A stretch of 64,000 nucleotides of DNA, from NCBI RefSeq assembly GCF_012027305.1, contig NZ_SNUF01000001.1, positions 124,001 through 188,000 on the forward strand. Reading direction: 5' to 3'. A program made the translations under genes and the position numbers. The notes beneath the pieces are model-generated. The model worked only from the letters and a program-made list of their open reading frames with translations. It did no database searches and was not told the DNA's origin. Positions 1 to 64,000 of the stretch are shown one piece after another (positions within the stretch are counted from its first letter, which is position 1; the number at the start of each line of letters is the position of its first letter). The DNA is from Thermococcus sp. MAR1. GTDB lineage: Archaea; Methanobacteriota_B; Thermococci; Thermococcales; Thermococcaceae.

Positions 1-246
1 AAGAACGCGATGGTTCCCATAGTTACCGTCCTCGGCCTCCAGTTCGGCGGCCTCCTTGGGGGAACCCCCATCACCGAGACCGTCTTTGGCCTGCCCGGAA
101 TGGGCTCGTACGTCATAGAGTCCATCAGAAACCTCGACTTCCCGGCAGTTGTTGCGATAACCATGGTCTTCGCCCTGATATTCCTCATAACGAACCTCGT
201 CGTGGACATACTCTACGCGCTGATAGACCCGAGGGTGAGGTACTAG
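1..246 (+). CDS. Oligopeptide/dipeptide ABC transporter permease DppB-type (C-terminal part)
   Basis: The reading frame is open from the first base of the window and ends in TAG at 244-246, so only the last 81 residues of the protein are present. The segment F-G-G-L-L-G-G-T-P-I-T-E-T-V-F-G-L-P-G-M-G is the hallmark of the C-terminal half of DppB/OppB permeases, and it is followed by a last membrane helix and the typical D-P-R-V-R-Y tail. The second permease and two ATPases follow in the same direction, so this is the first visible gene of a Dpp/Opp operon. The solute-binding protein probably lies upstream, outside the window. Confidence 0.93.
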   Translation, partial: KNAMVPIVTVLGLQFGGLLGGTPITETVFGLPGMGSYVIESIRNLDFPAVVAITMVFALIFLITNLVVDILYALIDPRVRY

Positions 247-258
247 TGAGGTGGTAAA

Positions 259-1434
259 ATGGGGAGAGAAGAATACAAGAAGAACGTCCTCGATAGGCTC
301 TCCGATGCCTTAGTTGAAGCCCTTGGTTCATTCATCAGTCTCTTCAGAAGGGACTGGAAAAGGAAGAACCGCTCCAAGATGGAAGAGTGGAAGCTCATGC
401 TCTACGCCCTAAACCGCTCGCCCCCGGGACTTATAGGCTTCGTACTGGTGTTGATGTTTGTGTTCCTCGGCCTCTTCGGCCCCAGCTTAGCGCCCTGGAG
501 TTATCGCTTCTTCCCGAGCAACTACAACTTTGAGACATACCTCGCTCCCCCGGGTTCAACTTACACCATGAACGTCACCGAACTCCAGGGGGATAACATA
601 ATCCAGTACACCGCCACGATACACTACGTCCTCGGTGGGGACCACTACGGCAGGGATCTCGTCAGTCTCATCCTCTACGGCGCTAGGGTGTCTTTCGTAA
701 TATCCATAATCGTTATCGCCTTGGGCGTTCCTTTGGGCATCATCCTGGGTTTGATAGCGGGCTACTATGGTGGCAAGGTGGACGAGCTTGTGATGCGCAT
801 CACGGACGTTTTCCTCGCCTTCCCGCCGCTCATACTGGCCATAGCTTTCTCCGCCGTGCTCCCCCAGAGGCTTCAGAACTTCATCTCTGCCCATGAGACC
901 GTTCAGAGCTTTGTGCTGTGGCTCTTCGCGCTCGAACCCCAGGACGCTGGCAACCTCGGAAAGCTCCTCGCGGTCATACTGGCGATGATAATCGTCTGGT
1001 GGCCGGCCTACGCAAGGATCACGCGCGGTTCAACTCTCACCGAGAGGGAGAACCTCTACGTTGAGGCGGCAAGGGCTATAGGTCTGAGCTCAAGAACGAT
1101 AATGTTCAAGCATATACTTCCCAACATCATAGGCCCGATACTCGTCTACATCACCCTCGACTTTGGTGGTGTCATCTTGATGGAGGCTGGCCTGAGCTTT
1201 CTCGGTCTGGGTGCAACGCCGCCCATAGCGGACTGGGGAAGGATAGTCTACGACGGCTCCCAGTACTTCCCGGAGAAGTGGTGGCTGGTCACGTTCTCGG
1301 GTTTCATGATCATGCTCGTTGCCCTCGGCTGGAACCTCCTCGGGGACACGATGAGGGACATCCTCGACCCGAAGACGAGGAGGAGCATAGAGTTCAAGGT
1401 CAAGAAGAGCGAGGAGGGTGAGAACAATGCCTGA
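259..1434 (+). CDS. Oligopeptide/dipeptide ABC transporter permease DppC-type
   Basis: This is a 391-aa inner-membrane permease, longer than most DppC proteins (about 300 aa) because of an N-terminal cytoplasmic extension of about 45 residues and a long external segment (about residues 90-125) after the first membrane helix. The EAA loop that contacts the ATPases is visible as Y-V-E-A-A-R-A-I-G-L-S (about residues 270-280). The ATG at 259 follows the SD GAGGTGG. The gene starts 12 nt after dppB and overlaps the following ATPase start by 8 nt, so translation is probably coupled. It forms the transmembrane channel with DppB for import of peptides or other small ligands; the substrate cannot be told from the sequence. 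Confidence 0.93.
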   Translation: MGREEYKKNVLDRLSDALVEALGSFISLFRRDWKRKNRSKMEEWKLMLYALNRSPPGLIGFVLVLMFVFLGLFGPSLAPWSYRFFPSNYNFETYLAPPGSTYTMNVTELQGDNIIQYTATIHYVLGGDHYGRDLVSLILYGARVSFVISIIVIALGVPLGIILGLIAGYYGGKVDELVMRITDVFLAFPPLILAIAFSAVLPQRLQNFISAHETVQSFVLWLFALEPQDAGNLGKLLAVILAMIIVWWPAYARITRGSTLTERENLYVEAARAIGLSSRTIMFKHILPNIIGPILVYITLDFGGVILMEAGLSFLGLGATPPIADWGRIVYDGSQYFPEKWWLVTFSGFMIMLVALGWNLLGDTMRDILDPKTRRSIEFKVKKSEEGENNA

Positions 1435-2407
1435 GCCAATCCTTGAGGTTCGAGACCTGACTGTTCACTTTTACACCTACGCTGGAATAGTCAAGGCCAT
1501 CGAAAGGGTTTCCTTCGACGTTTACCGCGGTGAGACCTTTGCCCTCGTCGGGGAAACCGGTTGCGGAAAGAGCGTCACCTCGAGGGCATTAACCCAGCTC
1601 ATCGAGAGTCCGGGAAGAATCGTCGAGGGGAGCGTGATATACCATCGTGAGGATGGCTCTTCCGTGGACCTGCTGAAGCTTTCTCAGGAGGAGATACGGG
1701 ATATCCGAGGTAAAGAAATCGCCTATATCTTCCAAGACCCGCATGCCTCACTTGATCCCCTCTACACCGTTGGCTATCAGATAGCCGAGGCGATGGTCGT
1801 TCACAACACCGTGAAGGACTGGAAGGAGGGCTTCAGAAGGGCAGTAGACATACTCCGGCGCGTCCTAATCCCGGACCCGGAGAGCAGGGTGAAGAACTAT
1901 CCTCACGAGTTGAGCGGAGGAATGAAGCAGCGTGTTGTTATAGGAACCGGAGTGTCCAACAACCCAAAGATACTCATAGCAGACGAGCCAACCACAGCTC
2001 TGGACGTTACGGTTCAGGCCCAGATCCTCGACCTCATGAACAAGCTCAAGGAGGAGTACAACACCACGGTCATACTCATCACCCACAACATGGGCGTTGT
2101 CGCAGAGATGGCCGACCGCGTTGCCGTTATGTACGCGGGTAAGATAGTTGAGATAGGCACCGTCGACCAGATATTCAAGAACCCGCTTCACCCATACACG
2201 CAGGGGCTCCTGCGCGCGGTTCCAAATCCGATGGCAAAGATAGAGCGCCTTGAGACGATACCCGGAACGGTTCCGAACCTGATAGAACCTCCCAGCGGCT
2301 GTCGCTTCCACCCCAGGTGTCCGAAGGCCATGGGAGTCTGCAAGGAGAGGGTTCCCGAGCTGAAGGAGATGGAACCCGGCCACTTCGTGGCCTGCCACCT
2401 GTACTGA
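1427..2407 (+). CDS. Oligopeptide/dipeptide ABC transporter ATPase DppD-type
   Basis: ABC ATPase of about 326 aa that energises the DppBC permease. Visible motifs are Walker A GETGCGKS, signature LSGGMKQRV (Met in place of the usual Gln) and Walker B ILIADEPTTALDV. The C-terminal OppD/F extension has the cysteine motif C-R-F-H-P-R-C-P found only in peptide-type importers. I chose ATG 1427 because GGAGGGTGAG lies just upstream; a GTG at 1418 is in frame but sits inside that SD. The start overlaps the dppC stop. Confidence 0.95.
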   Translation: MPEPILEVRDLTVHFYTYAGIVKAIERVSFDVYRGETFALVGETGCGKSVTSRALTQLIESPGRIVEGSVIYHREDGSSVDLLKLSQEEIRDIRGKEIAYIFQDPHASLDPLYTVGYQIAEAMVVHNTVKDWKEGFRRAVDILRRVLIPDPESRVKNYPHELSGGMKQRVVIGTGVSNNPKILIADEPTTALDVTVQAQILDLMNKLKEEYNTTVILITHNMGVVAEMADRVAVMYAGKIVEIGTVDQIFKNPLHPYTQGLLRAVPNPMAKIERLETIPGTVPNLIEPPSGCRFHPRCPKAMGVCKERVPELKEMEPGHFVACHLY

Positions 2408-2416
2408 GGTGATAGC

Positions 2417-3397
2417 ATGAGCGAACCGATACTTGAGGTTAAGAACCTCAAAAAGTACTTCCCAATTAGGGGACTCTTCAGAACGGAGGGCTACGTCAAG
2501 GCCGTTGATGACATTAGCTTCACGATAAACAGGGGTGAAACCTTCGGCCTCGTCGGTGAGAGCGGATGCGGAAAAACGACCACTGGGAGGACGATCCTTC
2601 GCCTCATAGAGCCCACCAGCGGTCAAATCATCTTTCAGGGGAAGGACGTCACAAAGCTCAAGGGGGAGGAGATGAAGTGGTTCAGGCGGAAGGCCCAGAT
2701 AATGTTCCAGGACCCCTACTCATCCCTGAACCCCAGGCAGACGGTCTTTGAAATAATCATGGAACCGGTCAAGTTCCACGGCATAGAGGTTGACGACCCG
2801 GAGGAGTTTGTGGTAAAACTTCTGGAGAGCGTCGGCCTCAACGAGATGCACCTCTACCGCTATCCGCATGAGTTCAGCGGCGGTCAGAGGCAGAGAATAG
2901 CCCTCGCCAGACTGCTGGCCCTCAGGCCGGAGTTCATAGTCCTCGACGAGCCCACATCGGCCCTCGACGTTTCGGTTCAGGCCAACATCCTCAACACGAT
3001 GAAGGACCTCCAGAGACAGTTTGGCTTCACCTACCTGTTTATCAGCCACGATCTCGGTGTAGTTAAGTACATGAGCCACAGGATGGGCGTTATGTACCTC
3101 GGGAAGCTCGTTGAGGTCGGGCCCGCTGAGGAGATATTCGAGAACCCACTCCACCCATACACTAAGTTCCTGCTGTCTGCCATACCTGTTCCAGACCCTG
3201 AGCTTGCCAGGGAACTCAAAGCCAAGCGCATGAAGGTTGAGGGAGAGCCGCCCAGTCCGATAAACCCGCCCGCTGGATGTCGCTTCCACCCGAGGTGTCC
3301 CTTCGCGAAGGCAGGCCTATGCGACAAGAAGGAGCCGCCCCTCATAGAGGTCGAGAGCGGTCACTACGTTGCCTGCTGGCTCTACGGCAAGGCGTGA
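2417..3397 (+). CDS. Oligopeptide/dipeptide ABC transporter ATPase DppF-type
   Basis: Second ATPase (326 aa) of the peptide importer; DppD and DppF form the heterodimeric motor. It has Walker A GESGCGKTT, signature FSGGQRQRIALARLL, Walker B FIVLDEPTSALDV and the C-terminal C-R-F-H-P-R-C-P motif. The start ATG follows GAGGTGATAGC, nine nt after the dppD stop. It is the last gene of the operon: its final 16 nt overlap the 3' end of a convergent minus-strand gene. Confidence 0.95.
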   Translation: MSEPILEVKNLKKYFPIRGLFRTEGYVKAVDDISFTINRGETFGLVGESGCGKTTTGRTILRLIEPTSGQIIFQGKDVTKLKGEEMKWFRRKAQIMFQDPYSSLNPRQTVFEIIMEPVKFHGIEVDDPEEFVVKLLESVGLNEMHLYRYPHEFSGGQRQRIALARLLALRPEFIVLDEPTSALDVSVQANILNTMKDLQRQFGFTYLFISHDLGVVKYMSHRMGVMYLGKLVEVGPAEEIFENPLHPYTKFLLSAIPVPDPELARELKAKRMKVEGEPPSPINPPAGCRFHPRCPFAKAGLCDKKEPPLIEVESGHYVACWLYGKA

Positions 3398-3966
3398 TCT
3401 TGCTCTCCCTTCTTTTCAGTTCTTAACCACGGTAGCGCCATTCCCGCGTTGGAGTCTATCCTGAACAGCTCCCTGTACACCGGGTCGCTGGCATTTCCAC
3501 CCTCCACATCGAATTCGAGAAAGGCATAGCCCAGCGGTTTTATCGTTATCCCGCTCAGCTCGAGCGGAGTTTTTGCCCCGAGGACCTTCCTCATTATCGC
3601 CAGGGCCAGCAGGGCTTCCCTGTTCTTCTTGGCCAGCTCCTCGTCCCTGTCCACGTGCCGCTGATGTCCTGTGGGTATCCCTATGATCCTCCATATGTTC
3701 CAGCGCCTCATGTGTCTGGCTCTTTCGTTGAACCTCTCACCGCTGAGGTCGTAGAGGGTCACGAAGAGCGAGGTGAGGTATTCCACAACTGATTTATCCT
3801 CTAGAAGTGCCCCCATTGGCTTTTCCTCTACCATTACAAGGTCTTCGGCTTTCCTTATCAGTGTCGCCCGTCTCTCCGGTTTCTCCACCCTCAGCGAGAA
3901 GTAAGCATCCACACCGTACTTCCCGGTCCTTGTCTCGAAGAGCACGTAGGGAACCCTCAGCCTCAT
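3382..3966 (-). CDS. Conserved hypothetical protein
   Basis: A 194-aa soluble protein that I do not recognise. It begins M-R-L-R-V-P-Y-V-L-F-E-T-R-T and has no signal peptide or membrane helix. It is rich in charged residues, with an Arg-rich centre (R-A-R-H-M-R-R-W-N). The start at 3966 was chosen because GGGGGAGGGAA lies immediately before it; an upstream in-frame start at 3999 would lie in the promoter. It is divergent from hel308 and shares an intergenic region whose TATA-like CATATAAAA (3997-4005) reads as a TATA box on both strands. Its 3' end overlaps dppF by 16 nt. Function unknown. Confidence 0.75.
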   Translation of the reverse strand: MRLRVPYVLFETRTGKYGVDAYFSLRVEKPERRATLIRKAEDLVMVEEKPMGALLEDKSVVEYLTSLFVTLYDLSGERFNERARHMRRWNIWRIIGIPTGHQRHVDRDEELAKKNREALLALAIMRKVLGAKTPLELSGITIKPLGYAFLEFDVEGGNASDPVYRELFRIDSNAGMALPWLRTEKKGEQDHALP

Positions 3967-3995
3967 TTCCCTCCCCCGCGGAGTAGGTGGGATAA

Positions 3996-4006
3996 GCATA
4001 TAAAAC
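3996..4006. promoter_or_regulatory. Shared TATA box for the divergent hypothetical/hel308 genes
   Basis: GCATATAAAAC reads as a TATA box on both strands. On the plus strand it lies about 32 nt before the hel308 ATG (4038), giving a nearly leaderless mRNA. On the minus strand it lies about 31 nt before the start at 3966. Confidence 0.6.
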
Positions 4007-4037
4007 CGTCGGTGGAATATTTCCGGAGCTGAGGGTC

Positions 4038-7000
4038 ATGAGGATCGAGGAACTCCCGGTTGACGAACGCGTGAAGAGGGTCATTATCGAGAGGGGCATA
4101 GAGGAGCTTTATCCGCCGCAGGCTGAAGCTTTGAAGAGCGGCGTCCTAGAGGGAAAAAACCTCGTTCTGGCTATCCCCACCGCGAGCGGGAAGACCCTCG
4201 TGAGCGAGATAGTTATGGTGGACAAGCTCCTTCGCGAGGGAGGAAAGGCCGTATATCTTGTTCCGCTCAAGGCTCTGGCTGAAGAGAAGTACCGGGAGTT
4301 CAAAGTATGGGAAGCCCTCGGTCTTCGCGTCGCGGCCACCACCGGTGACTACGACTCGACCGACGAGTGGCTCGGGAGGTACGACATAATCATCGCCACC
4401 TCCGAGAAGTTTGACTCCCTTTTGAGGCACGGCTCGAACTGGATAAGGGACGTCAAGCTTGTCGTTGCCGACGAGGTTCACCTCATAGGCTCCTACGACC
4501 GTGGTGCAACCCTTGAGATGATACTCAGCCACATGCTTGGAAAGGCCCAGATTTTAGCTTTAAGCGCCACCGTTGGAAACGCCGAGGAGCTGGCAGAGTG
4601 GCTCAACGCAGAGCTCGTCGTGAGCGACTGGCGGCCTGTTGAACTGAGGAAGGGCGTCTTTCACCTAGGGGAGCTCATCTGGGAGGATGGCAAAATAGAG
4701 CGCTACCCCGAGAACTGGGAGAGTCTGGCAATTGACGCGGTGAAGAGAGGCAAGCAGGCACTCGTCTTTGTGAACACTCGCCGCTCGGCCGAGAAGGAGG
4801 CCGTCTCCCTATCTTCAAAGATAGCAAAACTCCTGACCAAGCCTGAGACAAGGCAGCTGAGTGAGCTGATTGCCTCCATCGAGGACAACCCTACAACGGA
4901 GAAGCTCAAAAAGGCCATCAGGGGCGGTGTGGCCTTTCACCACGCCGGCCTGAGCAGGGCGGAGAGGACGATGATAGAGGACGCCTTCAGGGAGGGCTTG
5001 ATTAAGGTGATAACCGCCACTCCAACGCTGTGCATGCATCCAGAAACCCCGGTAATCACAAAAAACGGCGTTAAAAAAGTAAGCGAGCTTGGAGGGGGGG
5101 ATGAAGTTCTAACCCACAGCGGTCATTTTAAGAAAGTTATAACACCTCTAAGAAGACCCCACCAGGGTAAAATGCTCGTAATCAAAGCGATGGGAACCGT
5201 TCCGGTGAGGGTAACGCCAGAACACATGGTCTGGGTTGTTAAGAGAATCCGTCATAAGTCACACTATTCAGACGGCAGGCAGGTGATATGGTGGGAGTTT
5301 GAGGGGCCGGAGTGGATGACCGCTCAGGAGCTCAAGGAGCTCGTTGAGAGCAACAGGGACGAGAAGGTATCTTACATGCTCCTCCAACCGATCCCGGAGC
5401 CAAAGATTACAGTGGATAGGATTCCTCTGCAGAAACCAGTTTATATCTCAAACCAGTTCGGAAAAACGGATAAATTGCACTCCTCGGTACAGAGAACACC
5501 CAAATTCCTTCCTCTAAACTTCGAAACTGCCAGACTAGTAGGTCTTTGGATTGCTGAAGGCTCAACATCCAAAACGGGAGCTATAAACTTTGCCATTGGT
5601 TCCCATGAAAACGAGATTACAGAATTCCTTGCACAAACCATCAAAAAGTATTTCCCATACGCTAACGTCGTTGTGAGAGATCATGAACGGAATAGAAGAG
5701 TCGTCCGCTTCTGCAACAGGAGATTTGCCGAGTGGCTCAGAGAAAATATTGGACACAGAGCACATGAGAAGAGAATTCCCGATGTTCTTCTCTTTAACGA
5801 GAACCGGGAAGTCAGGCTTGGCCTGGTTAGGGGTCTTATAGAAGGGGACGGCTATATACGAAGAGACAACAGCAGGAGGGCCAACTACATAAGTTACACC
5901 ACAGTTTCGCCTACCTTGGCCTATGGGCTTCAGCTCCTCCTTGGCTCTCTCGGCTACGTTTCATCTGTTTCGAGGAGTATAAGAGAGCCAGGAATAGGAA
6001 AGAACCGGAAACCAATCTATGAAGTCAAAATCAGCGGACGCTCGTACTATGAACTACTCGAAGAACTTGGTCTTGAGATTCCACAAAAGGGCAATAGAAC
6101 CTACAACGTGAACACGATCTGGAACGGCTATCTTCTCTTCAAAGTTCGCTCCGTTGAGGAGGAATTCTACGATGGTGACGTCTATAATCTTGAGGTTGAA
6201 GACGACGAGAGTTACAGCGTTGGCTTCATAGTCCACAACTCGGCTGGTGTGAATTTACCCTCGTTCAGAGTAATAATCCGCGACACCAAGCGCTACGCCG
6301 GCTTCGGCTGGACTGACATCCCCGTCCTCGAAATCCAGCAGATGATGGGTCGCGCCGGAAGGCCGAAGTACGACAGGGTTGGCGAGGCCATCATCGTGGC
6401 GAGAACCGAAGACCCAAAGAGGCTGATGGAGAGGTACATCCACGGTAAGCCGGAAAAGCTGTTCTCGATGCTCGCCAACGAGCAGGCCTTCAGGAGTCAG
6501 GTTCTGGCTTTGATAACGAACTTCGGCGTTTCAAACTTCAGGGAGCTGATAAGCTTCCTTGAGAAGACCTTCTACTTCCACCAGAGGAAGGACACGAGCT
6601 CGATAGAGTACAAGGCGAAGGACATAGTCTACTTCCTTATCGAAAACGAGTTCGTGGACATGGACATGAACGACCGCTTCATAGCCCTTCCCTTCGGAAA
6701 GCGCACGTCTCAGCTCTACATCGACCCTCTGACGGCGAAGAAGTTCAAGGACGCCTTTCCGAAGCTTGAAAGAAACCCCAACCCCTTCGGAATCTTCCAG
6801 CTGATAGCCTCGACGCCAGACATGGCAACGTTGAACGCCCGGAGGAGGGAAATGGAGGACTACCTTGATTTGGCCTACGAGTTCGAGGATATGCTTTACA
6901 TCAACATCCCATACTACGAGGACTACCGGTTCCAGACCTTCTTGGGCGAAGTAAAGACCGCGAAAATCCTCCTTGACTGGATAAACGAGGTTCCTGAGGT

Positions 7001-7427
7001 GAGGATATACGAGACCTACAGCATTGACCCCGGCGACTTATACCGGATTCTGGAGCTCGCGGACTGGCTGATGTACTCGCTCATTGAACTCTACAAGCTC
7101 TTTGAGCCTGAGAAAGATGTGCTGAGCTACCTGAGAGACCTGCACCTCAGGCTGAGGCATGGCGTGAGGGAAGAACTCCTCGAACTGGTTCGGCTGCCCA
7201 ACATAGGGAGAAAGAGAGCCCGGGCATTGTACAACGCAGGCTTCAGGACTCAGGAGGATATAGTGCGCGCAAAGGTAAGGGACCTCCTGGAGGTTGAGGG
7301 CATTGGAATGAAGGTGGTTGAGGGACTGTTCAGGCACTTTGGAGTGGAGATGCCCAAAGGGGCTAAGAATGGCTCTAAGAAGTCACAAAAAGCCCGGAAG
7401 GGAACCCTCGATGACTTTCTCAAGTAA
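4038..7427 (+). CDS. hel308: ATP-dependent DNA helicase Hel308 (Hjm) precursor with intein
   Basis: This is an 1129-aa precursor that should splice to a mature helicase of about 726 aa, the normal Hel308 length. Hel308 is a 3'-5' superfamily 2 helicase that acts on stalled replication forks. Visible motifs are Walker A IPTASGKT (residues 46-53), DEVH (145-148), motif III LSATV, motif IV LVFVNTRR and motif VI QQMMGRAGRP (about 767-776). The C-terminal region carries helix-hairpin-helix-like repeats (N-I-G-R-K-R-A-R-A-L and V-E-G-I-G). The C-terminal T-L-D-D-F-L-K tail resembles a PIP/RPA-contact type end. The intein (residues 332-734) splits motif V between T-P-T-L and S-A-G-V-N-L, so helicase activity should need splicing. 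It is transcribed from the shared TATA at about 3996-4006. Confidence 0.97.
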   Translation: MRIEELPVDERVKRVIIERGIEELYPPQAEALKSGVLEGKNLVLAIPTASGKTLVSEIVMVDKLLREGGKAVYLVPLKALAEEKYREFKVWEALGLRVAATTGDYDSTDEWLGRYDIIIATSEKFDSLLRHGSNWIRDVKLVVADEVHLIGSYDRGATLEMILSHMLGKAQILALSATVGNAEELAEWLNAELVVSDWRPVELRKGVFHLGELIWEDGKIERYPENWESLAIDAVKRGKQALVFVNTRRSAEKEAVSLSSKIAKLLTKPETRQLSELIASIEDNPTTEKLKKAIRGGVAFHHAGLSRAERTMIEDAFREGLIKVITATPTLCMHPETPVITKNGVKKVSELGGGDEVLTHSGHFKKVITPLRRPHQGKMLVIKAMGTVPVRVTPEHMVWVVKRIRHKSHYSDGRQVIWWEFEGPEWMTAQELKELVESNRDEKVSYMLLQPIPEPKITVDRIPLQKPVYISNQFGKTDKLHSSVQRTPKFLPLNFETARLVGLWIAEGSTSKTGAINFAIGSHENEITEFLAQTIKKYFPYANVVVRDHERNRRVVRFCNRRFAEWLRENIGHRAHEKRIPDVLLFNENREVRLGLVRGLIEGDGYIRRDNSRRANYISYTTVSPTLAYGLQLLLGSLGYVSSVSRSIREPGIGKNRKPIYEVKISGRSYYELLEELGLEIPQKGNRTYNVNTIWNGYLLFKVRSVEEEFYDGDVYNLEVEDDESYSVGFIVHNSAGVNLPSFRVIIRDTKRYAGFGWTDIPVLEIQQMMGRAGRPKYDRVGEAIIVARTEDPKRLMERYIHGKPEKLFSMLANEQAFRSQVLALITNFGVSNFRELISFLEKTFYFHQRKDTSSIEYKAKDIVYFLIENEFVDMDMNDRFIALPFGKRTSQLYIDPLTAKKFKDAFPKLERNPNPFGIFQLIASTPDMATLNARRREMEDYLDLAYEFEDMLYINIPYYEDYRFQTFLGEVKTAKILLDWINEVPEVRIYETYSIDPGDLYRILELADWLMYSLIELYKLFEPEKDVLSYLRDLHLRLRHGVREELLELVRLPNIGRKRARALYNAGFRTQEDIVRAKVRDLLEVEGIGMKVVEGLFRHFGVEMPKGAKNGSKKSQKARKGTLDDFLK
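5031..6239 (+). mobile_element. Intein with LAGLIDADG homing endonuclease in hel308
   Basis: In-frame insertion of 403 codons. The first residue is Cys (C-M-H-P-E-T-P). Block B is T-P-E-H. The block F/G end is S-V-G-F-I-V-H-N followed by Ser as the first C-extein residue, so all splicing residues are intact. Two dodecapeptide motifs are present, LVGLWIAEG (residues 500-508) and LVRGLIEGDG (596-605), each with its acidic residue (E and D), so the homing endonuclease may be active. The segment is visibly more AT-rich than the flanking helicase, as expected of a mobile insertion. It sits in a conserved nucleic-acid-contact motif, typical of intein sites. Confidence 0.96.
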
Positions 7428-7433
7428 GGGTCA

Positions 7434-7446
7434 AACTTTTAAATCC
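7434..7446 (+). promoter_or_regulatory. TATA box for the UPF0200 gene
   Basis: The AACTTTTAAATCC segment lies about 30 nt before the ATG at 7473, so transcription should begin at or just before the start codon, giving a leaderless or nearly leaderless mRNA. Confidence 0.55.
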
Positions 7447-7472
7447 AGCCCCTTTACTCTGGCGTGGGCACT

Positions 7473-8030
7473 ATGATAATCATCGTGACTGGAATGCCAG
7501 GGTCTGGAAAGAGTAAAATCGTCAAGGAGTTCGAGAGGAGAGGCTTTCCGAGCGTTTCTATGGGGGACGTCGTGAGGGAGGAGACGGCAAAGCGCGGTCT
7601 GGAACTTACCAAGGAAAACGTTGCCAAGGTCAGCATACGGTTGAGGCAGGAGCTTGGCCAGAACGCGGTGGCAAAGCTTACCGTTGAGAAGGTCAAGGTT
7701 CTTCTGAAGGAGAGCCCTGTTGTAGTCATCGACGGAGTCCGCTCCCTCGATGAAGTTGGCACTTTTCGGAGTGCCTTTCCCGATGAGGAGATAGTGATAA
7801 TCGCAGTCCACACACCTCCAAGGCTCCGCTTCGAGAGACTCAGAGCAAGGGGCAGACACGACGATCCGAGAACGTGGGAGGACTTCGAGGAGCGCGATTG
7901 GAAAGAGCTGAAATTCGGCATAGGGAACGTCATCGCAATGGCGGACTACATGGTGGTGAACGACTGTAGCAGGGAGGAGTACGGGGAGAGGGTGAGGGAG
8001 CTCGTTGACAGGATTCTATCCGAGCATTGA
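7473..8030 (+). CDS. UPF0200 family P-loop NMP-kinase-like protein
   Basis: A 185-aa P-loop protein with Walker A GMPGSGKS near the N-terminus and an overall layout like dephospho-CoA kinase or adenylate kinase: V-V-I-D-G-V-R-S at about residue 85-92 and R-L-R-A-R-G-R-H-D-D-P as the lid-type Arg segment. It matches the archaeal UPF0200 family, whose substrate is not established to my knowledge. ATG 7473 gives the usual M-I-I-I-V-T-G-M-P-G start; the in-frame GTG at 7464 lies too close to the TATA box. It follows hel308 by 45 nt but has its own TATA. Its 3' end overlaps the convergent ZIP gene by 15 nt. Confidence 0.85.
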   Translation: MIIIVTGMPGSGKSKIVKEFERRGFPSVSMGDVVREETAKRGLELTKENVAKVSIRLRQELGQNAVAKLTVEKVKVLLKESPVVVIDGVRSLDEVGTFRSAFPDEEIVIIAVHTPPRLRFERLRARGRHDDPRTWEDFEERDWKELKFGIGNVIAMADYMVVNDCSREEYGERVRELVDRILSEH

Positions 8031-8825
8031 GTCGAGGAACAGCATCACGTAGAAGCCCAGGAAGAATCCCAGGGTTATCAGCGTGTCGCCCTTTTCTCCC
8101 CTGTATATCTCGGGTATCATCTCTTTGACCGTTACGTAGAGCATCGCCCCTCCTGCTAAACCGAGGCCGTAGGGCAAAAGCCAGGCAAAGAGGCTGAAGA
8201 AATACGCCCCAAGGAGTACCATCGCCATCTCGGCGAAGCCGCTCAGCACTCCCATCGCTATCGGCTGGAGGCGCTTCTTCTGTATCGTCGCGAGGGGCAG
8301 CGAGACGACCGTTCCCTCCGGAAAGTCCTGGATTCCGATGGCTATAGTGGTCACCAGACCGACCTCAAGGTTGTAGACGAGGGACGTCCCAACGGCGAGT
8401 CCCTCCGGTAGATTGTGGATTATCACCGCTATGACGAGAAGCCAGACCTTCCTCAGCTTGTCCTTCATGGATTTGGGTCCCTCGTAGCCTTTAACAAGGT
8501 GCTCGTGTGGGAGAAAGCGGTCTATGGCGTAGATGAGCAGTACCCCGAGTGCTATCCCGATTCCGGCAGGTGAAAAGGAGCCGGTGCTCTCTATCGCCGG
8601 CAGAATGAGGCTCGTGAAGGCCGCCACTATCATCACGCCTGCGGCGAAGCTGAGGGCAAAGTCAACGCCGCCCTCGGGGAGGCTCTTGGCGAATATCACC
8701 ACCATAGCTCCGAGAGATGTCATGAGGGCGACGAAAAGTCCGGCATAGAAGGCAACCCACATGATTTCGCCGTTCGAGATGCTCAGTATCCACTCCGCAA
8801 GATTGGCCACGAAGTTCTCTAACAC
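8016..8825 (-). CDS. ZIP family divalent metal transporter (GufA-like)
   Basis: 269-aa membrane protein with about eight hydrophobic helices. The ZIP metal-binding helices are clear: [10 protein letters not shown] in the fourth helix and [12 protein letters not shown] in the fifth, where QDFPEG replaces the more usual HNxPEG, as in GufA-type members. ZIP proteins import Zn, Fe or Mn down their gradient. The start is a GTG at 8825 with GGTGG seven nt upstream. It is divergent from the RNA-binding protein gene and shares a symmetric TATA box at 8858-8866. Confidence 0.9.
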
Positions 8826-8856
8826 TATTAGGCCACCCTAACTACTTGGGCGGTTG

Positions 8857-8868
8857 GGTTTATAAGCC
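8857..8868. promoter_or_regulatory. Shared TATA box, ZIP transporter / RNA-binding protein
   Basis: GGTTTATAAGCC reads as TTTATAAG on one strand and CTTATAAA on the other. It is about 31 nt before the plus-strand ATG (8897) and about 33 nt before the minus-strand GTG (8825). Confidence 0.6.
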
Positions 8869-8896
8869 TTCCCGCGAGCTTCTTCTGGGTGAGAGG

Positions 8897-9310
8897 ATGG
8901 AACTCTTCGAGGAAGTCGAGGTTGAGGCTTACGTTTACCCGACAGAGGACATCGAGAAGGTTAAGAAGGCGATGCTGAACCTTGTCCATGACCTGGAGTT
9001 CGAGGCGTTCGATAGGGGCGATTACGTCATTCTAACCGGTAAAACGAGAAGCAGGAAAGCGTTAAGCAGGCTCTACGAACTCTTCCGCGGCCAGGCAATA
9101 CTCGACACAGCAAGGAGTTTTCTTGAGGAGGGCTACTTTGGCGAGGAGATCATCGTGAAGGTAAACAAGCAGGCGGCCTACGCTGGAGTTGTTAACTTCA
9201 ACGAGGAATCCCCGCTGGGCCCGATAACGATAATCATAAGGACGAAAGACCCGCAGAGGTTGATGAAGTGGCTCGCACCGAGGACGAAGGATGGGGTGCC
9301 GATAGAGTAG
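8897..9310 (+). CDS. RNA-binding protein, COG1325 (DUF54-type, predicted exosome-associated)
   Basis: A 137-aa soluble protein beginning [18 protein letters not shown]. The pattern [10 protein letters not shown] followed by G-Q-A-I-L-D-T-A-R and a C-terminal P-L-G-P-I-T motif fits the archaeal COG1325/DUF54 family, predicted RNA-binding proteins sometimes listed as exosome-associated. ATG 8897 was chosen because GGGTGAGAGG precedes it and the TATA box is about 31 nt upstream; a longer in-frame start at 8846 lies upstream of the TATA box. The precise role is not known. Confidence 0.8.
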
Positions 9311-9776
9311 CATCACGATGGGAGTCCTTAACTTTTGCTTTTGTCGCTTTTCAGATTTGTTCTGGACAATTGAAGCCTTAATTTTGCCAGGGAAATCGAT
9401 TTTCGCTCTTTAGTTATTGTCACTTTTTGTTCCATTTTCTCGGATATTATGTAACGAAATTTTTTCGAAGTTTGGAATATGGCCGTGGTCTCGCCCCTTT
9501 CAGTCTAAACCCTATCAAAACTGTTTTTTCCTGGCTTTAGCTGGCTTACAGGCCATTTTTCGGGCTTTAAAGACCTTCTAAGTCCAGGGAAATCCCGTGA
9601 GCATCTGTGTTCATCAAGTTTTTTAGGCCCGGTAATCTTGGCTTGGGCTCCTTAAAGCGTTCCAGGGGTTCTGTTTTGGACGCCCCAATAGCTTCTTTTA
9701 CGGCGGTTTCCAGAAAAGCTTAAATATTGGAAGTGGTTTAGGGCTTTATTGGGCAAATGGAGGGAAATTCCCGCCT
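9311..9776 (+). other. CRISPR leader region (non-coding)
   Basis: This is 466 nt without a credible gene between the RNA-binding protein and the first CRISPR repeat. It is AT-rich with many T-runs, as expected for a Thermococcales leader. The array orientation (ATTGAAAG end on the right, decayed repeats on the right) places the leader on this side. Confidence 0.75.
9716..9728 (+). promoter_or_regulatory. Probable CRISPR leader promoter
   Basis: AAGCTTAAATATT contains a BRE-like AAGC and the TATA box TTAAATA (9720-9726). A start site about 25 nt downstream (about 9750) would lie just before the first repeat at 9777. Confidence 0.6.
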
Positions 9777-10568
9777 GTTGCAATAAGACTCTAGGAGAAT
9801 TGAAAGGGCGGTTGAGCGCGTAGGTCTCAGAAACCACCCGGAAAGTTGCAATAAGACTCTAGGAGAATTGAAAGCTCTGAAGCCATCTCGTAGCAGAGCA
9901 TGAGCACGACAAGTTGCAATAAGACTCTAGGAGAATTGAAAGTTCTATATGACAGCCCCGCTGAAGCCATCTCGTAGCCGAGTTGCAATAAGACTCTAGG
10001 AGAATTGAAAGACCTTCATTTTTCACAACCTCCTTAAAGTTGTCCTCGTGTTGCAATAAGACTCTAGGAGAATTGAAAGCTGTACAACAAACTCATATGG
10101 GAGTGGTATGTGTGCGAGTTGCAATAAGACTCTAGGAGAATTGAAAGCAGCCTTGACCCCAGTTCCGGCGACAGCACGAGGTAGTGTTGCAATAAGACTC
10201 TAGGAGAATTGAAAGCATAATCGGACAGATCGGCAGGCTCAACCCCGGTGAGGTTGCAATAAGACTCTAGGAGAATTGAAAGGCATGTACTTCGAAGTGT
10301 CCTCCCCCGGCGGAGCCAAAGTTGCAATAAGACTCTAGGAGAATTGAAAGGAGATCGACACTTTTGACCACTTCTCGCCAGCTGACCTTTCAAGTTGCAA
10401 TAAGACTCTAGGAGAATTGAAAGCTGGAAATGAAGGGCTACAAAAAGTAGGGCTCTACGGTTGCAATAAGACTCTAGGAGAATTTTGGGGGTTCTCATGC
10501 ATTTAAGTCCGAGGGGGTGTGGGGGACGGAACGTCCCCCCGCAATAAGACTCCACGAGGATTAAAAAG
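9777..10568 (+). CRISPR. CRISPR array, ten intact 30-bp repeats plus two decayed repeats
   Basis: The 30-bp repeat begins GTTGCAATAAGACTC and ends GAGAATTGAAAG. Intact copies start at 9777, 9845, 9913, 9982, 10050, 10118, 10186, 10253, 10321 and 10394, and look identical. An eleventh copy at 10460 keeps only the first 25 bases (to 10484). A strongly mutated copy lies at 10539-10568. Spacers are 38, 38, 39, 38, 38, 38, 37, 38, 43 and 36 nt. The terminal ATTGAAAG is the 8-nt crRNA 5' tag known from Pyrococcus, so transcription should run left to right. No cas gene lies in the window, so processing and interference proteins must be encoded elsewhere. Spacers 2 and 3 share an 18-nt identical core. 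Confidence 0.98.
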
Positions 10569-10578
10569 ATGAAAAACC

Positions 10579-11868
10579 TCACTCGGTTGCTTTTTTCTTC
10601 TTCCTTCTGCCCCAGCTGACCCCTGCCGTGAGGATTCTCTCCGTTGAGAACAGCCATGCCGTGGCGTAGAGTATGGCGACCGCCACCACAGTTAGGTAAG
10701 CCATGCTTATCGCTATCGGCGTGTAGCTGCTGAGGAGGACGTAGCGGTAGTCCACCACAGGATGTGTGAAGGGCACCGCCAGCAGGACGTACTTAACGAG
10801 GGCTGGAAGGTCGTTTATGTCGGTGTACATCAGCAGGAAGGCCGGAAATGCCAGGGGCAGGATAACCGCGCTGACCAGCGTTGTGGCGCTCTGGACGTCC
10901 TCTGCAAAGGTCGCCACTATCATGGCTAAGCTGAGGGCGATTATTATCGTCAGGAACACAACCAGGGCAAACATCAGCGCCCCCGTGGGGGTGACGACCA
11001 GACCCAGGTCTTCGAGGCTCACCCCGCTCGAACCCAGCCCAAAGGAGCTCATGTAGTAGCGCATGCCTATCATGTATGCTATAGCCGCTACCAGACCCAT
11101 CATGGCCGTTCCGAATATCTTCGCCGCGACTATCTTCGTCCTCGCCACGGGGAGGGTGAGGAGCGTCTCCAGCGTCTTGTTCTCCTTCTCGCTCGCTATG
11201 GCTCCGGCCGCCATCTGGGAGGTTATCATGACCATCATGAAGACTATGAGCGGTATCGTGAAGGCCTGGGCCGCTATAACGCTTGAAACCGCGGTTGGAG
11301 ACACGTTCACGACATTGTTGTTTATGACGGACTTGCTCTCGGTCCTTATCGGCTGTAGTATGGCGTCTGGATTGCCCGCGCCGAGGTTCTTCACCTTTAT
11401 CCTGGCTATTTCGTCGCTGAGTATCCCGAGAACGGCGTTTATCCTGCCTTCGCTGACGCTCTCCTTTATGCCCGTGCTTATGCTCATGAAGATGCCGTAT
11501 ATCTCGACTGTGGCGGTCTCGTTGGCCTGGAGCTTGGCCGTGAAGTCTGGAGGAATGACCACGAGAACGTTCTGTTTCTGCTGGATGGCCTGTTGAATGG
11601 CCTCGTCAAGCGTCGTCGCGTTCACCACGGTTACCGTGACGTTAGGAGCAACCTCTAGGGCCTTTATCAGCAGGTTTCCGTAGGCTCCTTCGTCGAAGTT
11701 GACTATCGTGACCTGTGTCTCTCCCTGGGCCTGCTCCATGCCGATGTTCACGGCCTTTCCCATCACCGGAAGCAGTATCAGCGGGACGACCACGAGGCCA
11801 AAGACGAGCTTCTTGTCCCTGAAGAGGTTCCAGAGTTCTTTCTTGGCCATGACCCAGAAGTCGCTCAA
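10579..11868 (-). CDS. ABC-2 type exporter permease (NatB-like)
   Basis: 429-aa membrane protein. It has one N-terminal helix (about residues 20-40), a large external domain (about 45-200) and five or six helices from about residue 205, the ABC-2 permease layout of sodium or drug exporters such as NatB. The segment E-K-E-N-K-T-L-E-T-L-L-T-L-P-V (about 230-245) is the conserved cytoplasmic coupling motif of the family. It ends with a basic R-R-K-K-K-K tail. The start overlaps the end of the ATPase gene by 4 nt. It is the last gene of the operon running leftward from 14591. The exported substrate is unknown. Confidence 0.9.
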   Translation of the reverse strand: MSDFWVMAKKELWNLFRDKKLVFGLVVVPLILLPVMGKAVNIGMEQAQGETQVTIVNFDEGAYGNLLIKALEVAPNVTVTVVNATTLDEAIQQAIQQKQNVLVVIPPDFTAKLQANETATVEIYGIFMSISTGIKESVSEGRINAVLGILSDEIARIKVKNLGAGNPDAILQPIRTESKSVINNNVVNVSPTAVSSVIAAQAFTIPLIVFMMVMITSQMAAGAIASEKENKTLETLLTLPVARTKIVAAKIFGTAMMGLVAAIAYMIGMRYYMSSFGLGSSGVSLEDLGLVVTPTGALMFALVVFLTIIIALSLAMIVATFAEDVQSATTLVSAVILPLAFPAFLLMYTDINDLPALVKYVLLAVPFTHPVVDYRYVLLSSYTPIAISMAYLTVVAVAILYATAWLFSTERILTAGVSWGRRKKKKATE

Positions 11869-12623
11869 GCTCCTTCACCCCCTATTGGCTCGCCGATGTT
11901 CACTCCGACAGCGCGCATGAAGACCTCCTCGAGGTTCTCTGCCTCGTACTTCTCCTTCAGTTCCTTTGGCGTTCCCACCTCTACTATCTGTCCCTCGTTT
12001 ATCAGGGCGACCCGGTGGCAGAGGAACTCCACCTCAAGCATGTTGTGGCTTGAGAGCAGGAACGTAACCCCTTCAGTCCTTGAAAAGCGCCTTATCATCT
12101 GCCTTATGGCGTATGCGTTCACGATGTCAAGCCCACTGGCAGGTTCGTCCAGTATCGCGAGCTTGGGTTTTACCATCAGGGCCCTCGCTATGAGGAGCTT
12201 CCTCGTCATTCCCTTGGAGTATGTAGAAACCTTGTCGTCGAGCCTCTCGCCCAAACCGGAAAGCTTGACGCCGAGTTCGAGCATCTTTTTAGCTTTCCCC
12301 TCGTCCTTGGCGTACAGCTTCGCCATGAACTGAAGGTATTCGTAGCCGGTGAGGTTCTTGTACGCCCCAGCCTCCTCAGGCAGGTAGCTGATGATTTCCC
12401 TGACCCTGTCGGCCTCCTTCACCACGTCGTGGCCCGCTATTTTTGCCCTCCCCCCGGTCGGTTTGAGAAGGGTTGCGAGTATTTTCAGCGTCGTGCTCTT
12501 CCCGGCACCGTTGGGCCCTATTAGGCCAAATATTTCGCCCTCGTTGATGGAGAAGCTTATCCCCCTGAGGGCCTTCACCTTTCCGTAGTCCTTCTCCAGG
12601 TTCAGAACCTCAACCATTGCCAT
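11865..12623 (-). CDS. ABC transporter ATP-binding protein (NatA/CcmA-like exporter type)
   Basis: About 252 aa. It has Walker A GPNGAGKST, Walker B L-A-I-L-D-E-P-A-S-G-L-D and the signature T-Y-S-K-G-M-T-R-K (SKGM in place of SGGQ, frequent in exporter ATPases). I chose ATG 12623 ([14 protein letters not shown]) because GGTGGG lies upstream; ATG 12617 two codons later is also possible. A longer frame to 12746 overlaps the previous gene and lacks support. The start overlaps the end of the upstream membrane protein by 14 nt. It powers the adjacent ABC-2 permease. Confidence 0.93.
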   Translation of the reverse strand: MAMVEVLNLEKDYGKVKALRGISFSINEGEIFGLIGPNGAGKSTTLKILATLLKPTGGRAKIAGHDVVKEADRVREIISYLPEEAGAYKNLTGYEYLQFMAKLYAKDEGKAKKMLELGVKLSGLGERLDDKVSTYSKGMTRKLLIARALMVKPKLAILDEPASGLDIVNAYAIRQMIRRFSRTEGVTFLLSSHNMLEVEFLCHRVALINEGQIVEVGTPKELKEKYEAENLEEVFMRAVGVNIGEPIGGEGA

Positions 12624-12972
12624 GCTTCCCACCCACCTTGTAAAGGAGCAGTCCAAGGGTGGCGAGCGCAACCCCAAAGAGAAAAACCACCCAGATTTCC
12701 GAGTATCCTCCGATGAATGCAGTTCCAAGTCCGATGGCGACTCCAAGCCAGCCGTTTAATTCGTGGTCGTTTTTAAAGCCGTGGTCGAGTCCCAGGAGCA
12801 GCGCCCCAACCATAACCAGCCCGAGCTCGATAAGGAGCAGGGGCGTGTTTACCCCCGTGCAGACCTCTCCGCTCGGCACTTTCATGCAAGCAAGTCTTTC
12901 AACCGGCGGCTTTGCCACGCCAAGCCCTATGCCGAGGAGATAAACCATCAGCCCGGCCAATTTCTTACTCAT
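12610..12972 (-). CDS. Small membrane protein of the exporter operon
   Basis: A 120-aa protein with about four hydrophobic helices and an external loop carrying two Cys ([11 protein letters not shown]) that could form a disulfide. ATG 12972 is preceded by GGTGAGGGG, and its ATGAGTAA overlaps the stop of the upstream XRE gene. I do not recognise a family. Its fixed position between the regulator and the ATPase suggests an accessory part of the exporter or of the sensing system. Confidence 0.75.
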
Positions 12973-13171
12973 CCCCCTCACCATCGTAAAGGAATATATC
13001 CTCGATTTTAACGCCGAAAAAGCGCGCTATCTTGAAGGCCAGCCTCAGCGATGGGTCGTATTTACCCTTCTCAATCGCTATCACCGTCTGCCTCGTCACG
13101 CCTAAGGCCTTCGCCAGTTCCTCCTGGGTTAATCCTTTGGCTTCCCTTAGCTCTCGCAGGCGATTTTTCAT
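12965..13171 (-). CDS. XRE-family HTH transcriptional regulator
   Basis: A 68-aa single-domain regulator. The helix-turn-helix is textbook: [18 protein letters not shown] at about residues 13-30, then E-K-G-K-Y-D-P-S-L and [11 protein letters not shown]. This is the compact YgzD/YozG-like class often found with DUF2178 or ABC-2 genes. M at 13171 gives M-K-N-R-L-R-E-L-R; the frame continues up to 13192 but that start lies inside the preceding coding region. It is predicted to bind the two palindromes at 14603-14634 and control its own operon. Confidence 0.9.
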
Positions 13172-13175
13172 GGGC

Positions 13176-13472
13176 TCACATCCTCCTGGCATAATAGGCT
13201 CTGAAGATCAGGTTGCCGAGGAATATGGTAGCGAATATCAGGACGGCGAGGTTGGTGCACCGTTCGTCCCTGAGAACCAGCCACGAGTAGTAGAGCGCCG
13301 CCACTGTAACGAGAAGGACGAGCTCCAGGGTTCTCGCCGCTGAGAGTTTGGCTATCTCGAAGGCCCTCTCGTCCGGGGGAACTCCAATGCTCATCATCGT
13401 CCGGGTCATGAAATGGCCCAGGAGTCCGCCTCCAATCAAGGCAACCAACGAGACCAAGATGAGTTCGTTCAT
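13176..13472 (-). CDS. DUF2178-type membrane protein, paralog 4 (short)
   Basis: 98 aa with helices at the N-terminus, the centre and near the C-terminus. It keeps the family motif [10 protein letters not shown] (compare D-E-R-T in the paralogs) after the first helix, and a C-terminal Y-Y-A-R-R-M. It is shorter than the other three copies because the first hairpin is reduced. The ATG at 13472 directly follows the TGA of paralog 3. It is the copy nearest the regulator. Function unknown. Confidence 0.82.
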
Positions 13473-13841
13473 TCACATCACCCGCTCATAATGGGCCTTC
13501 AGGAGTGCAGCGACCAGGACACCCGCTAACATCGGCAACAGGAGCCACTTCGAAAGCAGAACCACCGTTTCATAGTCGTGGCCAGCGAGCCAGATCAGTT
13601 CGTAGCCAAAAATGACGAAACCGAAGCCCATGCCTTGGTAAAAACTCTTCATGGTTATCAACTCGGTCCTTTCGTCCCTGACGGGTTCTACTTTTTTCTC
13701 GTAGGTCTTCGCAAGGACCCAAGTTCCGAGCCAGACGAGGGTGAAGAAGAACCAGCTTAGGTATGTGCTGGTTCGCGAGTAATAACTCATCAGGAAAATT
13801 GCCATGAAGAGAAAGACGAAGTGAATGACCCCAAACCTCAT
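13473..13841 (-). CDS. DUF2178-type membrane protein, paralog 3
   Basis: 122 aa, four predicted membrane helices in two hairpins. Between them is the conserved cytoplasmic motif V-R-D-E-R-T-E-L-I-T-M-K-S. It ends H-Y-E-R-V-M. The ATG abuts the TGA of the upstream paralog and uses that gene's terminal codons (GGGTGATGTGA) as ribosome binding site. Its length and topology match the other copies. Confidence 0.83.
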   Translation of the reverse strand: MRFGVIHFVFLFMAIFLMSYYSRTSTYLSWFFFTLVWLGTWVLAKTYEKKVEPVRDERTELITMKSFYQGMGFGFVIFGYELIWLAGHDYETVVLLSKWLLLPMLAGVLVAALLKAHYERVM

Positions 13842-14210
13842 TCACATCACCCTCTCGTACCAGTACTGCGAGACCACAAGTGCTATCACGCCAAGTGTGA
13901 GCGGAATCAGCAGCTTTGTGGCGGTTTCTGTGTTCCCGTTTGAGTACTCCCAGAGGTACTCAGCGAAGAGGATTATGCTAATTACGGCAAATGCGTTTCT
14001 CGTACTTTTGGTGCTTATCATCTCGGTCCTCTCATCTTCTATTCTCCCCACCCTGGAGTTGTAGTACCGATTCAAGGCATAGACCATGAGAACACCCAGG
14101 AGTAAGATACTCACCGCCAGCGAGCCCTTTCCCGACTTGGTGGAGTATGCAAGACCGATGACAATCACGGCGATTAAACTAGCGAGCAGGCCCTCGTAGC
14201 TGAGCTTCAC
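13842..14210 (-). CDS. DUF2178-type membrane protein, paralog 2
   Basis: 122 aa, four predicted helices, central motif I-E-D-E-R-T-E-M-I-S-T-K-S and C-terminal W-Y-E-R-V-M. The start is a GTG at 14210 immediately after the TGA of paralog 1, with GGGTGATG overlapping that stop as SD. Paralogs 2 and 3 have the same length and are the most alike by motif. Confidence 0.83.
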   Translation of the reverse strand: MKLSYEGLLASLIAVIVIGLAYSTKSGKGSLAVSILLLGVLMVYALNRYYNSRVGRIEDERTEMISTKSTRNAFAVISIILFAEYLWEYSNGNTETATKLLIPLTLGVIALVVSQYWYERVM

Positions 14211-14591
14211 TCACATCACCCTCGCGTAATGGTGCTTCAGGTACAGTTTTAGGACCGAGGTCAGGACCATCAAACTAATGGCCAGGTAATAGGCGCTCCT
14301 CAGGCTTGGGTCGTTCTCGGAGAGAATGGAAAGCGCCACTACCGCAAAGGCTAAAGCCAACACCAGGGCCTGAAGGGTTCTCCGTGAGGCCATCTCCTCG
14401 ATGCGGAGCGTTCTCTCGTCGCTGAATATTTCGCCGCGTTTTTTGAGCCAGTCCGCGTAGAGAAACGAGAGGGCTATCACCACAGCTAAAATCCCAAAAG
14501 CCATTGCCATGTTCCCCATCCACAGGGCAACTGCCAGTAAAGATGCAGTTGTCGCGGGGATTGCGTAGCCTATAATTCTCCATCTCTCCAT
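14211..14591 (-). CDS. DUF2178-type membrane protein, paralog 1 (first gene of operon)
   Basis: 126 aa with two helical hairpins. The central motif is F-S-D-E-R-T-L-R-I-E-E-M-A-S, and the C-terminus is H-Y-A-R-V-M. It is the promoter-proximal gene of an eight-gene operon ending with the ABC-2 exporter. The ATG follows GGTGGGAGC. A TATA box (CTTATAAG, 14638-14645) and two abutting 16-bp palindromes lie upstream. The family is of unknown function; DUF2178 proteins are typically found beside small XRE regulators. Confidence 0.83.
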   Translation of the reverse strand: MERWRIIGYAIPATTASLLAVALWMGNMAMAFGILAVVIALSFLYADWLKKRGEIFSDERTLRIEEMASRRTLQALVLALAFAVVALSILSENDPSLRSAYYLAISLMVLTSVLKLYLKHHYARVM

Positions 14592-14602
14592 GCTCCCACC
14601 AT

Positions 14603-14645
14603 GTAAAGTTTCCTTTACGTAAAGCTTCCTTTACGTCCTTATAAG
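14603..14645 (-). promoter_or_regulatory. Promoter and tandem operator of the DUF2178/XRE/ABC operon
   Basis: The TATA box is CTTATAAG at 14638-14645 (minus strand). Downstream of it are two directly abutting 16-bp inverted repeats, GTAAAGTTTCCTTTAC (14603-14618) and GTAAAGCTTCCTTTAC (14619-14634). Both have the form GTAAAG-N4-CTTTAC. They cover the region about 5-40 nt after TATA, where transcription starts, so binding should repress. The XRE protein of the operon is the obvious candidate. Confidence 0.8.
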
Positions 14646-14660
14646 CCTTTCCCCTCAAAG

Positions 14661-14668
14661 TTTTTAAA
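14661..14668 (+). promoter_or_regulatory. TATA box of tRNA-Leu
   Basis: TTTTTAAA lies 31 nt before the first base of the tRNA, the expected archaeal spacing. Confidence 0.6.
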
Positions 14669-14691
14669 GCAAAGGCAATAACTCAATCCGC

Positions 14692-14779
14692 GCGGGGGTT
14701 GCCGAGCCTGGCCAAAGGCGCGGGATTTAGGGTCCCGTCCCGTAGGGGTTCGCGGGTTCAAATCCCGTCCCCCGCACCA
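14692..14779 (+). tRNA. tRNA-Leu (anticodon UAG), CCA encoded
   Basis: The acceptor stem GCGGGGG (14692-14698) pairs with CCCCCGC (14769-14775). The discriminator is A, followed by an encoded CCA at 14777-14779. The anticodon arm is CGGGA-TTTAGGG-TCCCG, giving anticodon TAG, which reads CUA and other CUN leucine codons. There is a long variable arm (class II) and a T loop GTTCAAATC. No intron is visible. Confidence 0.97.
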
Positions 14780-15760
14780 TTACAAACTTTTGCTCCGCAA
14801 AAGTTTGATCAAAAGTGTGTGATTCTTCTCCCAACTGTGATTCTGAGAGCGTTTGCACTTTCCAACGGCTATTTTCTCAGGGAAATTCTCTTTAGGGGGT
14901 TATTAAACGGGGTTTCCTCTAAAAAGCGCTCCTTCGGAGCGCGCAAAAGTGTGAACCTAATGGTAACGGCTCTTAACTTTGAGGAATTTCACACATCCAA
15001 AGGTGCTATTGGAAAGCGCAAACACTCACCAAAAAGCTTCCTATCACAGGAATCACGAACTTTGATGAAACTTTGCACAGACAAAGTTTCTTTGGTCAAG
15101 CTTTGCGCAAGCAAAGGTTGCTGGGGGGCTACCACCCCCACACCCCCACTCAGCCCTTGCTTTGCAGGTTGAGGCAGGGCCTCAATACCTCGGGAAGCTT
15201 CGCTTCCCAAGGAACGCTGGCGGAAGATTAGGTGCTTTTCTAAGAATTGGCAAGTTCTGAAGTGGGTTTTCATTTACTCGCTCCTTTGTGAGTGTTTCAC
15301 TCTCTAAAGGCGCCCTTCGGGCGCCGATAAAAATGTGAAACTGCTTGGAGGCTTGAGTTAAAAGTCAAACCCGCTTTTTGATTGTACTTGAGCATCGCAC
15401 AACTGTTTTTCTGCCAGTTTAATGGAATGACCTTTTGATCAAACTTTGCGTTACAAAGTTTGTTTGCTGGGCAAAGTTTCATTAAAGTTCGTGATTCCTT
15501 TTAAAAAAGCGTGCTTTGGAGTGGATTTCTTTGAGGACTGCTTTTTTGGCAGAAATGGATTCACTCCAGAGAGACGTTTCAGAAGGGTTCAAGCGTTTTT
15601 AGCGCTCCGAAGGAGCGCAGGCATGGCAGAACCCACGTGGGGGTTTTAGCACGTTTGTGAATCCGGCCTTTAACGTCCCGTTTCTGGTTTAAATCTCTCT
15701 TGGAGCGGCTGGGGAAATGAATCACCTGTTTTGATGAAACTTTTCGCTAGAAAAGTTTCC
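14780..15760. other. Roughly 1-kb non-coding region with many inverted repeats
   Basis: No convincing gene is present: short open frames lack SD sites and family features. The region is packed with hairpin-forming sequences. One type has AAACTTT...AAAGTTT stems (near 14784-14806, 15067-15088, 15440-15461 and 15735-15757). Another has GC-rich 17-nt perfect hairpins (14926-14942, 15309-15325, 15602-15618). There is also a long inverted repeat pair at 15049-15076 and 15471-15498. It resembles a dead or miniature mobile element area next to a tRNA gene. Confidence 0.7.
15049..15498. repeat. 28-bp inverted repeat pair enclosing a 394-bp non-coding core
   Basis: The sequence at 15049-15076 starts GGAATCACGAACTTT. 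The reverse complement of 15471-15498 matches it at 27 of 28 bases, differing only at TTTGATG versus TTTAATG. Such termini around a non-coding core are the form of a miniature inverted-repeat element, but no target-site duplication is obvious. Confidence 0.65.
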
Positions 15761-16021
15761 TCACGGCATCTTGAGCTCGGTCCTCACTTCCTCGTCCATC
15801 AGGACGAAGAGGATCAGGGCAGACAGCAGGGTCAGCGTTATTGCCGGAATTGAAAGGCTAACCATCACCCAGAGGAGTCCAAAGAGAAGGTCGAGGAGGG
15901 CTATATAGGCCGCTAAATCCACGAGGATATCGTGCCCTCTCCAGACCCCGTGGGCGAAGAGCAGGTGCACGCTCCCAACGAGGATGTAGCCAAAAAACGT
16001 GTACTTTTCCCCAAAACTCAT
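15761..16021 (-). CDS. Small membrane protein, hypothetical
   Basis: 86 aa with about three hydrophobic helices and an acidic C-terminal tail (M-D-E-E-V-R-T-E-L-K-M-P). I do not recognise it. ATG 16021 follows an in-frame GTG at 16024; neither has a strong SD. It is the last gene in the direction of the MFS operon, 57 nt after the MFS stop, so it may be cotranscribed. It could be annotated as a hypothetical membrane protein only. Confidence 0.6.
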   Translation of the reverse strand: MSFGEKYTFFGYILVGSVHLLFAHGVWRGHDILVDLAAYIALLDLLFGLLWVMVSLSIPAITLTLLSALILFVLMDEEVRTELKMP

Positions 16022-16078
16022 CACGGCTATACCGTAGAAGAAAACCCCGAGTAATGTAAAGAAAAAACGACGAAGGGC

Positions 16079-17284
16079 TTAGGCCGCATCGCCGAGCTCC
16101 TCCACTGGGAGCTTCATCCTCGAGACCGCTATAAGGGTCAGGATTCCTATGAGCGGCATGAGGGCCAGTTCTCCCAGGGCCAGGCCGGTGCTCTGTCTCG
16201 CGAGTACGTCCGTTATCGTTGGAGCTATGGCGTTGGCCGAGTTGGAGATGAGACCAAGGGCAAAGCTGGCCTTCGGAAAGATGTTCCTTGGATACGTGGC
16301 CGGGGCACTGGTCCAAAATGCTGGCCCGGTTCCCTGGAGAGCTCCAATGAGGATCACCGACGCGAGGGCAAGGGTGTAGTTGCCGGCGAGCATGGCCCTG
16401 CCGTAGATCAGCAGGCCGATAAAGGCAACCGCGTAGGAGAATATCATGACCTGCACGATGGCCTTGAAGAGGCCCCTAGCGTTCGGGTTCTTCTTGGATA
16501 GCATGTAGCCGACGTAGCCCATGCCTATGCTCCAGAGTGCCTTGGATATGTTGAGGCTCGTGCTGAGCGTTGCCACGTGTTCCTTCGTCCACCCGATTTC
16601 ATAGCCGAGGGATGCGGAGAACCCTATGATGGTGAATATGACCCAGAGGGCCGGGAAGAATGTGAAGCCGAGCACCCAGGTGAAGGGCATCTTCCAGACG
16701 CTTGCCTTTTCGGTCCCCTCGGTCTTGTGGATTATCTCAAAGTCCTCAACGAAGAACCACCAGAGGGAGAGAACCGCGTACATTATGAGGACCGTGACCC
16801 AGAAACCGCCCTTCCACCCAAGAGCCTCGACGGCGTACTTGGCGCTCATGCTTCCAAACACACCGCCCCAGAAGATGCCAGAGAGGATTATACCCTTGGC
16901 GAAGGGTCTTTCAGCCACAAAGAAATGTGCTATCTGAGTGCTGAAGAGGGGCACGAGCGTGACGACGAAACCCTGGATGAACCTGAGGAAGACGACGACG
17001 TACCAGTTGGGGGCAAGTGGAATGAGCGCCTGCGCTATCGCCGCCCAGCTGAGCGCTATGGCAACGCTCTTCTTGAAGCTTCCCTCGTATATCCTGGTGT
17101 GGCCGAGAAGGAACGCTATGAACAAACCAAAGACGTACGCTATGTGCTGCCATTCGTACTCCGCGCTGCTTATCCCGAAGTGGGCGATTATATCCGGCTT
17201 TGCGACGGCCATCATGGTCAGGGTTCCGAAGCCGGCCGTCATGACCAACGTGTCAAGCAGGACTGAACTCCACCGTTTGTCCAT
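16079..17284 (-). CDS. MFS transporter
   Basis: 401 aa with about twelve membrane helices in two halves separated by a cytoplasmic loop near residues 185-200. It matches the major facilitator layout. The loop after helix 2 reads L-G-H-T-R-I-Y-E-G-S-F-K-K-S, the place of the usual G-x-x-x-D-R-x-G-R-R motif. The substrate cannot be assigned. It follows the Gdt1-like gene by 12 nt and is probably in an operon with it and the aminotransferase. Confidence 0.85.
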   Translation of the reverse strand: MDKRWSSVLLDTLVMTAGFGTLTMMAVAKPDIIAHFGISSAEYEWQHIAYVFGLFIAFLLGHTRIYEGSFKKSVAIALSWAAIAQALIPLAPNWYVVVFLRFIQGFVVTLVPLFSTQIAHFFVAERPFAKGIILSGIFWGGVFGSMSAKYAVEALGWKGGFWVTVLIMYAVLSLWWFFVEDFEIIHKTEGTEKASVWKMPFTWVLGFTFFPALWVIFTIIGFSASLGYEIGWTKEHVATLSTSLNISKALWSIGMGYVGYMLSKKNPNARGLFKAIVQVMIFSYAVAFIGLLIYGRAMLAGNYTLALASVILIGALQGTGPAFWTSAPATYPRNIFPKASFALGLISNSANAIAPTITDVLARQSTGLALGELALMPLIGILTLIAVSRMKLPVEELGDAA

Positions 17285-17296
17285 GATTTATCCCTC

Positions 17297-17560
17297 CTAG
17301 AGCTTTCCGAATATCATGAGGATTCCAAAAACAATGAAAATTGCTCCGGCGAATTTGTGGACAATCTCAAGGGGCACCATGTCGCCGAGCTTGTCGCCGA
17401 GTAGCGCCCCGATGAGGTTAACCGCTGCAAGGCCAAGAATGGCCCCCATAAACGCTACCTTCCATCCGTATCTGGACGCGAAGGCCATAGTTGCCAGCTG
17501 GGTCTTGTCTCCGAGCTCGGCTAGAAAAATGGCGAAGAAGATGGCCAGAACGCCGTCCAT
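17297..17560 (-). CDS. UPF0016/GDT1 (TMEM165) family cation transporter, single-repeat protein
   Basis: 87 aa with three helices and the family signature A-E-L-G-D-K-T-Q-L at residues 14-22 (E-x-G-D-K-T). Eukaryotic and many bacterial Gdt1/MneA-type proteins hold two such repeats in about 200 residues, whereas this one has only one, so a homodimer is likely. Family members move Mn2+ or Ca2+ across membranes. It lies 12 nt after the aminotransferase and 12 nt before the MFS gene. Confidence 0.87.
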   Translation of the reverse strand: MDGVLAIFFAIFLAELGDKTQLATMAFASRYGWKVAFMGAILGLAAVNLIGALLGDKLGDMVPLEIVHKFAGAIFIVFGILMIFGKL

Positions 17561-17572
17561 CCCTTTCCCCCG

Positions 17573-18751
17573 CTAGAGCTTTGACAGTGCCTCGTTCATT
17601 CTCTGCATTGCCTCAATGAGCTGGCTCTTCTTGGTCGCGTAGCTTATCCTTATCCATCCCTCACCGGCCTTTCCAAAGGCCGTGCCCGGTATGACGACGA
17701 CGCGCGCGTTCTCCAAGAGCCAGTCGGCGAAGTCTTCGCTGCTCATGTCGAGGCTTGGGTCTATCTTTGCCCAGATGTAGAACGCTCCTTTTGGCTTGAA
17801 CGGGGTGATATAGGGCATCTTGTGAAGGTATTTGAGTACGAGCTTCCTCCTCTCCGCGTAGGTCTCGCGCATCTTTTCAACGGCCTCCCAACTACGCTTG
17901 TCGCGAAGGGCCGTGATTCCCGCTATCTGGATGAAAGAGGTAACGTTGCCTATGACGTAGGCGTGGAGCTTTATCATGTCCCTGATGACCTGTGTTGGCG
18001 CTATGGTAAAGCCGAGGCGCCAACCGGTCATTGCGAACGTCTTTGAGAAGCTGTTCGCCAGAATCGTGTTGTCGGGGGCGTACTTTATCATCGGGTAGTG
18101 CTTCGCTCCCTCGTAGAGGAAGTGTTCGTAGGGCTCATCGCTCAGGATGTAGAGGTTGTAATCCTCGGCTATGTCGGCTATGGCCTTAACGGTCTTCTTC
18201 TTGAGAATCGCTCCCGTTGGGTTGTTTGGGTAGTTGAGAACCAGCATCCTGGTGCGCTTGGTTATCGCCTCGACGAGTTCATCCGGGTCGACCTGAAACT
18301 CGTTCTCCTCCCTGAGGGGTATCCTGATGATGCCGGCCTCGGCTATCTTTGCGTCCTCAACATAGCAGACAAAGGCCGGGTCAGGGATTATAACATCATC
18401 GTCCTGTTCAAGGAGTGTCTGGAAGGCCAGATAGGTCGCCTCGTAAGCGCCGGCTGTCACGATTATATCGTTTGGAGAAACGTCAACCTTGTAGTGGGTC
18501 TTATAGTACTCCGCTATGGCCTCACGGAACTCCGGAATGCCCGCGTTGGGCGTGTAGTGAGTGTAACCTTCATCGATGGCTCTCTTGGCGGCCTCCTTGA
18601 CGACATCGGGAGTATCGAAGTCAGGTTCACCTATGCCCAAGGAGATAACGTTCTCCATCTTCTTAGCCTTCTCAAAAAGTTCCCTGATTTTCGAGCGCTG
18701 AATGAGGTTTATTCTGCCAGCAAGGAAATACTTGCGCTTTTTATACTTCAT
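17573..18751 (-). CDS. PLP-dependent aminotransferase class I (aspartate-type)
   Basis: 392 aa. The PLP lysine lies in N-S-F-S-K-T-F-A-M-T-G (about residue 232). Also visible are the substrate-binding N-Y-P-N-N-P-T-G-A, the S-D-E-P-Y-E cofactor motif and the C-terminal R-I-S-Y-A arginine. The N-terminus M-K-Y-K-K-R-K-Y-F-L-A-G-R-I is characteristic of the Pyrococcus aspartate/aromatic aminotransferase group. ATG 18751 was chosen because GAGGTGAT precedes it; an in-frame GTG at 18769 lies upstream of that SD. A TATA box TTTATAAA is at 18791-18798. The amino-donor specificity is not decided by the sequence. Confidence 0.93.
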   Translation of the reverse strand: MKYKKRKYFLAGRINLIQRSKIRELFEKAKKMENVISLGIGEPDFDTPDVVKEAAKRAIDEGYTHYTPNAGIPEFREAIAEYYKTHYKVDVSPNDIIVTAGAYEATYLAFQTLLEQDDDVIIPDPAFVCYVEDAKIAEAGIIRIPLREENEFQVDPDELVEAITKRTRMLVLNYPNNPTGAILKKKTVKAIADIAEDYNLYILSDEPYEHFLYEGAKHYPMIKYAPDNTILANSFSKTFAMTGWRLGFTIAPTQVIRDMIKLHAYVIGNVTSFIQIAGITALRDKRSWEAVEKMRETYAERRKLVLKYLHKMPYITPFKPKGAFYIWAKIDPSLDMSSEDFADWLLENARVVVIPGTAFGKAGEGWIRISYATKKSQLIEAMQRMNEALSKL

Positions 18752-18790
18752 GAGCATCACCTCAGGCACTTCGAAAATGAGGAAGGGATT

Positions 18791-18798
18791 TTATAAAC
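18791..18798 (-). promoter_or_regulatory. TATA box of the aminotransferase operon
   Basis: TTTATAAA lies 40 nt before ATG 18751 on the minus strand, leaving a leader of about 15 nt with the SD GAGGTGAT. Confidence 0.6.
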
Positions 18799-18835
18799 CT
18801 ATCCTCCGAGGGGTACAGAAATAGGCATAGGAAGC

Positions 18836-19240
18836 CTACAAAACTTCAACGAGTGCTGCTTTTTCAAAAAAAGTTTTCACTTTTTCCGCGTCACAACCGG
18901 TGGGCGGGAGCTCGTTCAGTCCAAATTCACGCAGGACCTCCAACGCCTTCTCGCGCGTTCCGAAGATCACCAGATAGTTCTCGCCGTTTTTTATGCCATT
19001 TTGGGCTATGGCGTCTTTTATCTGGAGTGTCCCTGCCAGGCGGATCAGCAGTTCTCCCCCAAGAGTCCTCGCGTGATTTGTCCCTCTCCCAAATGAGCGG
19101 AGTGCCAGTAGGGCCGCGAACGCCACAACCTCCCAGCATTCGGCGCTGACTATCTGAACGTCTCCCCTAAGCTTCGGAATAAGCTCTTCGGCATCCTTCA
19201 CGTACACCTTTGTGACGTGAAGTTTTTCAGTTATTCCCAT
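18836..19240 (-). CDS. cgi121: KEOPS complex subunit Cgi121
   Basis: 134 aa. The Cgi121/TPRKB fingerprint is visible: A-F-A-A-L-L-A-L-R-S-F-G-R-G-T-N-H-A-R-T, then G-G-E-L-L-I-R-L-A-G and Q-I-K-D-A-I-A-Q-N-G-I. Cgi121 binds the kinase-like Bud32 and presents the tRNA CCA end to KEOPS for t6A37 modification. Two ATGs open the frame (19243 and 19240); the second gives M-G-I-T-E-K-L. It stands alone between the aminotransferase promoter and the ftsZ cluster. Confidence 0.87.
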   Translation of the reverse strand: MGITEKLHVTKVYVKDAEELIPKLRGDVQIVSAECWEVVAFAALLALRSFGRGTNHARTLGGELLIRLAGTLQIKDAIAQNGIKNGENYLVIFGTREKALEVLREFGLNELPPTGCDAEKVKTFFEKAALVEVL

Positions 19241-19383
19241 CATCGAGTTCCCCGAAATCGGGTGAAATATTCGACGTTAAAACCCTTTCTACTCCCCGAT
19301 TTTTGCGGATCTGAATCATTTTTTGTATTATGAAATTTTTTTAAAAAATTTTTGAAATTGATAATATTATAATATTAACATCC

Positions 19384-19430
19384 AGCCGCAAAGTATTTAA
19401 CTAATTAAATCACTAGTTATTTCAGCGGCT
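19384..19430. promoter_or_regulatory. Nested dyad upstream of the RHH-ftsZ genes
   Basis: An outer inverted repeat AGCCGC (19384-19389) / GCGGCT (19425-19430) encloses an inner one, TAACTA (19398-19403) / TAGTTA (19414-19419). The surrounding 100 nt are extremely AT-rich. A TATA-like GTATTTAA (19393-19400) lies within it, 53 nt before the ATG at 19453. It may be an operator for the RHH protein or a leader hairpin. Confidence 0.5.
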
Positions 19431-19452
19431 TACTGAACTGGGTGGTGCAGGG

Positions 19453-19644
19453 ATGAGCAAAATGCGTATCATCAGTGTACAGCTCCCCCAGGGCCTGATT
19501 AACGCCATGGATCAGCTGGTCAAGAAGGGTGTCTATCCCAGCAGGAGCGAAATTATCAGGGAAGCCATTCGCGAGCTTTTAAAGAAGGAGCTCTATCAGC
19601 TGGAGACTGAGGAACGCTCAACGCCTGACTACATCCTGAAATAA
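19453..19644 (+). CDS. Ribbon-helix-helix (CopG/MetJ-type) regulator, CdrS-like
   Basis: 63 aa consisting of one RHH domain: a DNA-binding strand R-I-I-S-V-Q-L-P, helix A G-L-I-N-A-M-D-Q-L-V and helix B S-R-S-E-I-I-R-E-A-I-R-E-L-L. It sits directly upstream of ftsZ. In haloarchaea and many other Euryarchaeota the equivalent gene (CdrS) regulates cell division genes, so a division-control role is likely by position and family. SD GGGTGGTGCAGGG precedes the ATG. Confidence 0.87.
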   Translation: MSKMRIISVQLPQGLINAMDQLVKKGVYPSRSEIIREAIRELLKKELYQLETEERSTPDYILK

Positions 19645-19709
19645 GCCGCTAAAATCATGACTTTAAATCACTATCATCCGAAACCAGACGTATTGAGGGG
19701 GTTGGGGCG

Positions 19710-20954
19710 ATGGTATTTAAACTCCTGGAACAAGCCGGAATAAAACTCGACTTGGACGACGAGCCCAGAACTGCGAAGTTTGATAGATTCTCCGACGAAA
19801 ATCTTGAGGACCTGATACGGATCGTCATAGTAGGTGTCGGCGGTTCTGGAAACAACACCATAACCAGGCTCTATGAGCTTGGCGTTCAGGGCGCGGAGCT
19901 CATAGCCATGAACACCGATGCCCAGCATCTTGCCAGGACGAAGGCGCACAGGAAGCTTCTTCTCGGCAAGGAGATAACGCAGGGCAAGGGTTCCGGTGGG
20001 AACCCGGAGATAGGCTATCGCGCGGCAGAGGCGAGCGCCCACGAGATTGCCGAGACCATTGGTGACGCCGATCTTGTGTTCATAACCGCTGGTATGGGTA
20101 ACGGCACCGGTACGGGCGCTGCTCCCGTTGTTGCCAAGGTCATAAAGGAGCGTGCCAGGCACAACGGCCGCTTTAGGGAGCCCCTTGTAGTAAGCGTTGT
20201 GACCTATCCGTTCAAGAACGAGGGTAAGATAAGGATTGAGAAGGCCAAAGCGGGAATAAAGGCCCTCATGTACTACTCCGACACTGTCATCATAATCGAA
20301 AACGACAAGCTCCTCAAGCTCGTTCCGAAGCTTCCCATCAATGCCGCCTTCCGCTTCGCCGATGAGATAATAGCCAGGATGGTCAAGGGCATCACCGAGA
20401 CCATCAAACTACCTTCCATGGTCAACATCGACTTCGCCGATGTTTACAGCGTCATGCACAACGGAGGTGCCGCTCTGATAGGAATCGGTGAGAGCGACTC
20501 CAGCAACAGAGCGGTTGATGCCGTCAAGAACGCCCTTGAGAACAAGATGCTTGAGGTCGAGTACGGCAGCGGCGATAGGGCACTCGTCCACTTTACCGTT
20601 GGTCCAGACGTGAGCCTCGGCGAGATAAACGACGCTATGAACATCGTCTACGAGAAGCTCGGCGAGAAGAGCGAGATCAAGTGGGGTGCGAGGATAGACG
20701 AGGACATGGGCAAAGTCGTCCGTGCCATGGTCATCATGACCGGCGTTAAAAGCCCGCACATCCTGGGTGGAGAGCACGCCCTCCGCGTTAGCTCCTCCTT
20801 CAAGGAGAACATCATAACCCCCGAACCGGTTAAGCCTTTCAAGTCTGAGGACAACGGCTTCGACAAGATATTCACGACGATATCCAAGAAGGAGAAGAAG
20901 GAACTCCCTGCCTACGCCAAGAGGGTTCTCGAGGACTTCATCGACATCACCTGA
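19710..20954 (+). CDS. ftsZ: Cell division GTPase FtsZ
   Basis: 414 aa tubulin-like GTPase that builds the division ring. G-V-G-G-S-G-N-N opens the GTPase domain near residue 41. The tubulin signature G-M-G-N-G-T-G-T-G lies at about 131-139, and the T7 catalytic loop motif with N-I-D-F-A-D is at about 236-241. Residues 1-35 form a variable N-terminal tail and the C-terminal 50 residues a lysine-rich linker. It lies 65 nt downstream of the RHH gene and is followed by a ParA ATPase, so a division/partition cluster is formed. Confidence 0.97.
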
Positions 20955-20983
20955 CTCTCTCTTTACCTTTGGCAGGTGATTCT

Positions 20984-21754
20984 ATGGCAGTAGTTATCAG
21001 CATAGCCAATCAGAAGGGCGGGGTTGGGAAGACTACTCTGGCCATGAACCTTGGCCATGCTTTGGCCGGGATGGGTAAGAGGGTTCTTCTCGTTGACATA
21101 GACCCGCAGTTCAATCTGACCTTCGGATTGATAGGCATGGACGTCCTCCAGTACGGGGACAGCAACGTGGGAACGCTGATGACCCGGGAGAGCGACATCG
21201 AGGACACCATCCTTGAGGTGAGGGAGAACCTCCACCTAATTCCAAGCCACCTAAATCTTTCCGCCAGGGAGATAGAGATTATCAACGCCTACAACCGTGA
21301 AAGGCGTCTTGAGAAAGCTCTAACTCCAATACTGCCCGATTACGACTATGTTCTCATAGACAACCCGCCCAGCATGGGCATCTTCCTAGTCAACTCACTC
21401 ACCGCTTCGGACTACGTTCTCATACCCCTTGAGCTGAGCTACTTCGGTGTCATAGGTATGCAGCTTATGTTCAACCTCATGCGCATGATCCGCGAGGAGA
21501 CCAACGAGAACCTGAAGCTTCTCGGCCTCGTCCCCAACAAGTTCACCCGCCAGACGAAGGTCCCAAAGATGCGCCTCAAGGAGCTTAAGGCCACCTACCC
21601 CGATGCCCCAATACTGACGACGATTCCGAAGGCGATAGCCCTGGAGAAGGCCCAGAGCCAGGGGATGAGCATATTCGAATTCGACGGGGATGGTAGAGCC
21701 TCCAAGGCCCTTCTAAAACTTGCGAGAGAGGTGGTTGAAATTGTCGAAGGATAA
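20984..21754 (+). CDS. ParA/MinD family ATPase (Soj-like)
   Basis: 256 aa. The deviant Walker A is K-G-G-V-G-K-T-T (residues 11-18), Walker A' D-I-D-P-Q-F-N and Walker B V-L-I-D-N-P-P-S. The P-Q after D-I-D marks ParA/Soj rather than MinD. No membrane-binding amphipathic tail of MinD type is evident. ATG 20984 has the SD GGTGAT; an in-frame TTG at 20969 is less likely. The next gene starts inside its 3' end. It probably moves chromosomes or positions a complex with the following RHH protein. Confidence 0.93.
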   Translation: MAVVISIANQKGGVGKTTLAMNLGHALAGMGKRVLLVDIDPQFNLTFGLIGMDVLQYGDSNVGTLMTRESDIEDTILEVRENLHLIPSHLNLSAREIEIINAYNRERRLEKALTPILPDYDYVLIDNPPSMGIFLVNSLTASDYVLIPLELSYFGVIGMQLMFNLMRMIREETNENLKLLGLVPNKFTRQTKVPKMRLKELKATYPDAPILTTIPKAIALEKAQSQGMSIFEFDGDGRASKALLKLAREVVEIVEG

Positions 21755-22073
21755 AATCCCCAAGCTTTTTGACGGCTCCGTTAACGAGCTCACCAAGCCA
21801 AGGCCCAAAAAGGACCGGAAGGCCAAGTCCAAGGACATGAAGAAGGAGAAGAAGCAGAAGACACTCTACGTCAGCCTCGACATGAACAGGAAGCTCATTG
21901 AGCTCTACGGCGAGGAGGGCAGAAGGCAGAGCGTCATAGTTGAGGACGCGGTCAACCTCTACTACTACCTGAAGCTGGCATTGGGGGAGAAGAAGTTCGA
22001 TGAGCTGATGAGTGCTGTGAAAAGGGAAGACCCTGAGTTCCTGCGGGAGTATATGGGAAGATTCAAACTCTGA
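21741..22073 (+). CDS. Lysine-rich RHH-type protein, likely partner of ParA
   Basis: About 110 aa. The first 45 residues are a very basic linker (K-K-D-R-K-A-K-S-K-D-M-K-K-E-K-K), followed by T-L-Y-V-S-L-D-M-N-R-K-L-I-E-L-Y-G and Q-S-V-I-V-E-D-A-V-N-L-Y. This is the strand-helix-helix pattern of ribbon-helix-helix DNA-binding proteins. The start is TTG 21741, with GAGGTG seven nt upstream inside the parA gene; it overlaps parA by 14 nt. Its position right after ParA suggests the centromere-binding partner, as in ParG/omega-type systems. That role is inferred. Confidence 0.8.
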   Translation: MSKDKIPKLFDGSVNELTKPRPKKDRKAKSKDMKKEKKQKTLYVSLDMNRKLIELYGEEGRRQSVIVEDAVNLYYYLKLALGEKKFDELMSAVKREDPEFLREYMGRFKL

Positions 22074-22180
22074 CGTTAATCCAGAGCGCTTAATCCAGGG
22101 ATAAAATCAGCCCCTAAAATCACGTCCCAACTCCCTCTAATTTCGATAAAAATAAGCCCCTGGTGAAATCAGATCTAAAA

Positions 22181-22639
22181 TCACTCGCAGTACGTTTCTA
22201 TTATTCTCTGGATTATCTTGCTGGTCTTCGCCCGGTCGCTCTTGTAGAGGTAGGGTATCCTTATCACGTTGGCCTCTATCCCGTGCTTTCTCAGCTCCTC
22301 CTTGAGGCGCTCGCAGCTGAAGGCCTGGTCAGGCCCTATTGCAACGATGTCCGGGTTTATCCGCTTCACCAGCTCGTAGTCTATTCCTCCGGGGGAACCT
22401 ATGTAAACCTCGTCCACGACTTTAAGAGCCCTCAGAAGTTCCGCCCTGTCCTCAGCGCTGTTCACTGGTTCCCGACGCTTCTGCCTTCTGACGGTCTCAT
22501 CGTGGGCGACTATCACTATCAGCTCATCTCCCAGGGCCTTGGCTTGGGTAAGAAAGTGGATGTGGCCGACGTGAAGGAGGTCAAAAACCCCGCCGACGAG
22601 AACGCGGATTTTTCTCCTTCCCTCCTCGATCCCGCTCAT
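22181..22639 (-). CDS. ribL: FAD synthase RibL (archaeal cytidylyltransferase family)
   Basis: 152 aa nucleotidyltransferase. The cytidylyltransferase motif is F-D-L-L-H-V-G-H (residues 19-26), and the conserved [18 protein letters not shown] and I-G-P-D-Q blocks match archaeal RibL. That enzyme transfers AMP to FMN to make FAD (known from M. jannaschii). The ATG lies two nt after the PUA gene stop. It is the last gene of the DUF4443-pyrF-PUA-ribL operon. Confidence 0.85.
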
Positions 22640-22640
22640 C

Positions 22641-23159
22641 TCAGCCCACCGTGAGTTCCCATATTCTGTCCTTGGCGTGATGGATGTTCTTCACCGCCTT
22701 GCCCTTGGGCTTCTCCTTCATTGCCTTTCCGTCCATCAGGGCAATGCCTATGGCCAAAGGCCTTCCGTAGTCCTCCTCCACCACGAAGACGAAATCGCCC
22801 TCCTTTATGCCCTCATCAGCGTCGGTTATTCCCGCCGCCATGACGTCGGCTCCCTTGATTATGAACGGCACCGCGCCAGCATCGACCACGACGCGCCTCG
22901 GCCACTTTCTCAAATCCTCTTCGTTGGAGAGCTCGTAGAGCGCTATGACGAGGGGGAATATCAGTCCCTTCCTCCTTATGAAGAAAGGCCTGCCGTTAAC
23001 TAGGAGTATCTCCGTCGTCCTATCAAACTCAGCAACTTCGACACGGTCCTTTTTGCTGAGCATCTTCCCCGCTATCTCCTCACCGAAAATTTTGCCCATT
23101 TCGCGGATTATCTCCTTGATCTCCTTCTTACTAAGCGGATGCTTGACCTTCAGCTCCAT
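22641..23159 (-). CDS. PUA domain RNA-binding protein (DUF1947/COG2016)
   Basis: 172 aa. The C-terminal PUA domain (about residues 85-165) shows [22 protein letters not shown], the fold's signature seen in archaeosine transglycosylase and related RNA-modifying proteins. The N-terminal about 80 residues fit the DUF1947 domain. It starts right after the pyrF stop, using GGGGTGTAAGG as SD. It resembles the MCT-1/Tma20-like archaeal group, which suggests an RNA or ribosome-related role; the target is unknown. Confidence 0.85.
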
Positions 23160-23161
23160 CC

Positions 23162-23794
23162 TTACACCCCCGCTATCTCCTCGTGAAGCCTCCTTGCGGC
23201 TTCCCTCGGATTTTCACTCGCGTATATCGAGCGCCCCACTATGATGTAGTCGGCACCGGCCTTTAAAACCTCTCTAGCTCTGCCCCCCTGGGCCCCAATC
23301 CCTGGGGTCAGGATTCTGATTTCCGGCTTCAGTTTCGAGCGTATGTACGAAACGCGCTCTGGTCTCGTGGCGGGTGCTATGACCCCAAAGGGCTCGAGCT
23401 CGTTGACCAGCTCGATCAGCCTATCAGTCACCGGCTGGATGAATTCCCTCGCCCCGGGATGGCTCATCTCCACGACGATTATGGTCTTCCCAAGTTCCAT
23501 AACGGCCTCAACGCTGTCCTTCCCAACGAAACCGTGCGCTATTATGTAGTCCGCCCCGACCTCGAAAACTTTGCTCGCTATCAGCCTGTTGGTGTTTGGT
23601 ATGTCCGCCAGTTTGAGGTCGGCTATTATAGGCAGCCCCGTAACCTGCTTGAGCTCGGTGATGATATTCAGTCCCGAGCCTATTATCAGCGGCCAGTTCA
23701 CCTTCACTGCCCACAGGTAGTCCGCCGTGCATTCGGCTATCTCAAGTGCCCTCTCCCTCTCGTACACGTCGAGTGCGAGAATAAGCTTCCTCAT
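23162..23794 (-). CDS. pyrF: Orotidine 5'-phosphate decarboxylase
   Basis: 210 aa, the last enzyme of UMP synthesis. The catalytic motif D-L-K-L-A-D-I-P-N-T (Asp-x-Lys-x-x-Asp) lies at residues 59-68. Phosphate binding residues are at L-T-P-G-I-G-A-Q-G-G and I-V-G-R-S-I-Y. The length is typical for archaeal PyrF. It is preceded by the DUF4443 regulator with four nt between them and followed by the PUA gene. Confidence 0.97.
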   Translation of the reverse strand: MRKLILALDVYERERALEIAECTADYLWAVKVNWPLIIGSGLNIITELKQVTGLPIIADLKLADIPNTNRLIASKVFEVGADYIIAHGFVGKDSVEAVMELGKTIIVVEMSHPGAREFIQPVTDRLIELVNELEPFGVIAPATRPERVSYIRSKLKPEIRILTPGIGAQGGRAREVLKAGADYIIVGRSIYASENPREAARRLHEEIAGV

Positions 23795-23798
23795 GCCT

Positions 23799-24401
23799 TC
23801 ACCTCACGAGGGACTTTATCTCCTCAGGTAGCTCATCGCCCTTGAGTGTCAGGGCGACGTGGTAGGCGCTCTTCATGGCGTCGTCCTCTTTCTCCGCCCA
23901 GGTTACCACGACGAGGTCGCCGTCCTCCAGCCTGAACGCTCCCTTAACCTTCTCGGCCAGTTCGGGCATCGTCTCGCTCAGTGGCCTTCCGTCCTCCGGA
24001 AAGACGGGTTCACCATCTCTCACGGCGAGAATCATGGCCCCTTTCGCGAAGAATCTTATGGCTTCATCCCGTAGCTCGATGCTCTTGAACTCCCCAGCAT
24101 CTTTCACCGTTAGTGCGAAGGCGGGATATCCCTCAACCTCCCCGATACGGTGGACCTCGGAGAAATGCTTGGAAATTTCCTCTAGGAGCTCCATTCCCTT
24201 CTCGTTGAGCGAGTGTCCGCGCTGGGTGGAGCTTATGACCTCGAGGGCGGCAAGCTTCTTCAAAAGCGTTCTAACGCTTCCCTCTCCGAGATCAAGAACA
24301 TCTGATATGGCCTTTCTCCCCGTCGGATTCTGAAGCATGAAAAGAACCGCAACTGCATCCTCGAAGGTGAACTCAGGATAGGCTCCCCTCTTCCAGCTCA
24401 T
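23799..24401 (-). CDS. HTH regulator with DUF4443 domain
   Basis: 200 aa. The N-terminal winged helix is visible as A-I-S-D-V-L-D-L-G-E-G-S-V-R-T-L-L-K-K-L (about residues 30-50), with a wing around R-G-H-S-L-N-E-K-G. The C-terminal about 110 residues correspond to DUF4443, probably a ligand-sensing part. It is the first gene of the pyrF operon, with SD GGAGGGAAGCC. A TATA-like TTTTTAAT lies at 24434-24441. It may sense a pyrimidine or flavin and control the operon; this is inference from position only. Confidence 0.82.
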   Translation of the reverse strand: MSWKRGAYPEFTFEDAVAVLFMLQNPTGRKAISDVLDLGEGSVRTLLKKLAALEVISSTQRGHSLNEKGMELLEEISKHFSEVHRIGEVEGYPAFALTVKDAGEFKSIELRDEAIRFFAKGAMILAVRDGEPVFPEDGRPLSETMPELAEKVKGAFRLEDGDLVVVTWAEKEDDAMKSAYHVALTLKGDELPEEIKSLVR

Positions 24402-24433
24402 CGGCTTCCCTCCGAGAAAAATAGGGCAAGGGG

Positions 24434-24441
24434 ATTAAAAA
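24434..24441 (-). promoter_or_regulatory. TATA box of the DUF4443-pyrF operon
   Basis: TTTTTAAT on the minus strand lies about 33 nt before the ATG at 24401, between this gene and the end of the inositol synthase gene. Confidence 0.5.
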
Positions 24442-24452
24442 GTTTTAGAGAA

Positions 24453-25601
24453 TCAGAACCAACGCGGCTCCAGACCGGCCCAAATGCGCATCTTCTCGTG
24501 GGCGATGATGCGCGGTATGTTCGGCCTGTCCCTCGGTCCCGGGTTCTTCATGTAGAAGGCGTTGACCTCGTAGACGGTTCCGAAGGCCTTCTTCTCGACC
24601 GCTATCTTTCCGAGCCTTGCCAGATCAACGAGCAGGCCCGCTAAAGCTGGACTGTCGTTTATCCTGCCGGTAATGACCAGCTCATCGTGGGCACCGTTGA
24701 AGCTGACGTACTCGATGTGCATCGCTATGAACTTCTTGTCGCCGAGAGGCTCCAGGAATCCAGTGGGCTTGATGTAGTGCGGCGCGTCGTAGCCGAGGAG
24801 CTCCTTGACGACCGAGCTCTTGGTGAACTCCTTGCTCTTGTTCCTCTCCTTGTCGGTCAAAGCCAGGAAGTCGTTGTTTCCGCCGATGTTGAACTGGGCT
24901 ATGTCAAGCACATACCTGTTCCTCTGGGCTAGGTGGCTGAGTATATCAGCTGTGAGCGGGGTTGCGCCGGTGGCCCCGTCGTCGCCGAAGATTACCATGT
25001 TGCTCTCCTTGGCAAGCTCGACAAATGCTGGATCGTTGGCTATAAGCGTTGGAATCGCGTTGACGAAGGCAGCCCCGCCAACCTCCTTGGCGTACTGGGC
25101 TATCGCGTAGGCGTAAACCTGGGTCGCCGTAAGTCTCTCCCTGTTGTCCTCGGCGATGGCCTTCTCAAGCTCCTCCCTGCTTCCGAAGGGGACAAAAGCT
25201 TCGGTGGTGCAGACGTTGATGAAGACCTCTGCCTTGAGCTCCTTCCACTCGTTAACGAGGTGCTCGACTGCTTCCTTGAGAGTCATCTCGTCCTCAAGGC
25301 CGGTAGCTTCGATCGGAAGGTTCCTGAGGCTCCTCAGGTGGATCCCCTTTCTGATTGTGATGCCCTTGAGGCTCTCCGGGGCCTCTGGGTCGTAGGCTTT
25401 GACGACCTCGTGGAGGTCCCTTCCAACCTTGCTTTTATCAACGTCGTAGGAACCGACTATCTCAATCTCCCTGATTTTGATCGGGAGCTCATCGGCTAGG
25501 GGGACGCCGTACGGCTCCATCTTTCCGGCCTTTATCTTCTCCAGACCGCTCGCGAAGATGCTGGCAACGTAGCCCTGTCCGAGTACAACAACCCTGACCA
25601 T
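24453..25601 (-). CDS. Inositol-1-phosphate synthase (INO1/MIPS)
   Basis: 382 aa NAD-dependent enzyme converting glucose 6-phosphate to L-myo-inositol 1-phosphate. The Rossmann start V-R-V-V-V-L-G-Q-G-Y-V-A-S, the G-D-D-G-A-T-G-A-T-P-L catalytic region (about residues 213-223) and N-I-G-G-N-N-D-F-L are family marks. ATG 25601 has GGAGGTG as SD; an in-frame GTG at 25610 sits inside it. In Thermococcales the product feeds phosphatidylinositol lipids and di-myo-inositol phosphate, the heat-stress solute. The matching synthase lies at 30399-31682 in the same window. Confidence 0.95.
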   Translation of the reverse strand: MVRVVVLGQGYVASIFASGLEKIKAGKMEPYGVPLADELPIKIREIEIVGSYDVDKSKVGRDLHEVVKAYDPEAPESLKGITIRKGIHLRSLRNLPIEATGLEDEMTLKEAVEHLVNEWKELKAEVFINVCTTEAFVPFGSREELEKAIAEDNRERLTATQVYAYAIAQYAKEVGGAAFVNAIPTLIANDPAFVELAKESNMVIFGDDGATGATPLTADILSHLAQRNRYVLDIAQFNIGGNNDFLALTDKERNKSKEFTKSSVVKELLGYDAPHYIKPTGFLEPLGDKKFIAMHIEYVSFNGAHDELVITGRINDSPALAGLLVDLARLGKIAVEKKAFGTVYEVNAFYMKNPGPRDRPNIPRIIAHEKMRIWAGLEPRWF

Positions 25602-25623
25602 CTCCTCCACCTCCTTTGCTTGC

Positions 25624-25651
25624 GGTAAATTATTTTACAGCAGTTAAATAG
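25624..25651 (-). promoter_or_regulatory. Promoter region of the inositol-1-phosphate synthase gene
   Basis: The TATA-like CTATTTAA (25644-25651, minus strand) lies about 43 nt before the ATG. Just downstream, 25624-25637 holds the imperfect palindrome GTAAATTATTTTAC, well placed for a repressor over the start site. No regulator is identified. Confidence 0.45.
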
Positions 25652-25741
25652 TTTTTGGTTGAAAAACGGTTTTATGGATTTTTGAACATTCTCTCCGTAC
25701 TTGTTTGTCTGAATACCGCTCACAGAGCCCAGTCCAAAAAT

Positions 25742-25750
25742 TTTATAAAT
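25742..25750 (+). promoter_or_regulatory. TATA box of the first sugar-type ABC operon
   Basis: TTTATAAAT would give transcription from about 25775 and a leader of about 70 nt, long for this organism, which contains the hairpin described at 25798-25840. Confidence 0.55.
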
Positions 25751-25797
25751 AACAAAATCTGAATAAAAGATGGAATCAGTTCGCTTTCTAAAATAAG

Positions 25798-25848
25798 CCC
25801 TCCGAGCCTTTTTGGGCTCGCTTTTGAAAACTTCGGAGGGTGATGGCC
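25798..25848 (+). promoter_or_regulatory. Leader hairpin sequestering the ribosome binding site of the ABC solute-binding gene
   Basis: CCCTCCGA (25798-25805) is the perfect complement of TCGGAGGG (25833-25840), which contains the SD of the downstream gene. An inner stem CGAGCC (25803-25808) / GGCTCG (25815-25820) shares three bases with the first arm, so the two stems partly compete. This is the form of a translation-control switch. Confidence 0.55.
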
Positions 25849-27483
25849 ATGAGGGCCGCGGCGCTGTGGCTGATTGCACTGGTGATCTTAGGAGTAATCG
25901 CCAGCGGTTGCATAGGCGGCGAGGAAGCGAAGACTTCTCAGGCTGAGGTTCAGCTTACGGGAGACTTCACCAAGGACGTGGTGGAGATAGGAAAAATTCT
26001 GGAGCAGAACGGGGTTAAGGAGGTTAAGTTCTCGGCCTGGGGTTCCGGCGATCCGAACAGCGTAATGAGGGTTTACGGAATAGTTGAAGCCGCGAGGAGG
26101 ATAAACAAAATCTGGGCCGACAACGGGATCAACGTCAAAATCGTGGTAACCGAGACCCACTACGTTGCCTCCTTCCAGGATGCCTACAAGGAGTACCTCA
26201 GCAAGCAGCCCCTAGGGCAGGCCGGGGACTTCTTCGTGAACAGCTACGCCTTCCTGCCGACGCTGGCGGACGAAGGCTACATACTCGACATGACTGACTA
26301 CGCCAAAGCCTATCAGAGCGTTATCGACGACTTCTACCCGTCCCTGATTGAGGCCTCAAAGTACAACGGAAAACTCTACGGCCTTCCGCAGGACACCGAG
26401 GCAAGGCCGCTCTACATAAGGAATGACGTTGCTCAAAAGATAGGGTTCGACCTCAACGGTCTCGATGAGAAGGTTAAGAACGGCGAGTTCACCTGGAGTG
26501 ACGTCTACTATTGGGCCAAGAAGGCCAAGGACGAAGGTGCCGTCGAGTGGGGCCTCATCCACAGGAAAGGCTCCGCTCACCCCGATCTGATACAGTTCAT
26601 CTTCGCCTTCGGTGGAAAGCTCTACGACCCAAACACCGGAAAGCTCGTCGTTGACGTTCCTGCAGTCTACAAGTGGCTCTACGTTGAGTGGAAGTTCGCC
26701 CGCGATGGCCTTCTTCCGGAGGACATAATGAGCTGGGACTGGGCCAAGCAGATACACCCCACCATAGTCGAAGGCAGGACGCTCTTCGACATAGGCGGAA
26801 CATGGTACTGGACCGAGTGGCAGACCAAGCAGTACTACGCCAAGGGCGGAACGCCGAGGGGCCTGAAGCCTGAAGAGGTCAAAGCATGGTTCTACTACAC
26901 CCTCTTCCCTGCCGGAGAGAGGGGAGACAAGCCTGTAACCCTCAGCCAGCCCTTTGTCTGGATGATAAACTCCAAGGCGGGCCAGCTGAACCCGAAGTAC
27001 GACGAGCTCAAAGACGTTTACCACAAGCTCGCCTTCCTGATGCTCATAAAGGCCAGCGACCCGGACATAAACGCCATACACAGCGTCATCTCTGCCCACC
27101 TGCCCGTGAGAAAGGAGGCGGCCAAGCTTATCAAGGACGAGAAGTGGCTCAACGACCTCAAAGCGCTCAACCTCGACCTTAGCGACGAGGTGAAGAGCAA
27201 CATCAAAGACATAGTTGAAGCCACCGTCAACCCGATAAACGCCCAGTTCCTCGCTGATGTCAGCTACATGCTTGAATACACCCACCTCGCCCCGGCCCAC
27301 CCGAAGTACCCGGCCCTAGCGGATATCTTCAAGGATGCAGTTGACAAGGTTCTAAGGGGCGAGATGACCCCTGAGGAGGCCGTCAACTACATCATACAGA
27401 AGGTCAACGCTGATCCGGAGCTCAAAGACAGCGTCGAGGTGCAGGGGGAGATACCAAAGGACTGGAAGTTTCCCCAGGGCTGA
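25849..27483 (+). CDS. Sugar-type (CUT1) ABC transporter solute-binding lipoprotein
   Basis: 544 aa, well above the usual 400-450 aa for CUT1 binding proteins. The signal peptide ends in the lipobox I-A-S-G-C (Cys about residue 19), so it is membrane-anchored. The body has the type 1 extracellular solute-binding fold features (K-L-Y-G-L-P-Q-D-T-E and F-D-I-G-G-T-W-Y-W-T). ATG 25849 was chosen for its spacing from GGAGGGTGAT; in-frame starts at 25840 and 25843 lie in that SD. Two permeases and an ATPase follow. It is divergent from inositol-phosphate synthase. Confidence 0.9.
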   Translation: MRAAALWLIALVILGVIASGCIGGEEAKTSQAEVQLTGDFTKDVVEIGKILEQNGVKEVKFSAWGSGDPNSVMRVYGIVEAARRINKIWADNGINVKIVVTETHYVASFQDAYKEYLSKQPLGQAGDFFVNSYAFLPTLADEGYILDMTDYAKAYQSVIDDFYPSLIEASKYNGKLYGLPQDTEARPLYIRNDVAQKIGFDLNGLDEKVKNGEFTWSDVYYWAKKAKDEGAVEWGLIHRKGSAHPDLIQFIFAFGGKLYDPNTGKLVVDVPAVYKWLYVEWKFARDGLLPEDIMSWDWAKQIHPTIVEGRTLFDIGGTWYWTEWQTKQYYAKGGTPRGLKPEEVKAWFYYTLFPAGERGDKPVTLSQPFVWMINSKAGQLNPKYDELKDVYHKLAFLMLIKASDPDINAIHSVISAHLPVRKEAAKLIKDEKWLNDLKALNLDLSDEVKSNIKDIVEATVNPINAQFLADVSYMLEYTHLAPAHPKYPALADIFKDAVDKVLRGEMTPEEAVNYIIQKVNADPELKDSVEVQGEIPKDWKFPQG

Positions 27484-27492
27484 GGTGATTTC

Positions 27493-28431
27493 ATGAGGAA
27501 GGGAAAGCTCAGGGACCTTTCCTTCTTTCTTTCTCCAATGGTTCTGATGGTGTTTCTGTTCTATTTGATTCCCTTAGTTATGACCGTCTACATAAGCATG
27601 ACCAGGATGAGGAACTGGAACGTTGACAGGTACCTTACCGAGTTCGTCGGCCTCTACAACTACGAGAGGCTCTTCTACATGTTTCAGCACGACCCAACGT
27701 TTAAGGCCGTTATACTGACTACCGTTGTCTTCGTTGGAATAACGCTCATTATAAACGTTTTCGGTGGCCTTGCGCTGGCCCTTGCGACCTTCTTCATCGA
27801 TGAGAAGCCAGCATCTTCGTACAGGCTCCTCTGGCTCCTTCCCAGGATGTCGCCGATAGCGGTTTACAGCCTTGTCTGGTACTACTTCTTCCACGGGAGT
27901 GAAATCGGAACGCTGAATTCAATCCTAATGAGCCTCGGCATCATCTCGGAGCCTATCCCCTGGGGCCAGGTAACGCCCTGGGGGGCGTGGAGCGTTATAA
28001 TTTTCGTCAATGGCCTTGTTGGTGTGAGCTTTGGGATGATAGTCTTCACCTCGGCCCTGAATCAGATACCCAGAGAGCTCGTCATAGCCGCGAGGGTTGA
28101 TGGCGCATCTTCCTGGCAGATATCGAGGCGGATTCTGATTCCTATGATTAAATGGCACCTCCTATATGTGCTCACATGGCAGTTCCTCAGCCTGCTGACG
28201 ACCTATCCACACCTCTTCCTGCTCGTCCAGTGGGACCTCGTCAACAGGGACTATGGAACAACTTTGGCTCTCTACGTCTTCAACACGGCCTTCGGCAGGG
28301 GAGAGCAGGATCAGGGGCTGGCGGCTGCAGCAGCTGTCATACTCTCCATAATCGGAATCCTTGGTGGCTTCGTGACGCTCAAGGTCCTCAAGTTTGAAAA
28401 GATGATGAAAAAGCCCAGGGGGGACTTCTGA
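27493..28431 (+). CDS. Sugar-type ABC transporter permease (MalF/UgpA-like)
   Basis: 312 aa with about six helices. The EAA loop appears as E-L-V-I-A-A-R-V-D-G-A-S-S-W (about residue 196-209), followed by I-L-I-P-M-I. It starts nine nt after the binding protein with the SD GAGGTGATTTC, and its TGA overlaps the ATG of the second permease by one base. It forms the channel with the next gene product. Confidence 0.92.
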   Translation: MRKGKLRDLSFFLSPMVLMVFLFYLIPLVMTVYISMTRMRNWNVDRYLTEFVGLYNYERLFYMFQHDPTFKAVILTTVVFVGITLIINVFGGLALALATFFIDEKPASSYRLLWLLPRMSPIAVYSLVWYYFFHGSEIGTLNSILMSLGIISEPIPWGQVTPWGAWSVIIFVNGLVGVSFGMIVFTSALNQIPRELVIAARVDGASSWQISRRILIPMIKWHLLYVLTWQFLSLLTTYPHLFLLVQWDLVNRDYGTTLALYVFNTAFGRGEQDQGLAAAAAVILSIIGILGGFVTLKVLKFEKMMKKPRGDF

Positions 28432-29300
28432 TGAGGGACGTGGAAACGAGACCCAAGAGGTACGAACGGCTCATAATCCTCGCCCTTCTCCTTGCGAGCC
28501 TCCCGCTCATCCTGGGCTTTTCCCTGCTCGTCCTTTCGAGCCTCAGCACGGAAATGATCACCAACCTCGACCCCAGCTCCTTCCACCTGACGCTTGAGAA
28601 CTGGATAAACCTCTTCCAGGGGAGGATAGCCACTACCGGTGGAATAAGGGTCAACATATGGCGCATAACCCTCAACACACTCATAGTGGCCCTCGGCGTT
28701 GCCGGCGTCGTTACCGGGATAAGCACCCTAGCCGGCTACTCCCTCTCAAGGATAGACTTCCGCGGAAGGAAGACCATGATGGTCCTCCTCCTCGTCCTCC
28801 ACGCCTTCCCGGGCGTTGCCCTCATAGTAGGAGTTTACCTCCTCTACCGCCTCACGTTCCCCCAGAACTATGAGGTCGTCGGGCTCTACTCCTTCGCGTA
28901 CGTCATACTGGCGAGGGCCGCATTAGAGATACCCATGTCGATCTGGCTCATGAAGGGCTTCTTTGACACCATCCCCTGGGAGTTCGAGTGGTCGGGAATT
29001 ATAGACGGCGCCTCGCGGATAACCGTCTGGAGAAAGATAATGTTGCCCCTCATAAAGCCCGGAATTCTGGCGGTTGCCCTCTTCGCCTTCCTCGCCGGCT
29101 GGCAGGACATAATCTACGTGAGAACCTTCCTCGTCTATCCCACGCTCGCGACTTTCATAGAGGCCAACATAGAGGCAGAGTACTCCCACATGCCCCTGAT
29201 AGCCGCCGCCGGAACGTTCTACCTCCTCCCCACGATAATATTCTTCATCACTGCCCAGCAGCTCCTCCTCCAGGGCTACTCGGGTGGAATAAAGGGCTGA
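28431..29300 (+). CDS. Sugar-type ABC transporter permease (MalG/UgpE-like)
   Basis: 289 aa with six helices. The EAA-type loop is degenerate: E-F-E-W-S-G-I-I-D-G-A-S-R-I-T, where the E-A-A is replaced by E-W-S although the distal G-A-S and L-P-L-I-K-P-G are kept. The start overlaps the previous stop (TGATG). It pairs with the MalF-like permease. The ATPase gene follows directly. Confidence 0.92.
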   Translation: MRDVETRPKRYERLIILALLLASLPLILGFSLLVLSSLSTEMITNLDPSSFHLTLENWINLFQGRIATTGGIRVNIWRITLNTLIVALGVAGVVTGISTLAGYSLSRIDFRGRKTMMVLLLVLHAFPGVALIVGVYLLYRLTFPQNYEVVGLYSFAYVILARAALEIPMSIWLMKGFFDTIPWEFEWSGIIDGASRITVWRKIMLPLIKPGILAVALFAFLAGWQDIIYVRTFLVYPTLATFIEANIEAEYSHMPLIAAAGTFYLLPTIIFFITAQQLLLQGYSGGIKG

Positions 29301-29310
29301 GGTGGTTGAA

Positions 29311-30396
29311 GTGGTTAAGGTCACGCTGGAGGACATCACGAAGAGGTTCGGCGACTTTGAGGCCCTCAAGCGGGTAAGCCTTGAGATAGCCGACAAGGAG
29401 TTCATGGCGCTCCTCGGACCGAGTGGAAGTGGCAAGTCAACGCTCCTCTACACGATAGCAGGAATTTATCGGCCAACAAGCGGGAAGATATACTTCGACG
29501 GCAGGGACGTTACCGATGTTCCACCGAAGGACAGGAACGTCGGTCTGGTCTTTCAGAACTGGGCACTCTACCCCCACATGAAGGTCTTCGACAACATAGC
29601 CTTCCCTCTTGAGCTTAGAAAGGCACCGAAGGACGAGATAGCCAAAAAGGTCAGGGAAGTTGCGGAGATGCTCCGTATAGAGAACCTCCTCGAAAGATAT
29701 CCCTGGCAACTTTCAGGTGGGCAGCAGCAGAGGGTTGCCATAGCGAGGGCCCTGGTCAAAGAGCCGGACGTCCTCCTGCTCGACGAGCCGCTGAGCAACC
29801 TCGACGCGCTCCTGAGGCTTGAGGTAAGGGCCGAGCTCAAGAGGCTCCAGAAGGAGCTTGGTATCACAGCTGTTTACGTCACCCACGACCAGGCCGAGGC
29901 CTTGGCAATGGCCGACAGGATAGCCGTGATAAGGGAAGGGGTGATACTCCAAGTCGGAAGCCCAGACGACGTCTATTACAGACCGAAGTACCGCTTCGTC
30001 GGCGGCTTTCTTGGAAGCCCGCCCATGAACTTCGTCGAGGCAGAGATTGAAGACGGCCAGCTGAATGTCTATGGAAGCAGGATTCCGGTTCCGGCCCAGT
30101 ATCGGGGGCTGATTGAGAAACTCGGTGTCACGGAGGTTATTCTTGGCTTCAGGCCGCACGATGCGGAGGTCGTTAAGGAAAAAACTGAAGGACTCGCCGG
30201 AACGGTCTATTCCTTCGAGCCCCTTGGCAGGGAGCAGATAGTCACGGTCTCGGTCAACGGAGCCTTTGTCAAGGTTTTTGCCCCTGAGGGGGAGCACTTC
30301 AGCTTCGGCGAACCTGTAACGGTGAAACTCCGGGAGGAGAGGATAGTCCTCTTCGACAGGAAGACGGAGAAGGCCCTTGAGTTCCTTGAAGATTGA
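29311..30396 (+). CDS. Sugar-type ABC transporter ATPase (MalK/UgpC-like)
   Basis: 361 aa. It has Walker A GPSGSGKST, Q-loop Q-N-W-A-L, signature LSGGQQQRVAIARAL and Walker B LLLDEPLSNLDA. A C-terminal TOBE/OB regulatory domain (about residues 235-361) has the motif L-G-F-R-P-H-D-A. GTG 29311 gives M-V-K-V-T-L-E-D-I and has GAGGTG six nt upstream; an in-frame GTG at 29302 sits within that SD. It is the last gene of the operon and converges on the DIPP synthase gene. Confidence 0.93.
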   Translation: MVKVTLEDITKRFGDFEALKRVSLEIADKEFMALLGPSGSGKSTLLYTIAGIYRPTSGKIYFDGRDVTDVPPKDRNVGLVFQNWALYPHMKVFDNIAFPLELRKAPKDEIAKKVREVAEMLRIENLLERYPWQLSGGQQQRVAIARALVKEPDVLLLDEPLSNLDALLRLEVRAELKRLQKELGITAVYVTHDQAEALAMADRIAVIREGVILQVGSPDDVYYRPKYRFVGGFLGSPPMNFVEAEIEDGQLNVYGSRIPVPAQYRGLIEKLGVTEVILGFRPHDAEVVKEKTEGLAGTVYSFEPLGREQIVTVSVNGAFVKVFAPEGEHFSFGEPVTVKLREERIVLFDRKTEKALEFLED

Positions 30397-30398
30397 AC

Positions 30399-31682
30399 TC
30401 AAACCTTTGCCCTTTTTACCAGCCACGCCGTCATAACCACCCGCAGGTGCGTGAGCACGGCGAGTAGGAGGAAGAGTGCCTTAATCGAAGCCCCGACCGG
30501 ATACAGAAGGAAGAGCATGGTGGTGAAGATTCTCTCGTCCCTCTTGCCGGGGAGCTTTCTGAGGGCGGTAATCGAGCCGTAGGCGTCCTCACCGTAGGCG
30601 GCCTTGAACCTCTCGGTCGAGTAGCTCACCATCACCGAGCCGAGGAGTGCCAAGAGGGCGATTAGATACCAGAGAGACTCGGTAAGGGTCGAATAGGCCA
30701 GGAGGGCCAGAAACGTGCCGTCAACGTAGCGGTCGAGGATGGAGTCGATGTAGCCCCCGAACCTGCTCGTCATCATCTGGGCTCTCGCCAGCTCGCCGTC
30801 AACGCCGTCGAGGATTGAGCTAATCTGATACAGTATTCCCGCCAGCGGAAGGCTGACGAGCGTCAGAAAGGCCGAAATCACTCCGAGGGCAAATGTAATG
30901 AGGGTCATCTGGTTCGGGGTGACTTTCTCGGCGAGGAGGCAGCTTATCTCGGTTGAAACTTTCCTGTTGAGGTGCCTGCTGATGAACCCGTCGCCCGTTC
31001 CCTTCACCGCGGTCTTGACGAGCATCCTCTTGGCCATCTTAAGGTCAGAGGGCGTGTCAACATCAATCCAGGGGAGGCCGTCGAGGAAGGTAACTGGCAG
31101 TTCGGCCCTCTTAACAATCTCGCTTAAGGGGTAGTCTCCTCCTCTCTCCCTCTCCAGCGCATCTGTTATCTCGAATATTGTGTCATCGAGGACAAAGAAG
31201 CCCGTATCGACCGCGTCCCATCCCTCAAGCTTCTTCCCTATCTCCGTCACCCTGCCGTTTTCAACCTTGAGCTTCGTCGCCTCGCCCACGTCCGTCCATC
31301 TCGGTTTTCTATCGGCTATCAGGCCGCTTCCCCTAAGGGCTTCCCTGATGAATTCCTCACCGTAAACGTGGTCGCCCATCACCAGAACGAATCTTCCAGA
31401 GACGTGGTTTTTGACCAGGTGGAGGGAGTGCCCGTTGCCCTTTTCCGGCTCGGAGTTGATTACCAGCTCGGCGTTGAAGCCGTGCCTCTCCAAGAACTCA
31501 CGGTAAAGTCCTGCATAGCGTTCGTTGGTGACTATCACGAACCTCTCAACGCCGTTTTGTCCGAGGAGGGTAAGCGTCCGGTACAGGATCTCCCTCCGGG
31601 CGACTTTCAGGAGCCCCTTGGGCCTCTTCCCCATCCTCGTCCCCAGGCCTGCCACCAGAATTACCGCCGTTTTTGGCACCAT
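30399..31682 (-). CDS. Bifunctional inositol-1-phosphate cytidylyltransferase / DIPP synthase
   Basis: About 427 aa, two domains. The N-terminal domain (1-225) is a nucleotidyltransferase with V-A-G-L-G-T-R-M-G and R-P-K-G-L-L. The C-terminal domain is a CDP-alcohol phosphotransferase with D-G-E-L-A-R, then eight residues, G, three residues, D, three residues, D, and several membrane helices. The protein makes CDP-inositol and condenses it with inositol 1-phosphate to give phospho-di-myo-inositol phosphate, the precursor of the heat-stress solute DIP. ATG 31682 has AGGTGAT upstream; ATG 31688 is an alternative. A TATA-like TTTAAAAA at 31693-31700 is unusually close to the start. Confidence 0.93.
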   Translation of the reverse strand: MVPKTAVILVAGLGTRMGKRPKGLLKVARREILYRTLTLLGQNGVERFVIVTNERYAGLYREFLERHGFNAELVINSEPEKGNGHSLHLVKNHVSGRFVLVMGDHVYGEEFIREALRGSGLIADRKPRWTDVGEATKLKVENGRVTEIGKKLEGWDAVDTGFFVLDDTIFEITDALERERGGDYPLSEIVKRAELPVTFLDGLPWIDVDTPSDLKMAKRMLVKTAVKGTGDGFISRHLNRKVSTEISCLLAEKVTPNQMTLITFALGVISAFLTLVSLPLAGILYQISSILDGVDGELARAQMMTSRFGGYIDSILDRYVDGTFLALLAYSTLTESLWYLIALLALLGSVMVSYSTERFKAAYGEDAYGSITALRKLPGKRDERIFTTMLFLLYPVGASIKALFLLLAVLTHLRVVMTAWLVKRAKV

Positions 31683-31767
31683 TGGCATCACCTTTTTAAA
31701 GCCCCCGCCGAGCCTCTCTCAAGTGATGGTTATCCGACCAATGATTTGAAGCTTTCGGGTGAGAGAG

Positions 31768-32442
31768 ATGCGCGTTGCCGTGCTGTATTCGGGCGGGAAG
31801 GACTCTAACTACGCCCTCTACTGGGCGCTTAGGCAGGGATTTGAGGTCAGGTACCTCGTCTCGATGGTAAGCGAGAGCGACGAGAGCTACATGTACCACG
31901 TGCCGAACATCCACCTCACAGAGCTCCAGGCGAAGGCGATAGGAATTCCCCTCGTCAAGGGCTTCACCAGCGGCGAGAAGGAGAAGGAAGTTGAGGACAT
32001 GAAGGCCGTCCTTGAGGGGCTTAAGATAGACGGCGTCGTTGCCGGTGCCCTGGCCAGTGAGTACCAGAAGAAGCGCGTTGACAGGGTAGCAAAGGAGCTT
32101 GGCATAGAGAGCTTTGCCCCGGCCTGGCACCGCGACCCAATCGAGTATATGCGCGAGATAATCGGCATCTTTGATGTTGTCATGGTCGGCACGGCCGCCT
32201 ACGGCCTCGACGAGAGCTGGCTCGGAAGGAGGATTGACGAGAAAGCGTTGGAGGAACTTGTGAAGCTCCATGAGAAGTACAAAATTCACGTCGCCGGTGA
32301 GGGCGGTGAGTTCGAGACCTTTGTGAGAGATGCCCCCTTCTTCAGGGCGAGGATAGTCTTCGATGAGGTCGAGAAGAAGTGGAGCGAATGCAGCTATTCG
32401 GGCGTGCTTGAGGTGAGGAAGGCGCATTTGGAGCTAAAATGA
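31768..32442 (+). CDS. dph6: Diphthine--ammonia ligase (Dph6 family, DUF71)
   Basis: 224 aa. The PP-loop ATP pyrophosphatase motif S-G-G-K-D-S lies at residues 8-13. The family block [16 protein letters not shown] is near residue 177. Dph6 amidates diphthine on elongation factor 2 to give diphthamide. ATG 31768 follows GGGTGAGAG; a GTG at 31759 is inside the SD. It is divergent from the DIPP synthase gene. Confidence 0.9.
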
Positions 32443-32449
32443 TGGGAAG

Positions 32450-33460
32450 TTACTCGAACTTCCCACTTTTGACGTAGGTTACGTAGAACTTGGTTCCCTC
32501 GGGGACGTTTTTGATGTCAACGCTTATCCCATCCGGTTCCCCATTCTGAGTGAAGTGCAAAGTTATCAGGCCTTCGTATACCATCGGCACCGCCAGGACA
32601 TATGAGTTCCCATCTGGGTCATCCGAGGCCATGTTGAGGGCTAAACCGGTGAGAACCGGCGCAATCTCCATGCTGAAATAATATCCGGTCATCCCGTAGT
32701 GTTTCTCGCTCGTTCCGTAATCAAGATGGTAGTACTTTTCCACTCTGAGCTCTTGGGTTATTGAAATAACCTTCCCTCTCCAGACTTTTTCCTCTTTTAA
32801 GTCCTCAAAGGAGATGAATTCACCTTTTTCCGGGGAGTACTCCACTTCATAAATAACGGTCTCATGGGACAGCCCCAGATCAAATATCCCTGTGAGATAG
32901 TTGTAGAACTCTTTAACGTCCTCAACCTGTGGAACCTCTTCCCAGTTTCCAGCTCTCACGTGATACATCTTGTATCCGTTCTTAGTCGCTATTTCAAAAC
33001 CGTGTTCTCCGCTGAAGGAATATGGGTCTTGGTACCATGCTCCACCGGACTCTATAATTCCAATTGAGCTTATCCAACTGGCATCTATGTACAACGCACT
33101 AACGTCGATGTAGTTCTTTTCCGAGATGTAGCTCTCATCTGGCACTGCGAGGAGAAAGACTTCAGAGTCGTTGGCATATGTTATCACAGCCGCATGGGGA
33201 TACTCAATGTCTGGACTCACAATTACGTGCAAAACGTCGGCATGGAAGAGCATGGCGCCCGTTGGGACCGTTTCTTTGGGAGTTGTCTCCGAAGTTTCCG
33301 TTGAAGTAATCGATTGCACGGAACTTGAGGTTGCTACGGTCTCTTGCGGAGGATAAGAACCCTCGATTGAGCTATTCTCCAAGCCAGGCCCTATGTATCC
33401 GCGGGCCAATAACAATCCAGCTACAAGCAAAACTACCATTGCAAGTAGCATCTTTTTCAT
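32450..33460 (-). CDS. Secreted or membrane-anchored hypothetical protein
   Basis: 336 aa. A hydrophobic N-terminal signal or anchor (M-L-L-A-M-V-V-L-L-V-A-G-L-L-L-A) is followed by a Ser/Thr-rich linker (about residues 28-66) typical of glycosylated archaeal surface proteins. The rest is a soluble domain rich in Tyr and acidic residues. There is no lipobox Cys. SD GGGTGGTGACG precedes the ATG. It lies downstream of another large secreted protein in the same direction but behind a terminator-like hairpin. I do not recognise a family. Confidence 0.75.
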   Translation of the reverse strand: MKKMLLAMVVLLVAGLLLARGYIGPGLENSSIEGSYPPQETVATSSSVQSITSTETSETTPKETVPTGAMLFHADVLHVIVSPDIEYPHAAVITYANDSEVFLLAVPDESYISEKNYIDVSALYIDASWISSIGIIESGGAWYQDPYSFSGEHGFEIATKNGYKMYHVRAGNWEEVPQVEDVKEFYNYLTGIFDLGLSHETVIYEVEYSPEKGEFISFEDLKEEKVWRGKVISITQELRVEKYYHLDYGTSEKHYGMTGYYFSMEIAPVLTGLALNMASDDPDGNSYVLAVPMVYEGLITLHFTQNGEPDGISVDIKNVPEGTKFYVTYVKSGKFE

Positions 33461-33485
33461 AGATACGTCACCACCCTTCTACAGG

Positions 33486-33509
33486 TAAAAAAAGAGAGCA
33501 TCAGCTCTC
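33486..33509 (-). terminator. Hairpin plus U-run at the end of the large lipoprotein gene
   Basis: On the minus strand GAGAGC-TGAT-GCTCTC (33494-33509) is followed by seven T (33487-33493). The TGA stop codon (33501-33503) forms part of the four-base loop. This is the structure of an intrinsic-type terminator, and the T-run alone suffices for archaeal termination. Confidence 0.6.
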
Positions 33510-36065
33510 AGATCCTATGTCGACCCAGAAATGCACCTCTGAGCAGCCACCGGAGACACCGCAGACATCAAAGGGCAGGCTGAGGCTTTTCTCCGGAACC
33601 GCTGAGTAGTGCTCCCAGTCGAGGTAGTCCTCGTCGAGGAGGATCGTTATCCCGACGGTCCCCATCGGGTCATCGTCGTTGCCCCACTTTCCCGAATCCT
33701 CCTCCCAGCCGGAGTATTCGATGTACAGGAAGGGCAAATCTGCCCTTTTCGCGCTGAGGAGCTCCTTCCTGAGGAATAGAATACCGCTTCCGCTCATCGT
33801 CCTGTACTCCAGCTTTTTAAGCGGAGAGCAGGATGAGGTGTCGTATACAACCTCACCGGCCTCTATGTTGGGATAGGAGTAAGAGTGGCCGTCAGGCACG
33901 GCTACACCTACATTGACGTAGTGGCCGTTGTAGAACTCCTCCGGAAGCTCGGCTTCACCTTGAGTAAACCCTGCGCAGGAGCGGGCGTAGATGTAGTACT
34001 CGTCATCTCCCCATTCAGTATCTTTCGTGAACTCCATTGAGTGGAGCGTGGTCTTCAACTCCGCGTAGCGGAGCGTCCTCGGCACTTCCACCGTGTAAAC
34101 GAGATATGTAACGACGAGGTTGCCGTCCCCTGATGGAACCTCTATAAGAGCACCTTTCGCGAACTCTCCCGAGAGAGGATCGAGCGAATACGGTGCCATG
34201 CCGAGGAAGTCCGGCTCGGCTCCAACGAGCCACTCAAAGACCTCACCCCAAAGGTCGCTCGCGCTCTCGCCGCTCGTGAGTCTGTATCCCCAGGACATCC
34301 CCTTGTAGGCGTAATCCAGGGCCGTTGAAATCTCTCCCGTGGCAATACCTATACCGATGTCAGCCAAGAACCCAACCCCTGTGGTTACGTATGAGCCCGG
34401 CTCGTCCCTGTCCCATGCCATCGTGTTGAAGTATATCCTCCGGTACTTTTTGGCCTCCTCAACGGACATGGCGAAGATTGGATATCCATTGATGAAGGTG
34501 CCCTCAAGGCTGGTTGCATTTTCATCGTGATACAGCAGCCTGCTCCTGTCCTCCGCTTCAACCCAATGGGCAACTGGATAGCCGAAGGTGTAAACGGAGC
34601 TGTAGTTGAGAGGCCAGACCTTCCCCTCGGGCCACCATAGACCGTATGCCCATGACGTTAGCTGTATCTCTCCCTCGGCATAGTCGCCGTTCTCCTTTAT
34701 GTAGACGTCCTCGACAACTATGACAAGATATTCCTCGACATCTTTCTCTATCCTCAAACCCTCGGTCGCGTTGAACCAGAGGTTTGCCCTTGCTGGGAAG
34801 CGGTACTTATAGGGGGGAAACGCGAACCAGCCCCGGAAGTACCTCCAAGGGATCAGGCTGAAGAGGTTCTCCAGGGTGACGTTGAGGACGTTGCCGTCCG
34901 CAAAGGCTTTCCCCTCGCGATAGACGTTTCCGGTTGAGTCCTTCAGGAGGTAGTGGTCGGCATAGATGTATGCAATCCAGTCGGCCTTTCCGTTGTCGGT
35001 GCTGTCGATGTAGAATAACACCGGTAATTTTCGTAGTTCCTCCTCACTCTCGAAGTAGAGGCTCAGGCTCAGGTCGTAGGAGTGGGCCTTTGCGTGGAGG
35101 CTGAACTTTCCTCCGGGCTCTCCGTAGTAGGAGGAGCTCATGTAATCTATCCATCCCCTCTCGTATTCGATGGTAAAGACACCGTTGCCTGGGTAGTGCA
35201 CTATCTCGCCATCCCCCATCGGGACGGCCTTGGCTCTCATGTAGACCCTCCTTGGAAAAACATCCCTGAAGTTCTCGATGGTGAAGCTCACCGATGAACC
35301 CCTGACGTCCACGTTTCCGCTGGAGAGCTCAACCAGTCCGTTTTCACCCACCTCATAGAGGGTGAAGCCACCGCTGTAAAGATGCAGCTCCCACATCCTT
35401 CCGAACTCACTCCCCTCATCGAAGTATAGAACGGTCGGTTCGTAGGTTATCTTCCTGTTGTGGATTACGTCGTAAAAGACCTCCGCGTGGACGTAGGTTT
35501 CCGCCAGTTCTTCGTCCGCGAACTTTATTGTGAAGACGAAGTTTTTACCCGGGTCTCTGCTCGATGTCAATACGCTTATCCAGTCGATAACGTCCCTTTC
35601 TCCCGGCGAGAAGGCCATCGAGCTTATCGGCCCGGCGTAGCTGAAGTTGGCCTTAACCATCGTCACCGGCACTATTACTGGAGTCAGGCTCACGTTGAAG
35701 TCGAAGTTGAGCGAGAACCCAGGCCCTGTTCCGTTCCCGTTGGTCTCTCCGGCTTCACAGCCGAGGTCAGGGTCTTCACCTTCGCAGAGGATGTTTCCGT
35801 CCTCGTCGTAGCTTAGGCTTTCATTGGGTGGTGTTTCGGTTGGAGCTTCAGTGCCTGTATCTGTGGATGTTTGGGTCTCGGTTACAGTTTCGGTTGTTCC
35901 CGTCTCGGTTGTTGAGCTTTCCATCGTTGAGGTTGTCCCACCACCATCTTCCTCCGAATTTCCAGTCATCGTGCCCGTGGATGAGGGGGTGTTCCCGATA
36001 CATCCGCCCACGAGCACCATGACACTCAATAATGTAAGGAGTAAGAGCTTAACGGTTTTTCTCAT
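33501..36065 (-). CDS. Large lipoprotein of unknown function
   Basis: About 854 aa. The signal peptide ends with the lipobox L-V-G-G-C. A long Ser/Thr/Glu-rich linker follows (about residues 25-100), then a large extracellular part with many aromatic residues and beta-strand-like segments. Several Cys near the C-terminus (G-V-S-G-G-C) may form disulfides. ATG 36065 follows GGGAGGGAAACTC; the frame extends to 36116 but without a signal peptide at that end. Not recognised; probably a cell-surface protein. It is divergent from an ABC-2 exporter. Confidence 0.78.
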   Translation of the reverse strand: MRKTVKLLLLTLLSVMVLVGGCIGNTPSSTGTMTGNSEEDGGGTTSTMESSTTETGTTETVTETQTSTDTGTEAPTETPPNESLSYDEDGNILCEGEDPDLGCEAGETNGNGTGPGFSLNFDFNVSLTPVIVPVTMVKANFSYAGPISSMAFSPGERDVIDWISVLTSSRDPGKNFVFTIKFADEELAETYVHAEVFYDVIHNRKITYEPTVLYFDEGSEFGRMWELHLYSGGFTLYEVGENGLVELSSGNVDVRGSSVSFTIENFRDVFPRRVYMRAKAVPMGDGEIVHYPGNGVFTIEYERGWIDYMSSSYYGEPGGKFSLHAKAHSYDLSLSLYFESEEELRKLPVLFYIDSTDNGKADWIAYIYADHYLLKDSTGNVYREGKAFADGNVLNVTLENLFSLIPWRYFRGWFAFPPYKYRFPARANLWFNATEGLRIEKDVEEYLVIVVEDVYIKENGDYAEGEIQLTSWAYGLWWPEGKVWPLNYSSVYTFGYPVAHWVEAEDRSRLLYHDENATSLEGTFINGYPIFAMSVEEAKKYRRIYFNTMAWDRDEPGSYVTTGVGFLADIGIGIATGEISTALDYAYKGMSWGYRLTSGESASDLWGEVFEWLVGAEPDFLGMAPYSLDPLSGEFAKGALIEVPSGDGNLVVTYLVYTVEVPRTLRYAELKTTLHSMEFTKDTEWGDDEYYIYARSCAGFTQGEAELPEEFYNGHYVNVGVAVPDGHSYSYPNIEAGEVVYDTSSCSPLKKLEYRTMSGSGILFLRKELLSAKRADLPFLYIEYSGWEEDSGKWGNDDDPMGTVGITILLDEDYLDWEHYSAVPEKSLSLPFDVCGVSGGCSEVHFWVDIGSES

Positions 36066-36242
36066 GAGTTTCCCTCCCGCTCCAAACCCGGGGCAGAAAA
36101 GGAAAGATAGCTCCAAACGGCTTGGACTTTACCCAATTATGTCCCCCATTTTATTTAAGAGTTTCTACGTCGACAAGTCACTCGACGATGGACTTAAGAT
36201 AACTTTATTAATCCATGTCCTGTTATTACCATCGGTGGTGGA

Positions 36243-37004
36243 ATGATAGAGGTCGAAGGCCTCGTCAAGAGGTTCGGTTCTAACGTGGCACTCAAAGGGA
36301 TAACCTTCACGGTCAAAGACGGCGAAATTTACGGCCTCCTCGGCCCCAACGGGAGCGGAAAGAGCACGACGATGAAAATCCTGGCCGGAATAATTCCCCC
36401 AAGCGGAGGAAAGGCCATCGTCAACGGGATAGACGTTTCCAAGGACCCCCTCCGGGTGAAGAGGATAGCCGGCTACGTCCCGGAAACGCCGGTCCTCTAC
36501 GAGAGCCTCACACCGGTTGAGTTCTTCAACTTCATCGGAAGCGTGAGGAGGATTCCGAAGGAGGAGCTCCAGGAGCGCGTGGAGACCTTTGTGAGGGCGT
36601 TCGGAATAGAAAAATACCTCGGCGAGATGATTGGTTCGCTCAGCTTTGGTACAAGGCAGAAAATCTCCCTTATATCCGCCATGCTCCACGACCCAAGGGT
36701 TCTCATCCTCGACGAGGCCATGAACGGTCTCGACCCCAAGAGCGCCCGAATCCTGCGGGAGCTCTTACTCCAGTTCAGGGAGGAGGGCAGGAGCATAGTC
36801 TTCTCCACCCACGTTCTGGCTCTGGCCGAGACTATATGCGACCGCGTTGGTGTCATATACAACGGTGAGATAATCGCCGAAGGAACTGTGGAGCAGCTCA
36901 AAAGCTTTGCACACGAGGAGAGCCTTGAAGATGTGTTCCTCAAGCTCACCGAGAGCCAGGAAGAGGTGGCCGGAATAGTTAGGGCGCTTAAAGATGCTCT
37001 TTAG
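36243..37004 (+). CDS. ABC transporter ATP-binding protein (ABC-2 exporter type)
   Basis: 253 aa. It has Walker A GPNGSGKST, Walker B V-L-I-L-D-E-A-M-N-G-L-D (DEAMNG in place of DEPxxG) and signature L-S-F-G-T-R-Q-K (F-G-T in place of SGG). Both deviations occur in exporter-type subunits. SD GGTGGTGG precedes the ATG. The permease gene follows after nine nt. Substrate unknown. Confidence 0.9.
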   Translation: MIEVEGLVKRFGSNVALKGITFTVKDGEIYGLLGPNGSGKSTTMKILAGIIPPSGGKAIVNGIDVSKDPLRVKRIAGYVPETPVLYESLTPVEFFNFIGSVRRIPKEELQERVETFVRAFGIEKYLGEMIGSLSFGTRQKISLISAMLHDPRVLILDEAMNGLDPKSARILRELLLQFREEGRSIVFSTHVLALAETICDRVGVIYNGEIIAEGTVEQLKSFAHEESLEDVFLKLTESQEEVAGIVRALKDAL

Positions 37005-37013
37005 GGTGGGAGC

Positions 37014-38477
37014 ATGTTCGAGATAGTCAGAATCCTCTACAGGGAGCTTCACTACCGGCGTTTGAAGAGCAACCCCCAGATAGCGGCCGACCCGGAGAAG
37101 TTCAGGAAGCAGCTCAGGAACTCCGGGGACATGAAGAGGGGCATAGCACTCCAGTCCGTTGCCTTCCTCTTCTTCGGGATCATGATGGCTGGAGGTATCG
37201 CCGGAGCGGAGGACGAGACGAGGGCGTCCGTTATGTTCGCAACCTACGCGCTCCTGCCCTTCGTGATGGCCCTCTACACGACGACGGTAAACGCTTCCTA
37301 CGCCGTCTCGATGGGAATCTTTGAGCCTCTCAAGCCTCTGCCGATAAGGACCGGCTCAAAGTATCTCAGCGTTCTCCTGGCGATAGACAACGTTCCTGCC
37401 GTTATAGCCCTCCTGCCGGCTGTCATTGCTATGGCCACAAAATACGGACTTCCTGGGGTACTCGGCCTTCTCTGGATCCTTACGGGGGCGTTCCTCGGCC
37501 ACGTCCTTGGACTGATCGTTTTCACCTTCTTCGGTTCGGCGAGCGTGGGCGGCAGGTTCTCAAAGCTCAGAACCCTCGCCAGAACCGTTGGGGTTATACT
37601 CTTCATCAGCATGTTCTACGCCCTCAACTACCTTCAGAGCTACATCAACGAGCACTACGAGGAGATACTGCCCTTCTTTGCCAGGTACTCGATAGCCTAT
37701 CCGTTCTCGGTTGCATCGATAGCCGATCCCCTCCACTCTCTCCTTCTGGTTCTTGGCTATCTCACCGTTCTAGTTCCGCTCTACCTGTTTATCCTTGGAC
37801 GGCTCTGGGGAAGGCTTGAGGAGGGGGTGGAGGTTTCCCGCTCCAGAAACGTCCGCTTCAAGGCCGAAACCCACCATCCGGTTCTGGCCATTGCCCTCAA
37901 GGACCTGAGGATAGCCTTCAGGAAGAGCGCCCTCCTCGTGGGTTTGATTTTCCCCCTCTTCATAATCCTTCCGAGCGCTCTGAATCTCCTCACGGCCGGC
38001 TCGATCAGGGAATGGGCCGTTGCGTCGGTTCTGCTTATGATAGCCTGGATAACCTCGGTCGGGGTGGACACGGTCCTCAAGATAGACGGGAAGGAGTTTG
38101 AACTCCTGAGGAGCCTCCCGATAACGGTCGGCCAGTTCGTCAGGGGAAAGCTCCTCGTCATGAACGCGGTTCCGGTCACCGCGGGCGTTGGTCTGGTTCT
38201 GGCGGTTTCATACATCAACGTTAAAACGCTCGTCCTGCTCCCGGCAGCGCTTCTTCTGCCTCTCATGACGTCTTCGATAGCCTTGGCCTTCTTCTACAGG
38301 GGCGAGAAAGAGCTATCCGTGCCTGAGACGAACTTCGGGCATGTCCTGGTCCTTATGATGCTCAACGGAATCGCCCTAGGCATCGTGGCCGGCATCTGGT
38401 ACTTCCTCGGCTATCCATACGCGTTGACCGTGATGGCTCTGGAGGTTCTCCTCGCTCAGGTGACCCTCAGCAGGTGA
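37014..38477 (+). CDS. ABC-2 type permease, multi-spanning
   Basis: 487 aa with about twelve hydrophobic helices, consistent with a fused double ABC-2 permease domain. A cytoplasmic segment I-L-Y-R-E-L-H-Y-R-R-L-K precedes the first helix, and F-E-L-L-R-S-L-P-I (about residues 362-370) is the coupling motif. It starts nine nt after the ATPase gene. Its 3' end overlaps the convergent Mth938-like gene by 11 nt. Substrate unknown. Confidence 0.85.
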   Translation: MFEIVRILYRELHYRRLKSNPQIAADPEKFRKQLRNSGDMKRGIALQSVAFLFFGIMMAGGIAGAEDETRASVMFATYALLPFVMALYTTTVNASYAVSMGIFEPLKPLPIRTGSKYLSVLLAIDNVPAVIALLPAVIAMATKYGLPGVLGLLWILTGAFLGHVLGLIVFTFFGSASVGGRFSKLRTLARTVGVILFISMFYALNYLQSYINEHYEEILPFFARYSIAYPFSVASIADPLHSLLLVLGYLTVLVPLYLFILGRLWGRLEEGVEVSRSRNVRFKAETHHPVLAIALKDLRIAFRKSALLVGLIFPLFIILPSALNLLTAGSIREWAVASVLLMIAWITSVGVDTVLKIDGKEFELLRSLPITVGQFVRGKLLVMNAVPVTAGVGLVLAVSYINVKTLVLLPAALLLPLMTSSIALAFFYRGEKELSVPETNFGHVLVLMMLNGIALGIVAGIWYFLGYPYALTVMALEVLLAQVTLSR

Positions 38478-38823
38478 TGTGGAATATTGCAAGGACTTTC
38501 CTTTTTCCCCAGAGTTCGTTGAAGAGCTCCACCGCTTCGTCAGTCGGCTTTTCGATGACCTCTTTGTTCGCCACCAGTTTCCTGCTCTCCGGCAAAAGTG
38601 ACAGCCTTCCCCAGGCACCGGTTCCTACTATCAAAACATCGAACTCCTCCTTCAGGTACTCCCTCAGCTCATCCGGGTCGAGCCTATGGCTTGTCCCGTG
38701 CTTTTCCTTGCTGAGCCACTTTTTGCGCCTCTCGATTTCTCCGCTTGGATAGATCACGATGTCGTGGTCGTAAATCTTGCCGTCCGCTAGTATTTTCCCA
38801 AAGGTGAGATATTCAAGATGCAT
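38467..38823 (-). CDS. Mth938-like domain protein (COG1504)
   Basis: 118 aa. The pattern I-Y-D-H-D-I-V-I-Y-P-S-G-E-I, followed by D-V-L-I-V-G-T-G-A-W-G-R-L and the C-terminal A-I-F-H-I-T-C, is the Mth938/DUF498 fold (AAMDC in animals). Its function is not established. It overlaps the NERD gene by 11 nt and is the last gene of a NUDIX-NERD-Mth938 operon. Confidence 0.88.
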   Translation of the reverse strand: MHLEYLTFGKILADGKIYDHDIVIYPSGEIERRKKWLSKEKHGTSHRLDPDELREYLKEEFDVLIVGTGAWGRLSLLPESRKLVANKEVIEKPTDEAVELFNELWGKRKVLAIFHITC

Positions 38824-39496
38824 TTGTCCCTACCTCCATAACATGTCTGGAATATTTTATTAACAGGTCAGATAAACGAGCTATATCCTTATTTGAGAGT
38901 GTTCTAGGGAGAGCGCATAAATAAAACTTGATTTGAGAGGGGAAGAGGACTGGAATTGTTGATTTTCCTTCAAAAATTGTTGGTCCCGCAAATACCACTA
39001 TAGGGGTAATAAAGTAATGTTCACCATACTTTCTTTCTAGGAACTTTGAGAGAATTGCAGCGTTCCTTTTAGCCAACCTGCTAAGACTTTTGATGGGCAT
39101 TATTTCACCATACTTGGTTTTATAATACCACTTGTCACCTTCGGCATAGTAAATCCCTGAATACGTCTTAGTCTCCAGAGCAAAAATTCCTCTGTCACAA
39201 ATTAACACATGATCGATGTTTGAATGCATGTTGGGTAAGATAAGATCGGAAAGAAGCACTCCAGTTAGACAGTTAATTTTTGAAAATTCCTCGATCACTA
39301 AGTATTCTCCTTCAAATCCTGTGGCCCATCGGTCAAATTTATTAGTGCAATACCTTGCAAAAATGATAGCAACAATAGTAACAAAAAGAAAAAACGGATG
39401 TACAAGAATGCTCAGACCCAAGGACACAGCCGCTAAGACAATTGACTTATTACGTAACTTTTTCCAATGGAGAGCATTCTCACCGGTATAAATCAT
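38813..39496 (-). CDS. NERD domain protein with N-terminal membrane hairpin
   Basis: 227 aa. Two hydrophobic helices (about residues 17-48) precede the NERD nuclease-related domain: G-F-E-G-E-Y-L-V-I-E-E-F (62-73), N-I-D-H-V-L-I and F-A-L-E-T-K-T-Y-S-G. These supply the Asp and Glu-x-Lys of a restriction-endonuclease-like site. The gene is clearly richer in A and T than its neighbours, with many ATA/AAT/TTA codons, suggesting transfer. It starts in a TAATG overlap with the NUDIX stop. The substrate may be nucleic acid at the membrane; this is inferred. Confidence 0.85.
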   Translation of the reverse strand: MIYTGENALHWKKLRNKSIVLAAVSLGLSILVHPFFLFVTIVAIIFARYCTNKFDRWATGFEGEYLVIEEFSKINCLTGVLLSDLILPNMHSNIDHVLICDRGIFALETKTYSGIYYAEGDKWYYKTKYGEIMPIKSLSRLAKRNAAILSKFLERKYGEHYFITPIVVFAGPTIFEGKSTIPVLFPSQIKFYLCALPRTLSNKDIARLSDLLIKYSRHVMEVGTNAS

Positions 39497-40005
39497 TATC
39501 TCACCCCAAGTGCGTCCTTCAGAATCTTTGCGTGGTCGAAGGCCAGCGGCAGCTTTAGTGCCTCATCCATGGAGAAGACATGCACTTCTTTGGCGTCGTC
39601 CCCGGCCTTCAGTTTTCCGGTTCCAACCGCCAGAAAGGCCGTCGTCACGGTGTGACCCCTCGGGTCGCGGTTCGGGTCGGAGTAAACGCCGACGAGCTCG
39701 ATGAGCCTCACGTCGAGACCGGTTTCCTCCTTCGCCTCCCTCTTGGCGGCATCTTCAACGGTCTCGCCGTACTCAACGAATCCCCCTGGCAGGGCGTAGT
39801 GGCCTTTGAACGGTTCGTGCTTCCGTTTTATGAGGACAACGCCGCCGTTGTAGAGGATGACGATGTCAACGGTAAGGCCTATGCACCTGTGCATCTCGAC
39901 CCTGAGTTCCGGATGGGTTCTGGAGAGAAACTCTCTGAGCTCCTCCCGTACGGGGGTTATATCGTAGCCCTTCGGGGCTTTTACGAGCAGTACGTAGCGG
40001 TCCAT
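39496..40005 (-). CDS. NUDIX hydrolase
   Basis: 169 aa. A complete Nudix box runs from G-G-F-V-E-Y-G-E-T through [11 protein letters not shown] at about residues 93-118. The N-terminal 60 residues contain [10 protein letters not shown]. Such enzymes cleave nucleoside diphosphate-linked substrates, and ADP-ribose is the common archaeal substrate, though this is not certain here. The SD GAGGTGGTGTT precedes the ATG. It is the first gene of the three-gene operon with NERD and Mth938. Confidence 0.9.
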
Positions 40006-40080
40006 AACACCACCTCAGGGAAGTCCCTTCTCATCATCTTCAGCATGCTGACGTTTCATCATCGGTGAGCATAGTTATCC

Positions 40081-40923
40081 CTATGGATTTATATCGTTAA
40101 GCCTCTCGACCGCCACCCTCATAGCCAGCTCGTTGACATCTTCCATCGAGAAGGAAAAGTCCCTGTGCTTTAGGAAAAGAGCGGTGAAGGCGTTTGCCTT
40201 TTTTAGGGCCTGAATGAAGGGGCACTGAGAGTAGAAGTAGCTGAAAGATGCTAGAAATACGTCGCCCGCTCCGGTGGATTCTTCAATATCCATCTGGATG
40301 GGCCTGTATCTGTATCCCCTGCTCTTGAGGTATGCGAACCCCGGCTCCGCGCCTTTGCTTATCAGGAGAACTTCAACATCACCGGGACTAAAGTTGGTAA
40401 GATATCGTGTTTCCGTGAGATCGGCATGAAGAACTCTCATCCCCCTGAGGAAGGACGCATCAATCTCTCGAAGCCTCACCGGGCCAACTTCTGGCGCCCT
40501 TATAAATCCCTGAACGTCGGCAACGAGAAAGTTCGACAGCTTCTTAAACTTGGTGGCACTTTCGGGGGGAATCTCCCCGGTAACCGGGTTCAGCATTACC
40601 ATGTCGTAATCCCCACCCGGCACGTCCACTATTGGAGGGGCCCTTGAGAGGAGTCGGAGCTTTCTTCTGTTGGCGTCGATGTAGCGGAGCTCGTAGGAGG
40701 TACTCTCATTGGAGGGTATTATCCGGAGTTTTATACCAAGTTCCTTCAACTCATCGAGCCACTCGCCCGGAAAATCCTCACCCACGCTTGTCAGCACCTC
40801 AACGTCGCAGAAATTTGCTAGGGTTATCGCGGAGTAGTAGGCTCCTCCGCCGATCCTTTTTTCGAATCTCGAACCCCTTATTATTCTGTCGATGACCAGG
40901 TGCCCAGCGAGAAGGCATTTCAT
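40081..40923 (-). CDS. PfkB family kinase, probable myo-inositol 3-kinase
   Basis: 280 aa ribokinase-fold protein. It has the N-terminal G-G-G-A-Y-Y-S-A and the C-terminal anion-hole/catalytic motif E-S-T-G-A-G-D-V-F-L (about residues 220-229). The position directly before gar1-tfb-phosphodiesterase-histone-rbcL corresponds to T. kodakarensis TK2285, characterised to my recollection as myo-inositol 3-kinase. The inositol genes elsewhere in the window fit that. Without an alignment the substrate stays probable. Confidence 0.82.
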   Translation of the reverse strand: MKCLLAGHLVIDRIIRGSRFEKRIGGGAYYSAITLANFCDVEVLTSVGEDFPGEWLDELKELGIKLRIIPSNESTSYELRYIDANRRKLRLLSRAPPIVDVPGGDYDMVMLNPVTGEIPPESATKFKKLSNFLVADVQGFIRAPEVGPVRLREIDASFLRGMRVLHADLTETRYLTNFSPGDVEVLLISKGAEPGFAYLKSRGYRYRPIQMDIEESTGAGDVFLASFSYFYSQCPFIQALKKANAFTALFLKHRDFSFSMEDVNELAMRVAVERLNDINP

Positions 40924-40990
40924 TTTAACCTACCTAATCTTTTGTTTTAGAGGGCACTTGAATAAAAACCTTTTGGAAATTTGGCGAAAA

Positions 40991-41035
40991 GTTTATAAAG
41001 GCAAAAGCGAAAAGCTTAAAAGGATATGTCCTTTT
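40991..41035 (+). promoter_or_regulatory. Promoter region of gar1-tfb with an inverted repeat
   Basis: Two TATA-like boxes lie upstream: GTTTATAAAG (40991-41000) and CTTAAAA (41015-41021). AAAAGGA-TATG-TCCTTTT (41018-41035) is a perfect inverted repeat with 7-bp arms. It ends 11 nt before the ATG (41047) and covers the expected start site of the upstream box. Confidence 0.5.
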
Positions 41036-41046
41036 GGGGTGGGGCT

Positions 41047-41358
41047 ATGAGACGCCTGGGCAAAGTTTCTCACTACGCGAAGCAGGGGTTCCTTATTCTG
41101 CGTACGGACTGGGTTCCTTCGCTCAACGACCCGGTGGTTGACAAAAAGCTCACCGTGGTCGGGGTAGTGAAGGATGTCTTCGGACCAGTTGGCAGACCGT
41201 ACGTGGCCGTGAAGCCACGCATCAAGAATCCCGAGACTTACGTCGGGACTCTGCTCTACGTTGATACCAAGCGCAAGAAGTCGAGGCCGGGGAAGACCGG
41301 CAAGAGGCGCACGAAGGGCGGAAAGGCAAGACGCCCTGCCCCCAGAAAGAGGGGGTGA
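41047..41358 (+). CDS. gar1: H/ACA RNP protein Gar1
   Basis: 103 aa. The RNA-protein core has G-V-V-K-D-V-F-G-P-V-G-R-P-Y-V-A-V-K-P, the Gar1 signature, and the tail is very basic (K-R-K-K-S-R-P-G-K-T-G-K-R-R). Gar1 binds Cbf5 and helps pseudouridine formation guided by H/ACA RNAs. ATG 41047 follows GGGGTGGGG. It lies six nt before the tfb start; the two genes are cotranscribed. Confidence 0.93.
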   Translation: MRRLGKVSHYAKQGFLILRTDWVPSLNDPVVDKKLTVVGVVKDVFGPVGRPYVAVKPRIKNPETYVGTLLYVDTKRKKSRPGKTGKRRTKGGKARRPAPRKRG

Positions 41359-41364
41359 GAGCTT

Positions 41365-42276
41365 TTGGCTGATAAGAATGTTTGTCCGGTTTGTGGCTCC
41401 GATAAGTTGTTTTATGACCCGCGGAGGGGCGAAATTGTCTGTTCTGTCTGCGGTTACGTCGTTCAGCAGAACGTCATTGATGAGGGTCCCGAGTGGCGCG
41501 CATTCGATCCGGATCAGAGGGCAAAGCGCGCCAGAACCGGTGCGCCCATGACACTGATGATCCATGATAAGGGCCTCTCCACTGACATAGACTGGCGCGA
41601 TAGGGATATACACGGCAACCAGATAACCGGAATGTACAGGACGAAGATGCGCCGCTTGAGGATGTGGCAGCGCAGAATGAGAATAAACGACGCCGCCGAG
41701 AGAAACCTCGCCTTCGCCCTCAGCGAGCTGGACAGAATGGCAGCCCAGATGATGCTACCGAGGCGCGTTAAGGAAGTTGCTGCATCGCTCTACCGTAAGG
41801 CCGTTATGAAGAAGCTCATCAGGGGAAGGTCCATAGAAGGCATGGTTTCAGCGGCACTCTACGCCGCCTGCAGAATGGAGAGCATCCCGAGGACTCTCGA
41901 CGAGATTGCTGCGGTTTCGAAAGTCACGAAGAAGGAGATAGGTCGGAGCTATCGCTTCCTCGCGAGGGGGCTTGGTCTGAACCTCCGGCCGACAAGTCCG
42001 ATAGAGTACGTTGACAGGTTTGGTGATGCCCTCGGCGTTAGTCAGCGGACGAAGAAGCGCGCCAAGGAGATACTCCAGGAGGCCATTAAGAGGGGTATCA
42101 CTAGCGGAAAGGGTCCTACAGGTCTCGCGGCGGCGGCACTCTACGTTGCCTCCCTCCTGGAGGGGGAGAAGAAGACCCAGCGCGAGGTAGCTGAGGTAGC
42201 GCACGTGACCGAGGTCACCGTCAGGAACCGGTACAAGGAACTCGTGGAGAAGCTCAACATAAACGTCCCGATATGA
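41365..42276 (+). CDS. tfb: Transcription initiation factor B (TFB)
   Basis: 303 aa. The N-terminal zinc ribbon C-P-V-C ... C-S-V-C (residues 7-29) is followed by the B-reader/linker and two cyclin folds; the second contains [11 protein letters not shown] and the C-terminal helix-turn-helix [13 protein letters not shown] binds TBP and the BRE and recruits RNA polymerase. The start codon is TTG, placed after GGGGGTGAG that overlaps the gar1 stop; no ATG lies near. By gene order it corresponds to T. kodakarensis TFB2. Confidence 0.97.
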
Positions 42277-42279
42277 GGG

Positions 42280-42780
42280 ATGCCCTTGCTGATAGCGGTA
42301 ACGGGCGACACGCATCACGGTGACAAAACGAGGAACCTCCCTTCCCTTCTTTTCCAGCATCTTGAAGAGAAAACTCCGGATTTGATACTCCACACGGGAG
42401 ACGTTACGTCCCATGAACTCCTGGAGAGGCTTGAGGATTTCGCGCCGGTTATAGCAGTTCGCGGCAACGCCGACCACCTCAACCTTCCAGAGGAGAAGCT
42501 AATCGATGTAGAGGGCGTGAGTATCGGTCTCCTCCACGGTCATCAGTTTTTCTCGCTCAACGCTCAGTTTTTGACGCTTAAGGCACTGGACATGGGTGTG
42601 GACGTTCTAATTTTCGGTCACACCCATCGCTTTTACCACGATACATACTCTGTCCACGGGAAAAGAGTGGTTCTTCTCAACCCCGGCTCGCCAACGTTTC
42701 CGAGGATGGATTCCGCAGGTTTTGCATTTTTGAGGGTCAGCGACGAAGGCGTTAGAGTCGAAAGAATACGTTTCTGGTGA
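42280..42780 (+). CDS. MJ0936-type metallophosphodiesterase
   Basis: 166 aa calcineurin-like phosphoesterase. All metal motifs are present: G-D-T-H (9-12), H-T-G-D-V, G-N-A-D-H, H-G-H and G-H-T-H. This group (MJ0936/YfcE) hydrolyses phosphodiesters with Ni or Mn; the natural substrate is unknown. ATG 42280 lies three nt after the tfb stop and its SD is weak, so translational coupling is likely. Confidence 0.9.
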   Translation: MPLLIAVTGDTHHGDKTRNLPSLLFQHLEEKTPDLILHTGDVTSHELLERLEDFAPVIAVRGNADHLNLPEEKLIDVEGVSIGLLHGHQFFSLNAQFLTLKALDMGVDVLIFGHTHRFYHDTYSVHGKRVVLLNPGSPTFPRMDSAGFAFLRVSDEGVRVERIRFW

Positions 42781-42825
42781 GGGTTTAAAACTTTCAGAAA
42801 AGCTAAGGAAGGAAAAGAAAGGCCA

Positions 42826-43029
42826 TCAGCTCTTGATGGCGAGCTTGATGTCCTCGGCCTTGACGGTCTTCCTGCCGGCGTGGTGGGCGAGGTCGACCGC
42901 CTTCTTGGCGATCTCCATGGCCTTCTCCTCAAGGTGCTCGGCCAGGAGCTTGGCGGCGTCCTCGCTGACGCGGGCGGCGCCGGCCTTCCTTATCAACCTG
43001 TCAACTGGGGCAATCGGCAACTCAGCCAT
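42826..43029 (-). CDS. Archaeal histone
   Basis: 67 aa histone fold: [16 protein letters not shown], then [10 protein letters not shown] and [11 protein letters not shown]. It wraps DNA as homo- or hetero-oligomers. SD GGAGGTTGGG precedes the ATG. A strong TATA (GGTTTATATAG) lies at about 43090-43100. The order next to rbcL matches T. kodakarensis histone B. Confidence 0.97.
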
Positions 43030-43090
43030 TTTCCCAACCTCCTAAACGTTGTTTTGCAGGTATCTGCGTTCTATTTTAGGAAGGAAGGTC

Positions 43091-43098
43091 TATATAAA
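43091..43098 (-). promoter_or_regulatory. TATA box of the histone gene
   Basis: On the minus strand the sequence is CGAAAGGTTTATATAG, a BRE/TATA pair. The leader would be about 40 nt. Confidence 0.7.
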
Positions 43099-43297
43099 CC
43101 TTTCGGAAACTGGGGCCTCTGGAGCCAATAATCGGCCATTTTTGGGTGAGATGTTGAGAAATCTATTATCCTTAGCCTACTGACTTATGAACGGGCAAAT
43201 ACTAACTTGAGGGCAAAGTTTCAAAAACGACAAATCGGGCGTTAAATCGTATTTAGGGGCCCACTAAACCTTTGATTTCTAAAAGGAAAGCAGGAGT

Positions 43298-43329
43298 TTG
43301 GAGCGTTGACGCAGGAAAAGCGTCTCCAA
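43298..43329 (+). other. Bulged hairpin upstream of rbcL
   Basis: TTGGA (43298-43302) pairs with TCCAA (43325-43329), and GACGC (43308-43312) pairs with GCGTC (43320-43324). Five unpaired bases lie on one side and the loop has seven nt. It lies upstream of the rbcL TATA, so it is not part of the rbcL mRNA. It could be a small RNA or chance. Confidence 0.3.
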
Positions 43330-43372
43330 TACTCACATAGAGGCAGGAATGCCCCAGTTCTGCACCACAGCA

Positions 43373-43380
43373 TTTTTATA
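43373..43380 (+). promoter_or_regulatory. TATA box of rbcL
   Basis: TTTTTATA lies 41 nt before the ATG at 43421, giving a leader of about 15 nt that contains AGGAGGTGA. Confidence 0.6.
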
Positions 43381-43420
43381 GGTGGCGGTGATATCTTTAG
43401 GTTACTCAGGAGGTGAAAGC

Positions 43421-44755
43421 ATGGTAGAGAAGTTTGACAAGATATACGACTACTACGTGGACAAGGGCTATGAGCCCAACAAGAAGAGGGACATAATAGC
43501 CGTGTTCCGCGTAACCCCTGCCGAGGGGTACACCATCGAGGCGGCCGCGGGAGCTGTTGCTGCCGAGAGCTCAACCGGAACCTGGACGACCCTCTACGAG
43601 TGGTATGAGAAGGACAGGTGGGCGGACCTTTCCGCCAAGGCCTACGACTTCCACGACATGGGCGACGGCAGCTGGATAGTGAAGATAGCATATCCCTTCC
43701 ACGCCTTCGAGGAGGCAAACCTTCCCGGGCTTCTTGCGAGCATAGCGGGCAACGTCTTCGGAATGAAGCGCGTTAAAGCTCTACGCCTTGAGGATCTGTA
43801 CTTCCCCGAGAAGCTCATCAGGGAGTTCAACGGCCCGGCATTCGGTATAGACGGTGTCAGGAAGATGCTCGACATAAATGACAGGCCCCTCTACGGTGTC
43901 GTTCCAAAGCCCAAGGTCGGCTATTCACCCGAGGAGTTCGAGAAGCTCGCCTACGACCTGCTCTCCAACGGTGCTGACTACATGAAGGACGACGAGAACC
44001 TCACGAGCCCCTGGTACAACCGCTTTGATGAGCGCGCAGAGATAATGGCAAGGGTGATAGAGAGGGTTGAGAACGAAACCGGCGAGAAGAAGACCTGGTT
44101 TGCCAACGTAACCGCGCCGCTCCTTGAGATGGAGCGCAGGCTGGAGGTTCTGGCCGATCTCGGCCTCAAGCACGCGATGGTCGACGTCGTTATAACCGGC
44201 TGGGGCGCACTCGAGTACATAACCGAGCTCGCCGCCGATTACGGTCTGGCAGTCCACGGTCACAGGGCCATGCACGCGACCTTCACGAGGGACCCCTACC
44301 ACGGCATCTCGATGTTCGTCCTGGCGAAGCTCTACAGGCTTGTCGGTATCGACCAGCTCCACGTCGGAACCGCCGGAGCCGGCAAGCTCGAGGGAGGAAA
44401 GTGGGACGTCATCCAGAACGCGAGGATCCTGAGGGAGAAGCACTACAAGCCGGACGAGAACGACCTCTTCCACATGGAGCAGAAGTTCTACGGCATAAAG
44501 GCAGCATCCCCGACCAGTTCGGGCGGCCTTCACCCAGGCAACATTCAACCCGTCATAGAGGCCCTTGGAAGGGATATCGTCCTGCAGCTTGGCGGTGGAA
44601 CGCTCGGACACCCCGATGGACCGGCCGCTGGAGCCAGGGCAGTCAGACAGGCGATAGATGCCATCATGCAGGGCATCCCGCTCGACGAGTACGCAAAAAC
44701 TCATGAGGAACTCGCCAGAGCCCTAGAAAAGTGGGGCCACGTCACTCCAGTCTGA
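43421..44755 (+). CDS. rbcL: Ribulose-1,5-bisphosphate carboxylase, type III
   Basis: 444 aa, the standard length for Thermococcus RuBisCO. Active-site residues are present: G-V-V-P-K-P-K (catalytic Lys), Y-M-K-D-D-E-N (carbamylated Lys and metal ligands), loop 6 G-T-A-G-A-G-K-L-E and G-G-L-H-P-G. In Thermococcus it works in AMP/nucleoside salvage with AMP phosphorylase and ribose-1,5-bisphosphate isomerase, making 3-phosphoglycerate. ATG 43421 follows AGGAGGTGAAAGC; the frame extends to 43382 without merit. Confidence 0.98.
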   Translation: MVEKFDKIYDYYVDKGYEPNKKRDIIAVFRVTPAEGYTIEAAAGAVAAESSTGTWTTLYEWYEKDRWADLSAKAYDFHDMGDGSWIVKIAYPFHAFEEANLPGLLASIAGNVFGMKRVKALRLEDLYFPEKLIREFNGPAFGIDGVRKMLDINDRPLYGVVPKPKVGYSPEEFEKLAYDLLSNGADYMKDDENLTSPWYNRFDERAEIMARVIERVENETGEKKTWFANVTAPLLEMERRLEVLADLGLKHAMVDVVITGWGALEYITELAADYGLAVHGHRAMHATFTRDPYHGISMFVLAKLYRLVGIDQLHVGTAGAGKLEGGKWDVIQNARILREKHYKPDENDLFHMEQKFYGIKAASPTSSGGLHPGNIQPVIEALGRDIVLQLGGGTLGHPDGPAAGARAVRQAIDAIMQGIPLDEYAKTHEELARALEKWGHVTPV

Positions 44756-44763
44756 TACTGCCA

Positions 44764-44777
44764 ACTTTTTTCTTCCA
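44764..44777 (+). terminator. T-rich terminator after rbcL
   Basis: A run of six T (ACTTTTTTCTTCC region) follows the rbcL stop by about ten nt, the usual form of archaeal T-run termination. No stable hairpin precedes it. Confidence 0.4.
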
Positions 44778-44850
44778 TTTTCGTCTTCCGTTCAAATTTC
44801 CAGCCGGAGGAGATTTAACAGCTGAAAACCTTCTTTTCTTGGTGGGAATC

Positions 44851-45432
44851 ATGGTTCACCCAGGCGGATTCTTGGAGGTAATCACCGGTCCGATGTTCGC
44901 TGGAAAGACAACCGAGCTGATAAAGCGCATTGAGAGGCAGATGTTCGCGAAGAGGAAGGCGGCTCTCTTCAAGCCGAGCATAGACAACAGATATTCCGAG
45001 GATGAAGTCGTTGCCCACAACGGTTTGAAGTATGAAGCCTTCGTTATCCCGACCGATGAGGAAGGGGTTAAGAGGATTGTGGAAATAACGAAAAGAGAGG
45101 GCTACGAGGTCATAGGCATTGACGAGGTGCAGTTCTTTCCCATGGCAATCGTGGAGACCCTTGAGAAACTCGCCGACGAGGGAATCTACGTGATTGCGAG
45201 CGGGCTCAACCTCGACTTTAAAGCCGACCCCTTCCCCGTCATGAGGGAACTGCTCGTTCGGGCGGACAACATAGTATATCTTACTGCCGTGTGCACGGTC
45301 TGCGGGAAGCCAGCTACCCGGACCCAGCGCCTCATAGACGGAAAACCGGCACCCCGTGACTCGCCCGTGATACTCGTCGGCGGAAGCGAGAGCTACGAAG
45401 CCAGATGCAGGGAGCATCACCTCGTTCCTTAA
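44851..45432 (+). CDS. tdk: Thymidine kinase
   Basis: 193 aa type II thymidine kinase. Walker A is G-P-M-F-A-G-K-T-T, Walker B I-G-I-D-E-V-Q-F-F. The zinc site is C-T-V-C with C-R-E-H-H, and the lasso segment is present. It phosphorylates thymidine or deoxyuridine for salvage. ATG 44851 follows TTGGTGGGAATC; upstream frame to 44731 overlaps rbcL and is not likely. Confidence 0.95.
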   Translation: MVHPGGFLEVITGPMFAGKTTELIKRIERQMFAKRKAALFKPSIDNRYSEDEVVAHNGLKYEAFVIPTDEEGVKRIVEITKREGYEVIGIDEVQFFPMAIVETLEKLADEGIYVIASGLNLDFKADPFPVMRELLVRADNIVYLTAVCTVCGKPATRTQRLIDGKPAPRDSPVILVGGSESYEARCREHHLVP

Positions 45433-45510
45433 TTTCTTCCAATTTCCCAAATCACCGAAAAGCTTAAAGTAATCTTTTCTTACATCAGGTTAGGGAAAGG
45501 GGGTGAGACC

Positions 45511-46107
45511 ATGGAGTCAAATAAGAACATGGGGAGGTTACTTGACATACTCGGAAACGAGACGCGAAGGAGGATACTCATCCTGCTCACCAAGAGACCG
45601 TACTTCGTGAGCGAGCTTAGCCAGGAGCTTGGAGTGGGCCAGAAGGCAGTGCTTGAACACCTCAGGATACTCGAGAGCGCGGGGCTCATTGAAGGGAGAA
45701 CCGAGAAGATACCGCGCGGCAGGCCCAGGAAGTACTACACCATAAAGCGCGGCTTCCGCCTTGAGGTCCTGCTCACACCCTACGCATTCGGCACGGAGAT
45801 GTACGAGCCCAAGGCCCCGAGACAGACCAAGGAGTACGCCCAGGCTAGGGCTCTTATAAAGTCAACGGAGCCGGCCGAGGAGAAGATAGACGAGCTTCTG
45901 GCTTTTCTGGCCGAAATACAGGGCAGAATAGAGGAGATAATCAGGATGAAGCAGGAGCTCGAGGAGGTTCGCCTGCTCACGGAGACCTACATCGAGAGCC
46001 TCTTCCGCCGCATTGCCCAGGAAAACGAGAGGGAATTCGAGAGGCTGATGAAAGAGTTCAGGGCCAGACTTCCGAGAAAAATACTCGAAGACCTTGAAGA
46101 CTTTTAG
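45511..46107 (+). CDS. ArsR-like winged-helix regulator (PH1932-type)
   Basis: 198 aa. The N-terminal winged helix (residues 10-80) contains L-G-N-E-T-R-R-R-I-L, the recognition helix V-G-Q-K-A-V-L-E-H-L-R-I-L, and the wing R-G-R-P-R-K-Y-Y. The C-terminal half is a long coiled coil for dimerisation (about 110-170). It resembles the Pyrococcus regulator of known structure PH1932. The target is unknown. SD GGGGGTGAG precedes the ATG, and a TATA-like AAGCTTAAAG lies upstream. Confidence 0.87.
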   Translation: MESNKNMGRLLDILGNETRRRILILLTKRPYFVSELSQELGVGQKAVLEHLRILESAGLIEGRTEKIPRGRPRKYYTIKRGFRLEVLLTPYAFGTEMYEPKAPRQTKEYAQARALIKSTEPAEEKIDELLAFLAEIQGRIEEIIRMKQELEEVRLLTETYIESLFRRIAQENEREFERLMKEFRARLPRKILEDLEDF

Positions 46108-46144
46108 GAAGCGGCTTGAAGAGAATAAATCCTAGAAAAGGGCC

Positions 46145-46348
46145 TCAGAGCATCTTGCCCTCTTCCTTCATCCTCACGAGCCGGGTTATGTAGCCCGCTA
46201 TCCTGTTCCTGATGGTCTTGCTGGTGACGTTGGTGAGCTCCTCAACCTTCTTCTTGTTGTGCTCAAAGTCCCTCGTGAACTCGTTCGGGTAGCGGTCAAA
46301 CAGCTCGCGGGCAACCCTCTTGATGAACGTCTGCTTGATGTTTCCCAT
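46145..46348 (-). CDS. rps17e: 30S ribosomal protein eS17 (S17e)
   Basis: 67 aa, the standard archaeal length: [11 protein letters not shown] then [10 protein letters not shown] and [14 protein letters not shown], the eS17 signature. Two adjacent ATGs (46351, 46348) follow GGGGGG; the second gives the usual N-terminus. A TATA-like CTTTTAAAAGG lies near 46401-46412, so it can be transcribed separately from the small gene upstream. Confidence 0.94.
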
Positions 46349-46446
46349 CATCAATCCCCCCGTTAGCTTGATTCTTACAGCCGTAACTCACATTATAAGA
46401 GGCCTTTTAAAAGTTTTCCCAGAACCGGCAAAAACAAAGCTGTTCC

Positions 46447-46593
46447 TCACTCCTTTATGAGCTTCCTGCGGAGGAGTTCGAGCACGTCAACGCTGGTTTT
46501 TCCGGGATAGACTTTCCCAAGGGAATTCACCCTCACGATGGCGAACCCAGCGTTGATCCTCAGGAGGCCCTTAACGGCGCGCCCCAGGTTCAT
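46447..46593 (-). CDS. Small conserved-looking protein, 48 aa
   Basis: An open frame of 48 codons with ATG 46593 and stop TGA at 46447-46449. The protein begins M-N-L-G-R-A-V-K-G-L-L-R-I-N and ends L-L-R-R-K-L-I-K-E. It is basic, with a central V-R-V-N-S-L-G-K-V-Y-P-G-K. The SD AGGGTGATAGG directly precedes the ATG, and a TATA (TTTTTAAG, 46627-46634) lies about 40 nt upstream, so expression signals are strong for so short a frame. It precedes rps17e by 98 nt on the same strand. Family not recognised. Confidence 0.72.
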   Translation of the reverse strand: MNLGRAVKGLLRINAGFAIVRVNSLGKVYPGKTSVDVLELLRRKLIKE

Positions 46594-46626
46594 CCTATCA
46601 CCCTGTGTGGTATTTCTCCGCTACAC

Positions 46627-46634
46627 TTAAAAAG
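46627..46634 (-). promoter_or_regulatory. TATA box of the 48-aa gene
   Basis: On the minus strand ACTTTTTAAGTG, with a start site expected at about 46604, just before the SD of the small gene. Confidence 0.5.
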
Positions 46635-46657
46635 TTTTTCACTCATTTGACCGGAGA

Positions 46658-46665
46658 TTTATAAA
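46658..46665 (+). promoter_or_regulatory. TATA box of the DUF371 gene
   Basis: GATTTATAAACC lies 21 nt before the ATG at 46687, so the mRNA is expected to be leaderless. Confidence 0.65.
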
Positions 46666-46686
46666 CCCCCGCTCGAAGCTGAAATC

Positions 46687-47106
46687 ATGCTAAGGGAGGT
46701 AATCCGCTGCAGGGGTCATGAGAACGTCAGGGCAACGCACAGATCAACGCTGGAGTTCACGAAGGAGGATTACCTAACACCCCGCGGTGACTGCATACTC
46801 TGCATCGAGGCCGACAAGGGGTTAAAAGACCTTAGCGATGAGTTCAAGGCCGCTCTAAAGGCCGGAAGGAAGCTCCTAATACGAATAAAGGTTGGGGATC
46901 TGGTTGATGAGGTTCTCGCCGAGGGAAGTCCAGACCTGATCCTCGACCACGAGTACTCAATGGTCGTCCGTAAGAGCGAATACATTGACGCCAGAACCCT
47001 TGCCATAAGGGCGAACAAAGCAGCTAAGGACATAGACAGGAAAATAGTGGAGCTCCTGAAAAAACCTAAAACCGAGGCCGAAGTTGAGCTCATCGTCCTT
47101 GGGTAG
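46687..47106 (+). CDS. DUF371 family protein (COG2090)
   Basis: 139 aa. C-R-G-H-E-N-V-R-A-T-H-R-S-T-L-E-F-T-K at residues 8-26 is the signature of the archaeal DUF371 family, followed by L-T-P-R-G-D-C-I-L-C and a C-terminal helix pair. No function is established. It is leaderless by TATA position. Its last 17 nt overlap the convergent DUF835 gene. Confidence 0.88.
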   Translation: MLREVIRCRGHENVRATHRSTLEFTKEDYLTPRGDCILCIEADKGLKDLSDEFKAALKAGRKLLIRIKVGDLVDEVLAEGSPDLILDHEYSMVVRKSEYIDARTLAIRANKAAKDIDRKIVELLKKPKTEAEVELIVLG

Positions 47107-48013
47107 CCGATTGGTCCCCCCGTTCTTCCAATGTCCCTTTATCATTTGCCTCCAGATCGTCCCTGGAAAGGACACCGAAGAGTGCTATCTTCTCCACGTC
47201 TGTCAGGACATCTTCAATGTTGAGGGGAGGCAGTTCCCTCCTCAGGATTGAGAGCTGGGTTTCCTGGAAGGAGCTTTCTTCGACCGCAACGATCAGGGTG
47301 GACCCTGTCATTATCATGTAGTCCCTCAGGGCGGAGAGAAGCTTCATGACGCTCTTGAAGTCGTTGTACAGCAGGAGATGCTCAAGCCCGTCAAGGACTA
47401 CGAGCACTCCTCCACCTTTCTCGGAGATGAACTTCATTATCTCCCCCTGGAGGACGTGGAGTTTGGAGGGGTCGACGGAATCAGGGGCGCCTATGCGGGT
47501 TATCCATATTTTCCTGTCAAATTCACGACACCCCTTGGTGGTCAGGCTCCTCCCGAGGTAGAGGGTCGCCGTGGCGAACTTGCACAGAGGCTCTATTTTG
47601 GGGAGCTTCGATGCCGGAACTGTGAAACCCCCCACGGGGAGAGGGTTTTTCTCACCCTCTGGAGGGGCTGATGGAAGTTTTGGGGGAAGTTTGGGAATTC
47701 CGGGCGCTTCTCCCTGCCCTAACTGGTGGAGGAGTTCGAGATATGTGAAAATAGCGACCAGGATGGTGACGTAGGAGAGCGTGAAGAAAGTTGCCATAAT
47801 CCACCATACCCTGAGGCCGGTTCCGGACTCCAGTATCGTTCCTATGCTTCCTATCATGGAAAAAACGCTGGAGACCAGTGCGAGATAGGCAAGTTTTCTC
47901 GAAATTGGAGTCTCAAGGATTCTAAGGTACCCCCATGCCCGGTAAGCGGCAGCCGTCGAGATTAAGAGTATAAGGGCGCCGGCAACGAGACCCGGAAGGT
48001 TGTAGATATCCAT
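47090..48013 (-). CDS. Membrane protein with DUF835 domain
   Basis: 307 aa. About four N-terminal helices (residues 5-115) are followed by a Pro-rich linker and a soluble DUF835 domain (about 150-285) with L-V-V-L-D-G-L-E-H-L-L-L-Y-N-D, the typical D-x-x-x-x-L segment. DUF835 proteins are common in Thermococcales, and the fold resembles degenerate RecA/KaiC-like ATPases. It may be a membrane signalling protein; no function is known. Confidence 0.85.
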   Translation of the reverse strand: MDIYNLPGLVAGALILLISTAAAYRAWGYLRILETPISRKLAYLALVSSVFSMIGSIGTILESGTGLRVWWIMATFFTLSYVTILVAIFTYLELLHQLGQGEAPGIPKLPPKLPSAPPEGEKNPLPVGGFTVPASKLPKIEPLCKFATATLYLGRSLTTKGCREFDRKIWITRIGAPDSVDPSKLHVLQGEIMKFISEKGGGVLVVLDGLEHLLLYNDFKSVMKLLSALRDYMIMTGSTLIVAVEESSFQETQLSILRRELPPLNIEDVLTDVEKIALFGVLSRDDLEANDKGTLEERGDQSATQGR

Positions 48014-48045
48014 GAAAGTCCCTCTCGCTAATTTTGTCCCCTCAA

Positions 48046-48978
48046 CTACTTAAGATTTTGGTGGCTTTTTATCTCTCCCCTCGCAAGACCCACGTGTCTA
48101 TCGGCCGCACCGTAGTAGAGGTAGCATCTACCCTCGTGCTCTATCATTGCCTCCGCGAACACCACGTTGTCAACCCACCCGTGCAGCTCCCAGTCGAAGG
48201 TCGGCCTGAGGATGGGCTTCTCGGTCCTCCATATGAGCTTTCTTGGGTCTTCCAGATCAAAGAGAGCCGCGTGCGTGTAATAAACGAGCTTTTCGCCCTC
48301 GTGGAAGGCTTCGCTGTGTATCAGGAGTATTCCGTCCCCTGTGCGGATTGGAGGGGGTCCGGGCTCAACGAGATGACCCCTAGGCATCAGGACGGGTTCC
48401 CTCTCATACTCCCAGTGAATGAGGTTCTTTGAGTAGGCGAGCCAGACGTTTGAGTCGCCGAAGTACATGATGTAGTGTCCCTTAAACGGCCCAGACTTCA
48501 TTTTCTCCGGCAGAATAGCCCCACTCTTTGTCCAGTTGAGCTTTCCGTTCTTGGGGAAAGGAAACTCTTCAAAAACCACGCCATGTTTCTCCCAGTTCAG
48601 CAGATTCTTCGAGGTGGCGATGCAGAGCCGTGCCGTCTTTCCATCGTAGCCCGTGTAGGTCATGTAGTAGGTCTCTCCAATCCTCACAACGCGTGGATCC
48701 TCAACGCCGAGGCCCTCCCAGCTGTATTCCGGTTCCATGACCGGCTCGGGGTGCCTGATGAAGTTGACTCCGTCCTCACTCAGTGCCAGGCCGATCCTTC
48801 CGGTTGTCTTGTCACCTTTGGCCTCCGCACGGTAGAGCATGACCACCTTTCCTCTCCTTTTGACCACCGCGGGGTTGTAGACGTTCTTTGAGTCGAATCC
48901 TTCATCTGAAGGGGAAAGCACGGGTTTTGGAAGCTTTTCAAACCTGAACTCATAGGGGCTCAACGCTAACACCCCCAT
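48046..48978 (-). CDS. GH130-family glycoside phosphorylase/hydrolase
   Basis: 310 aa five-bladed beta-propeller protein. N-P-A-V at residues 36-39, the catalytic-site motif G-V-E-D-P-R-V (about 90-96) and F-D-W-E-L-H-G-W-V-D-N-V-V-F near the C-terminus are GH130 features. Characterised GH130 enzymes phosphorolyse beta-mannosides to mannose 1-phosphate; some hydrolyse. It overlaps the upstream glycosidase gene by 29 nt and is the last of three genes transcribed leftward from 52293. The substrate is not determined. Confidence 0.88.
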   Translation of the reverse strand: MGVLALSPYEFRFEKLPKPVLSPSDEGFDSKNVYNPAVVKRRGKVVMLYRAEAKGDKTTGRIGLALSEDGVNFIRHPEPVMEPEYSWEGLGVEDPRVVRIGETYYMTYTGYDGKTARLCIATSKNLLNWEKHGVVFEEFPFPKNGKLNWTKSGAILPEKMKSGPFKGHYIMYFGDSNVWLAYSKNLIHWEYEREPVLMPRGHLVEPGPPPIRTGDGILLIHSEAFHEGEKLVYYTHAALFDLEDPRKLIWRTEKPILRPTFDWELHGWVDNVVFAEAMIEHEGRCYLYYGAADRHVGLARGEIKSHQNLK

Positions 48979-50812
48979 TGGCCACTATGAGATATTTCCT
49001 TCCTCCAAATGAAAGGCCTCTCAGGACGATGTTTATTCCTTCTGCCGGCTGGATGGTAAGCCCATCCCCCGTCTCCATTCCCAGTGAGGCTGTGACGAAG
49101 GCGAAAACGCTCGCCGCGCTCCAGACCTGGGGGGAGTTGGCCCTAGGCACCGGGACGAGTTCGTCCAGTCCGCTGTACAGCTCAGGAAGTTCTTTCTCGG
49201 GCATGAGCTTCGCTGCTGCGAGTATTCTGTCCGTGAGCTCCTTCGCAAGGTCGGCCCTTCCAGCCCTCGCGAGACCGAGGGCTATCAGCGCGTTGTCGTG
49301 CGGCCATACGCTTCCGCGGTGGTAGCTGAAGGGGTTGTAGGCTTTCTCTCTGGCACTGAGGGTTCTTATCCCGTACCGGGAGAGCATGTCCGGCTGGAAA
49401 AGCCTCTCCGCTAGTTCCCTCTCGTGATCGGCTATACCCGTCAGGAGCAGGTGCCCCATGTTCGAGGAGACGACTCTGAGTGGCCTTCCATCCCCGTCCA
49501 GCGCGAGGGCGTAGTAGGAGCCGAGCCAGAAGTCGCGGTTGAACCTTTTCCTGAGCCGTTCTGCCTCCCCGATTAAGGCCCCTCCATCGAGGTCGGTCAG
49601 CCCAAGCTCCCCTGCGAGCTTGAGCGCCCAGTAGGCGTAGCCCTGTACCTCGACGAGCGCTATCGGCGGCTTTGGAAGCTTCCCCTCTTCATCAACTATG
49701 GCATCCCTAGAATCCTTCCACCCCTTGTTGCCGAGTATCCCCGGGACGTAGGTTATGTAACCATCATCGAGCTTTCCGAGTATCCACTCGACGGCAGCGG
49801 TCAGGTTCGGCTTCAGTTCCTCTATCAGCCTCCTATCCTTGGTCCAGCGCAGGTACTCGCCCGCCAGCGCCACGTAGAGTGGGGTGGCATCGACCGTGCC
49901 GTAGTAGGGCGCGAAGGGAACCCTCCCAGACTGGGCGAGCTGACCAAGGCGGAACTCATGCGGTATCTTCCCCGGCTCCTCCTCGTTCTTCGGGTCGGTT
50001 TTCTTCCCCTGGAGTCTCCCGAAGAGCCTCAGCGTGCCGGCGGCGTATTCCGGGTAGTACGGCAGGAGAAAGAGTGAGGTTATTATAGCGTCCCTTCCGA
50101 AGGGGCATGCGAAGTAGGGAATTCCCGCGAGGGGAACCAGCCCGAAGCGCGTGAACAGCGTCAGGGCGTTTATGTTCTCAACCGCCCTCTCGAATATCCC
50201 GTCGATGGCGGGTGAGCCTGTGAAGGCGACGTTTTTTATCGTTTCCCTTTTCTCTGCGAGTATCTCCGAGACCCTGCCCTCGATTTTAGGAATGAACCGG
50301 ACGTAGAGGACCGCCTTCCCGAGGGGAGGTAGCTCAAGTTCCGCCCTTAAGAGACTTTCCTCCCTCTCCATGTTGGTCTCGATGAAGAGGCTCCTCCTTC
50401 CGGCGGGGCTTTCCCTCAGGTGCCTTCCTCCGGCTGGGGCTATTGCCTCCCCGCCCTTCAGCCCCATGAAGCCCCGGACTTGGAATATGTCCTCAAGGGG
50501 AGCCTCGTAGGTGTATCTGACATTGACACCGAGCGGTTTTTCGGATGTATTGTAAAAGGAGAACTTCTCCTCGTAAACCCCGTCAAGGGTTCTCAGCCTC
50601 ACAAGGATTCCCCGTTCGCCGAGGGAGAAGTGTGAAACCGCCCGGGTAAAGGTAGACGATGCCCCGATGAAGCCCGGCTCCGGAGAAACTTCAAGCTTGG
50701 CTTTTCTGACGAATCTGGTGTCAAGAAAATAAAAGCCGTCGTAGTGGGAGGGCATGTCTCCCCTCTCGTCGCTCAGGACGAAGGCCCCGTTGCCGGCTAG
50801 GATGGTTCTCAT
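48950..50812 (-). CDS. Amylo-alpha-1,6-glucosidase-like glycoside hydrolase
   Basis: 620 aa. The N-terminal beta-sandwich domain (about 1-200; G-N-G-A-F-V-L-S-D and G-F-Y-F-L-D-T-R-F) is the bacterial/archaeal glycogen-debranching N-domain. The C-terminal (alpha/alpha)6 barrel holds P-F-G-R-D-A-I-I-T-S, Y-N-P-F-S-Y-H-R-G-S-V-W-P-H-D and other inverting-glycosidase motifs. Related (alpha/alpha)6 enzymes of GH63 hydrolyse mannosyl- or glucosylglycerate, so glycogen is not the only possible substrate. No signal peptide, hence cytoplasmic. Confidence 0.85.
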   Translation of the reverse strand: MRTILAGNGAFVLSDERGDMPSHYDGFYFLDTRFVRKAKLEVSPEPGFIGASSTFTRAVSHFSLGERGILVRLRTLDGVYEEKFSFYNTSEKPLGVNVRYTYEAPLEDIFQVRGFMGLKGGEAIAPAGGRHLRESPAGRRSLFIETNMEREESLLRAELELPPLGKAVLYVRFIPKIEGRVSEILAEKRETIKNVAFTGSPAIDGIFERAVENINALTLFTRFGLVPLAGIPYFACPFGRDAIITSLFLLPYYPEYAAGTLRLFGRLQGKKTDPKNEEEPGKIPHEFRLGQLAQSGRVPFAPYYGTVDATPLYVALAGEYLRWTKDRRLIEELKPNLTAAVEWILGKLDDGYITYVPGILGNKGWKDSRDAIVDEEGKLPKPPIALVEVQGYAYWALKLAGELGLTDLDGGALIGEAERLRKRFNRDFWLGSYYALALDGDGRPLRVVSSNMGHLLLTGIADHERELAERLFQPDMLSRYGIRTLSAREKAYNPFSYHRGSVWPHDNALIALGLARAGRADLAKELTDRILAAAKLMPEKELPELYSGLDELVPVPRANSPQVWSAASVFAFVTASLGMETGDGLTIQPAEGINIVLRGLSFGGRKYLIVANGGVSVEPL

Positions 50813-50814
50813 GG

Positions 50815-52293
50815 CTACCCCTCAAGGAAGGACTTTACCTCACCTGCATCGCCAAGGTCTATCGCCTTTACCCCCCATAGCCTCGCGGTAAAGCGGAGCT
50901 CCTCGGTGTAGTCGCCGGGGACCAGCGAGAGGTGGTTGGCCCCCATGGCGGAGATGAACGTTTCTTTGTCGAGCGGGTTCCTTATGGCCGTATGCGGCCA
51001 CTGCTTGCCCCATTTGAGCTTTGATTCCATTTCCCCCGTTATCTCAAGGCCCTCCGCGAGGAAGTAGAGGAGGTAGTACTCTCCCCCGCGACGTATGAGC
51101 CTCGCCACGGTGAACTCCGCCGGAGGGGTTCTGTAGGTTAGCGCCCCGCCGCTCGCCCCCTGGCACTGTCCCTGGACGGTTGTTGCCTTGAGGTTCTCCT
51201 CCGGGTTCTCGCTCAGCCTTGCGTAGTAGAGCGAAGCCGCGCCGCAGTTGGCTATCATGACGACCTCGTCGTCCACATACTTTATATCTCCGAAGAGCGG
51301 GGGCTTTCCGCTCAGATAGAAGAGGAGCGCCGAGCTTATCGTGCCCTTGACGTCGCCCTCGCACGTCGCCGGGACTACCTCCTTCTCGCCCTCTGCATCG
51401 AGGCTGAACGGAAAGAGTGCGGGAATCAGACAGGCCGTAACGCCGTAGACCTCGCTCAGCTCCGGCTGACACTTTACCGAGACGGCTGAGACGTTACTCT
51501 GCTCTTTCCAGCTCTCCTTTGCGGCGAGGTAGAGCGCTATCTGTCTCCTCAACACCTCAGGCGTCAGCATGAGGTCGTCGAACTTGACTTCCATTTTCTC
51601 GGTCAGCCAGTCGTAGAACTCCTCCACGCGGACCCTCAATCTTTCGTCCGAGAGCATCTCCTCTGCCTTCCTCACCAGGACGTACTGGTCAAGGGTTATG
51701 AAGTCGCCGACGATTCTCTTAAGCCTCGGCAGGTCGTCCATGAGGTGCTCCATTCCGAGGGTGTACGGGGCTCCCCAGAGGAGGAGGGACTTCTTGGACA
51801 GCTTTGAGACGGCTTCAACGGCCCTTGCCCAGGCCTTTACCTTTTCAACGTCTCCTTTGAGGCGGACGTGGTTGAGGGCGTACTCGTTCACAGCGCTCTC
51901 CCAGAGCGAGGCACCAACGGATGTGACGCATGTAGTCCCGGCCCACGCAGGATCATCGTCGGCGTAGAGCAGTATTGGCCTCTTGGTCTCCCTAACGAGT
52001 GCTGTAACGAGGTTGCTCTCCGTCCAGTGCCACAGGCCCGCTATGATTCCGGAGGCGGAGCTCCCCCCGACTATCTTGGCGGCCCTGAAGCTCTCATCCA
52101 TCGAATCTACCCCGAAGTTCTTACCGGCCTTTAAAGCCCCGTATTTTCCAAGCCTCTCGTTCACGTCGAGGACTTCAAAGCCTGCTCTCCTCAGCTCCCC
52201 AATGAGGGCGGAGTGCTTCTCCATCAACGCCCTCTCGCGCTCGATCGAGAGGGCCGTTGGCCGGGGGTCGGTGAAGGTGATAACGGCTATCAT
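50815..52293 (-). CDS. L-fucose/L-arabinose isomerase-like protein (COG2407)
   Basis: 492 aa. N-terminal Rossmann-like domains and a C-terminal domain fit the FucI/AraA superfamily of COG2407, with Q-C-Q-G-A-S-G-G-A-L-T-Y-R (about residue 384-396) near the end, and a run of residues around V-V-P-A-T-C-E-G-D-V (about 308-317) that supplies acidic metal ligands. Members interconvert aldoses and ketoses, but the substrate here is unknown. It is the first gene of the leftward GH operon; TATA at 52329-52335. Confidence 0.8.
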   Translation of the reverse strand: MIAVITFTDPRPTALSIERERALMEKHSALIGELRRAGFEVLDVNERLGKYGALKAGKNFGVDSMDESFRAAKIVGGSSASGIIAGLWHWTESNLVTALVRETKRPILLYADDDPAWAGTTCVTSVGASLWESAVNEYALNHVRLKGDVEKVKAWARAVEAVSKLSKKSLLLWGAPYTLGMEHLMDDLPRLKRIVGDFITLDQYVLVRKAEEMLSDERLRVRVEEFYDWLTEKMEVKFDDLMLTPEVLRRQIALYLAAKESWKEQSNVSAVSVKCQPELSEVYGVTACLIPALFPFSLDAEGEKEVVPATCEGDVKGTISSALLFYLSGKPPLFGDIKYVDDEVVMIANCGAASLYYARLSENPEENLKATTVQGQCQGASGGALTYRTPPAEFTVARLIRRGGEYYLLYFLAEGLEITGEMESKLKWGKQWPHTAIRNPLDKETFISAMGANHLSLVPGDYTEELRFTARLWGVKAIDLGDAGEVKSFLEG

Positions 52294-52328
52294 GGAACAA
52301 CACCTTGGTATCCCAATTGCAGGAAACG

Positions 52329-52366
52329 TATATAACGGTTGTCGGAGGAAACAACCAAAAGTTGTT
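52329..52366. promoter_or_regulatory. Divergent promoter with TrmB-type dyad 1
   Basis: TATATAA (52329-52335) reads as TATA in both directions. The 17-bp imperfect dyad AACAACCAAAAGTTGTT (52350-52366) lies 14 bp away. For the leftward isomerase/glycosidase operon it is upstream of TATA (activating position); for the rightward PfkB gene it covers the start-site region. Confidence 0.6.
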
Positions 52367-52382
52367 GCTTGTGGTGATGACG

Positions 52383-53333
52383 ATGATGGTCTCCATCGGC
52401 GAAGTCCTCATCGACTTCATAGCCCTGCAGGAGGGGAAGCTTAAGGATGTGAAGTCCTTCGAGAAGCACCCCGGCGGCGCTCCTGCGAACGTTGCCGTCG
52501 GCCTTTCCAGGCTCGGAGTTGAGAGCGCCCTGGTGAGCAAGGTCGGAGACGACCCTTTCGGGGACTTCCTGATCGAAAGGCTCACAGATGAAGGTGTTAA
52601 GACATTCATCCCGAGAGACCCTGAGAGGCACACCGGCGTCGTTTTCGTCCAGCTCATCGGTGCCAGGCCGGAGTTCATACTCTACGACGGCGTTGCCTAC
52701 TTCAACCTGAAGCCTGAGGACGTGGAGACTGCCCTTCTTGAGAGGGCGGAAGTTGTCCACTTCGGGAGCGTTCTCTTCGCCAGGGAGCCTTCGCGTTCGA
52801 CGCTCTTCGGGATTCTGGAGGGACTTAAGGGAAAGGTTCCGCTGAGCTACGACGTCAACATAAGGCTCGACCTCTGGCGCGGAAGGGAGGATGAGATGCT
52901 CCAAGATATTGAGAGGGCCCTGAAACTTGCCGATATAGTCAAGCTCGGTGATGGGGAGCTGGCGTACCTTAGAGACAACGGAATAAGCCCCGAAGACTTC
53001 GACCTCAAACTATTCGCGGTGACTCTGGGTGCAGAGGGAAGCGAGCTGAGGATCGGAGGCGCTGAGGTTCATATCCCTGCTTACAGTGTCGAACCGGTTG
53101 ACACCACCGGGGCTGGAGATGCCTTTATGGCCGCCCTCCTGGCTGGTCTCCACTACTCGAACCTGCTCGGTGAGAATTCCATAGATGAGGAGCACCTCAG
53201 AAAAATCGGCCGCTTCGCAAACCTCGTAGCCGCGCTCTCAACGACCCTACGGGGGGCCTGGAGCGTTCCAAAAATGGAGGAAATAGTCCTGATGAAAGAG
53301 GTGAGGGAGCTCTACCACCGCTCCAGCAGGTAG
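52383..53333 (+). CDS. PfkB family carbohydrate kinase
   Basis: 316 aa ribokinase-fold sugar kinase with P-G-G-A-P-A-N-V-A-V-G-L (about residues 32-43) and the catalytic D-T-T-G-A-G-D-A-F-M (about 238-247). Fructokinase-like members share the G-G-A-P-x-N motif. ATG 52383 has GGTGA five nt upstream; ATG 52386 or 52377 are alternatives. The 3' end overlaps the convergent glycosyltransferase gene by 22 nt. It probably phosphorylates the ketose made by the neighbouring isomerase-like enzyme. Confidence 0.88.
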   Translation: MMVSIGEVLIDFIALQEGKLKDVKSFEKHPGGAPANVAVGLSRLGVESALVSKVGDDPFGDFLIERLTDEGVKTFIPRDPERHTGVVFVQLIGARPEFILYDGVAYFNLKPEDVETALLERAEVVHFGSVLFAREPSRSTLFGILEGLKGKVPLSYDVNIRLDLWRGREDEMLQDIERALKLADIVKLGDGELAYLRDNGISPEDFDLKLFAVTLGAEGSELRIGGAEVHIPAYSVEPVDTTGAGDAFMAALLAGLHYSNLLGENSIDEEHLRKIGRFANLVAALSTTLRGAWSVPKMEEIVLMKEVRELYHRSSR

Positions 53334-54454
53334 TCCTTTTCCTCAAGGAATACCTTCGCCCTCTCCTCTATCAGTTTTTCAGCCTCAAGGGTGCTCATGT
53401 CCATCGTTCTTTTGACGAAGTCCGCCGTCTTCGCGAAGTACAGCGGCACGAGGGGTTCCGCCTCGGTTAGAATTCCGTTCCTGTACGCCACGGCTCCGTC
53501 GTAGAGGACGTGGCTCCAGAGCCTGTCGTCGAACTCAAAGGTCTTGAGTGCACTCACCACCCCCTTGAGCGTCTCTTCACTAAGCGCCCTCCTCAGCACA
53601 GGTTCGTGCTGGGCGAATAGCTCCTTCGCCCTTATCTCCAGGAGCTCCAGGGTCACCTTTACCGGCTCGGGTTCACCTTCCTCAAGCTCCCCGAATACCG
53701 GGACGGGCTCTATCGTTCTCACGTGCTTCCAGATGTCCTCGTACTTCTTCATCAGCATGAACAGCGTTCCGACGACCTGGTTGAACATGGGGCCGAGGGA
53801 AGCGGCAGGATCCTTGGGGTCGTGTATCTTCATCCCCAACGCCGCCTGGGTGATTTTGAAGCCCCTAGCTATGGCAGTCGTCGTCAGGAAAATATCCACG
53901 CCGAAGCGCGCCACGTGTGTCTTCCAGACCTCCTCGTCTTCGAGGTAGGCCTCCATGAGCCTTCTGCTTATTCCGAAGTCCCCCCCTATCGGCTGTCTGA
54001 CGTTCTTTCCGTAGAGAGAGGCCGTCATCGGGTAGGCTATGTTGTTGGTTATCGTGCCGTCCCACTTGTGCCTTATGTAGAGCGGCGCCACGAAATCGTA
54101 GCCCTCCTCGATGGGCCTGGCAAAGCGGTATATCCACTCGGGGGTTATGCTCCTTAAATCACTGTCGACGAAGACTATGGCATCGGCGTCTCTCCCGAGG
54201 GCGAACTCCATGAGCTCCTTCATGGCACTGCCCTTTCCCGGGATGGGCCATCTGTAAACGAAGCTGTGAACTTTGACACCATCCGGAACCTCTGTTCCCA
54301 AAACGGCGTCCCTCGTCCCATCGGTGCTTCCCCCGTCGGCGTTGACGACTATTCCTCCACCGAAATACTTCTTCAGCCCCTCAGCGGCCTGCTTCACGAC
54401 AAAAGAGATTGTTTCCGCGTTGTTGTAACTGGGAATTCCAACGATGACCTTCAT
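53312..54454 (-). CDS. GT-A glycosyltransferase, glycosylglycerate-synthase type (GT78/GT81-like)
   Basis: 380 aa, cytoplasmic. The GT-A fold is visible as V-G-I-P-S-Y-N-N (7-14), G-K-G-S-A-M-K-E (about 73-80) and the metal-binding F-V-D-S-D-L-R-S (DxD, about 95). Then come Q-P-I-G-G-D-F-G-I-S-R-R and F-G-V-D-I-F-L-T, motifs shared in order with mannosylglycerate synthase of Rhodothermus (GT78) and glucosyl-3-phosphoglycerate synthases (GT81). ATG 54454 follows GGGGTGG; an in-frame GTG 54463 lies in that SD. It is divergent from two dehydrogenases. Acceptor and donor are inferred only. Confidence 0.82.
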   Translation of the reverse strand: MKVIVGIPSYNNAETISFVVKQAAEGLKKYFGGGIVVNADGGSTDGTRDAVLGTEVPDGVKVHSFVYRWPIPGKGSAMKELMEFALGRDADAIVFVDSDLRSITPEWIYRFARPIEEGYDFVAPLYIRHKWDGTITNNIAYPMTASLYGKNVRQPIGGDFGISRRLMEAYLEDEEVWKTHVARFGVDIFLTTTAIARGFKITQAALGMKIHDPKDPAASLGPMFNQVVGTLFMLMKKYEDIWKHVRTIEPVPVFGELEEGEPEPVKVTLELLEIRAKELFAQHEPVLRRALSEETLKGVVSALKTFEFDDRLWSHVLYDGAVAYRNGILTEAEPLVPLYFAKTADFVKRTMDMSTLEAEKLIEERAKVFLEEKDYLLERW

Positions 54455-54476
54455 CTTTTCCACCCCATAAATTTAC

Positions 54477-54514
54477 AACCATTTAAAGTGGTTTATTTTG
54501 AAAAGGATTATATA
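54477..54514. promoter_or_regulatory. Divergent promoter with TrmB-type dyad 2
   Basis: AACCATTTAAAGTGGTT (54477-54493) is a 17-bp dyad with one mismatch, 14 bp before TTATATA (54508-54514). It is upstream of TATA for the rightward dehydrogenases and covers the start-site region for the leftward glycosyltransferase if the same symmetric TATA is used. Confidence 0.65.
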
Positions 54515-54541
54515 CCTTTCGACCGTATCTGGAAGCAGGCG

Positions 54542-55555
54542 ATGTCCATGGAGCTGAAGGTCGGAGTGATCGGCTGCGGAAACATCTTCAACCTCGCCCA
54601 CAAAAAGGCGCTGAGGGGAATAGAGGGGATTAAGGTCGTTGCCTGCATGGACATAGACGCTGCCAGGGCGAAGGAAGGTGCTAAGGAGCTCGGGGCGAAG
54701 GCGTTCACGGGGCTCGATGAGTTCCTTGACCTAGACCTCGACGTCGTGGAGATACTGACGCCGACGTACACCCATGCCGAGCTGGCCATTGCGGCCCTTA
54801 AGGCTGGAAAGCACGTGGTAGTGGAGAAGCCGATAGCCCTCACCGTTGAAGAGGGCGAGAGGATGATAAAAACCGCCGAAAAGAAAGACCTGCATCTCTT
54901 CGTTGGCCACGTGAGGCGGTTTGACAAGAGATGGATTCAGATGAAGGAGGTCATAAAGAAGCGCAACATCCTTCCCATGCACATCAGGAAGGCCGAAGTC
55001 CAGAACCTCCCCTTCCCGAAGGACTACTGGTACTGGGACGAAAAGAGAAGTGGCGGCGTCGCCGTTGACCTCGGAGTGCACGTCACGGACTTCCTGCGCT
55101 GGTTCTTTGAGAGCGAACCTGTAAGCGTCTACGCCGTTGGAAAGGCGATAAAGGAAGAGGCTAGAGCCAATGGGACGTTCGACCACTTCATGATGATGAT
55201 AAAGTTTGAGGGAGAAAAGACGGGCATAGCCGAGGTCAGCTGGGCGTATCCCTATCCCTCGCGCTACGGCGTATTCTACCACCACGTCGACATCATAGGC
55301 AAGAACGGCAGGATACGCTATACCCCTCTGGATACCCCGGTCGTCGGCGTTGCCAAGGCCAACTTCGAGATGCCCCGCTTCTCACCGCTCCTTTCAACGT
55401 TTCCAGACGCCTTCGAGAGGGAACTGAGGCACTTCTTCAACTGCATCAGGGGCAGGGAGGAACCAGTGGTTACAGCGGAGGACGCCCTTATTGCGCTGAA
55501 GATTGCAGAAAAGGCCAAGGAAAGCGCCCGGAAGGGGGAGGTGGTTGAGATATGA
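54542..55555 (+). CDS. Gfo/Idh/MocA family oxidoreductase 1
   Basis: About 337 aa NAD(P)-dependent sugar or inositol dehydrogenase type. The Rossmann motif is V-G-V-I-G-C-G-N-I (6-14), the conserved E-K-P-I-A-L lies near residue 97-102, and the C-terminal half is a beta-sheet substrate domain. ATG 54542 lies about 28 nt after the TATA box, so the mRNA may be leaderless; ATG 54548 is possible. It overlaps the second dehydrogenase by 4 nt. Substrate unknown. Confidence 0.88.
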   Translation: MSMELKVGVIGCGNIFNLAHKKALRGIEGIKVVACMDIDAARAKEGAKELGAKAFTGLDEFLDLDLDVVEILTPTYTHAELAIAALKAGKHVVVEKPIALTVEEGERMIKTAEKKDLHLFVGHVRRFDKRWIQMKEVIKKRNILPMHIRKAEVQNLPFPKDYWYWDEKRSGGVAVDLGVHVTDFLRWFFESEPVSVYAVGKAIKEEARANGTFDHFMMMIKFEGEKTGIAEVSWAYPYPSRYGVFYHHVDIIGKNGRIRYTPLDTPVVGVAKANFEMPRFSPLLSTFPDAFERELRHFFNCIRGREEPVVTAEDALIALKIAEKAKESARKGEVVEI

Positions 55556-56565
55556 GGAAGCTCAACTTTGGAATAATCAGCTACGCCCACCCGCATGCCC
55601 TCCGTTTTGCCTCGGTAATTGCTAGGGGCAAGAGGACAAAGCTCGTCGCCATATCCGGGGACGGCTCGAACTCTGACGTGGCCAGGGCCGAGGCGAGGAA
55701 GTATGGGGCGAAGTTCTACAAGGGCTACGAAGCCCTCTTGAGGGACGAAAACGTGGAGGCCGTTTACATTGCCATAGAGACTTACCGGCACAGGGAAGTA
55801 GCCGTGAGGGCCGCGGAGGAGGGCAAGCACATACTCCTTGAGAAGCCTATTGCCTTGAACCTCAAGGACGCTGATGAGGTCATTAAGGCCGCTAAAAAGG
55901 CCGGTGTTAAGCTCATGCTGCCCTTCAACCCCAGGTTCACGGAGCCCCTCGTGAAGGCCAAAGAGATGATCGATGCCGGCGAGATAGGTGCTCTGGAGTA
56001 CATACAAACGATCTCTGAAAACGTTAAGCCTCCGATATTCCTCCAGGGGCTGGATATGGGATGGTTCTTGGACGTCAAAAAGTCTGGAGGCGGTGGCTTC
56101 ATGGACACTGCGCCTCACGGCGTTGACTCCCTACTCTGGCTAACTGGGGATGTGCCAAAAAAGGTCTATGCGGATATTGGGAGCAAAATATACGGCTTCC
56201 CTGTGGATGACATCGGAACGGCGGTTCTTGAGTTCAAGAAAGGTGTTCTGGCAGTTCTCACAGCCGGATGGGGCAATCCCAAGGGCTATTCCTACGGTAT
56301 CGAGATAAAGTACTACCTCGTTGGCAGGGAGGGGTTCCTCGACGTTAGAACCGCTTATCCCGACTTCACTGTCTATCAGGACAGGGCCGAGAAGATATAC
56401 TGGGACAGACCGGACGTGAGGGGAATAGTGAGTTCCTTCACGAGGGCCGTCTTGAAGGATGGTGATGTTCCCATAACGGGTGAAGACGCCAAGAAGAACC
56501 TTGCGATAATCCTTGCCGCATACGAATCTTCCAGAACAGGGAAAACCGTGAAGCCAAGACTTTAA
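55552..56565 (+). CDS. Gfo/Idh/MocA family oxidoreductase 2
   Basis: 337 aa. It has the same fold as its neighbour but begins N-F-G-I-I-S-Y-A-H-P-H-A, lacking the classical G-x-G-x-x-G and having Ala-His-Pro-His instead, a variation seen in some divergent members. E-K-P-I-A-L-N-L and F-N-P-R-F follow. It starts in an ATGA overlap with oxidoreductase 1. The pair suggests two redox steps or an epimerisation/oxidation sequence on one sugar acid or polyol. Confidence 0.85.
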   Translation: MRKLNFGIISYAHPHALRFASVIARGKRTKLVAISGDGSNSDVARAEARKYGAKFYKGYEALLRDENVEAVYIAIETYRHREVAVRAAEEGKHILLEKPIALNLKDADEVIKAAKKAGVKLMLPFNPRFTEPLVKAKEMIDAGEIGALEYIQTISENVKPPIFLQGLDMGWFLDVKKSGGGGFMDTAPHGVDSLLWLTGDVPKKVYADIGSKIYGFPVDDIGTAVLEFKKGVLAVLTAGWGNPKGYSYGIEIKYYLVGREGFLDVRTAYPDFTVYQDRAEKIYWDRPDVRGIVSSFTRAVLKDGDVPITGEDAKKNLAIILAAYESSRTGKTVKPRL

Positions 56566-56592
56566 TTCCAAACTTTTACTTTTTTGTAATAC

Positions 56593-56629
56593 AACCACTT
56601 TAAGTGGTTCTAAACATAAGCCTTATATA
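56593..56629 (+). promoter_or_regulatory. Promoter with TrmB-type dyad 3 (perfect)
   Basis: AACCACTT-T-AAGTGGTT (56593-56609) is a perfect 17-bp palindrome ending 13 bp before TTATATA (56623-56629), the TATA box of the ABC importer. The binding-protein ATG is at 56684. Confidence 0.7.
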
Positions 56630-56683
56630 GTTTGCTCACTTAGGTTCGTTGAAGTACCTTATTGAGGGATAGGGTGATGCCCC

Positions 56684-57973
56684 ATGATTAGGAGGTTGTT
56701 TGGTGTTCTGTTGGCGGCGGTTGTGTTGTTCGCCGTAGTGTCCAGTGGCTGTATCTCCCCAGGAGGTGGGGAGAAGGTAACAGTGACGTTTCTGTCAACC
56801 CAGCTGAATCCGCCCGAAGAGAGGGCCTTTGTCCAGGATGAGTTGCTGAAGGGCTTTACGGACGAAACGGGGATCGAGGTAAACTTCGTACCAATCTCAT
56901 ACACGGACATGGTTACGAGACTTGAGGGCGAGATGCAGACCGGCAAGGTTACCATAGACCTCATCGGTGACCTCCACGGTGGTATGGATTACATGGCATC
57001 GAAGGGATGGCTTGAAGACCTTGGAGGAATGCCCAAGCTTGAGGGGAGAACCTTCATCAATACCTTTGAGAGGTACGCCCACATACGCGGCCAGAAGGTG
57101 TATATCCCCTGGATGAGCGCCACCTACGTCATGGTTGTCAACAAGGAAGCCTTCAAGTACCTTCCCGAGGGACTGACCGAAGAAGATGTGATGAAGGGAA
57201 CCGACAAGTGGACTTACGATGCCCTCCTCCAGTGGGCCAAGAACCTCAAAGAGGCCAAGGGACAGCCAGAACTCGGCTTCCCTGCCGGACCGAAGGGCCT
57301 CTTCGTCAGGTTCCTCCATGGCTACATCTATCCAAGCTACACCGGCTATCAGGCCAAGGAATTCGACAGCCCCGAGGCCGTTGAGATGTGGAACTACCTC
57401 AAGGAGCTCTGGCCCTACGTGCATCCGTCCAGCACCACGTGGGACGCCATGGCCGACCCGCTCCTCAAGGGGGAGGTTCTTATAGCATGGGACCACACGG
57501 CTAGGATTAAGAACGCCATAGAGACCAAGCCTGACCAGTTCGTCGTCGTTCCAGTTCCGAGGGGGCCGAAGGGCAGGGGATTCATAGTCGTCCTTGCCGG
57601 GCTCGCCATACCGAAGGGAGCACCCCACAAGGATCAGGCCTGGAAGCTCATAGACTACCTAACCAAGCCTGAGACCCAGGTCAAGGTTCTGGAGAAGGTT
57701 GGGTTCTTCCCAACCGTTGAAGAAGCCAGCGGAAAGCTGCCGGAGGGACCGCTTAAGATACTCGCCAAGGGTGTTCAGGCCCAGGCCAGCACGCAGGATG
57801 CCCTGGTTGTCATGATACCAAACCTGGGAGACAAGGGAGGTCAGTTCAAGGAGTACTACAAGCAGGCCTTCGAGAGGATAGTCCTAAACAACGAGGACCC
57901 CGCGACCGTAACCAAGGAGATAAAGCCTGATCTCATAAAACTCTTCGAGGAAGTTGGAGTGCCGGTGCCGTGA
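56684..57973 (+). CDS. Sugar-type (CUT1) ABC transporter solute-binding lipoprotein 2
   Basis: 429 aa, usual CUT1 binding-protein size. The signal peptide ends in V-S-S-G-C (lipobox). The mature part shows type 1 binding-protein features (T-G-K-V-T-I-D-L-I-G-D, V-P-V-P-R-G-P-K). SD AGGGTGATGCCCC precedes the ATG. It opens a seven-gene run (binding protein, two permeases, ATPase, TrmB regulator, glycerate kinase and possibly more). Confidence 0.93.
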   Translation: MIRRLFGVLLAAVVLFAVVSSGCISPGGGEKVTVTFLSTQLNPPEERAFVQDELLKGFTDETGIEVNFVPISYTDMVTRLEGEMQTGKVTIDLIGDLHGGMDYMASKGWLEDLGGMPKLEGRTFINTFERYAHIRGQKVYIPWMSATYVMVVNKEAFKYLPEGLTEEDVMKGTDKWTYDALLQWAKNLKEAKGQPELGFPAGPKGLFVRFLHGYIYPSYTGYQAKEFDSPEAVEMWNYLKELWPYVHPSSTTWDAMADPLLKGEVLIAWDHTARIKNAIETKPDQFVVVPVPRGPKGRGFIVVLAGLAIPKGAPHKDQAWKLIDYLTKPETQVKVLEKVGFFPTVEEASGKLPEGPLKILAKGVQAQASTQDALVVMIPNLGDKGGQFKEYYKQAFERIVLNNEDPATVTKEIKPDLIKLFEEVGVPVP

Positions 57974-57982
57974 GGGATAGCC

Positions 57983-58834
57983 ATGGAACGGCGCTCTCTC
58001 GTCCCCTATCTTTTAATTTTACCCGCTTTCCTTTACCTGCTGTTTTTCGTTGGCTATCCCCTTGTTCAGGCCCTGTACCTAGCTTTTACTCAGAACGGTG
58101 CTTTCTCGCTGGAGGTTTGGAGGAGAACATTTAGCGATTACTATTTCTGGAGCGCGTTTAAATACACCATCCTTCTCGCTGGTGTCATAGTCCCCACTCA
58201 GGTCGCCCTCGCAGTTGTTCTTGCCCTTCTTATGAACCGGGTCTTCAAGGGCAAGGACGCCGCCCTCTACGCCCTGATAATTCCCCTCACCATAAGCGAC
58301 GTGGCGGCCGGCTTGATATGGTACTCAATGCTCTCCCCATACGGTTTCATAAACAAACTTCTGATGAATCTTGGAGTTATCAGCCAGCCCCTGTACTTCT
58401 TCGGCTACGAGTACCGTATGAGGGAGTTCTTCGCAATAGTTATAGCCGAGCTGTGGCGCTCCACGGCGATAGTCTTTGTGATAATCCTCGCCGGCCTTCA
58501 GATGATAAGCAAGGAGTACATAGAGGCCGCCGAAGTCTTTGGGGCCAACTACTGGACAAGGCTCAGGCGCATTGTTCTGCCGCTCCTAAAACCCAGCATC
58601 CAGAGCGCCCTCATAATAAGGACTCTCTTTGCGATGCAGATCTTCGGTATCGTCTGGATACTGGCTGGTAGGGATATCCCGGTTCTCGCAGGGGAAGGCT
58701 ACTATCAGCTTACGGAGATAAAAGATGCAGGCGTTGCTTCGGTTTACGCCCTTGTAATAGCGGCCCTCTCCATACTTCTCGGGGCACTCTACATCAAGTT
58801 CCTCCGCGCTGAGTACCTGGAGGTGGGAGAATGA
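57983..58834 (+). CDS. Sugar-type ABC transporter permease (MalF-like) 2
   Basis: 283 aa, about six helices. The EAA loop E-Y-I-E-A-A-E-V-F-G-A-N-Y-W (about 180-193) is followed by I-V-L-P-L-L-K-P-S. It starts nine nt after the binding protein gene and overlaps the second permease by 4 nt (ATGA). Confidence 0.93.
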   Translation: MERRSLVPYLLILPAFLYLLFFVGYPLVQALYLAFTQNGAFSLEVWRRTFSDYYFWSAFKYTILLAGVIVPTQVALAVVLALLMNRVFKGKDAALYALIIPLTISDVAAGLIWYSMLSPYGFINKLLMNLGVISQPLYFFGYEYRMREFFAIVIAELWRSTAIVFVIILAGLQMISKEYIEAAEVFGANYWTRLRRIVLPLLKPSIQSALIIRTLFAMQIFGIVWILAGRDIPVLAGEGYYQLTEIKDAGVASVYALVIAALSILLGALYIKFLRAEYLEVGE

Positions 58835-59664
58835 ACGATGAAACCAAGTACGCCCTCAAAAAGGTGGGGTTCTACACCGCCGTTTTCACGGCCGCCGTCT
58901 GGATAGTGATCCCGATCATCATCTCCTTCCTCTACGCCTTCACCACCAAGACCGACTACTATGACCCGACCAAGATAGTTCCGACGAGCTTCACGAGCGA
59001 GTACGTTCGCACGATACTCTTCACCCTCGGAGCGTGGGACGGGATAAAGAACAGCGTCATAGTGGCGGTGCTCACCATAATCATAAGCTTTATCCTAGGG
59101 GTTCCGGCGGGGTACTCGATAGCCAAATACATGTTCCCTGGCAAGGACCACATAAAACTCTCCATAGTGGCCCTCAGGATGTTCCCGATTCCGGTCATGG
59201 CTATACCGCTCCTGGTTCTCTACATAGACCTCCACCTCGCCGACACGCTCCTCGGCGTGGCCCTTGCACACACGGCAATGGCGCTTCCCTTCGTCGTCCT
59301 CATAACGTCGAGCATCTTCGCCGGGGTATCCAAGGAGTACGAGGAGGCCGCGATGGTTTTTGGCCTTACCAGGTTCGGCTCTTTCAGGAAGATAACCCTC
59401 CCCCTGGCCCTTCCTGGATTGGCGGCGGCTGCCATGTTCACCTTCGTCATGAGCTGGAACGAGGTCTTCGTAGCCTCGATCCTAACCTTGAACAACAGAA
59501 CTCTACCGGCTCAGATACTCTCGATAATGGCCGGCTCCAGTGGCGGTGCCGCGCCGGACTACTATAAGTTCGCGGCGGCCTTCATAATGACCCTCCCTGC
59601 GATGCTGTTCATACTCTTCGCCCGGAGGTATCTGGTCACGATGTGGGGTATAACGCTCAAGTGA
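58831..59664 (+). CDS. Sugar-type ABC transporter permease (MalG-like) 2
   Basis: 277 aa, six helices, EAA loop E-Y-E-E-A-A-M-V-F-G-L-T-R-F near residue 170 followed by I-T-L-P-L-A-L-P-G. The ATG overlaps the previous TGA. The ATPase gene follows after nine nt. Confidence 0.93.
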   Translation: MNDETKYALKKVGFYTAVFTAAVWIVIPIIISFLYAFTTKTDYYDPTKIVPTSFTSEYVRTILFTLGAWDGIKNSVIVAVLTIIISFILGVPAGYSIAKYMFPGKDHIKLSIVALRMFPIPVMAIPLLVLYIDLHLADTLLGVALAHTAMALPFVVLITSSIFAGVSKEYEEAAMVFGLTRFGSFRKITLPLALPGLAAAAMFTFVMSWNEVFVASILTLNNRTLPAQILSIMAGSSGGAAPDYYKFAAAFIMTLPAMLFILFARRYLVTMWGITLK

Positions 59665-59673
59665 GGTGTTACC

Positions 59674-60777
59674 ATGGTTGAGGTCAAGCTTGAGGGAATA
59701 ACCAAGAGGTTTGGGAACTTCGAGGCCGTTAAGGATCTCACCCTCACGATAAAGGATGGGGAGTTTCTCGTGCTCCTCGGACCCAGCGGCTGCGGAAAGA
59801 CGACAACGCTGAGGATGATTTCCGGCCTGGAGACGCCAACAGAGGGCAGGATATACTTCGGCGACAGGGACGTGACCTACCTGCCCCCCAAGGACAGGAA
59901 CATCTCGATGGTCTTTCAGAGCTACGCAGTATGGCCGCACATGAAGGTTTTCGACAACATAGCCTTCCCTCTCAGGGTGAAGAAGTATCCTGAGAACGAG
60001 ATAACGAGGCGCGTCAAGTGGGCGGCCGAACTCCTTCAGATAGAGAGTCTCCTCGACCGCTATCCCGGACAGCTCAGCGGTGGCCAGAGGCAGCGTGTGG
60101 CTGTCGCCAGGGCGATAGTGGTTGAGCCGGACGTTCTACTCATGGACGAGCCGCTAAGCAACCTTGACGCAAAGCTCAGAGTGGCGATGCGCGCCGAGAT
60201 AAAGAAGCTCCAGACGAAACTGAAGGTAACGACGATCTACGTCACCCACGATCAGGTCGAGGCAATGACCATGGGCGACAGGATTGCTGTCATGAACAAG
60301 GGCCGGCTCCTCCAGGTCGGGCCTCCCACGGAAGTTTACCTCAAGCCAAACTCCCTCTTCGTGGCGACTTTCATAGGTGCCCCCGAGATGAACATAGTTA
60401 ATGCGACGGTTACCGAAAATGACGGGCTGGTACTCGAAGGCGACGGCTTCATCGTCCCCCTGCCCGAGGACTTCAGGGAGCTACTCCTTGACTACATTGG
60501 AAAGGATGTCCTCCTTGGCATACGGCCGGAGCACATGACCGTGAAGGGTGTCTCCACCCTCGAACACGTAACAAGAACCGCTGAAATAGAGGGGACGGTG
60601 GACTTCATCGAGGCCCTAGGGACGGATACCATAGTTCACGCCAAGGTTGGGGGGAACATCATCAAGATAAAGCTTCCTGGCCACATACCCCTCCCGGTTG
60701 GAGAAAAGATTAAAATAGAGATTGACCTTGACAATATCCATATCTTCGACAGGGACACGGAGAAAGCGATAATCTGA
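59674..60777 (+). CDS. Sugar-type ABC transporter ATPase (MalK-like) 2
   Basis: 367 aa. Walker A GPSGCGKTT, signature LSGGQRQRVAVARAI, Walker B LMDEPLSNLDAKLR and a C-terminal TOBE domain with L-G-I-R-P-E-H. SD GAGGTGTTACC before ATG. A TrmB regulator gene starts nine nt after its stop, as in maltose operons of Thermococcales, where TrmB proteins control the linked importer. Confidence 0.94.
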   Translation: MVEVKLEGITKRFGNFEAVKDLTLTIKDGEFLVLLGPSGCGKTTTLRMISGLETPTEGRIYFGDRDVTYLPPKDRNISMVFQSYAVWPHMKVFDNIAFPLRVKKYPENEITRRVKWAAELLQIESLLDRYPGQLSGGQRQRVAVARAIVVEPDVLLMDEPLSNLDAKLRVAMRAEIKKLQTKLKVTTIYVTHDQVEAMTMGDRIAVMNKGRLLQVGPPTEVYLKPNSLFVATFIGAPEMNIVNATVTENDGLVLEGDGFIVPLPEDFRELLLDYIGKDVLLGIRPEHMTVKGVSTLEHVTRTAEIEGTVDFIEALGTDTIVHAKVGGNIIKIKLPGHIPLPVGEKIKIEIDLDNIHIFDRDTEKAII

Positions 60778-60786
60778 GGCCTGCCT

Positions 60787-61803
60787 ATGGAAGAGAAGGA
60801 GATAAAGTCCCTCCTCCGTGAGTTCGGTCTTAACGAGTACGAGGTTAGGGCGTACCTTACCCTCATCCGGAACGGCCCGTTAACCGCTGGAGAACTCGCG
60901 ACGCTCTCAAAGGTTCCCCAGCCCAGGATATACGACGTAATAAGGACTCTAATGGCCAAGGGATTCGTCACGACGAGCCAGGGACGGCCAAAGCAGGTCA
61001 TTCCCCTCAATCCCGAGAGCGTCATGGATGCCATCAAGCAGCGATACGATGAGAGGATAGAGGCCCTTAAATCGGCCCTCGAGGAGATTTACACTCCCCA
61101 CGGAGAGATAGGCAGCGTAATCGTGGTTAAAAGTCGTATAACCCTTGAAGACTACATCCGGAGGGCCATAAAGAACGCCCGGTTCCACATGAGCATCGCC
61201 GTTCCCAGGGGTTTTCTGAAGAAACTGGAGAAGGATCTGAGAAAGAAGAAGGAGAACAATGTCCGCATAAATCTCTTCGTATACGGTGAGAACGACGTCC
61301 CTCTCGTGGCCAACGAGATACGCGTCAGAGACGTGCCGGATCCGATAATCATAATTCAAGACAGGGACATGGGTGTATACCTTCCCTACGAGGCCTTGGG
61401 CGGTGGCAGCTCCCTACACGGCTACGGCCTTATAATCCAGGACAACAACCTGCTCTTCATGCTTGACCGCTACTTCTACCACGCCCTATGGCCCACCGGC
61501 AGGATCGTTTATCGCGAGGAGCGCGAGCTCAAGCTTCCAAGGGAGTACATCCACATAAGAGAGCTGGTCGCGGACCTGAAAACATTTGGACTCGCAGGCA
61601 TAGGCGTGGAGGTCATCGGAAGGTTCGTACGTTCAGGGGAGCCGGTCCATATCACGGGCACCATCGTTGAGTTTTTTGAAGACGAGCACAAGGTGATATC
61701 CAACATAACCGTCGAGACCGAGGACGGGGCCAGATACATAGTGGGCGGCTGGAACGCTTCCCTAGAGGACATAGAGGCCGAGAGGATCGTTCTCTTTGAG
61801 TAA
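60787..61803 (+). CDS. TrmB-family sugar-sensing transcriptional regulator
   Basis: 338 aa. The N-terminal winged helix (L-N-E-Y-E-V-R-A-Y-L-T-L, then V-P-Q-P-R-I-Y-D-V-I-R-T-L, about residues 13-50) and G-R-P-K-Q-V form the TrmB DNA-binding domain. A short coiled coil (about 80-100) and a C-terminal TrmB sugar-binding domain (about 105-338) follow. TrmB proteins bind sugars and repress or activate promoters according to operator position relative to TATA. It lies within the second importer operon and is the likely reader of the three 17-bp dyads. Confidence 0.92.
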   Translation: MEEKEIKSLLREFGLNEYEVRAYLTLIRNGPLTAGELATLSKVPQPRIYDVIRTLMAKGFVTTSQGRPKQVIPLNPESVMDAIKQRYDERIEALKSALEEIYTPHGEIGSVIVVKSRITLEDYIRRAIKNARFHMSIAVPRGFLKKLEKDLRKKKENNVRINLFVYGENDVPLVANEIRVRDVPDPIIIIQDRDMGVYLPYEALGGGSSLHGYGLIIQDNNLLFMLDRYFYHALWPTGRIVYREERELKLPREYIHIRELVADLKTFGLAGIGVEVIGRFVRSGEPVHITGTIVEFFEDEHKVISNITVETEDGARYIVGGWNASLEDIEAERIVLFE

Positions 61804-61827
61804 GCTTTTTTGCTGGAGATGGTGGGA

Positions 61828-63147
61828 ATGGACGCCAAAACTGTCGCTCTTGAGATTATGAGGGCGGCGATCGAGAATGCAGACCCCTACAGGGCAGTGC
61901 GTAGGAGCATCAGCGTCGATGGAAACCGCCTGATGGTTTTTGGAAAGGAACTTCCAGTACGGGGAAAAATCTATCTTCTGGCCTTCGGCAAGGCCGCCTG
62001 CTCCATGGCAAAAGCTATAGTTGACGTCCTTGGGGAACGGATTGGGGAAGGGGTAATAGTCACCAAGTACGGCTACGCCGAAAACTGTCCCAAGCTGGGA
62101 AGGCTGAAGGTCATCGAGGCCGGGCATCCCGTTCCAGACGAGAACTCCCTTCTGGGTGGAAAGCTCGGCCTAGAACTGGCGGAAAAGGTTGGGGAAGACG
62201 ATATCCTTCTCGTCCTCATCTCCGGTGGCGGAAGTGCGCTCTTCCTCCTCCCGGAGGAAGGCATAAGTCTGGGAGATAAAATCAGGACGAACGAGCTCCT
62301 TCTGAAGAGCGGGGCAAAGATATACGAGATAAACACAGTGAGGAAGCACATCTCTGCGGTGAAAGGCGGTAAGCTGGCAAAACGTGTAAAAGGCACCGTG
62401 ATAAGTCTCATCCTCTCGGACGTCGTTGGCGACCCGCTTGAGGCGATAGCCTCTGGTCCGACCGTGAAGGATCCGACTACATTCCAGGACGCCTTCCGGA
62501 TACTGAAGCTCTACGGCGTCTGGGAGAAACTGCCGAAGAGCGTTAAGAGGCACATCGAGCTGGGGCTTGAGGGAAAGGCCGGGGAGACCCTCAAGGAAGA
62601 TCTGCCCAACGTCCACAACTTCGTAGTCGGAAGCAACACCCTCGCCTGCGAATCAGCGCTGAAAAAGGCGAGAGAGCTCGGCTACAACGCGGCGATACTC
62701 ACCACAACCCTCGAAGGCGAGGCCAGAGAGGTAGCTTTGGCGATAGGCTCTATAGTCCAGGAGGTAGCCAGATACGACCGCCCGGTTCCAAAGCCTGCCG
62801 TCCTGATAGCCGGCGGCGAGTGGACGGTGACCATTGAGGGAGAAGCCGGCCTCGGCGGGCCGAACCAGGAGTTTGCCCTGAGCATTGCCCGGAAGATAGA
62901 GGGGCTGAACGCCGTCGTTTTGGCCGTTGATACCGACGGGACGGACGGGCCGACCGACGCCGCTGGCGGGATAGTGGACGGGAAAACGCTTGGGCTTCTA
63001 AGGGAAGCGGGAATAGACGTCGAGGAAGCCCTCAGGAGGCACGACGCATATAATGCGCTGGAAAAGGCCGGCGCGCTCCTCAAAACAGGACCGACCGGAA
63101 CGAACGTGAACTCTCTGGTGGTGGCTGTCATTCCGAAGAGGCTTTAA
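61828..63147 (+). CDS. Glycerate 2-kinase (DUF4147/MOFRL family)
   Basis: 439 aa. The N-terminal DUF4147 domain has F-G-K-A-A-C-S-M (about 51-58) and S-G-G-G-S-A-L-F (about 132-139). The C-terminal MOFRL domain has G-G-E-W-T-V and G-G-P-N-Q-E-F-A. Archaeal enzymes of this family make 2-phosphoglycerate from D-glycerate. ATG 61828 has GGTGGGA upstream; alternative ATG 61819 and TTG 61810 are weaker. It follows the TrmB gene by 24 nt. It links the importer to glycerate metabolism. Confidence 0.92.
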   Translation: MDAKTVALEIMRAAIENADPYRAVRRSISVDGNRLMVFGKELPVRGKIYLLAFGKAACSMAKAIVDVLGERIGEGVIVTKYGYAENCPKLGRLKVIEAGHPVPDENSLLGGKLGLELAEKVGEDDILLVLISGGGSALFLLPEEGISLGDKIRTNELLLKSGAKIYEINTVRKHISAVKGGKLAKRVKGTVISLILSDVVGDPLEAIASGPTVKDPTTFQDAFRILKLYGVWEKLPKSVKRHIELGLEGKAGETLKEDLPNVHNFVVGSNTLACESALKKARELGYNAAILTTTLEGEAREVALAIGSIVQEVARYDRPVPKPAVLIAGGEWTVTIEGEAGLGGPNQEFALSIARKIEGLNAVVLAVDTDGTDGPTDAAGGIVDGKTLGLLREAGIDVEEALRRHDAYNALEKAGALLKTGPTGTNVNSLVVAVIPKRL

Positions 63148-63178
63148 GGAAAACCTTTCAATATTACTGGGTGAAATC

Positions 63179-63811
63179 ATGAACCGCATTCCACGAAGGG
63201 AGCTCGTGAGAAAGGGCTGGCACGTCCTCCCCGGGATCCTCGGTGCCCCTATAATCGTCTTCACCCCGAAGTGGGTTACCTTAGTGGTCGTCTGGTTCTT
63301 CGCCTTTCTCTACACGCTCCAGCACCTCAAGCTCCTCCGCGGCTGGAGCTTTACCGTGCCCATAGCAGACCTGAGCTACAGGACGATGGCGAGAGAGGAC
63401 GAGAGGGACAACTTTCTAGGGAGCTTTCTGCTGTGGGTCACAATGGCCATAATCTGCACGGTCTTTCCTAAAATAGCCGCCCTCTCGGCCCTGTGGGTTT
63501 CGACCTTCGGCGACTGCTGCAACGCCATAGCCGGCCAGCTCCTCGGAGGGCCGAGAATTCCCTGGAACCGGAGAAAAACCCTCATCGGGAGCACCGTGAT
63601 GCTGGTGGTTTCAATCCTGGCACTCTGGGCCAGTCACAGGGTTCTTGAGCTTGACCCATCTCCCGCTATCATAATGGGGGTTGCGATGGTCGCAACCCTC
63701 CTTGAAAGCCTCCCTCTCCACTCCGCCTACGATGAGTTCACCGTTCCATTCTCAACCGCGTTCCTTGTCTGGCTGGCCTACGGAGGGGCTCTGCTCTCCC
63801 CTGTGTGGTGA
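63179..63811 (+). CDS. SEC59/DGK1/VTE5-type CTP-dependent lipid kinase-like membrane protein
   Basis: 210 aa with about six helices. The N-terminal R-K-G-W-H-V-L-P-G and the later T-F-G-D-C-C-N-A-I-A-G-Q-L-L-G-G-P-R-I-P-W-N motif match polyprenol/diacylglycerol/phytol kinases of the SEC59 superfamily. In archaea such proteins may phosphorylate isoprenoid alcohols for lipid or dolichol-type carriers. SD GGGTGAAATC before ATG. Substrate unknown; CDP-archaeol synthase is a different family. Confidence 0.78.
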   Translation: MNRIPRRELVRKGWHVLPGILGAPIIVFTPKWVTLVVVWFFAFLYTLQHLKLLRGWSFTVPIADLSYRTMAREDERDNFLGSFLLWVTMAIICTVFPKIAALSALWVSTFGDCCNAIAGQLLGGPRIPWNRRKTLIGSTVMLVVSILALWASHRVLELDPSPAIIMGVAMVATLLESLPLHSAYDEFTVPFSTAFLVWLAYGGALLSPVW

Positions 63812-63923
63812 CTTTTTCTTTCCAAGCCTCGCCCTTTAGGGTTGGGTACAGTACTCTGCAAATTAGTCATTAAGCGGGAAAGCAATACTCTTTTAAAGCC
63901 TGAAACGCATACTATCTCCTGGA

Positions 63924-64000
63924 ATGAAGCGTTCTGTAACGGTTAAACTTCAACCATCAAAGGCGCAGGAGAAAATCCTCTTTGAGTTAGCTTACGCTTC
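63924..64000 (+). CDS. IS200/IS605-type TnpB (OrfB) protein, N-terminal fragment cut by window end
   Basis: 25 codons are visible, M-K-R-S-V-T-V-K-L-Q-P-S-K-A-Q-E-K-I-L-F, the usual start of TnpB/OrfB proteins, which are RNA-guided nucleases of IS200/IS605 elements. No tnpA precedes it within the 112 nt after the previous gene, so if intact it is a TnpB-only element. A stem-forming segment (CCTCGCCC-TTTA-GGGTTGGG, 63827-63846 region) may be the subterminal hairpin of the element end. Confidence 0.75.
   Translation, partial: MKRSVTVKLQPSKAQEKILFELAYA

Follow-up and report, generated by a model that had tools for sequence, protein, structure and literature searches.

Neighboring CRISPR Spacers with Overlapping Targets on a pT26-2-Family Plasmid in Thermococcus sp. 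MAR1

Introduction

Plasmids of the pT26-2 family are a recurrent target of CRISPR immunity in Thermococcales, with spacers against them having been reported in 30% of the genomes of this order (Badel et al., 2019, PMC6972569). Overlapping spacers have also been described, and Erdmann and Garrett (2012, PMC3468723) called them rare in the natural loci of Sulfolobus; primed adaptation has been studied by experiment in the type I-B systems of Pyrococcus furiosus and Haloarcula hispanica. Spacers against the pT26-2 family, overlapping spacers and priming are all already known, and the spacer pair described here is a neat but ordinary example of the way CRISPR immunity renews its memory. In the portions available of the literature on overlapping protospacers or spacers, and on pT26-2 with CRISPR in Thermococcales, no report of this pair was found.

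The pair lies in a CRISPR array of Thermococcus sp. MAR1, within a stretch of 64,000 nucleotides (positions 124,001 to 188,000 of contig NZ_SNUF01000001.1, forward strand), referred to as the window, whose positions are used throughout. Upstream of the array, on the plus strand at 4038-7427, the window holds an ORF of 1129 aa, which we take to be a helicase resembling Hel308 that is interrupted by an intein-like stretch.

Array A and the Overlapping Spacers

Array A (9777..10485, plus strand) is composed of ten full 30-nt repeats (GTTGCAATAAGACTCTAGGAGAATTGAAAG), a truncated eleventh and ten spacers. It belongs to the Thermococcales GTTNCAATAAGACT...GAATTGAAA repeat type, having a conserved leader, regular 30-nt repeats and spacers that measure about 36-43 nt. 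The leader end (9657..9776, plus strand) lies to the left of the array, as judged by eye from a comparison with the other two arrays of MAR1, B and C: the 70 nt that precede the first repeat are in large part shared by all three. It follows that spacer 1 is the newest and that spacer 3 is older than spacer 2. In the trailer (10486-10566), the truncated last repeat is followed by a hairpin (GGGGGACGGAACGTCCCCC) and then by a degenerate copy of the repeat; apart from array A, this conserved motif occurs in 12 of 133 array loci (L092, L104 and ten others).

Spacer 2 (9875..9912, plus strand, 38 nt) and spacer 3 (9943..9981, plus strand, 39 nt) share the 18-nt sequence CTGAAGCCATCTCGTAGC, at 9877-9894 and 9961-9978 respectively; the spacer coordinates given in the first-pass annotation of the window are correct. 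The shared sequence leaves 2 nt of spacer 2 to its left and 3 nt of spacer 3 to its right. The mismatches said to flank it are real (9876 T vs 9960 G; 9895 A vs 9979 C), but the likeness continues past them, with 21 of 23 positions identical on the same strand, which is the full overlap possible at an offset of 16 nt. The overlap thus spans nt 1-23 of spacer 2 (9875..9897, plus strand) and nt 17-39 of spacer 3 (9959..9981, plus strand). When the 36 spacers of this genome were shuffled 200 times, a shared run of at least 13 nt arose in 3 of the 200 shuffles and the longest was 14 nt; the exact run of 18 nt, together with the end-to-end overlap, is therefore not attributable to chance.

The Target Element

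Among 94 family genomes searched, just one other (G052) contained the exact 18-nt sequence. When two positions of the 23-nt pattern were left free, it retrieved a single genome_contigs record, JALSON010000293.1 (8,764 nt), with the same size and match place as L014, a contig (G052:C293) of another Thermococcaceae MAG. Both spacers match one contiguous place on L014, in keeping with the proposal that two protospacers overlap on the same strand and come from elements that are related but differ in sequence. Spacer 2 matches positions 261-298 at 36 of 38 nt, with CCA directly upstream, and spacer 3 matches 245-283 at 33 of 39 nt, including all 23 nt of the part common with spacer 2; at both mismatches of spacer 2, L014 carries the letters of spacer 3. 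Outside the overlap, L014 agrees with spacer 2 throughout its tail (15/15) and with the left part of spacer 3 at 10 of 16 positions, the other six having diverged. As spacer 2, spacer 3 and L014 all differ, at least three alleles of the site are visible. In the register of spacer 3, L014 has AAG and not CCN, and scans that included genome_contigs and viral_contigs did not find the left part of the spacer 3 protospacer or its PAM. The likeness of spacer 3 to the source of spacer 2 is for this reason gauged at 23 of its 39 positions only, 21 of them being identical. One ORF of L014 carries both overlapping matches, with a PAM at spacer 2 only.

L014 represents the left end of an integrated element akin to pT26-2, where an integrase and ORFs of 62, 58 and 117 aa occur in order, reproducing the integrase and t26-2 to t26-4 gene order that marks the left end of the family. 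The 117-aa ORF is 81% identical to t26-4, and the contig stops inside a t26-5-like gene. In blastn comparisons, L014 matched pT26-2 at 73.8% identity over 43% of the query and also matched pGE2; no phage record was matched. For the seven core genes of the pT26-2 family (t26-5, 6, 7, 11, 13, 14, 15), G052 has a t26-14 homologue (43% identity) on a contig other than L014. A virus or a plasmid had been suggested as the source; the target is a plasmid and not a virus, and the viral_contigs records gave no match in exact scans with 18-mers and 21-mers, in one scan with a 22-mer with a free base, or in a protein-based scan with the t26-4-like protein. It is very probable that spacers 2 and 3 are directed against one ORF of a pT26-2-family plasmid, in two alleles.

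Eight further genomes (G003, G050, G055, G066, G074, G077, G080, G086) contain the 18-mer with one or two mismatches, and were rejected as targets because the full spacers have at least 11 mismatches there. L006 (G066) was likewise rejected as a plasmid locus, a membrane-protein ORF adjoining a ferredoxin-like ORF being seen there by eye. With the whole of array A as the query, blastn against phage and plasmid records returned just the repeat, in pTN3, and weak chance matches. In pTN3 (KF527230.1, about 16360-16477; L013 5002-5119), which has a capsid gene, a Thermococcales CRISPR repeat is accompanied by a stretch the size of a spacer and by one or two degenerate repeats; this may be a mini-CRISPR array of the kind that Sulfolobales viruses carry. 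The spacer-sized stretch has no match in any fetched locus (best 14/36 mismatches).

A Small Membrane ORF and Other Spacers At or Near It

The target ORF (MDVTMIPLAFGLGIFAFVVLMLGYEMASAWLSWRSSRR) has 38 codons, encodes a membrane protein and is located on the minus strand of L014 (347-231), between t26-4 and t26-5. The peptide Y-E-M-A-S, which had been read from the shared part in reverse, belongs to the frame of this ORF: L014 gives ...VVLMLGYEMASAWLSWRSSRR*, spacer 2 VVLMLCYEMASE and spacer 3 GYEMASAGLSYR. The frame is open in both spacers, which alone constitutes moderate evidence, given that further reverse frames are also open. Five of the 11 base differences between the spacers and L014 are synonymous, comprising 3/3 in a spacer of G014, 2/6 in spacer 3 and 0/2 in spacer 2. 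ORFs of similar size occur in the same place in several other elements, the tblastn scores for a protein so short being weak, and pT26-2 itself (L071) has a small, unannotated membrane ORF between t26-4 and t26-5, at 1994-2092.

Other genomes also carry spacers on or beside this ORF. The G014 spacer, of 41 nt, matches the same strand of L014 at 38 of 41 positions with CCG upstream, its first 16 nt overlapping the tail of spacer 2. A spacer of G026 exactly matches another element's copy on or beside the ORF, and weaker matches nearby have been found for G028 and G042. An uptake hot spot at the ORF is not claimed: since it was spacers 2 and 3 that led to the choice of L014, the local density is partly a matter of ascertainment, and when matches to L014 are left out, three spacers remain nearby and the bin is not clearly denser.

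Two side observations concern the same genomes. In G026, spacer 7 of L220, an array whose repeat differs (GTTCCAGTAGGACAGAATTGTGTGGAAAG), is a 36/36 match, with CCA upstream, to the region of the t26-4 gene in an integrated element. In G014, spacers 15 and 31 of L104 and spacers 8 and 9 of L105 fall on one strand within about 450 nt of the plasmid-family map (10.0-10.5 kb from t26-4).

Spacer Overlaps and Neighboring Spacers in Related Genomes

Leader-repeat junctions were located in 61 of the 94 family genomes. Of the 131 stretches fetched, 130 follow these junctions, three that sat at contig ends having been skipped, and one was added. Combined with the three arrays of the MAR1 genome, they yielded 137 arrays with three or more repeats, holding 3,137 spacers (3,082 distinct per genome) from 57 genomes. 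Partial overlaps within a genome, of at least 15 nt and at least 80% identity, amounted to 14 rows, of which nine were retained after rearrangement and low complexity were removed. The rows left out were four from G087 L216, where a 55-nt spacer was paired with copies of a duplicated spacer, and one of low complexity from G072 (L174/L175). In L216 one spacer is repeated several times and the 55-nt spacer has the same ending, a sign of array rearrangement. Among the nine clean overlaps, six of which are on opposite strands, spacers 2 and 3 of array A are the sole neighboring pair (3,000 neighboring pairs in all), the other eight being non-adjacent; spacers 4 and 5 of G087 L216, among the rows set aside, are also neighbors.

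These spacers were also matched to 20 pT26-2-like stretches. At most 20% mismatch, 92 spacers matched, 62 of them with CCN upstream, and at most 25% the figures were 128 and 76; reversed spacers, used as a control, gave no match at either level. Neighboring pairs with both spacers on the plasmid family numbered 12, against 5.54 expected when spacers are moved among array positions within a genome and their targets kept fixed. Ten of these pairs were on the same strand (2.97 expected). Five lay within 250 nt of each other (0.42 expected), a number reached in none of 2000 permutations, these distances being approximate because the coordinates come from different reference elements. Without array A, there were 11 such pairs (5.39 expected), four within 250 nt (0.35) and nine on the same strand (2.79). 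When neighbors are compared with non-neighbors, the same strand was shared by 10/12 vs 101/192 pairs at 20% mismatch, a clear excess, and by 15/24 vs 179/345 at 25%, where no clear excess is left. The results were computed at 15, 20 and 25% mismatch, matches between 20 and 25% being weaker evidence, and at 15% one spacer alone of the array A pair passes. Priming predicts that new spacers come from near the priming target; the distance part of this prediction is robustly borne out by these data and the strand bias more weakly. Since targets stay in place in the permutation, the clustering of neighbors is not produced by plasmid hot sites alone.

Arrays and Cas Loci of the MAR1 Genome

Arrays A, B and C have an identical repeat. 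Besides spacers 2 and 3 of array A, the pT26-2 family is matched by spacers 13 (33/36, CCA upstream) and 14 (30/37, CCG upstream) of array C. Spacers 10 and 11 of array B (L091) match the far end of L086 weakly, at 26/36 and 27/35; the two sites share a strand and are separated by about 100 nt. The genome has no t26-4 region, its sole matches being the spacers themselves, and t26-14 has a weak partial match only (E 2.8e-4, 81 residues). Solid homologues of t26-14 were counted by hand in 26 of the 94 genomes, from rows with E below 1e-20.

Three cas1 genes have been identified. The first, at C1:515476-516294 beside array B, belongs to a Cst-type I-B locus with Cas1, Cas4, Cas3, Cas5b, Cas7b (Cst2), Cas8b (Cst1) and Cas6; the second is near Cas3, Cas5 and Cas8b genes of another I-B type, and the third is beside Cmr3, Cmr4, Cmr6, Cas10 and Cas6. 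Since array B shares its repeat with array A, the Cst-type locus is assumed to serve array A, at a distance of 380 kb.

Origin of the Spacer Pair

The spacer pair probably records that the cell met the plasmid twice. Our preferred explanation, held with a modest degree of confidence, is that the two spacers are memories of one ORF in two plasmid alleles, with spacer 2 gained by primed or interference-driven adaptation. Spacer 3, the older, would have been taken first from one allele. A later plasmid variant, mismatched to spacer 3, may still have been recognized by the type I effector loaded with the spacer 3 crRNA, upon which Cas3 would open and degrade the DNA adjoining the target, and Cas1-Cas2-Cas4 could take up as spacer 2 a nearby fragment flanked by CCN, 16 nt away on the same strand. 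Whether the spacer 3 crRNA did trigger this uptake we consider an even question. Primed adaptation, already put forward in the first-pass annotation, fits the data and draws statistical support from neighboring spacers in other genomes; for the pair itself it is a matter of interpretation. What supports priming is the clustering of neighbors on the plasmid family, together with the presence of type I-B cas genes next to array B, whose repeat is that of array A. Such clustering would also result from one DNA fragment sampled in a single encounter, an origin disfavored for spacers 2 and 3 because their alleles differ.

Two independent naive acquisitions, at different times and from different plasmid variants, through chance or a preferred uptake site and with no priming, are a less probable but serious alternative. 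The spacers of G014 (overlapping spacer 2 on the same strand), G026, G028 and G042 on or beside the same ORF are consistent with it, as are the overlapping spacers in non-adjacent positions of other genomes. This alternative is kept because the protospacer and PAM of spacer 3 were not found, and it is weakened by the permutation with fixed targets, where hot sites alone do not explain the clustered neighbors, and by the part that ascertainment through L014 plays in the local spacer density at the ORF. A further possibility, escape and re-immunization at one site, is unlikely: a variant changed inside the spacer 3 target would have been sampled again, the two changed bases being the plasmid's answer to targeting. 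Position 9876 is the second base after the spacer 2 PAM, and with the base at 9895 the PAM of the overlapping G014 spacer would read CAG instead of CCG. It is more doubtful still that one encounter with a mixed plasmid population supplied both spacers in quick succession; they are neighbors in the array and both near its leader, yet this scenario alone leaves the 16-nt offset on one strand unexplained and the sequence gives no dating of the two uptake events. Duplication or recombination inside the array, or an assembly error, that copied part of a spacer is very improbable, in spite of partial duplications known elsewhere (e.g. G087 L216 spacers 4-7 and 13), as the unique parts of spacers 2 and 3 are collinear in an external element (15/15; 10/16) with the reading frame kept, and the repeats and spacer lengths of array A are regular.

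Comparison with Known Systems

Read as the product of priming, the pair records two successive steps of immunity to a named plasmid family, and it draws attention to a small membrane ORF that is unannotated in pT26-2. The survey adds evidence from natural genomes that neighboring spacers in Thermococcaceae often come from neighboring places on one plasmid family, as priming predicts. The survey of Badel et al. (2019, PMC6972569) addressed the same target family and host order; in its available portions, it tallies presence per genome, without overlapping pairs, alleles or neighbor clustering. Uptake in Sulfolobus cultures, in the available part of that study (Erdmann and Garrett, 2012, PMC3468723), likewise involved a CCN motif and overlapping protospacers on a plasmid and, unlike the pair in array A, many new spacers across a culture. 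The primed adaptation of P. furiosus and H. hispanica, as far as the available accounts of those type I-B systems extend, is alike in the Cas3-containing type I system, the Cst-type effector, the CCN 5' of the protospacer, and what seems an imperfect older spacer with a newer one close by on the same strand. Those systems are known from experiments, whereas in Thermococcus sp. MAR1 the process is read from a natural array, and here the protospacers overlap.

Follow-up and report, generated by a model that had tools for sequence, protein, structure and literature searches.

On a narrow balance of probability, the leader of a four-gene, sugar-type ABC transporter operon in Thermococcus sp. MAR1 is a structured RNA that would repress translation in cis by masking the Shine-Dalgarno (SD) sequence. 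Its CCCTCC arm would pair with GGAGGG and form a stem (P1) that encloses a small conserved hairpin (P2), and masking of the SD would lower translation of the first gene of the operon at the growth temperature. The mask may then be relieved by partial melting above the growth optimum, by a bound protein or ligand, or by a ribosome on the leader. Most likely, a single Thermococcus clade acquired or reinforced the SD-masking stem in a hairpin leader that is older and conserved. Computation shows that the two arms are complementary, predicts that the SD is masked at 85°C, and reveals selective constraint on arm, hairpin and linker within a clade of ten genomes. An RNA thermometer and a leader peptide, both considered below, would each amount to SD masking with a specified opener, so that the probabilities given to these rivals overlap with that of the main reading. 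A search of open-licence papers retrieved no report of this leader element.

The locus lies on contig NZ_SNUF01000001.1 (assembly GCF_012027305.1). The window, which is the whole stretch of DNA analyzed here, comprises 64,000 nt (contig positions 124,001–188,000). The leader is situated at the promoter-proximal end of the transporter operon, which is flanked on both sides by genes for the synthesis of di-myo-inositol phosphate (DIP; Table 1). The preliminary description of this DNA had proposed that the flanking genes make a heat-stress solute, and the matches to Inos-1-P_synth and, above cut-off, to NF041135 identify them as DIP genes. A PH0730-like N-terminal/DUF4443 protein, a putative regulator encoded at 23799–24401 (−), adjoins the DIP and transporter genes and is a candidate for regulating the locus. 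Three in-frame start codons follow the SD (GTG 25840, ATG 25843, and ATG 25849). Of these, the Thermococcus orthologs of the binding-protein gene share just ATG 25849, and automatic annotation may therefore pick the wrong start.

The transcription start was predicted from the position of the TATA box, with the spacing calibrated on 464 kb sampled from the same genome. In this sample, the ATGs of leaderless genes peak at +28 to +30 from the start of the TATA-like motif, and a second ATG peak at +37 to +39 belongs to genes with an SD. The leaderless peak thus places the expected transcription start at approximately 25770–25772 and the length of the leader at approximately 77–79 nt. The predicted start thus lies upstream of 25805, whereas a start downstream of this position would have counted against the preliminary description. 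The leader is long for this organism, as originally suggested, and its predicted length is slightly above the approximately 70 nt given there. Published leaders have median lengths of 16 nt in T. kodakarensis, where about 20% measure 50–300 nt (PMC4247193), and of 12 nt in T. onnurineus (PMC5316973). Against these values the leader is long, yet not exceptional.

Table 1. Features of the leader and the neighboring genes, in window coordinates.
Feature	Position	Strand	Basis or remark
Myo-inositol-1-phosphate synthase gene, divergent	24453–25610	−	PF01658, PF07994 (Inos-1-P_synth)
TATA box TTTATAA of the transporter promoter	25742–25748	+	Sequence; conserved in 20 orthologs; spacing calibrated on own genome
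Mini-ORF ATG GAA TCA GTT CGC TTT CTA AAA TAA (MESVRFLK*), possible leaderless peptide	25770–25796	+	Begins at the predicted transcription start; weakly supported as a peptide
Conserved block CGCTTTCTAAAATAA, partly complementary to the SD region	25782–25796	+	0 changes in 15 columns, ten genomes; duplex energies
P1 5′ arm CCCTCCGA (anti-SD arm)	25798–25805	+	Perfect 8-nt complement of 25833–25840
Inner hairpin P2, GAGCC 25804–25808 / GGCTC 25815–25819	25804–25819	+	Paired in 20/20 orthologs
Linker J GCTTTTGAAAAC, conserved	25820–25831	+	Nearly invariant
P1 3′ arm TCGGAGGG, overlaps the SD	25833–25840	+	Complement of 25798–25805; carries most of the SD
Shine-Dalgarno GGAGGGTGAT of ATG 25849	25835–25844	+	Sequence; literature consensus
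ABC transporter substrate-binding protein gene (SBP_bac_8)	25849–27483	+	PF13416; first operon gene, downstream of the leader
Permease gene 1	27493–28431	+	PF00528
Permease gene 2	28431–29300	+	PF00528
ATPase gene	29302–30396	+	PF00005
Bifunctional IPCT/DIPP synthase gene (DIP biosynthesis)	30399–31691	−	NF041135, above curated cut-off

The two arms of P1 pair perfectly over 8 bp, exactly as first described, and the 3′ arm includes most of an SD for which the published consensus is GGDGRD (PMC4247193). When the leader was shuffled 5000 times with its dinucleotides preserved, 34 shuffles contained a complement to this SD of at least 8 nt. A genomic sample of 119 intergenic SD leaders included 3 that reach 8 nt; the gene starts of this background were called by a simple script and are not curated. 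Pyrimidine-rich leaders, however, readily pair with SDs. At 85°C, this SD is predicted to be less accessible than that of any other leader in the set of 119 (0.087; median 0.62), although these values derive from nearest-neighbor energies that are extrapolated to 85°C, ignore cellular ions and proteins, and are rough. At permissive temperature the SD is predicted to be paired (unpaired probability 0.04 at 70°C and 0.09 at 85°C), in support of the proposed SD capture. When the anti-SD arm was masked in silico, the SD became about as accessible at 85°C as that of an average leader, its predicted value increasing from 0.09 to 0.62. The folding energy of the leader is unremarkable (z = −1.0); its special feature is which bases pair, rather than the overall folding energy. 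Another potential partner of the SD, the conserved block in the 3′ half of the mini-ORF, was rejected: in the core clade its nominal pairing with the SD is strong, yet it contributes little to the pairing of the SD there at 85°C.

The preliminary description had also suggested that P1 competes with an alternative inner stem (CGAGCC, 25803–25808, with GGCTCG, 25815–25820) that overlaps the first arm of P1 by the bases CGA. The overlap exists, and P2 is predicted to be mildly antagonistic, as masking one P2 arm in silico lowered the accessibility of the SD from 0.09 to 0.02 at 85°C. The minimum-energy fold, however, holds P1 and P2 together in a nested arrangement, which would make for a weak rather than an all-or-none switch. 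According to these folding models, P1 is the mask and P2 a mild antagonist acting through the shared CGA. A role of P2 as a terminator was rejected, as the T-run of its loop is not conserved.

A survey of 94 Thermococcales genomes identified matches to the binding protein in 43 of them, 42 of which are full or near-full orthologs. Twenty leaders from the genus of the window (g1) and a sister genus (g5) were aligned, and further leaders were read from g4 (11 leaders), g3, and g6 (one leader). A covariance model (R1) built on the g1 and g5 leaders hit, at a cut-off of E < 1e-8, exactly those 20 loci in the 94 genomes, all of them upstream of the binding-protein gene; the leader is single-copy per genome and gene-specific. 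R1 also gave weaker matches, among them one before valS and one before a flagellin-like gene; these resemble chance hits or promoter sequences and were dismissed as further copies of the element. In g3 the leader is unrelated and the upstream neighbor differs. P2 is the deeply kept part of the leader: its arms can pair in every g1 and g5 ortholog, in 10 of the 20 by means of a G-U pair, around loops of 4–6 nt. In g4, the corresponding position is taken by hairpins with other sequences (ATGCC/GGCAT, and CACCA/TGGTG in two species), which individually score modestly against shuffles. An arm-swap test of P2 across genera (p = 0.0008) was discounted, as the arms had been picked by eye for pairing. 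In a part of g4 (leaders L023–L028), the predicted 5′ terminus carries a second hairpin, GGTAGC-TTT-GCTACC, and TCTTGAA takes the place of a CCCTCC-type arm as a possible pairing partner of the SD.

The inverted repeat, whose GCC-N5-GGC core is common to two genera, might also be a DNA operator, that is, a transcription-factor site downstream of the transcription start. This is very improbable, because the length of the spacer varies between 4 and 6 nt and half of the orthologs have GGGCC/GGCTC arms, which can pair as RNA through G-U but are asymmetric as DNA. The G-U pairs of P2 and its loop lengths thus favor RNA over a DNA operator.

The distribution of P1 is more restricted. Most members of the ten-genome clade form a strong stem; L006 has a mismatched one, L011 and L015 have none, and the stem is weak in g5. 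In about half of all orthologs it is weak or broken. Covariation of the P1 arms, to which the preliminary description had looked for support, is weak: both sides change in two of the six pairs and 83% of the cells are paired, but an arm-swap permutation on eight lineage representatives gave p = 0.14, and the outcome for all sequences (9/2000) is inflated by relatedness. The divergent ortholog L014 has an SD stem of its own (9–10 bp, ACTCTTAAAG/CTTTAGGGGT). Masking of the SD did not prove to be a conserved property, given that the predicted accessibility at 85°C ranges from 0.09 to 0.75 across the 20 orthologs.

Selective constraint was assessed in ten Thermococcus (g1) genomes by counting parsimony changes per site on an approximate tree. 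The fourfold sites of the gene, which served as neutral reference, average 1.97 changes per site, and 19.5% of them are unchanged. The anti-SD motif CCCTCC shows no change in its six columns; for independent and neutral columns, such an outcome would be expected with a probability of about 5e-5 (0.195^6). P2 and the linker are likewise nearly unchanged in this clade. Judged by sequence conservation, the leader block as a whole is clearly constrained and is under selection, and constraint on the arm alone is inseparable from that of the neighboring columns. The strong purifying selection on the anti-SD arm argues that the arm is functional in one clade. With regard to SD masking and constraint, the case is thus stronger than the preliminary description could show. 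P1 is regarded as a genuine stem that is under selection in one clade, and not as a property of the whole family; in the folding models, a conserved structure that includes the SD is present in the ten-genome clade and is weak or lost outside.

These patterns also bear on a reading without any SD-based switch, according to which P2 and its AU-rich flanks are conserved for RNA stability, as a protein site or for ribosome standby, and the complement to the SD is a by-product. The much wider retention of P2 and the linker compared to P1, the decay of P1 in many orthologs and its weak covariation are what this reading would lead one to expect. It is nevertheless rather unlikely, since CCCTCC is invariant in ten genomes where a neutral site undergoes about two changes, and since the SD in this genome is the least accessible of all leaders in the background set. 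SD masking by P1 is favored by a complement beyond chance, this low accessibility, the effect of releasing the arm and the invariant CCCTCC, and also by the occurrence of a single leader per genome, the pairing of P2 in all 20 orthologs and the alternative SD stem of L014. The scarcity of compensatory changes in P1, the loss of P1 in some orthologs, the ease with which pyrimidines pair with SDs and the extrapolated energies weaken it.

If the leader masks the SD, heat might open it. In such an RNA thermometer, the stem would close the SD up to the growth optimum and melt above, so that the transporter would be made in heat stress together with the products of the DIP genes. Predicted SD accessibility rises from 0.06 at 80°C to 0.41 at 100°C in this genome, with opening between 85 and 100°C, and the mean of the ten-genome clade rises from 0.26 to 0.55 over the same interval. 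DIP synthesis by the flanking genes would fit this function, and heat induces the MIPS gene of Pyrococcus furiosus (PMC10746257). Ordinary leaders, however, open on heating too (0.55 to 0.69 between 80 and 100°C in the same calculation), and the melting range varies widely among the 20 orthologs, as reflected by their divergent accessibilities at 85°C. A heat-opened mask is physically possible according to the folding models, and a thermometer is unlikely.

Comparison with known systems reveals partial similarities. The bacterial SD-masking thermometers of the ROSE and fourU families contain a U-rich or mismatched motif. Like these elements, the leader has a short stem over the SD that is predicted to open on heating, but its stem is GC-rich and lacks their motif, and its melting range is not conserved. 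Translational riboswitches resemble it in being conserved, structured 5′ leaders that precede a transporter gene and capture the SD. The leader is shorter than 80 nt, however, and with one short hairpin it offers no evident ligand pocket. No Rfam covariance model matched the region 25600–25950 at up to E = 1. Putative riboswitches reported from Thermococcales are the fluoride-type crcB and the preQ1-like sRk28 (PMC4247193). Bacterial leader-peptide attenuators of the erm type share with the leader a mini-ORF directly before an SD-masking stem, but the mini-ORF found here shows no detectable selection, is partly lost, and encodes no evident stalling peptide.

This mini-ORF could nevertheless provide another way of opening the mask, in that ribosomes initiating on it without a leader would reach its stop codon, immediately 5′ of the anti-SD arm, and there disrupt P1 and expose the SD. 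The start codon fits the leaderless start peak, and 14 of the 20 g1 and g5 orthologs have ATG or GTG at TATA +27/28 with a stop 24 nt later, despite divergent codons 2–5 (MESVRFLK in this genome; MAFARFLK, VTSSYFLK, MALIYFLK, and MTLICFLK in other leaders). Masking the mini-ORF plus 10 nt in silico raised the predicted accessibility of the SD from 0.09 to 0.57 at 85°C in this genome. However, the start codon evolves at the neutral rate in the ten genomes (3, 1, and 2 changes), as do codons 2–4, changes are not clearly concentrated at third codon positions (13, 14, and 18), the start is lost in L006, L008, L012, and L018, and ATG or GTG falls within the same 5-nt window in 12 of 44 promoter matches with long leaders. 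Control by mini-ORF ribosomes is thus quite improbable, and a selected leader peptide was demoted after the constraint tests despite the position and the intact eight-codon frame in 14 of the 20 orthologs. An apparent mini-ORF in g4 was discarded as well: its start, an ATG in most species, lies at TATA +22/23 and probably precedes the start of transcription.

That the leader is a genuine archaeal translational switch, in which heat or mini-ORF ribosomes would open the conserved mask and thereby control a transporter among DIP genes, is a rather doubtful proposition. If true, it would join a very small set of cis-acting translational switches known from Thermococcales, and a response of the leader to heat would tie the transporter to DIP physiology. 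The leader is a clean test case for translational control at the RNA level near 85°C, since it is short, single-copy and conserved, the anti-SD arm can be mutated with the SD untouched, and genetic tools are available in the genus.

Two observations concern sequences beyond the transporter loci of Thermococcales and the leader proper. Relatives of the binding protein with 59–78% identity occur in metagenome-assembled genomes (MAGs) labeled Archaeoglobaceae, Desulfurococcales, Aeropyrum, Acidilobaceae, Methanothermococcus, and Pseudothermotoga (L055, L056, L057, L058, and L061–L071). This patchy spread among hyperthermophiles suggests horizontal transfer; the leader was not seen by eye in any of these MAG loci. 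In several Thermococcus genomes (L112, L113, L117, and L118), a conserved inverted repeat, CCCTTCTGAGGG, is found at the R1 match, about 40 nt upstream of the gene for valyl-tRNA synthetase (valS) and near a TATA-like motif, TTTTTAA. The CCCTT of this repeat can also pair with the valS SD, AAGGG. The TATA spacing puts this repeat probably upstream of the transcription start, and it may thus be a DNA site.
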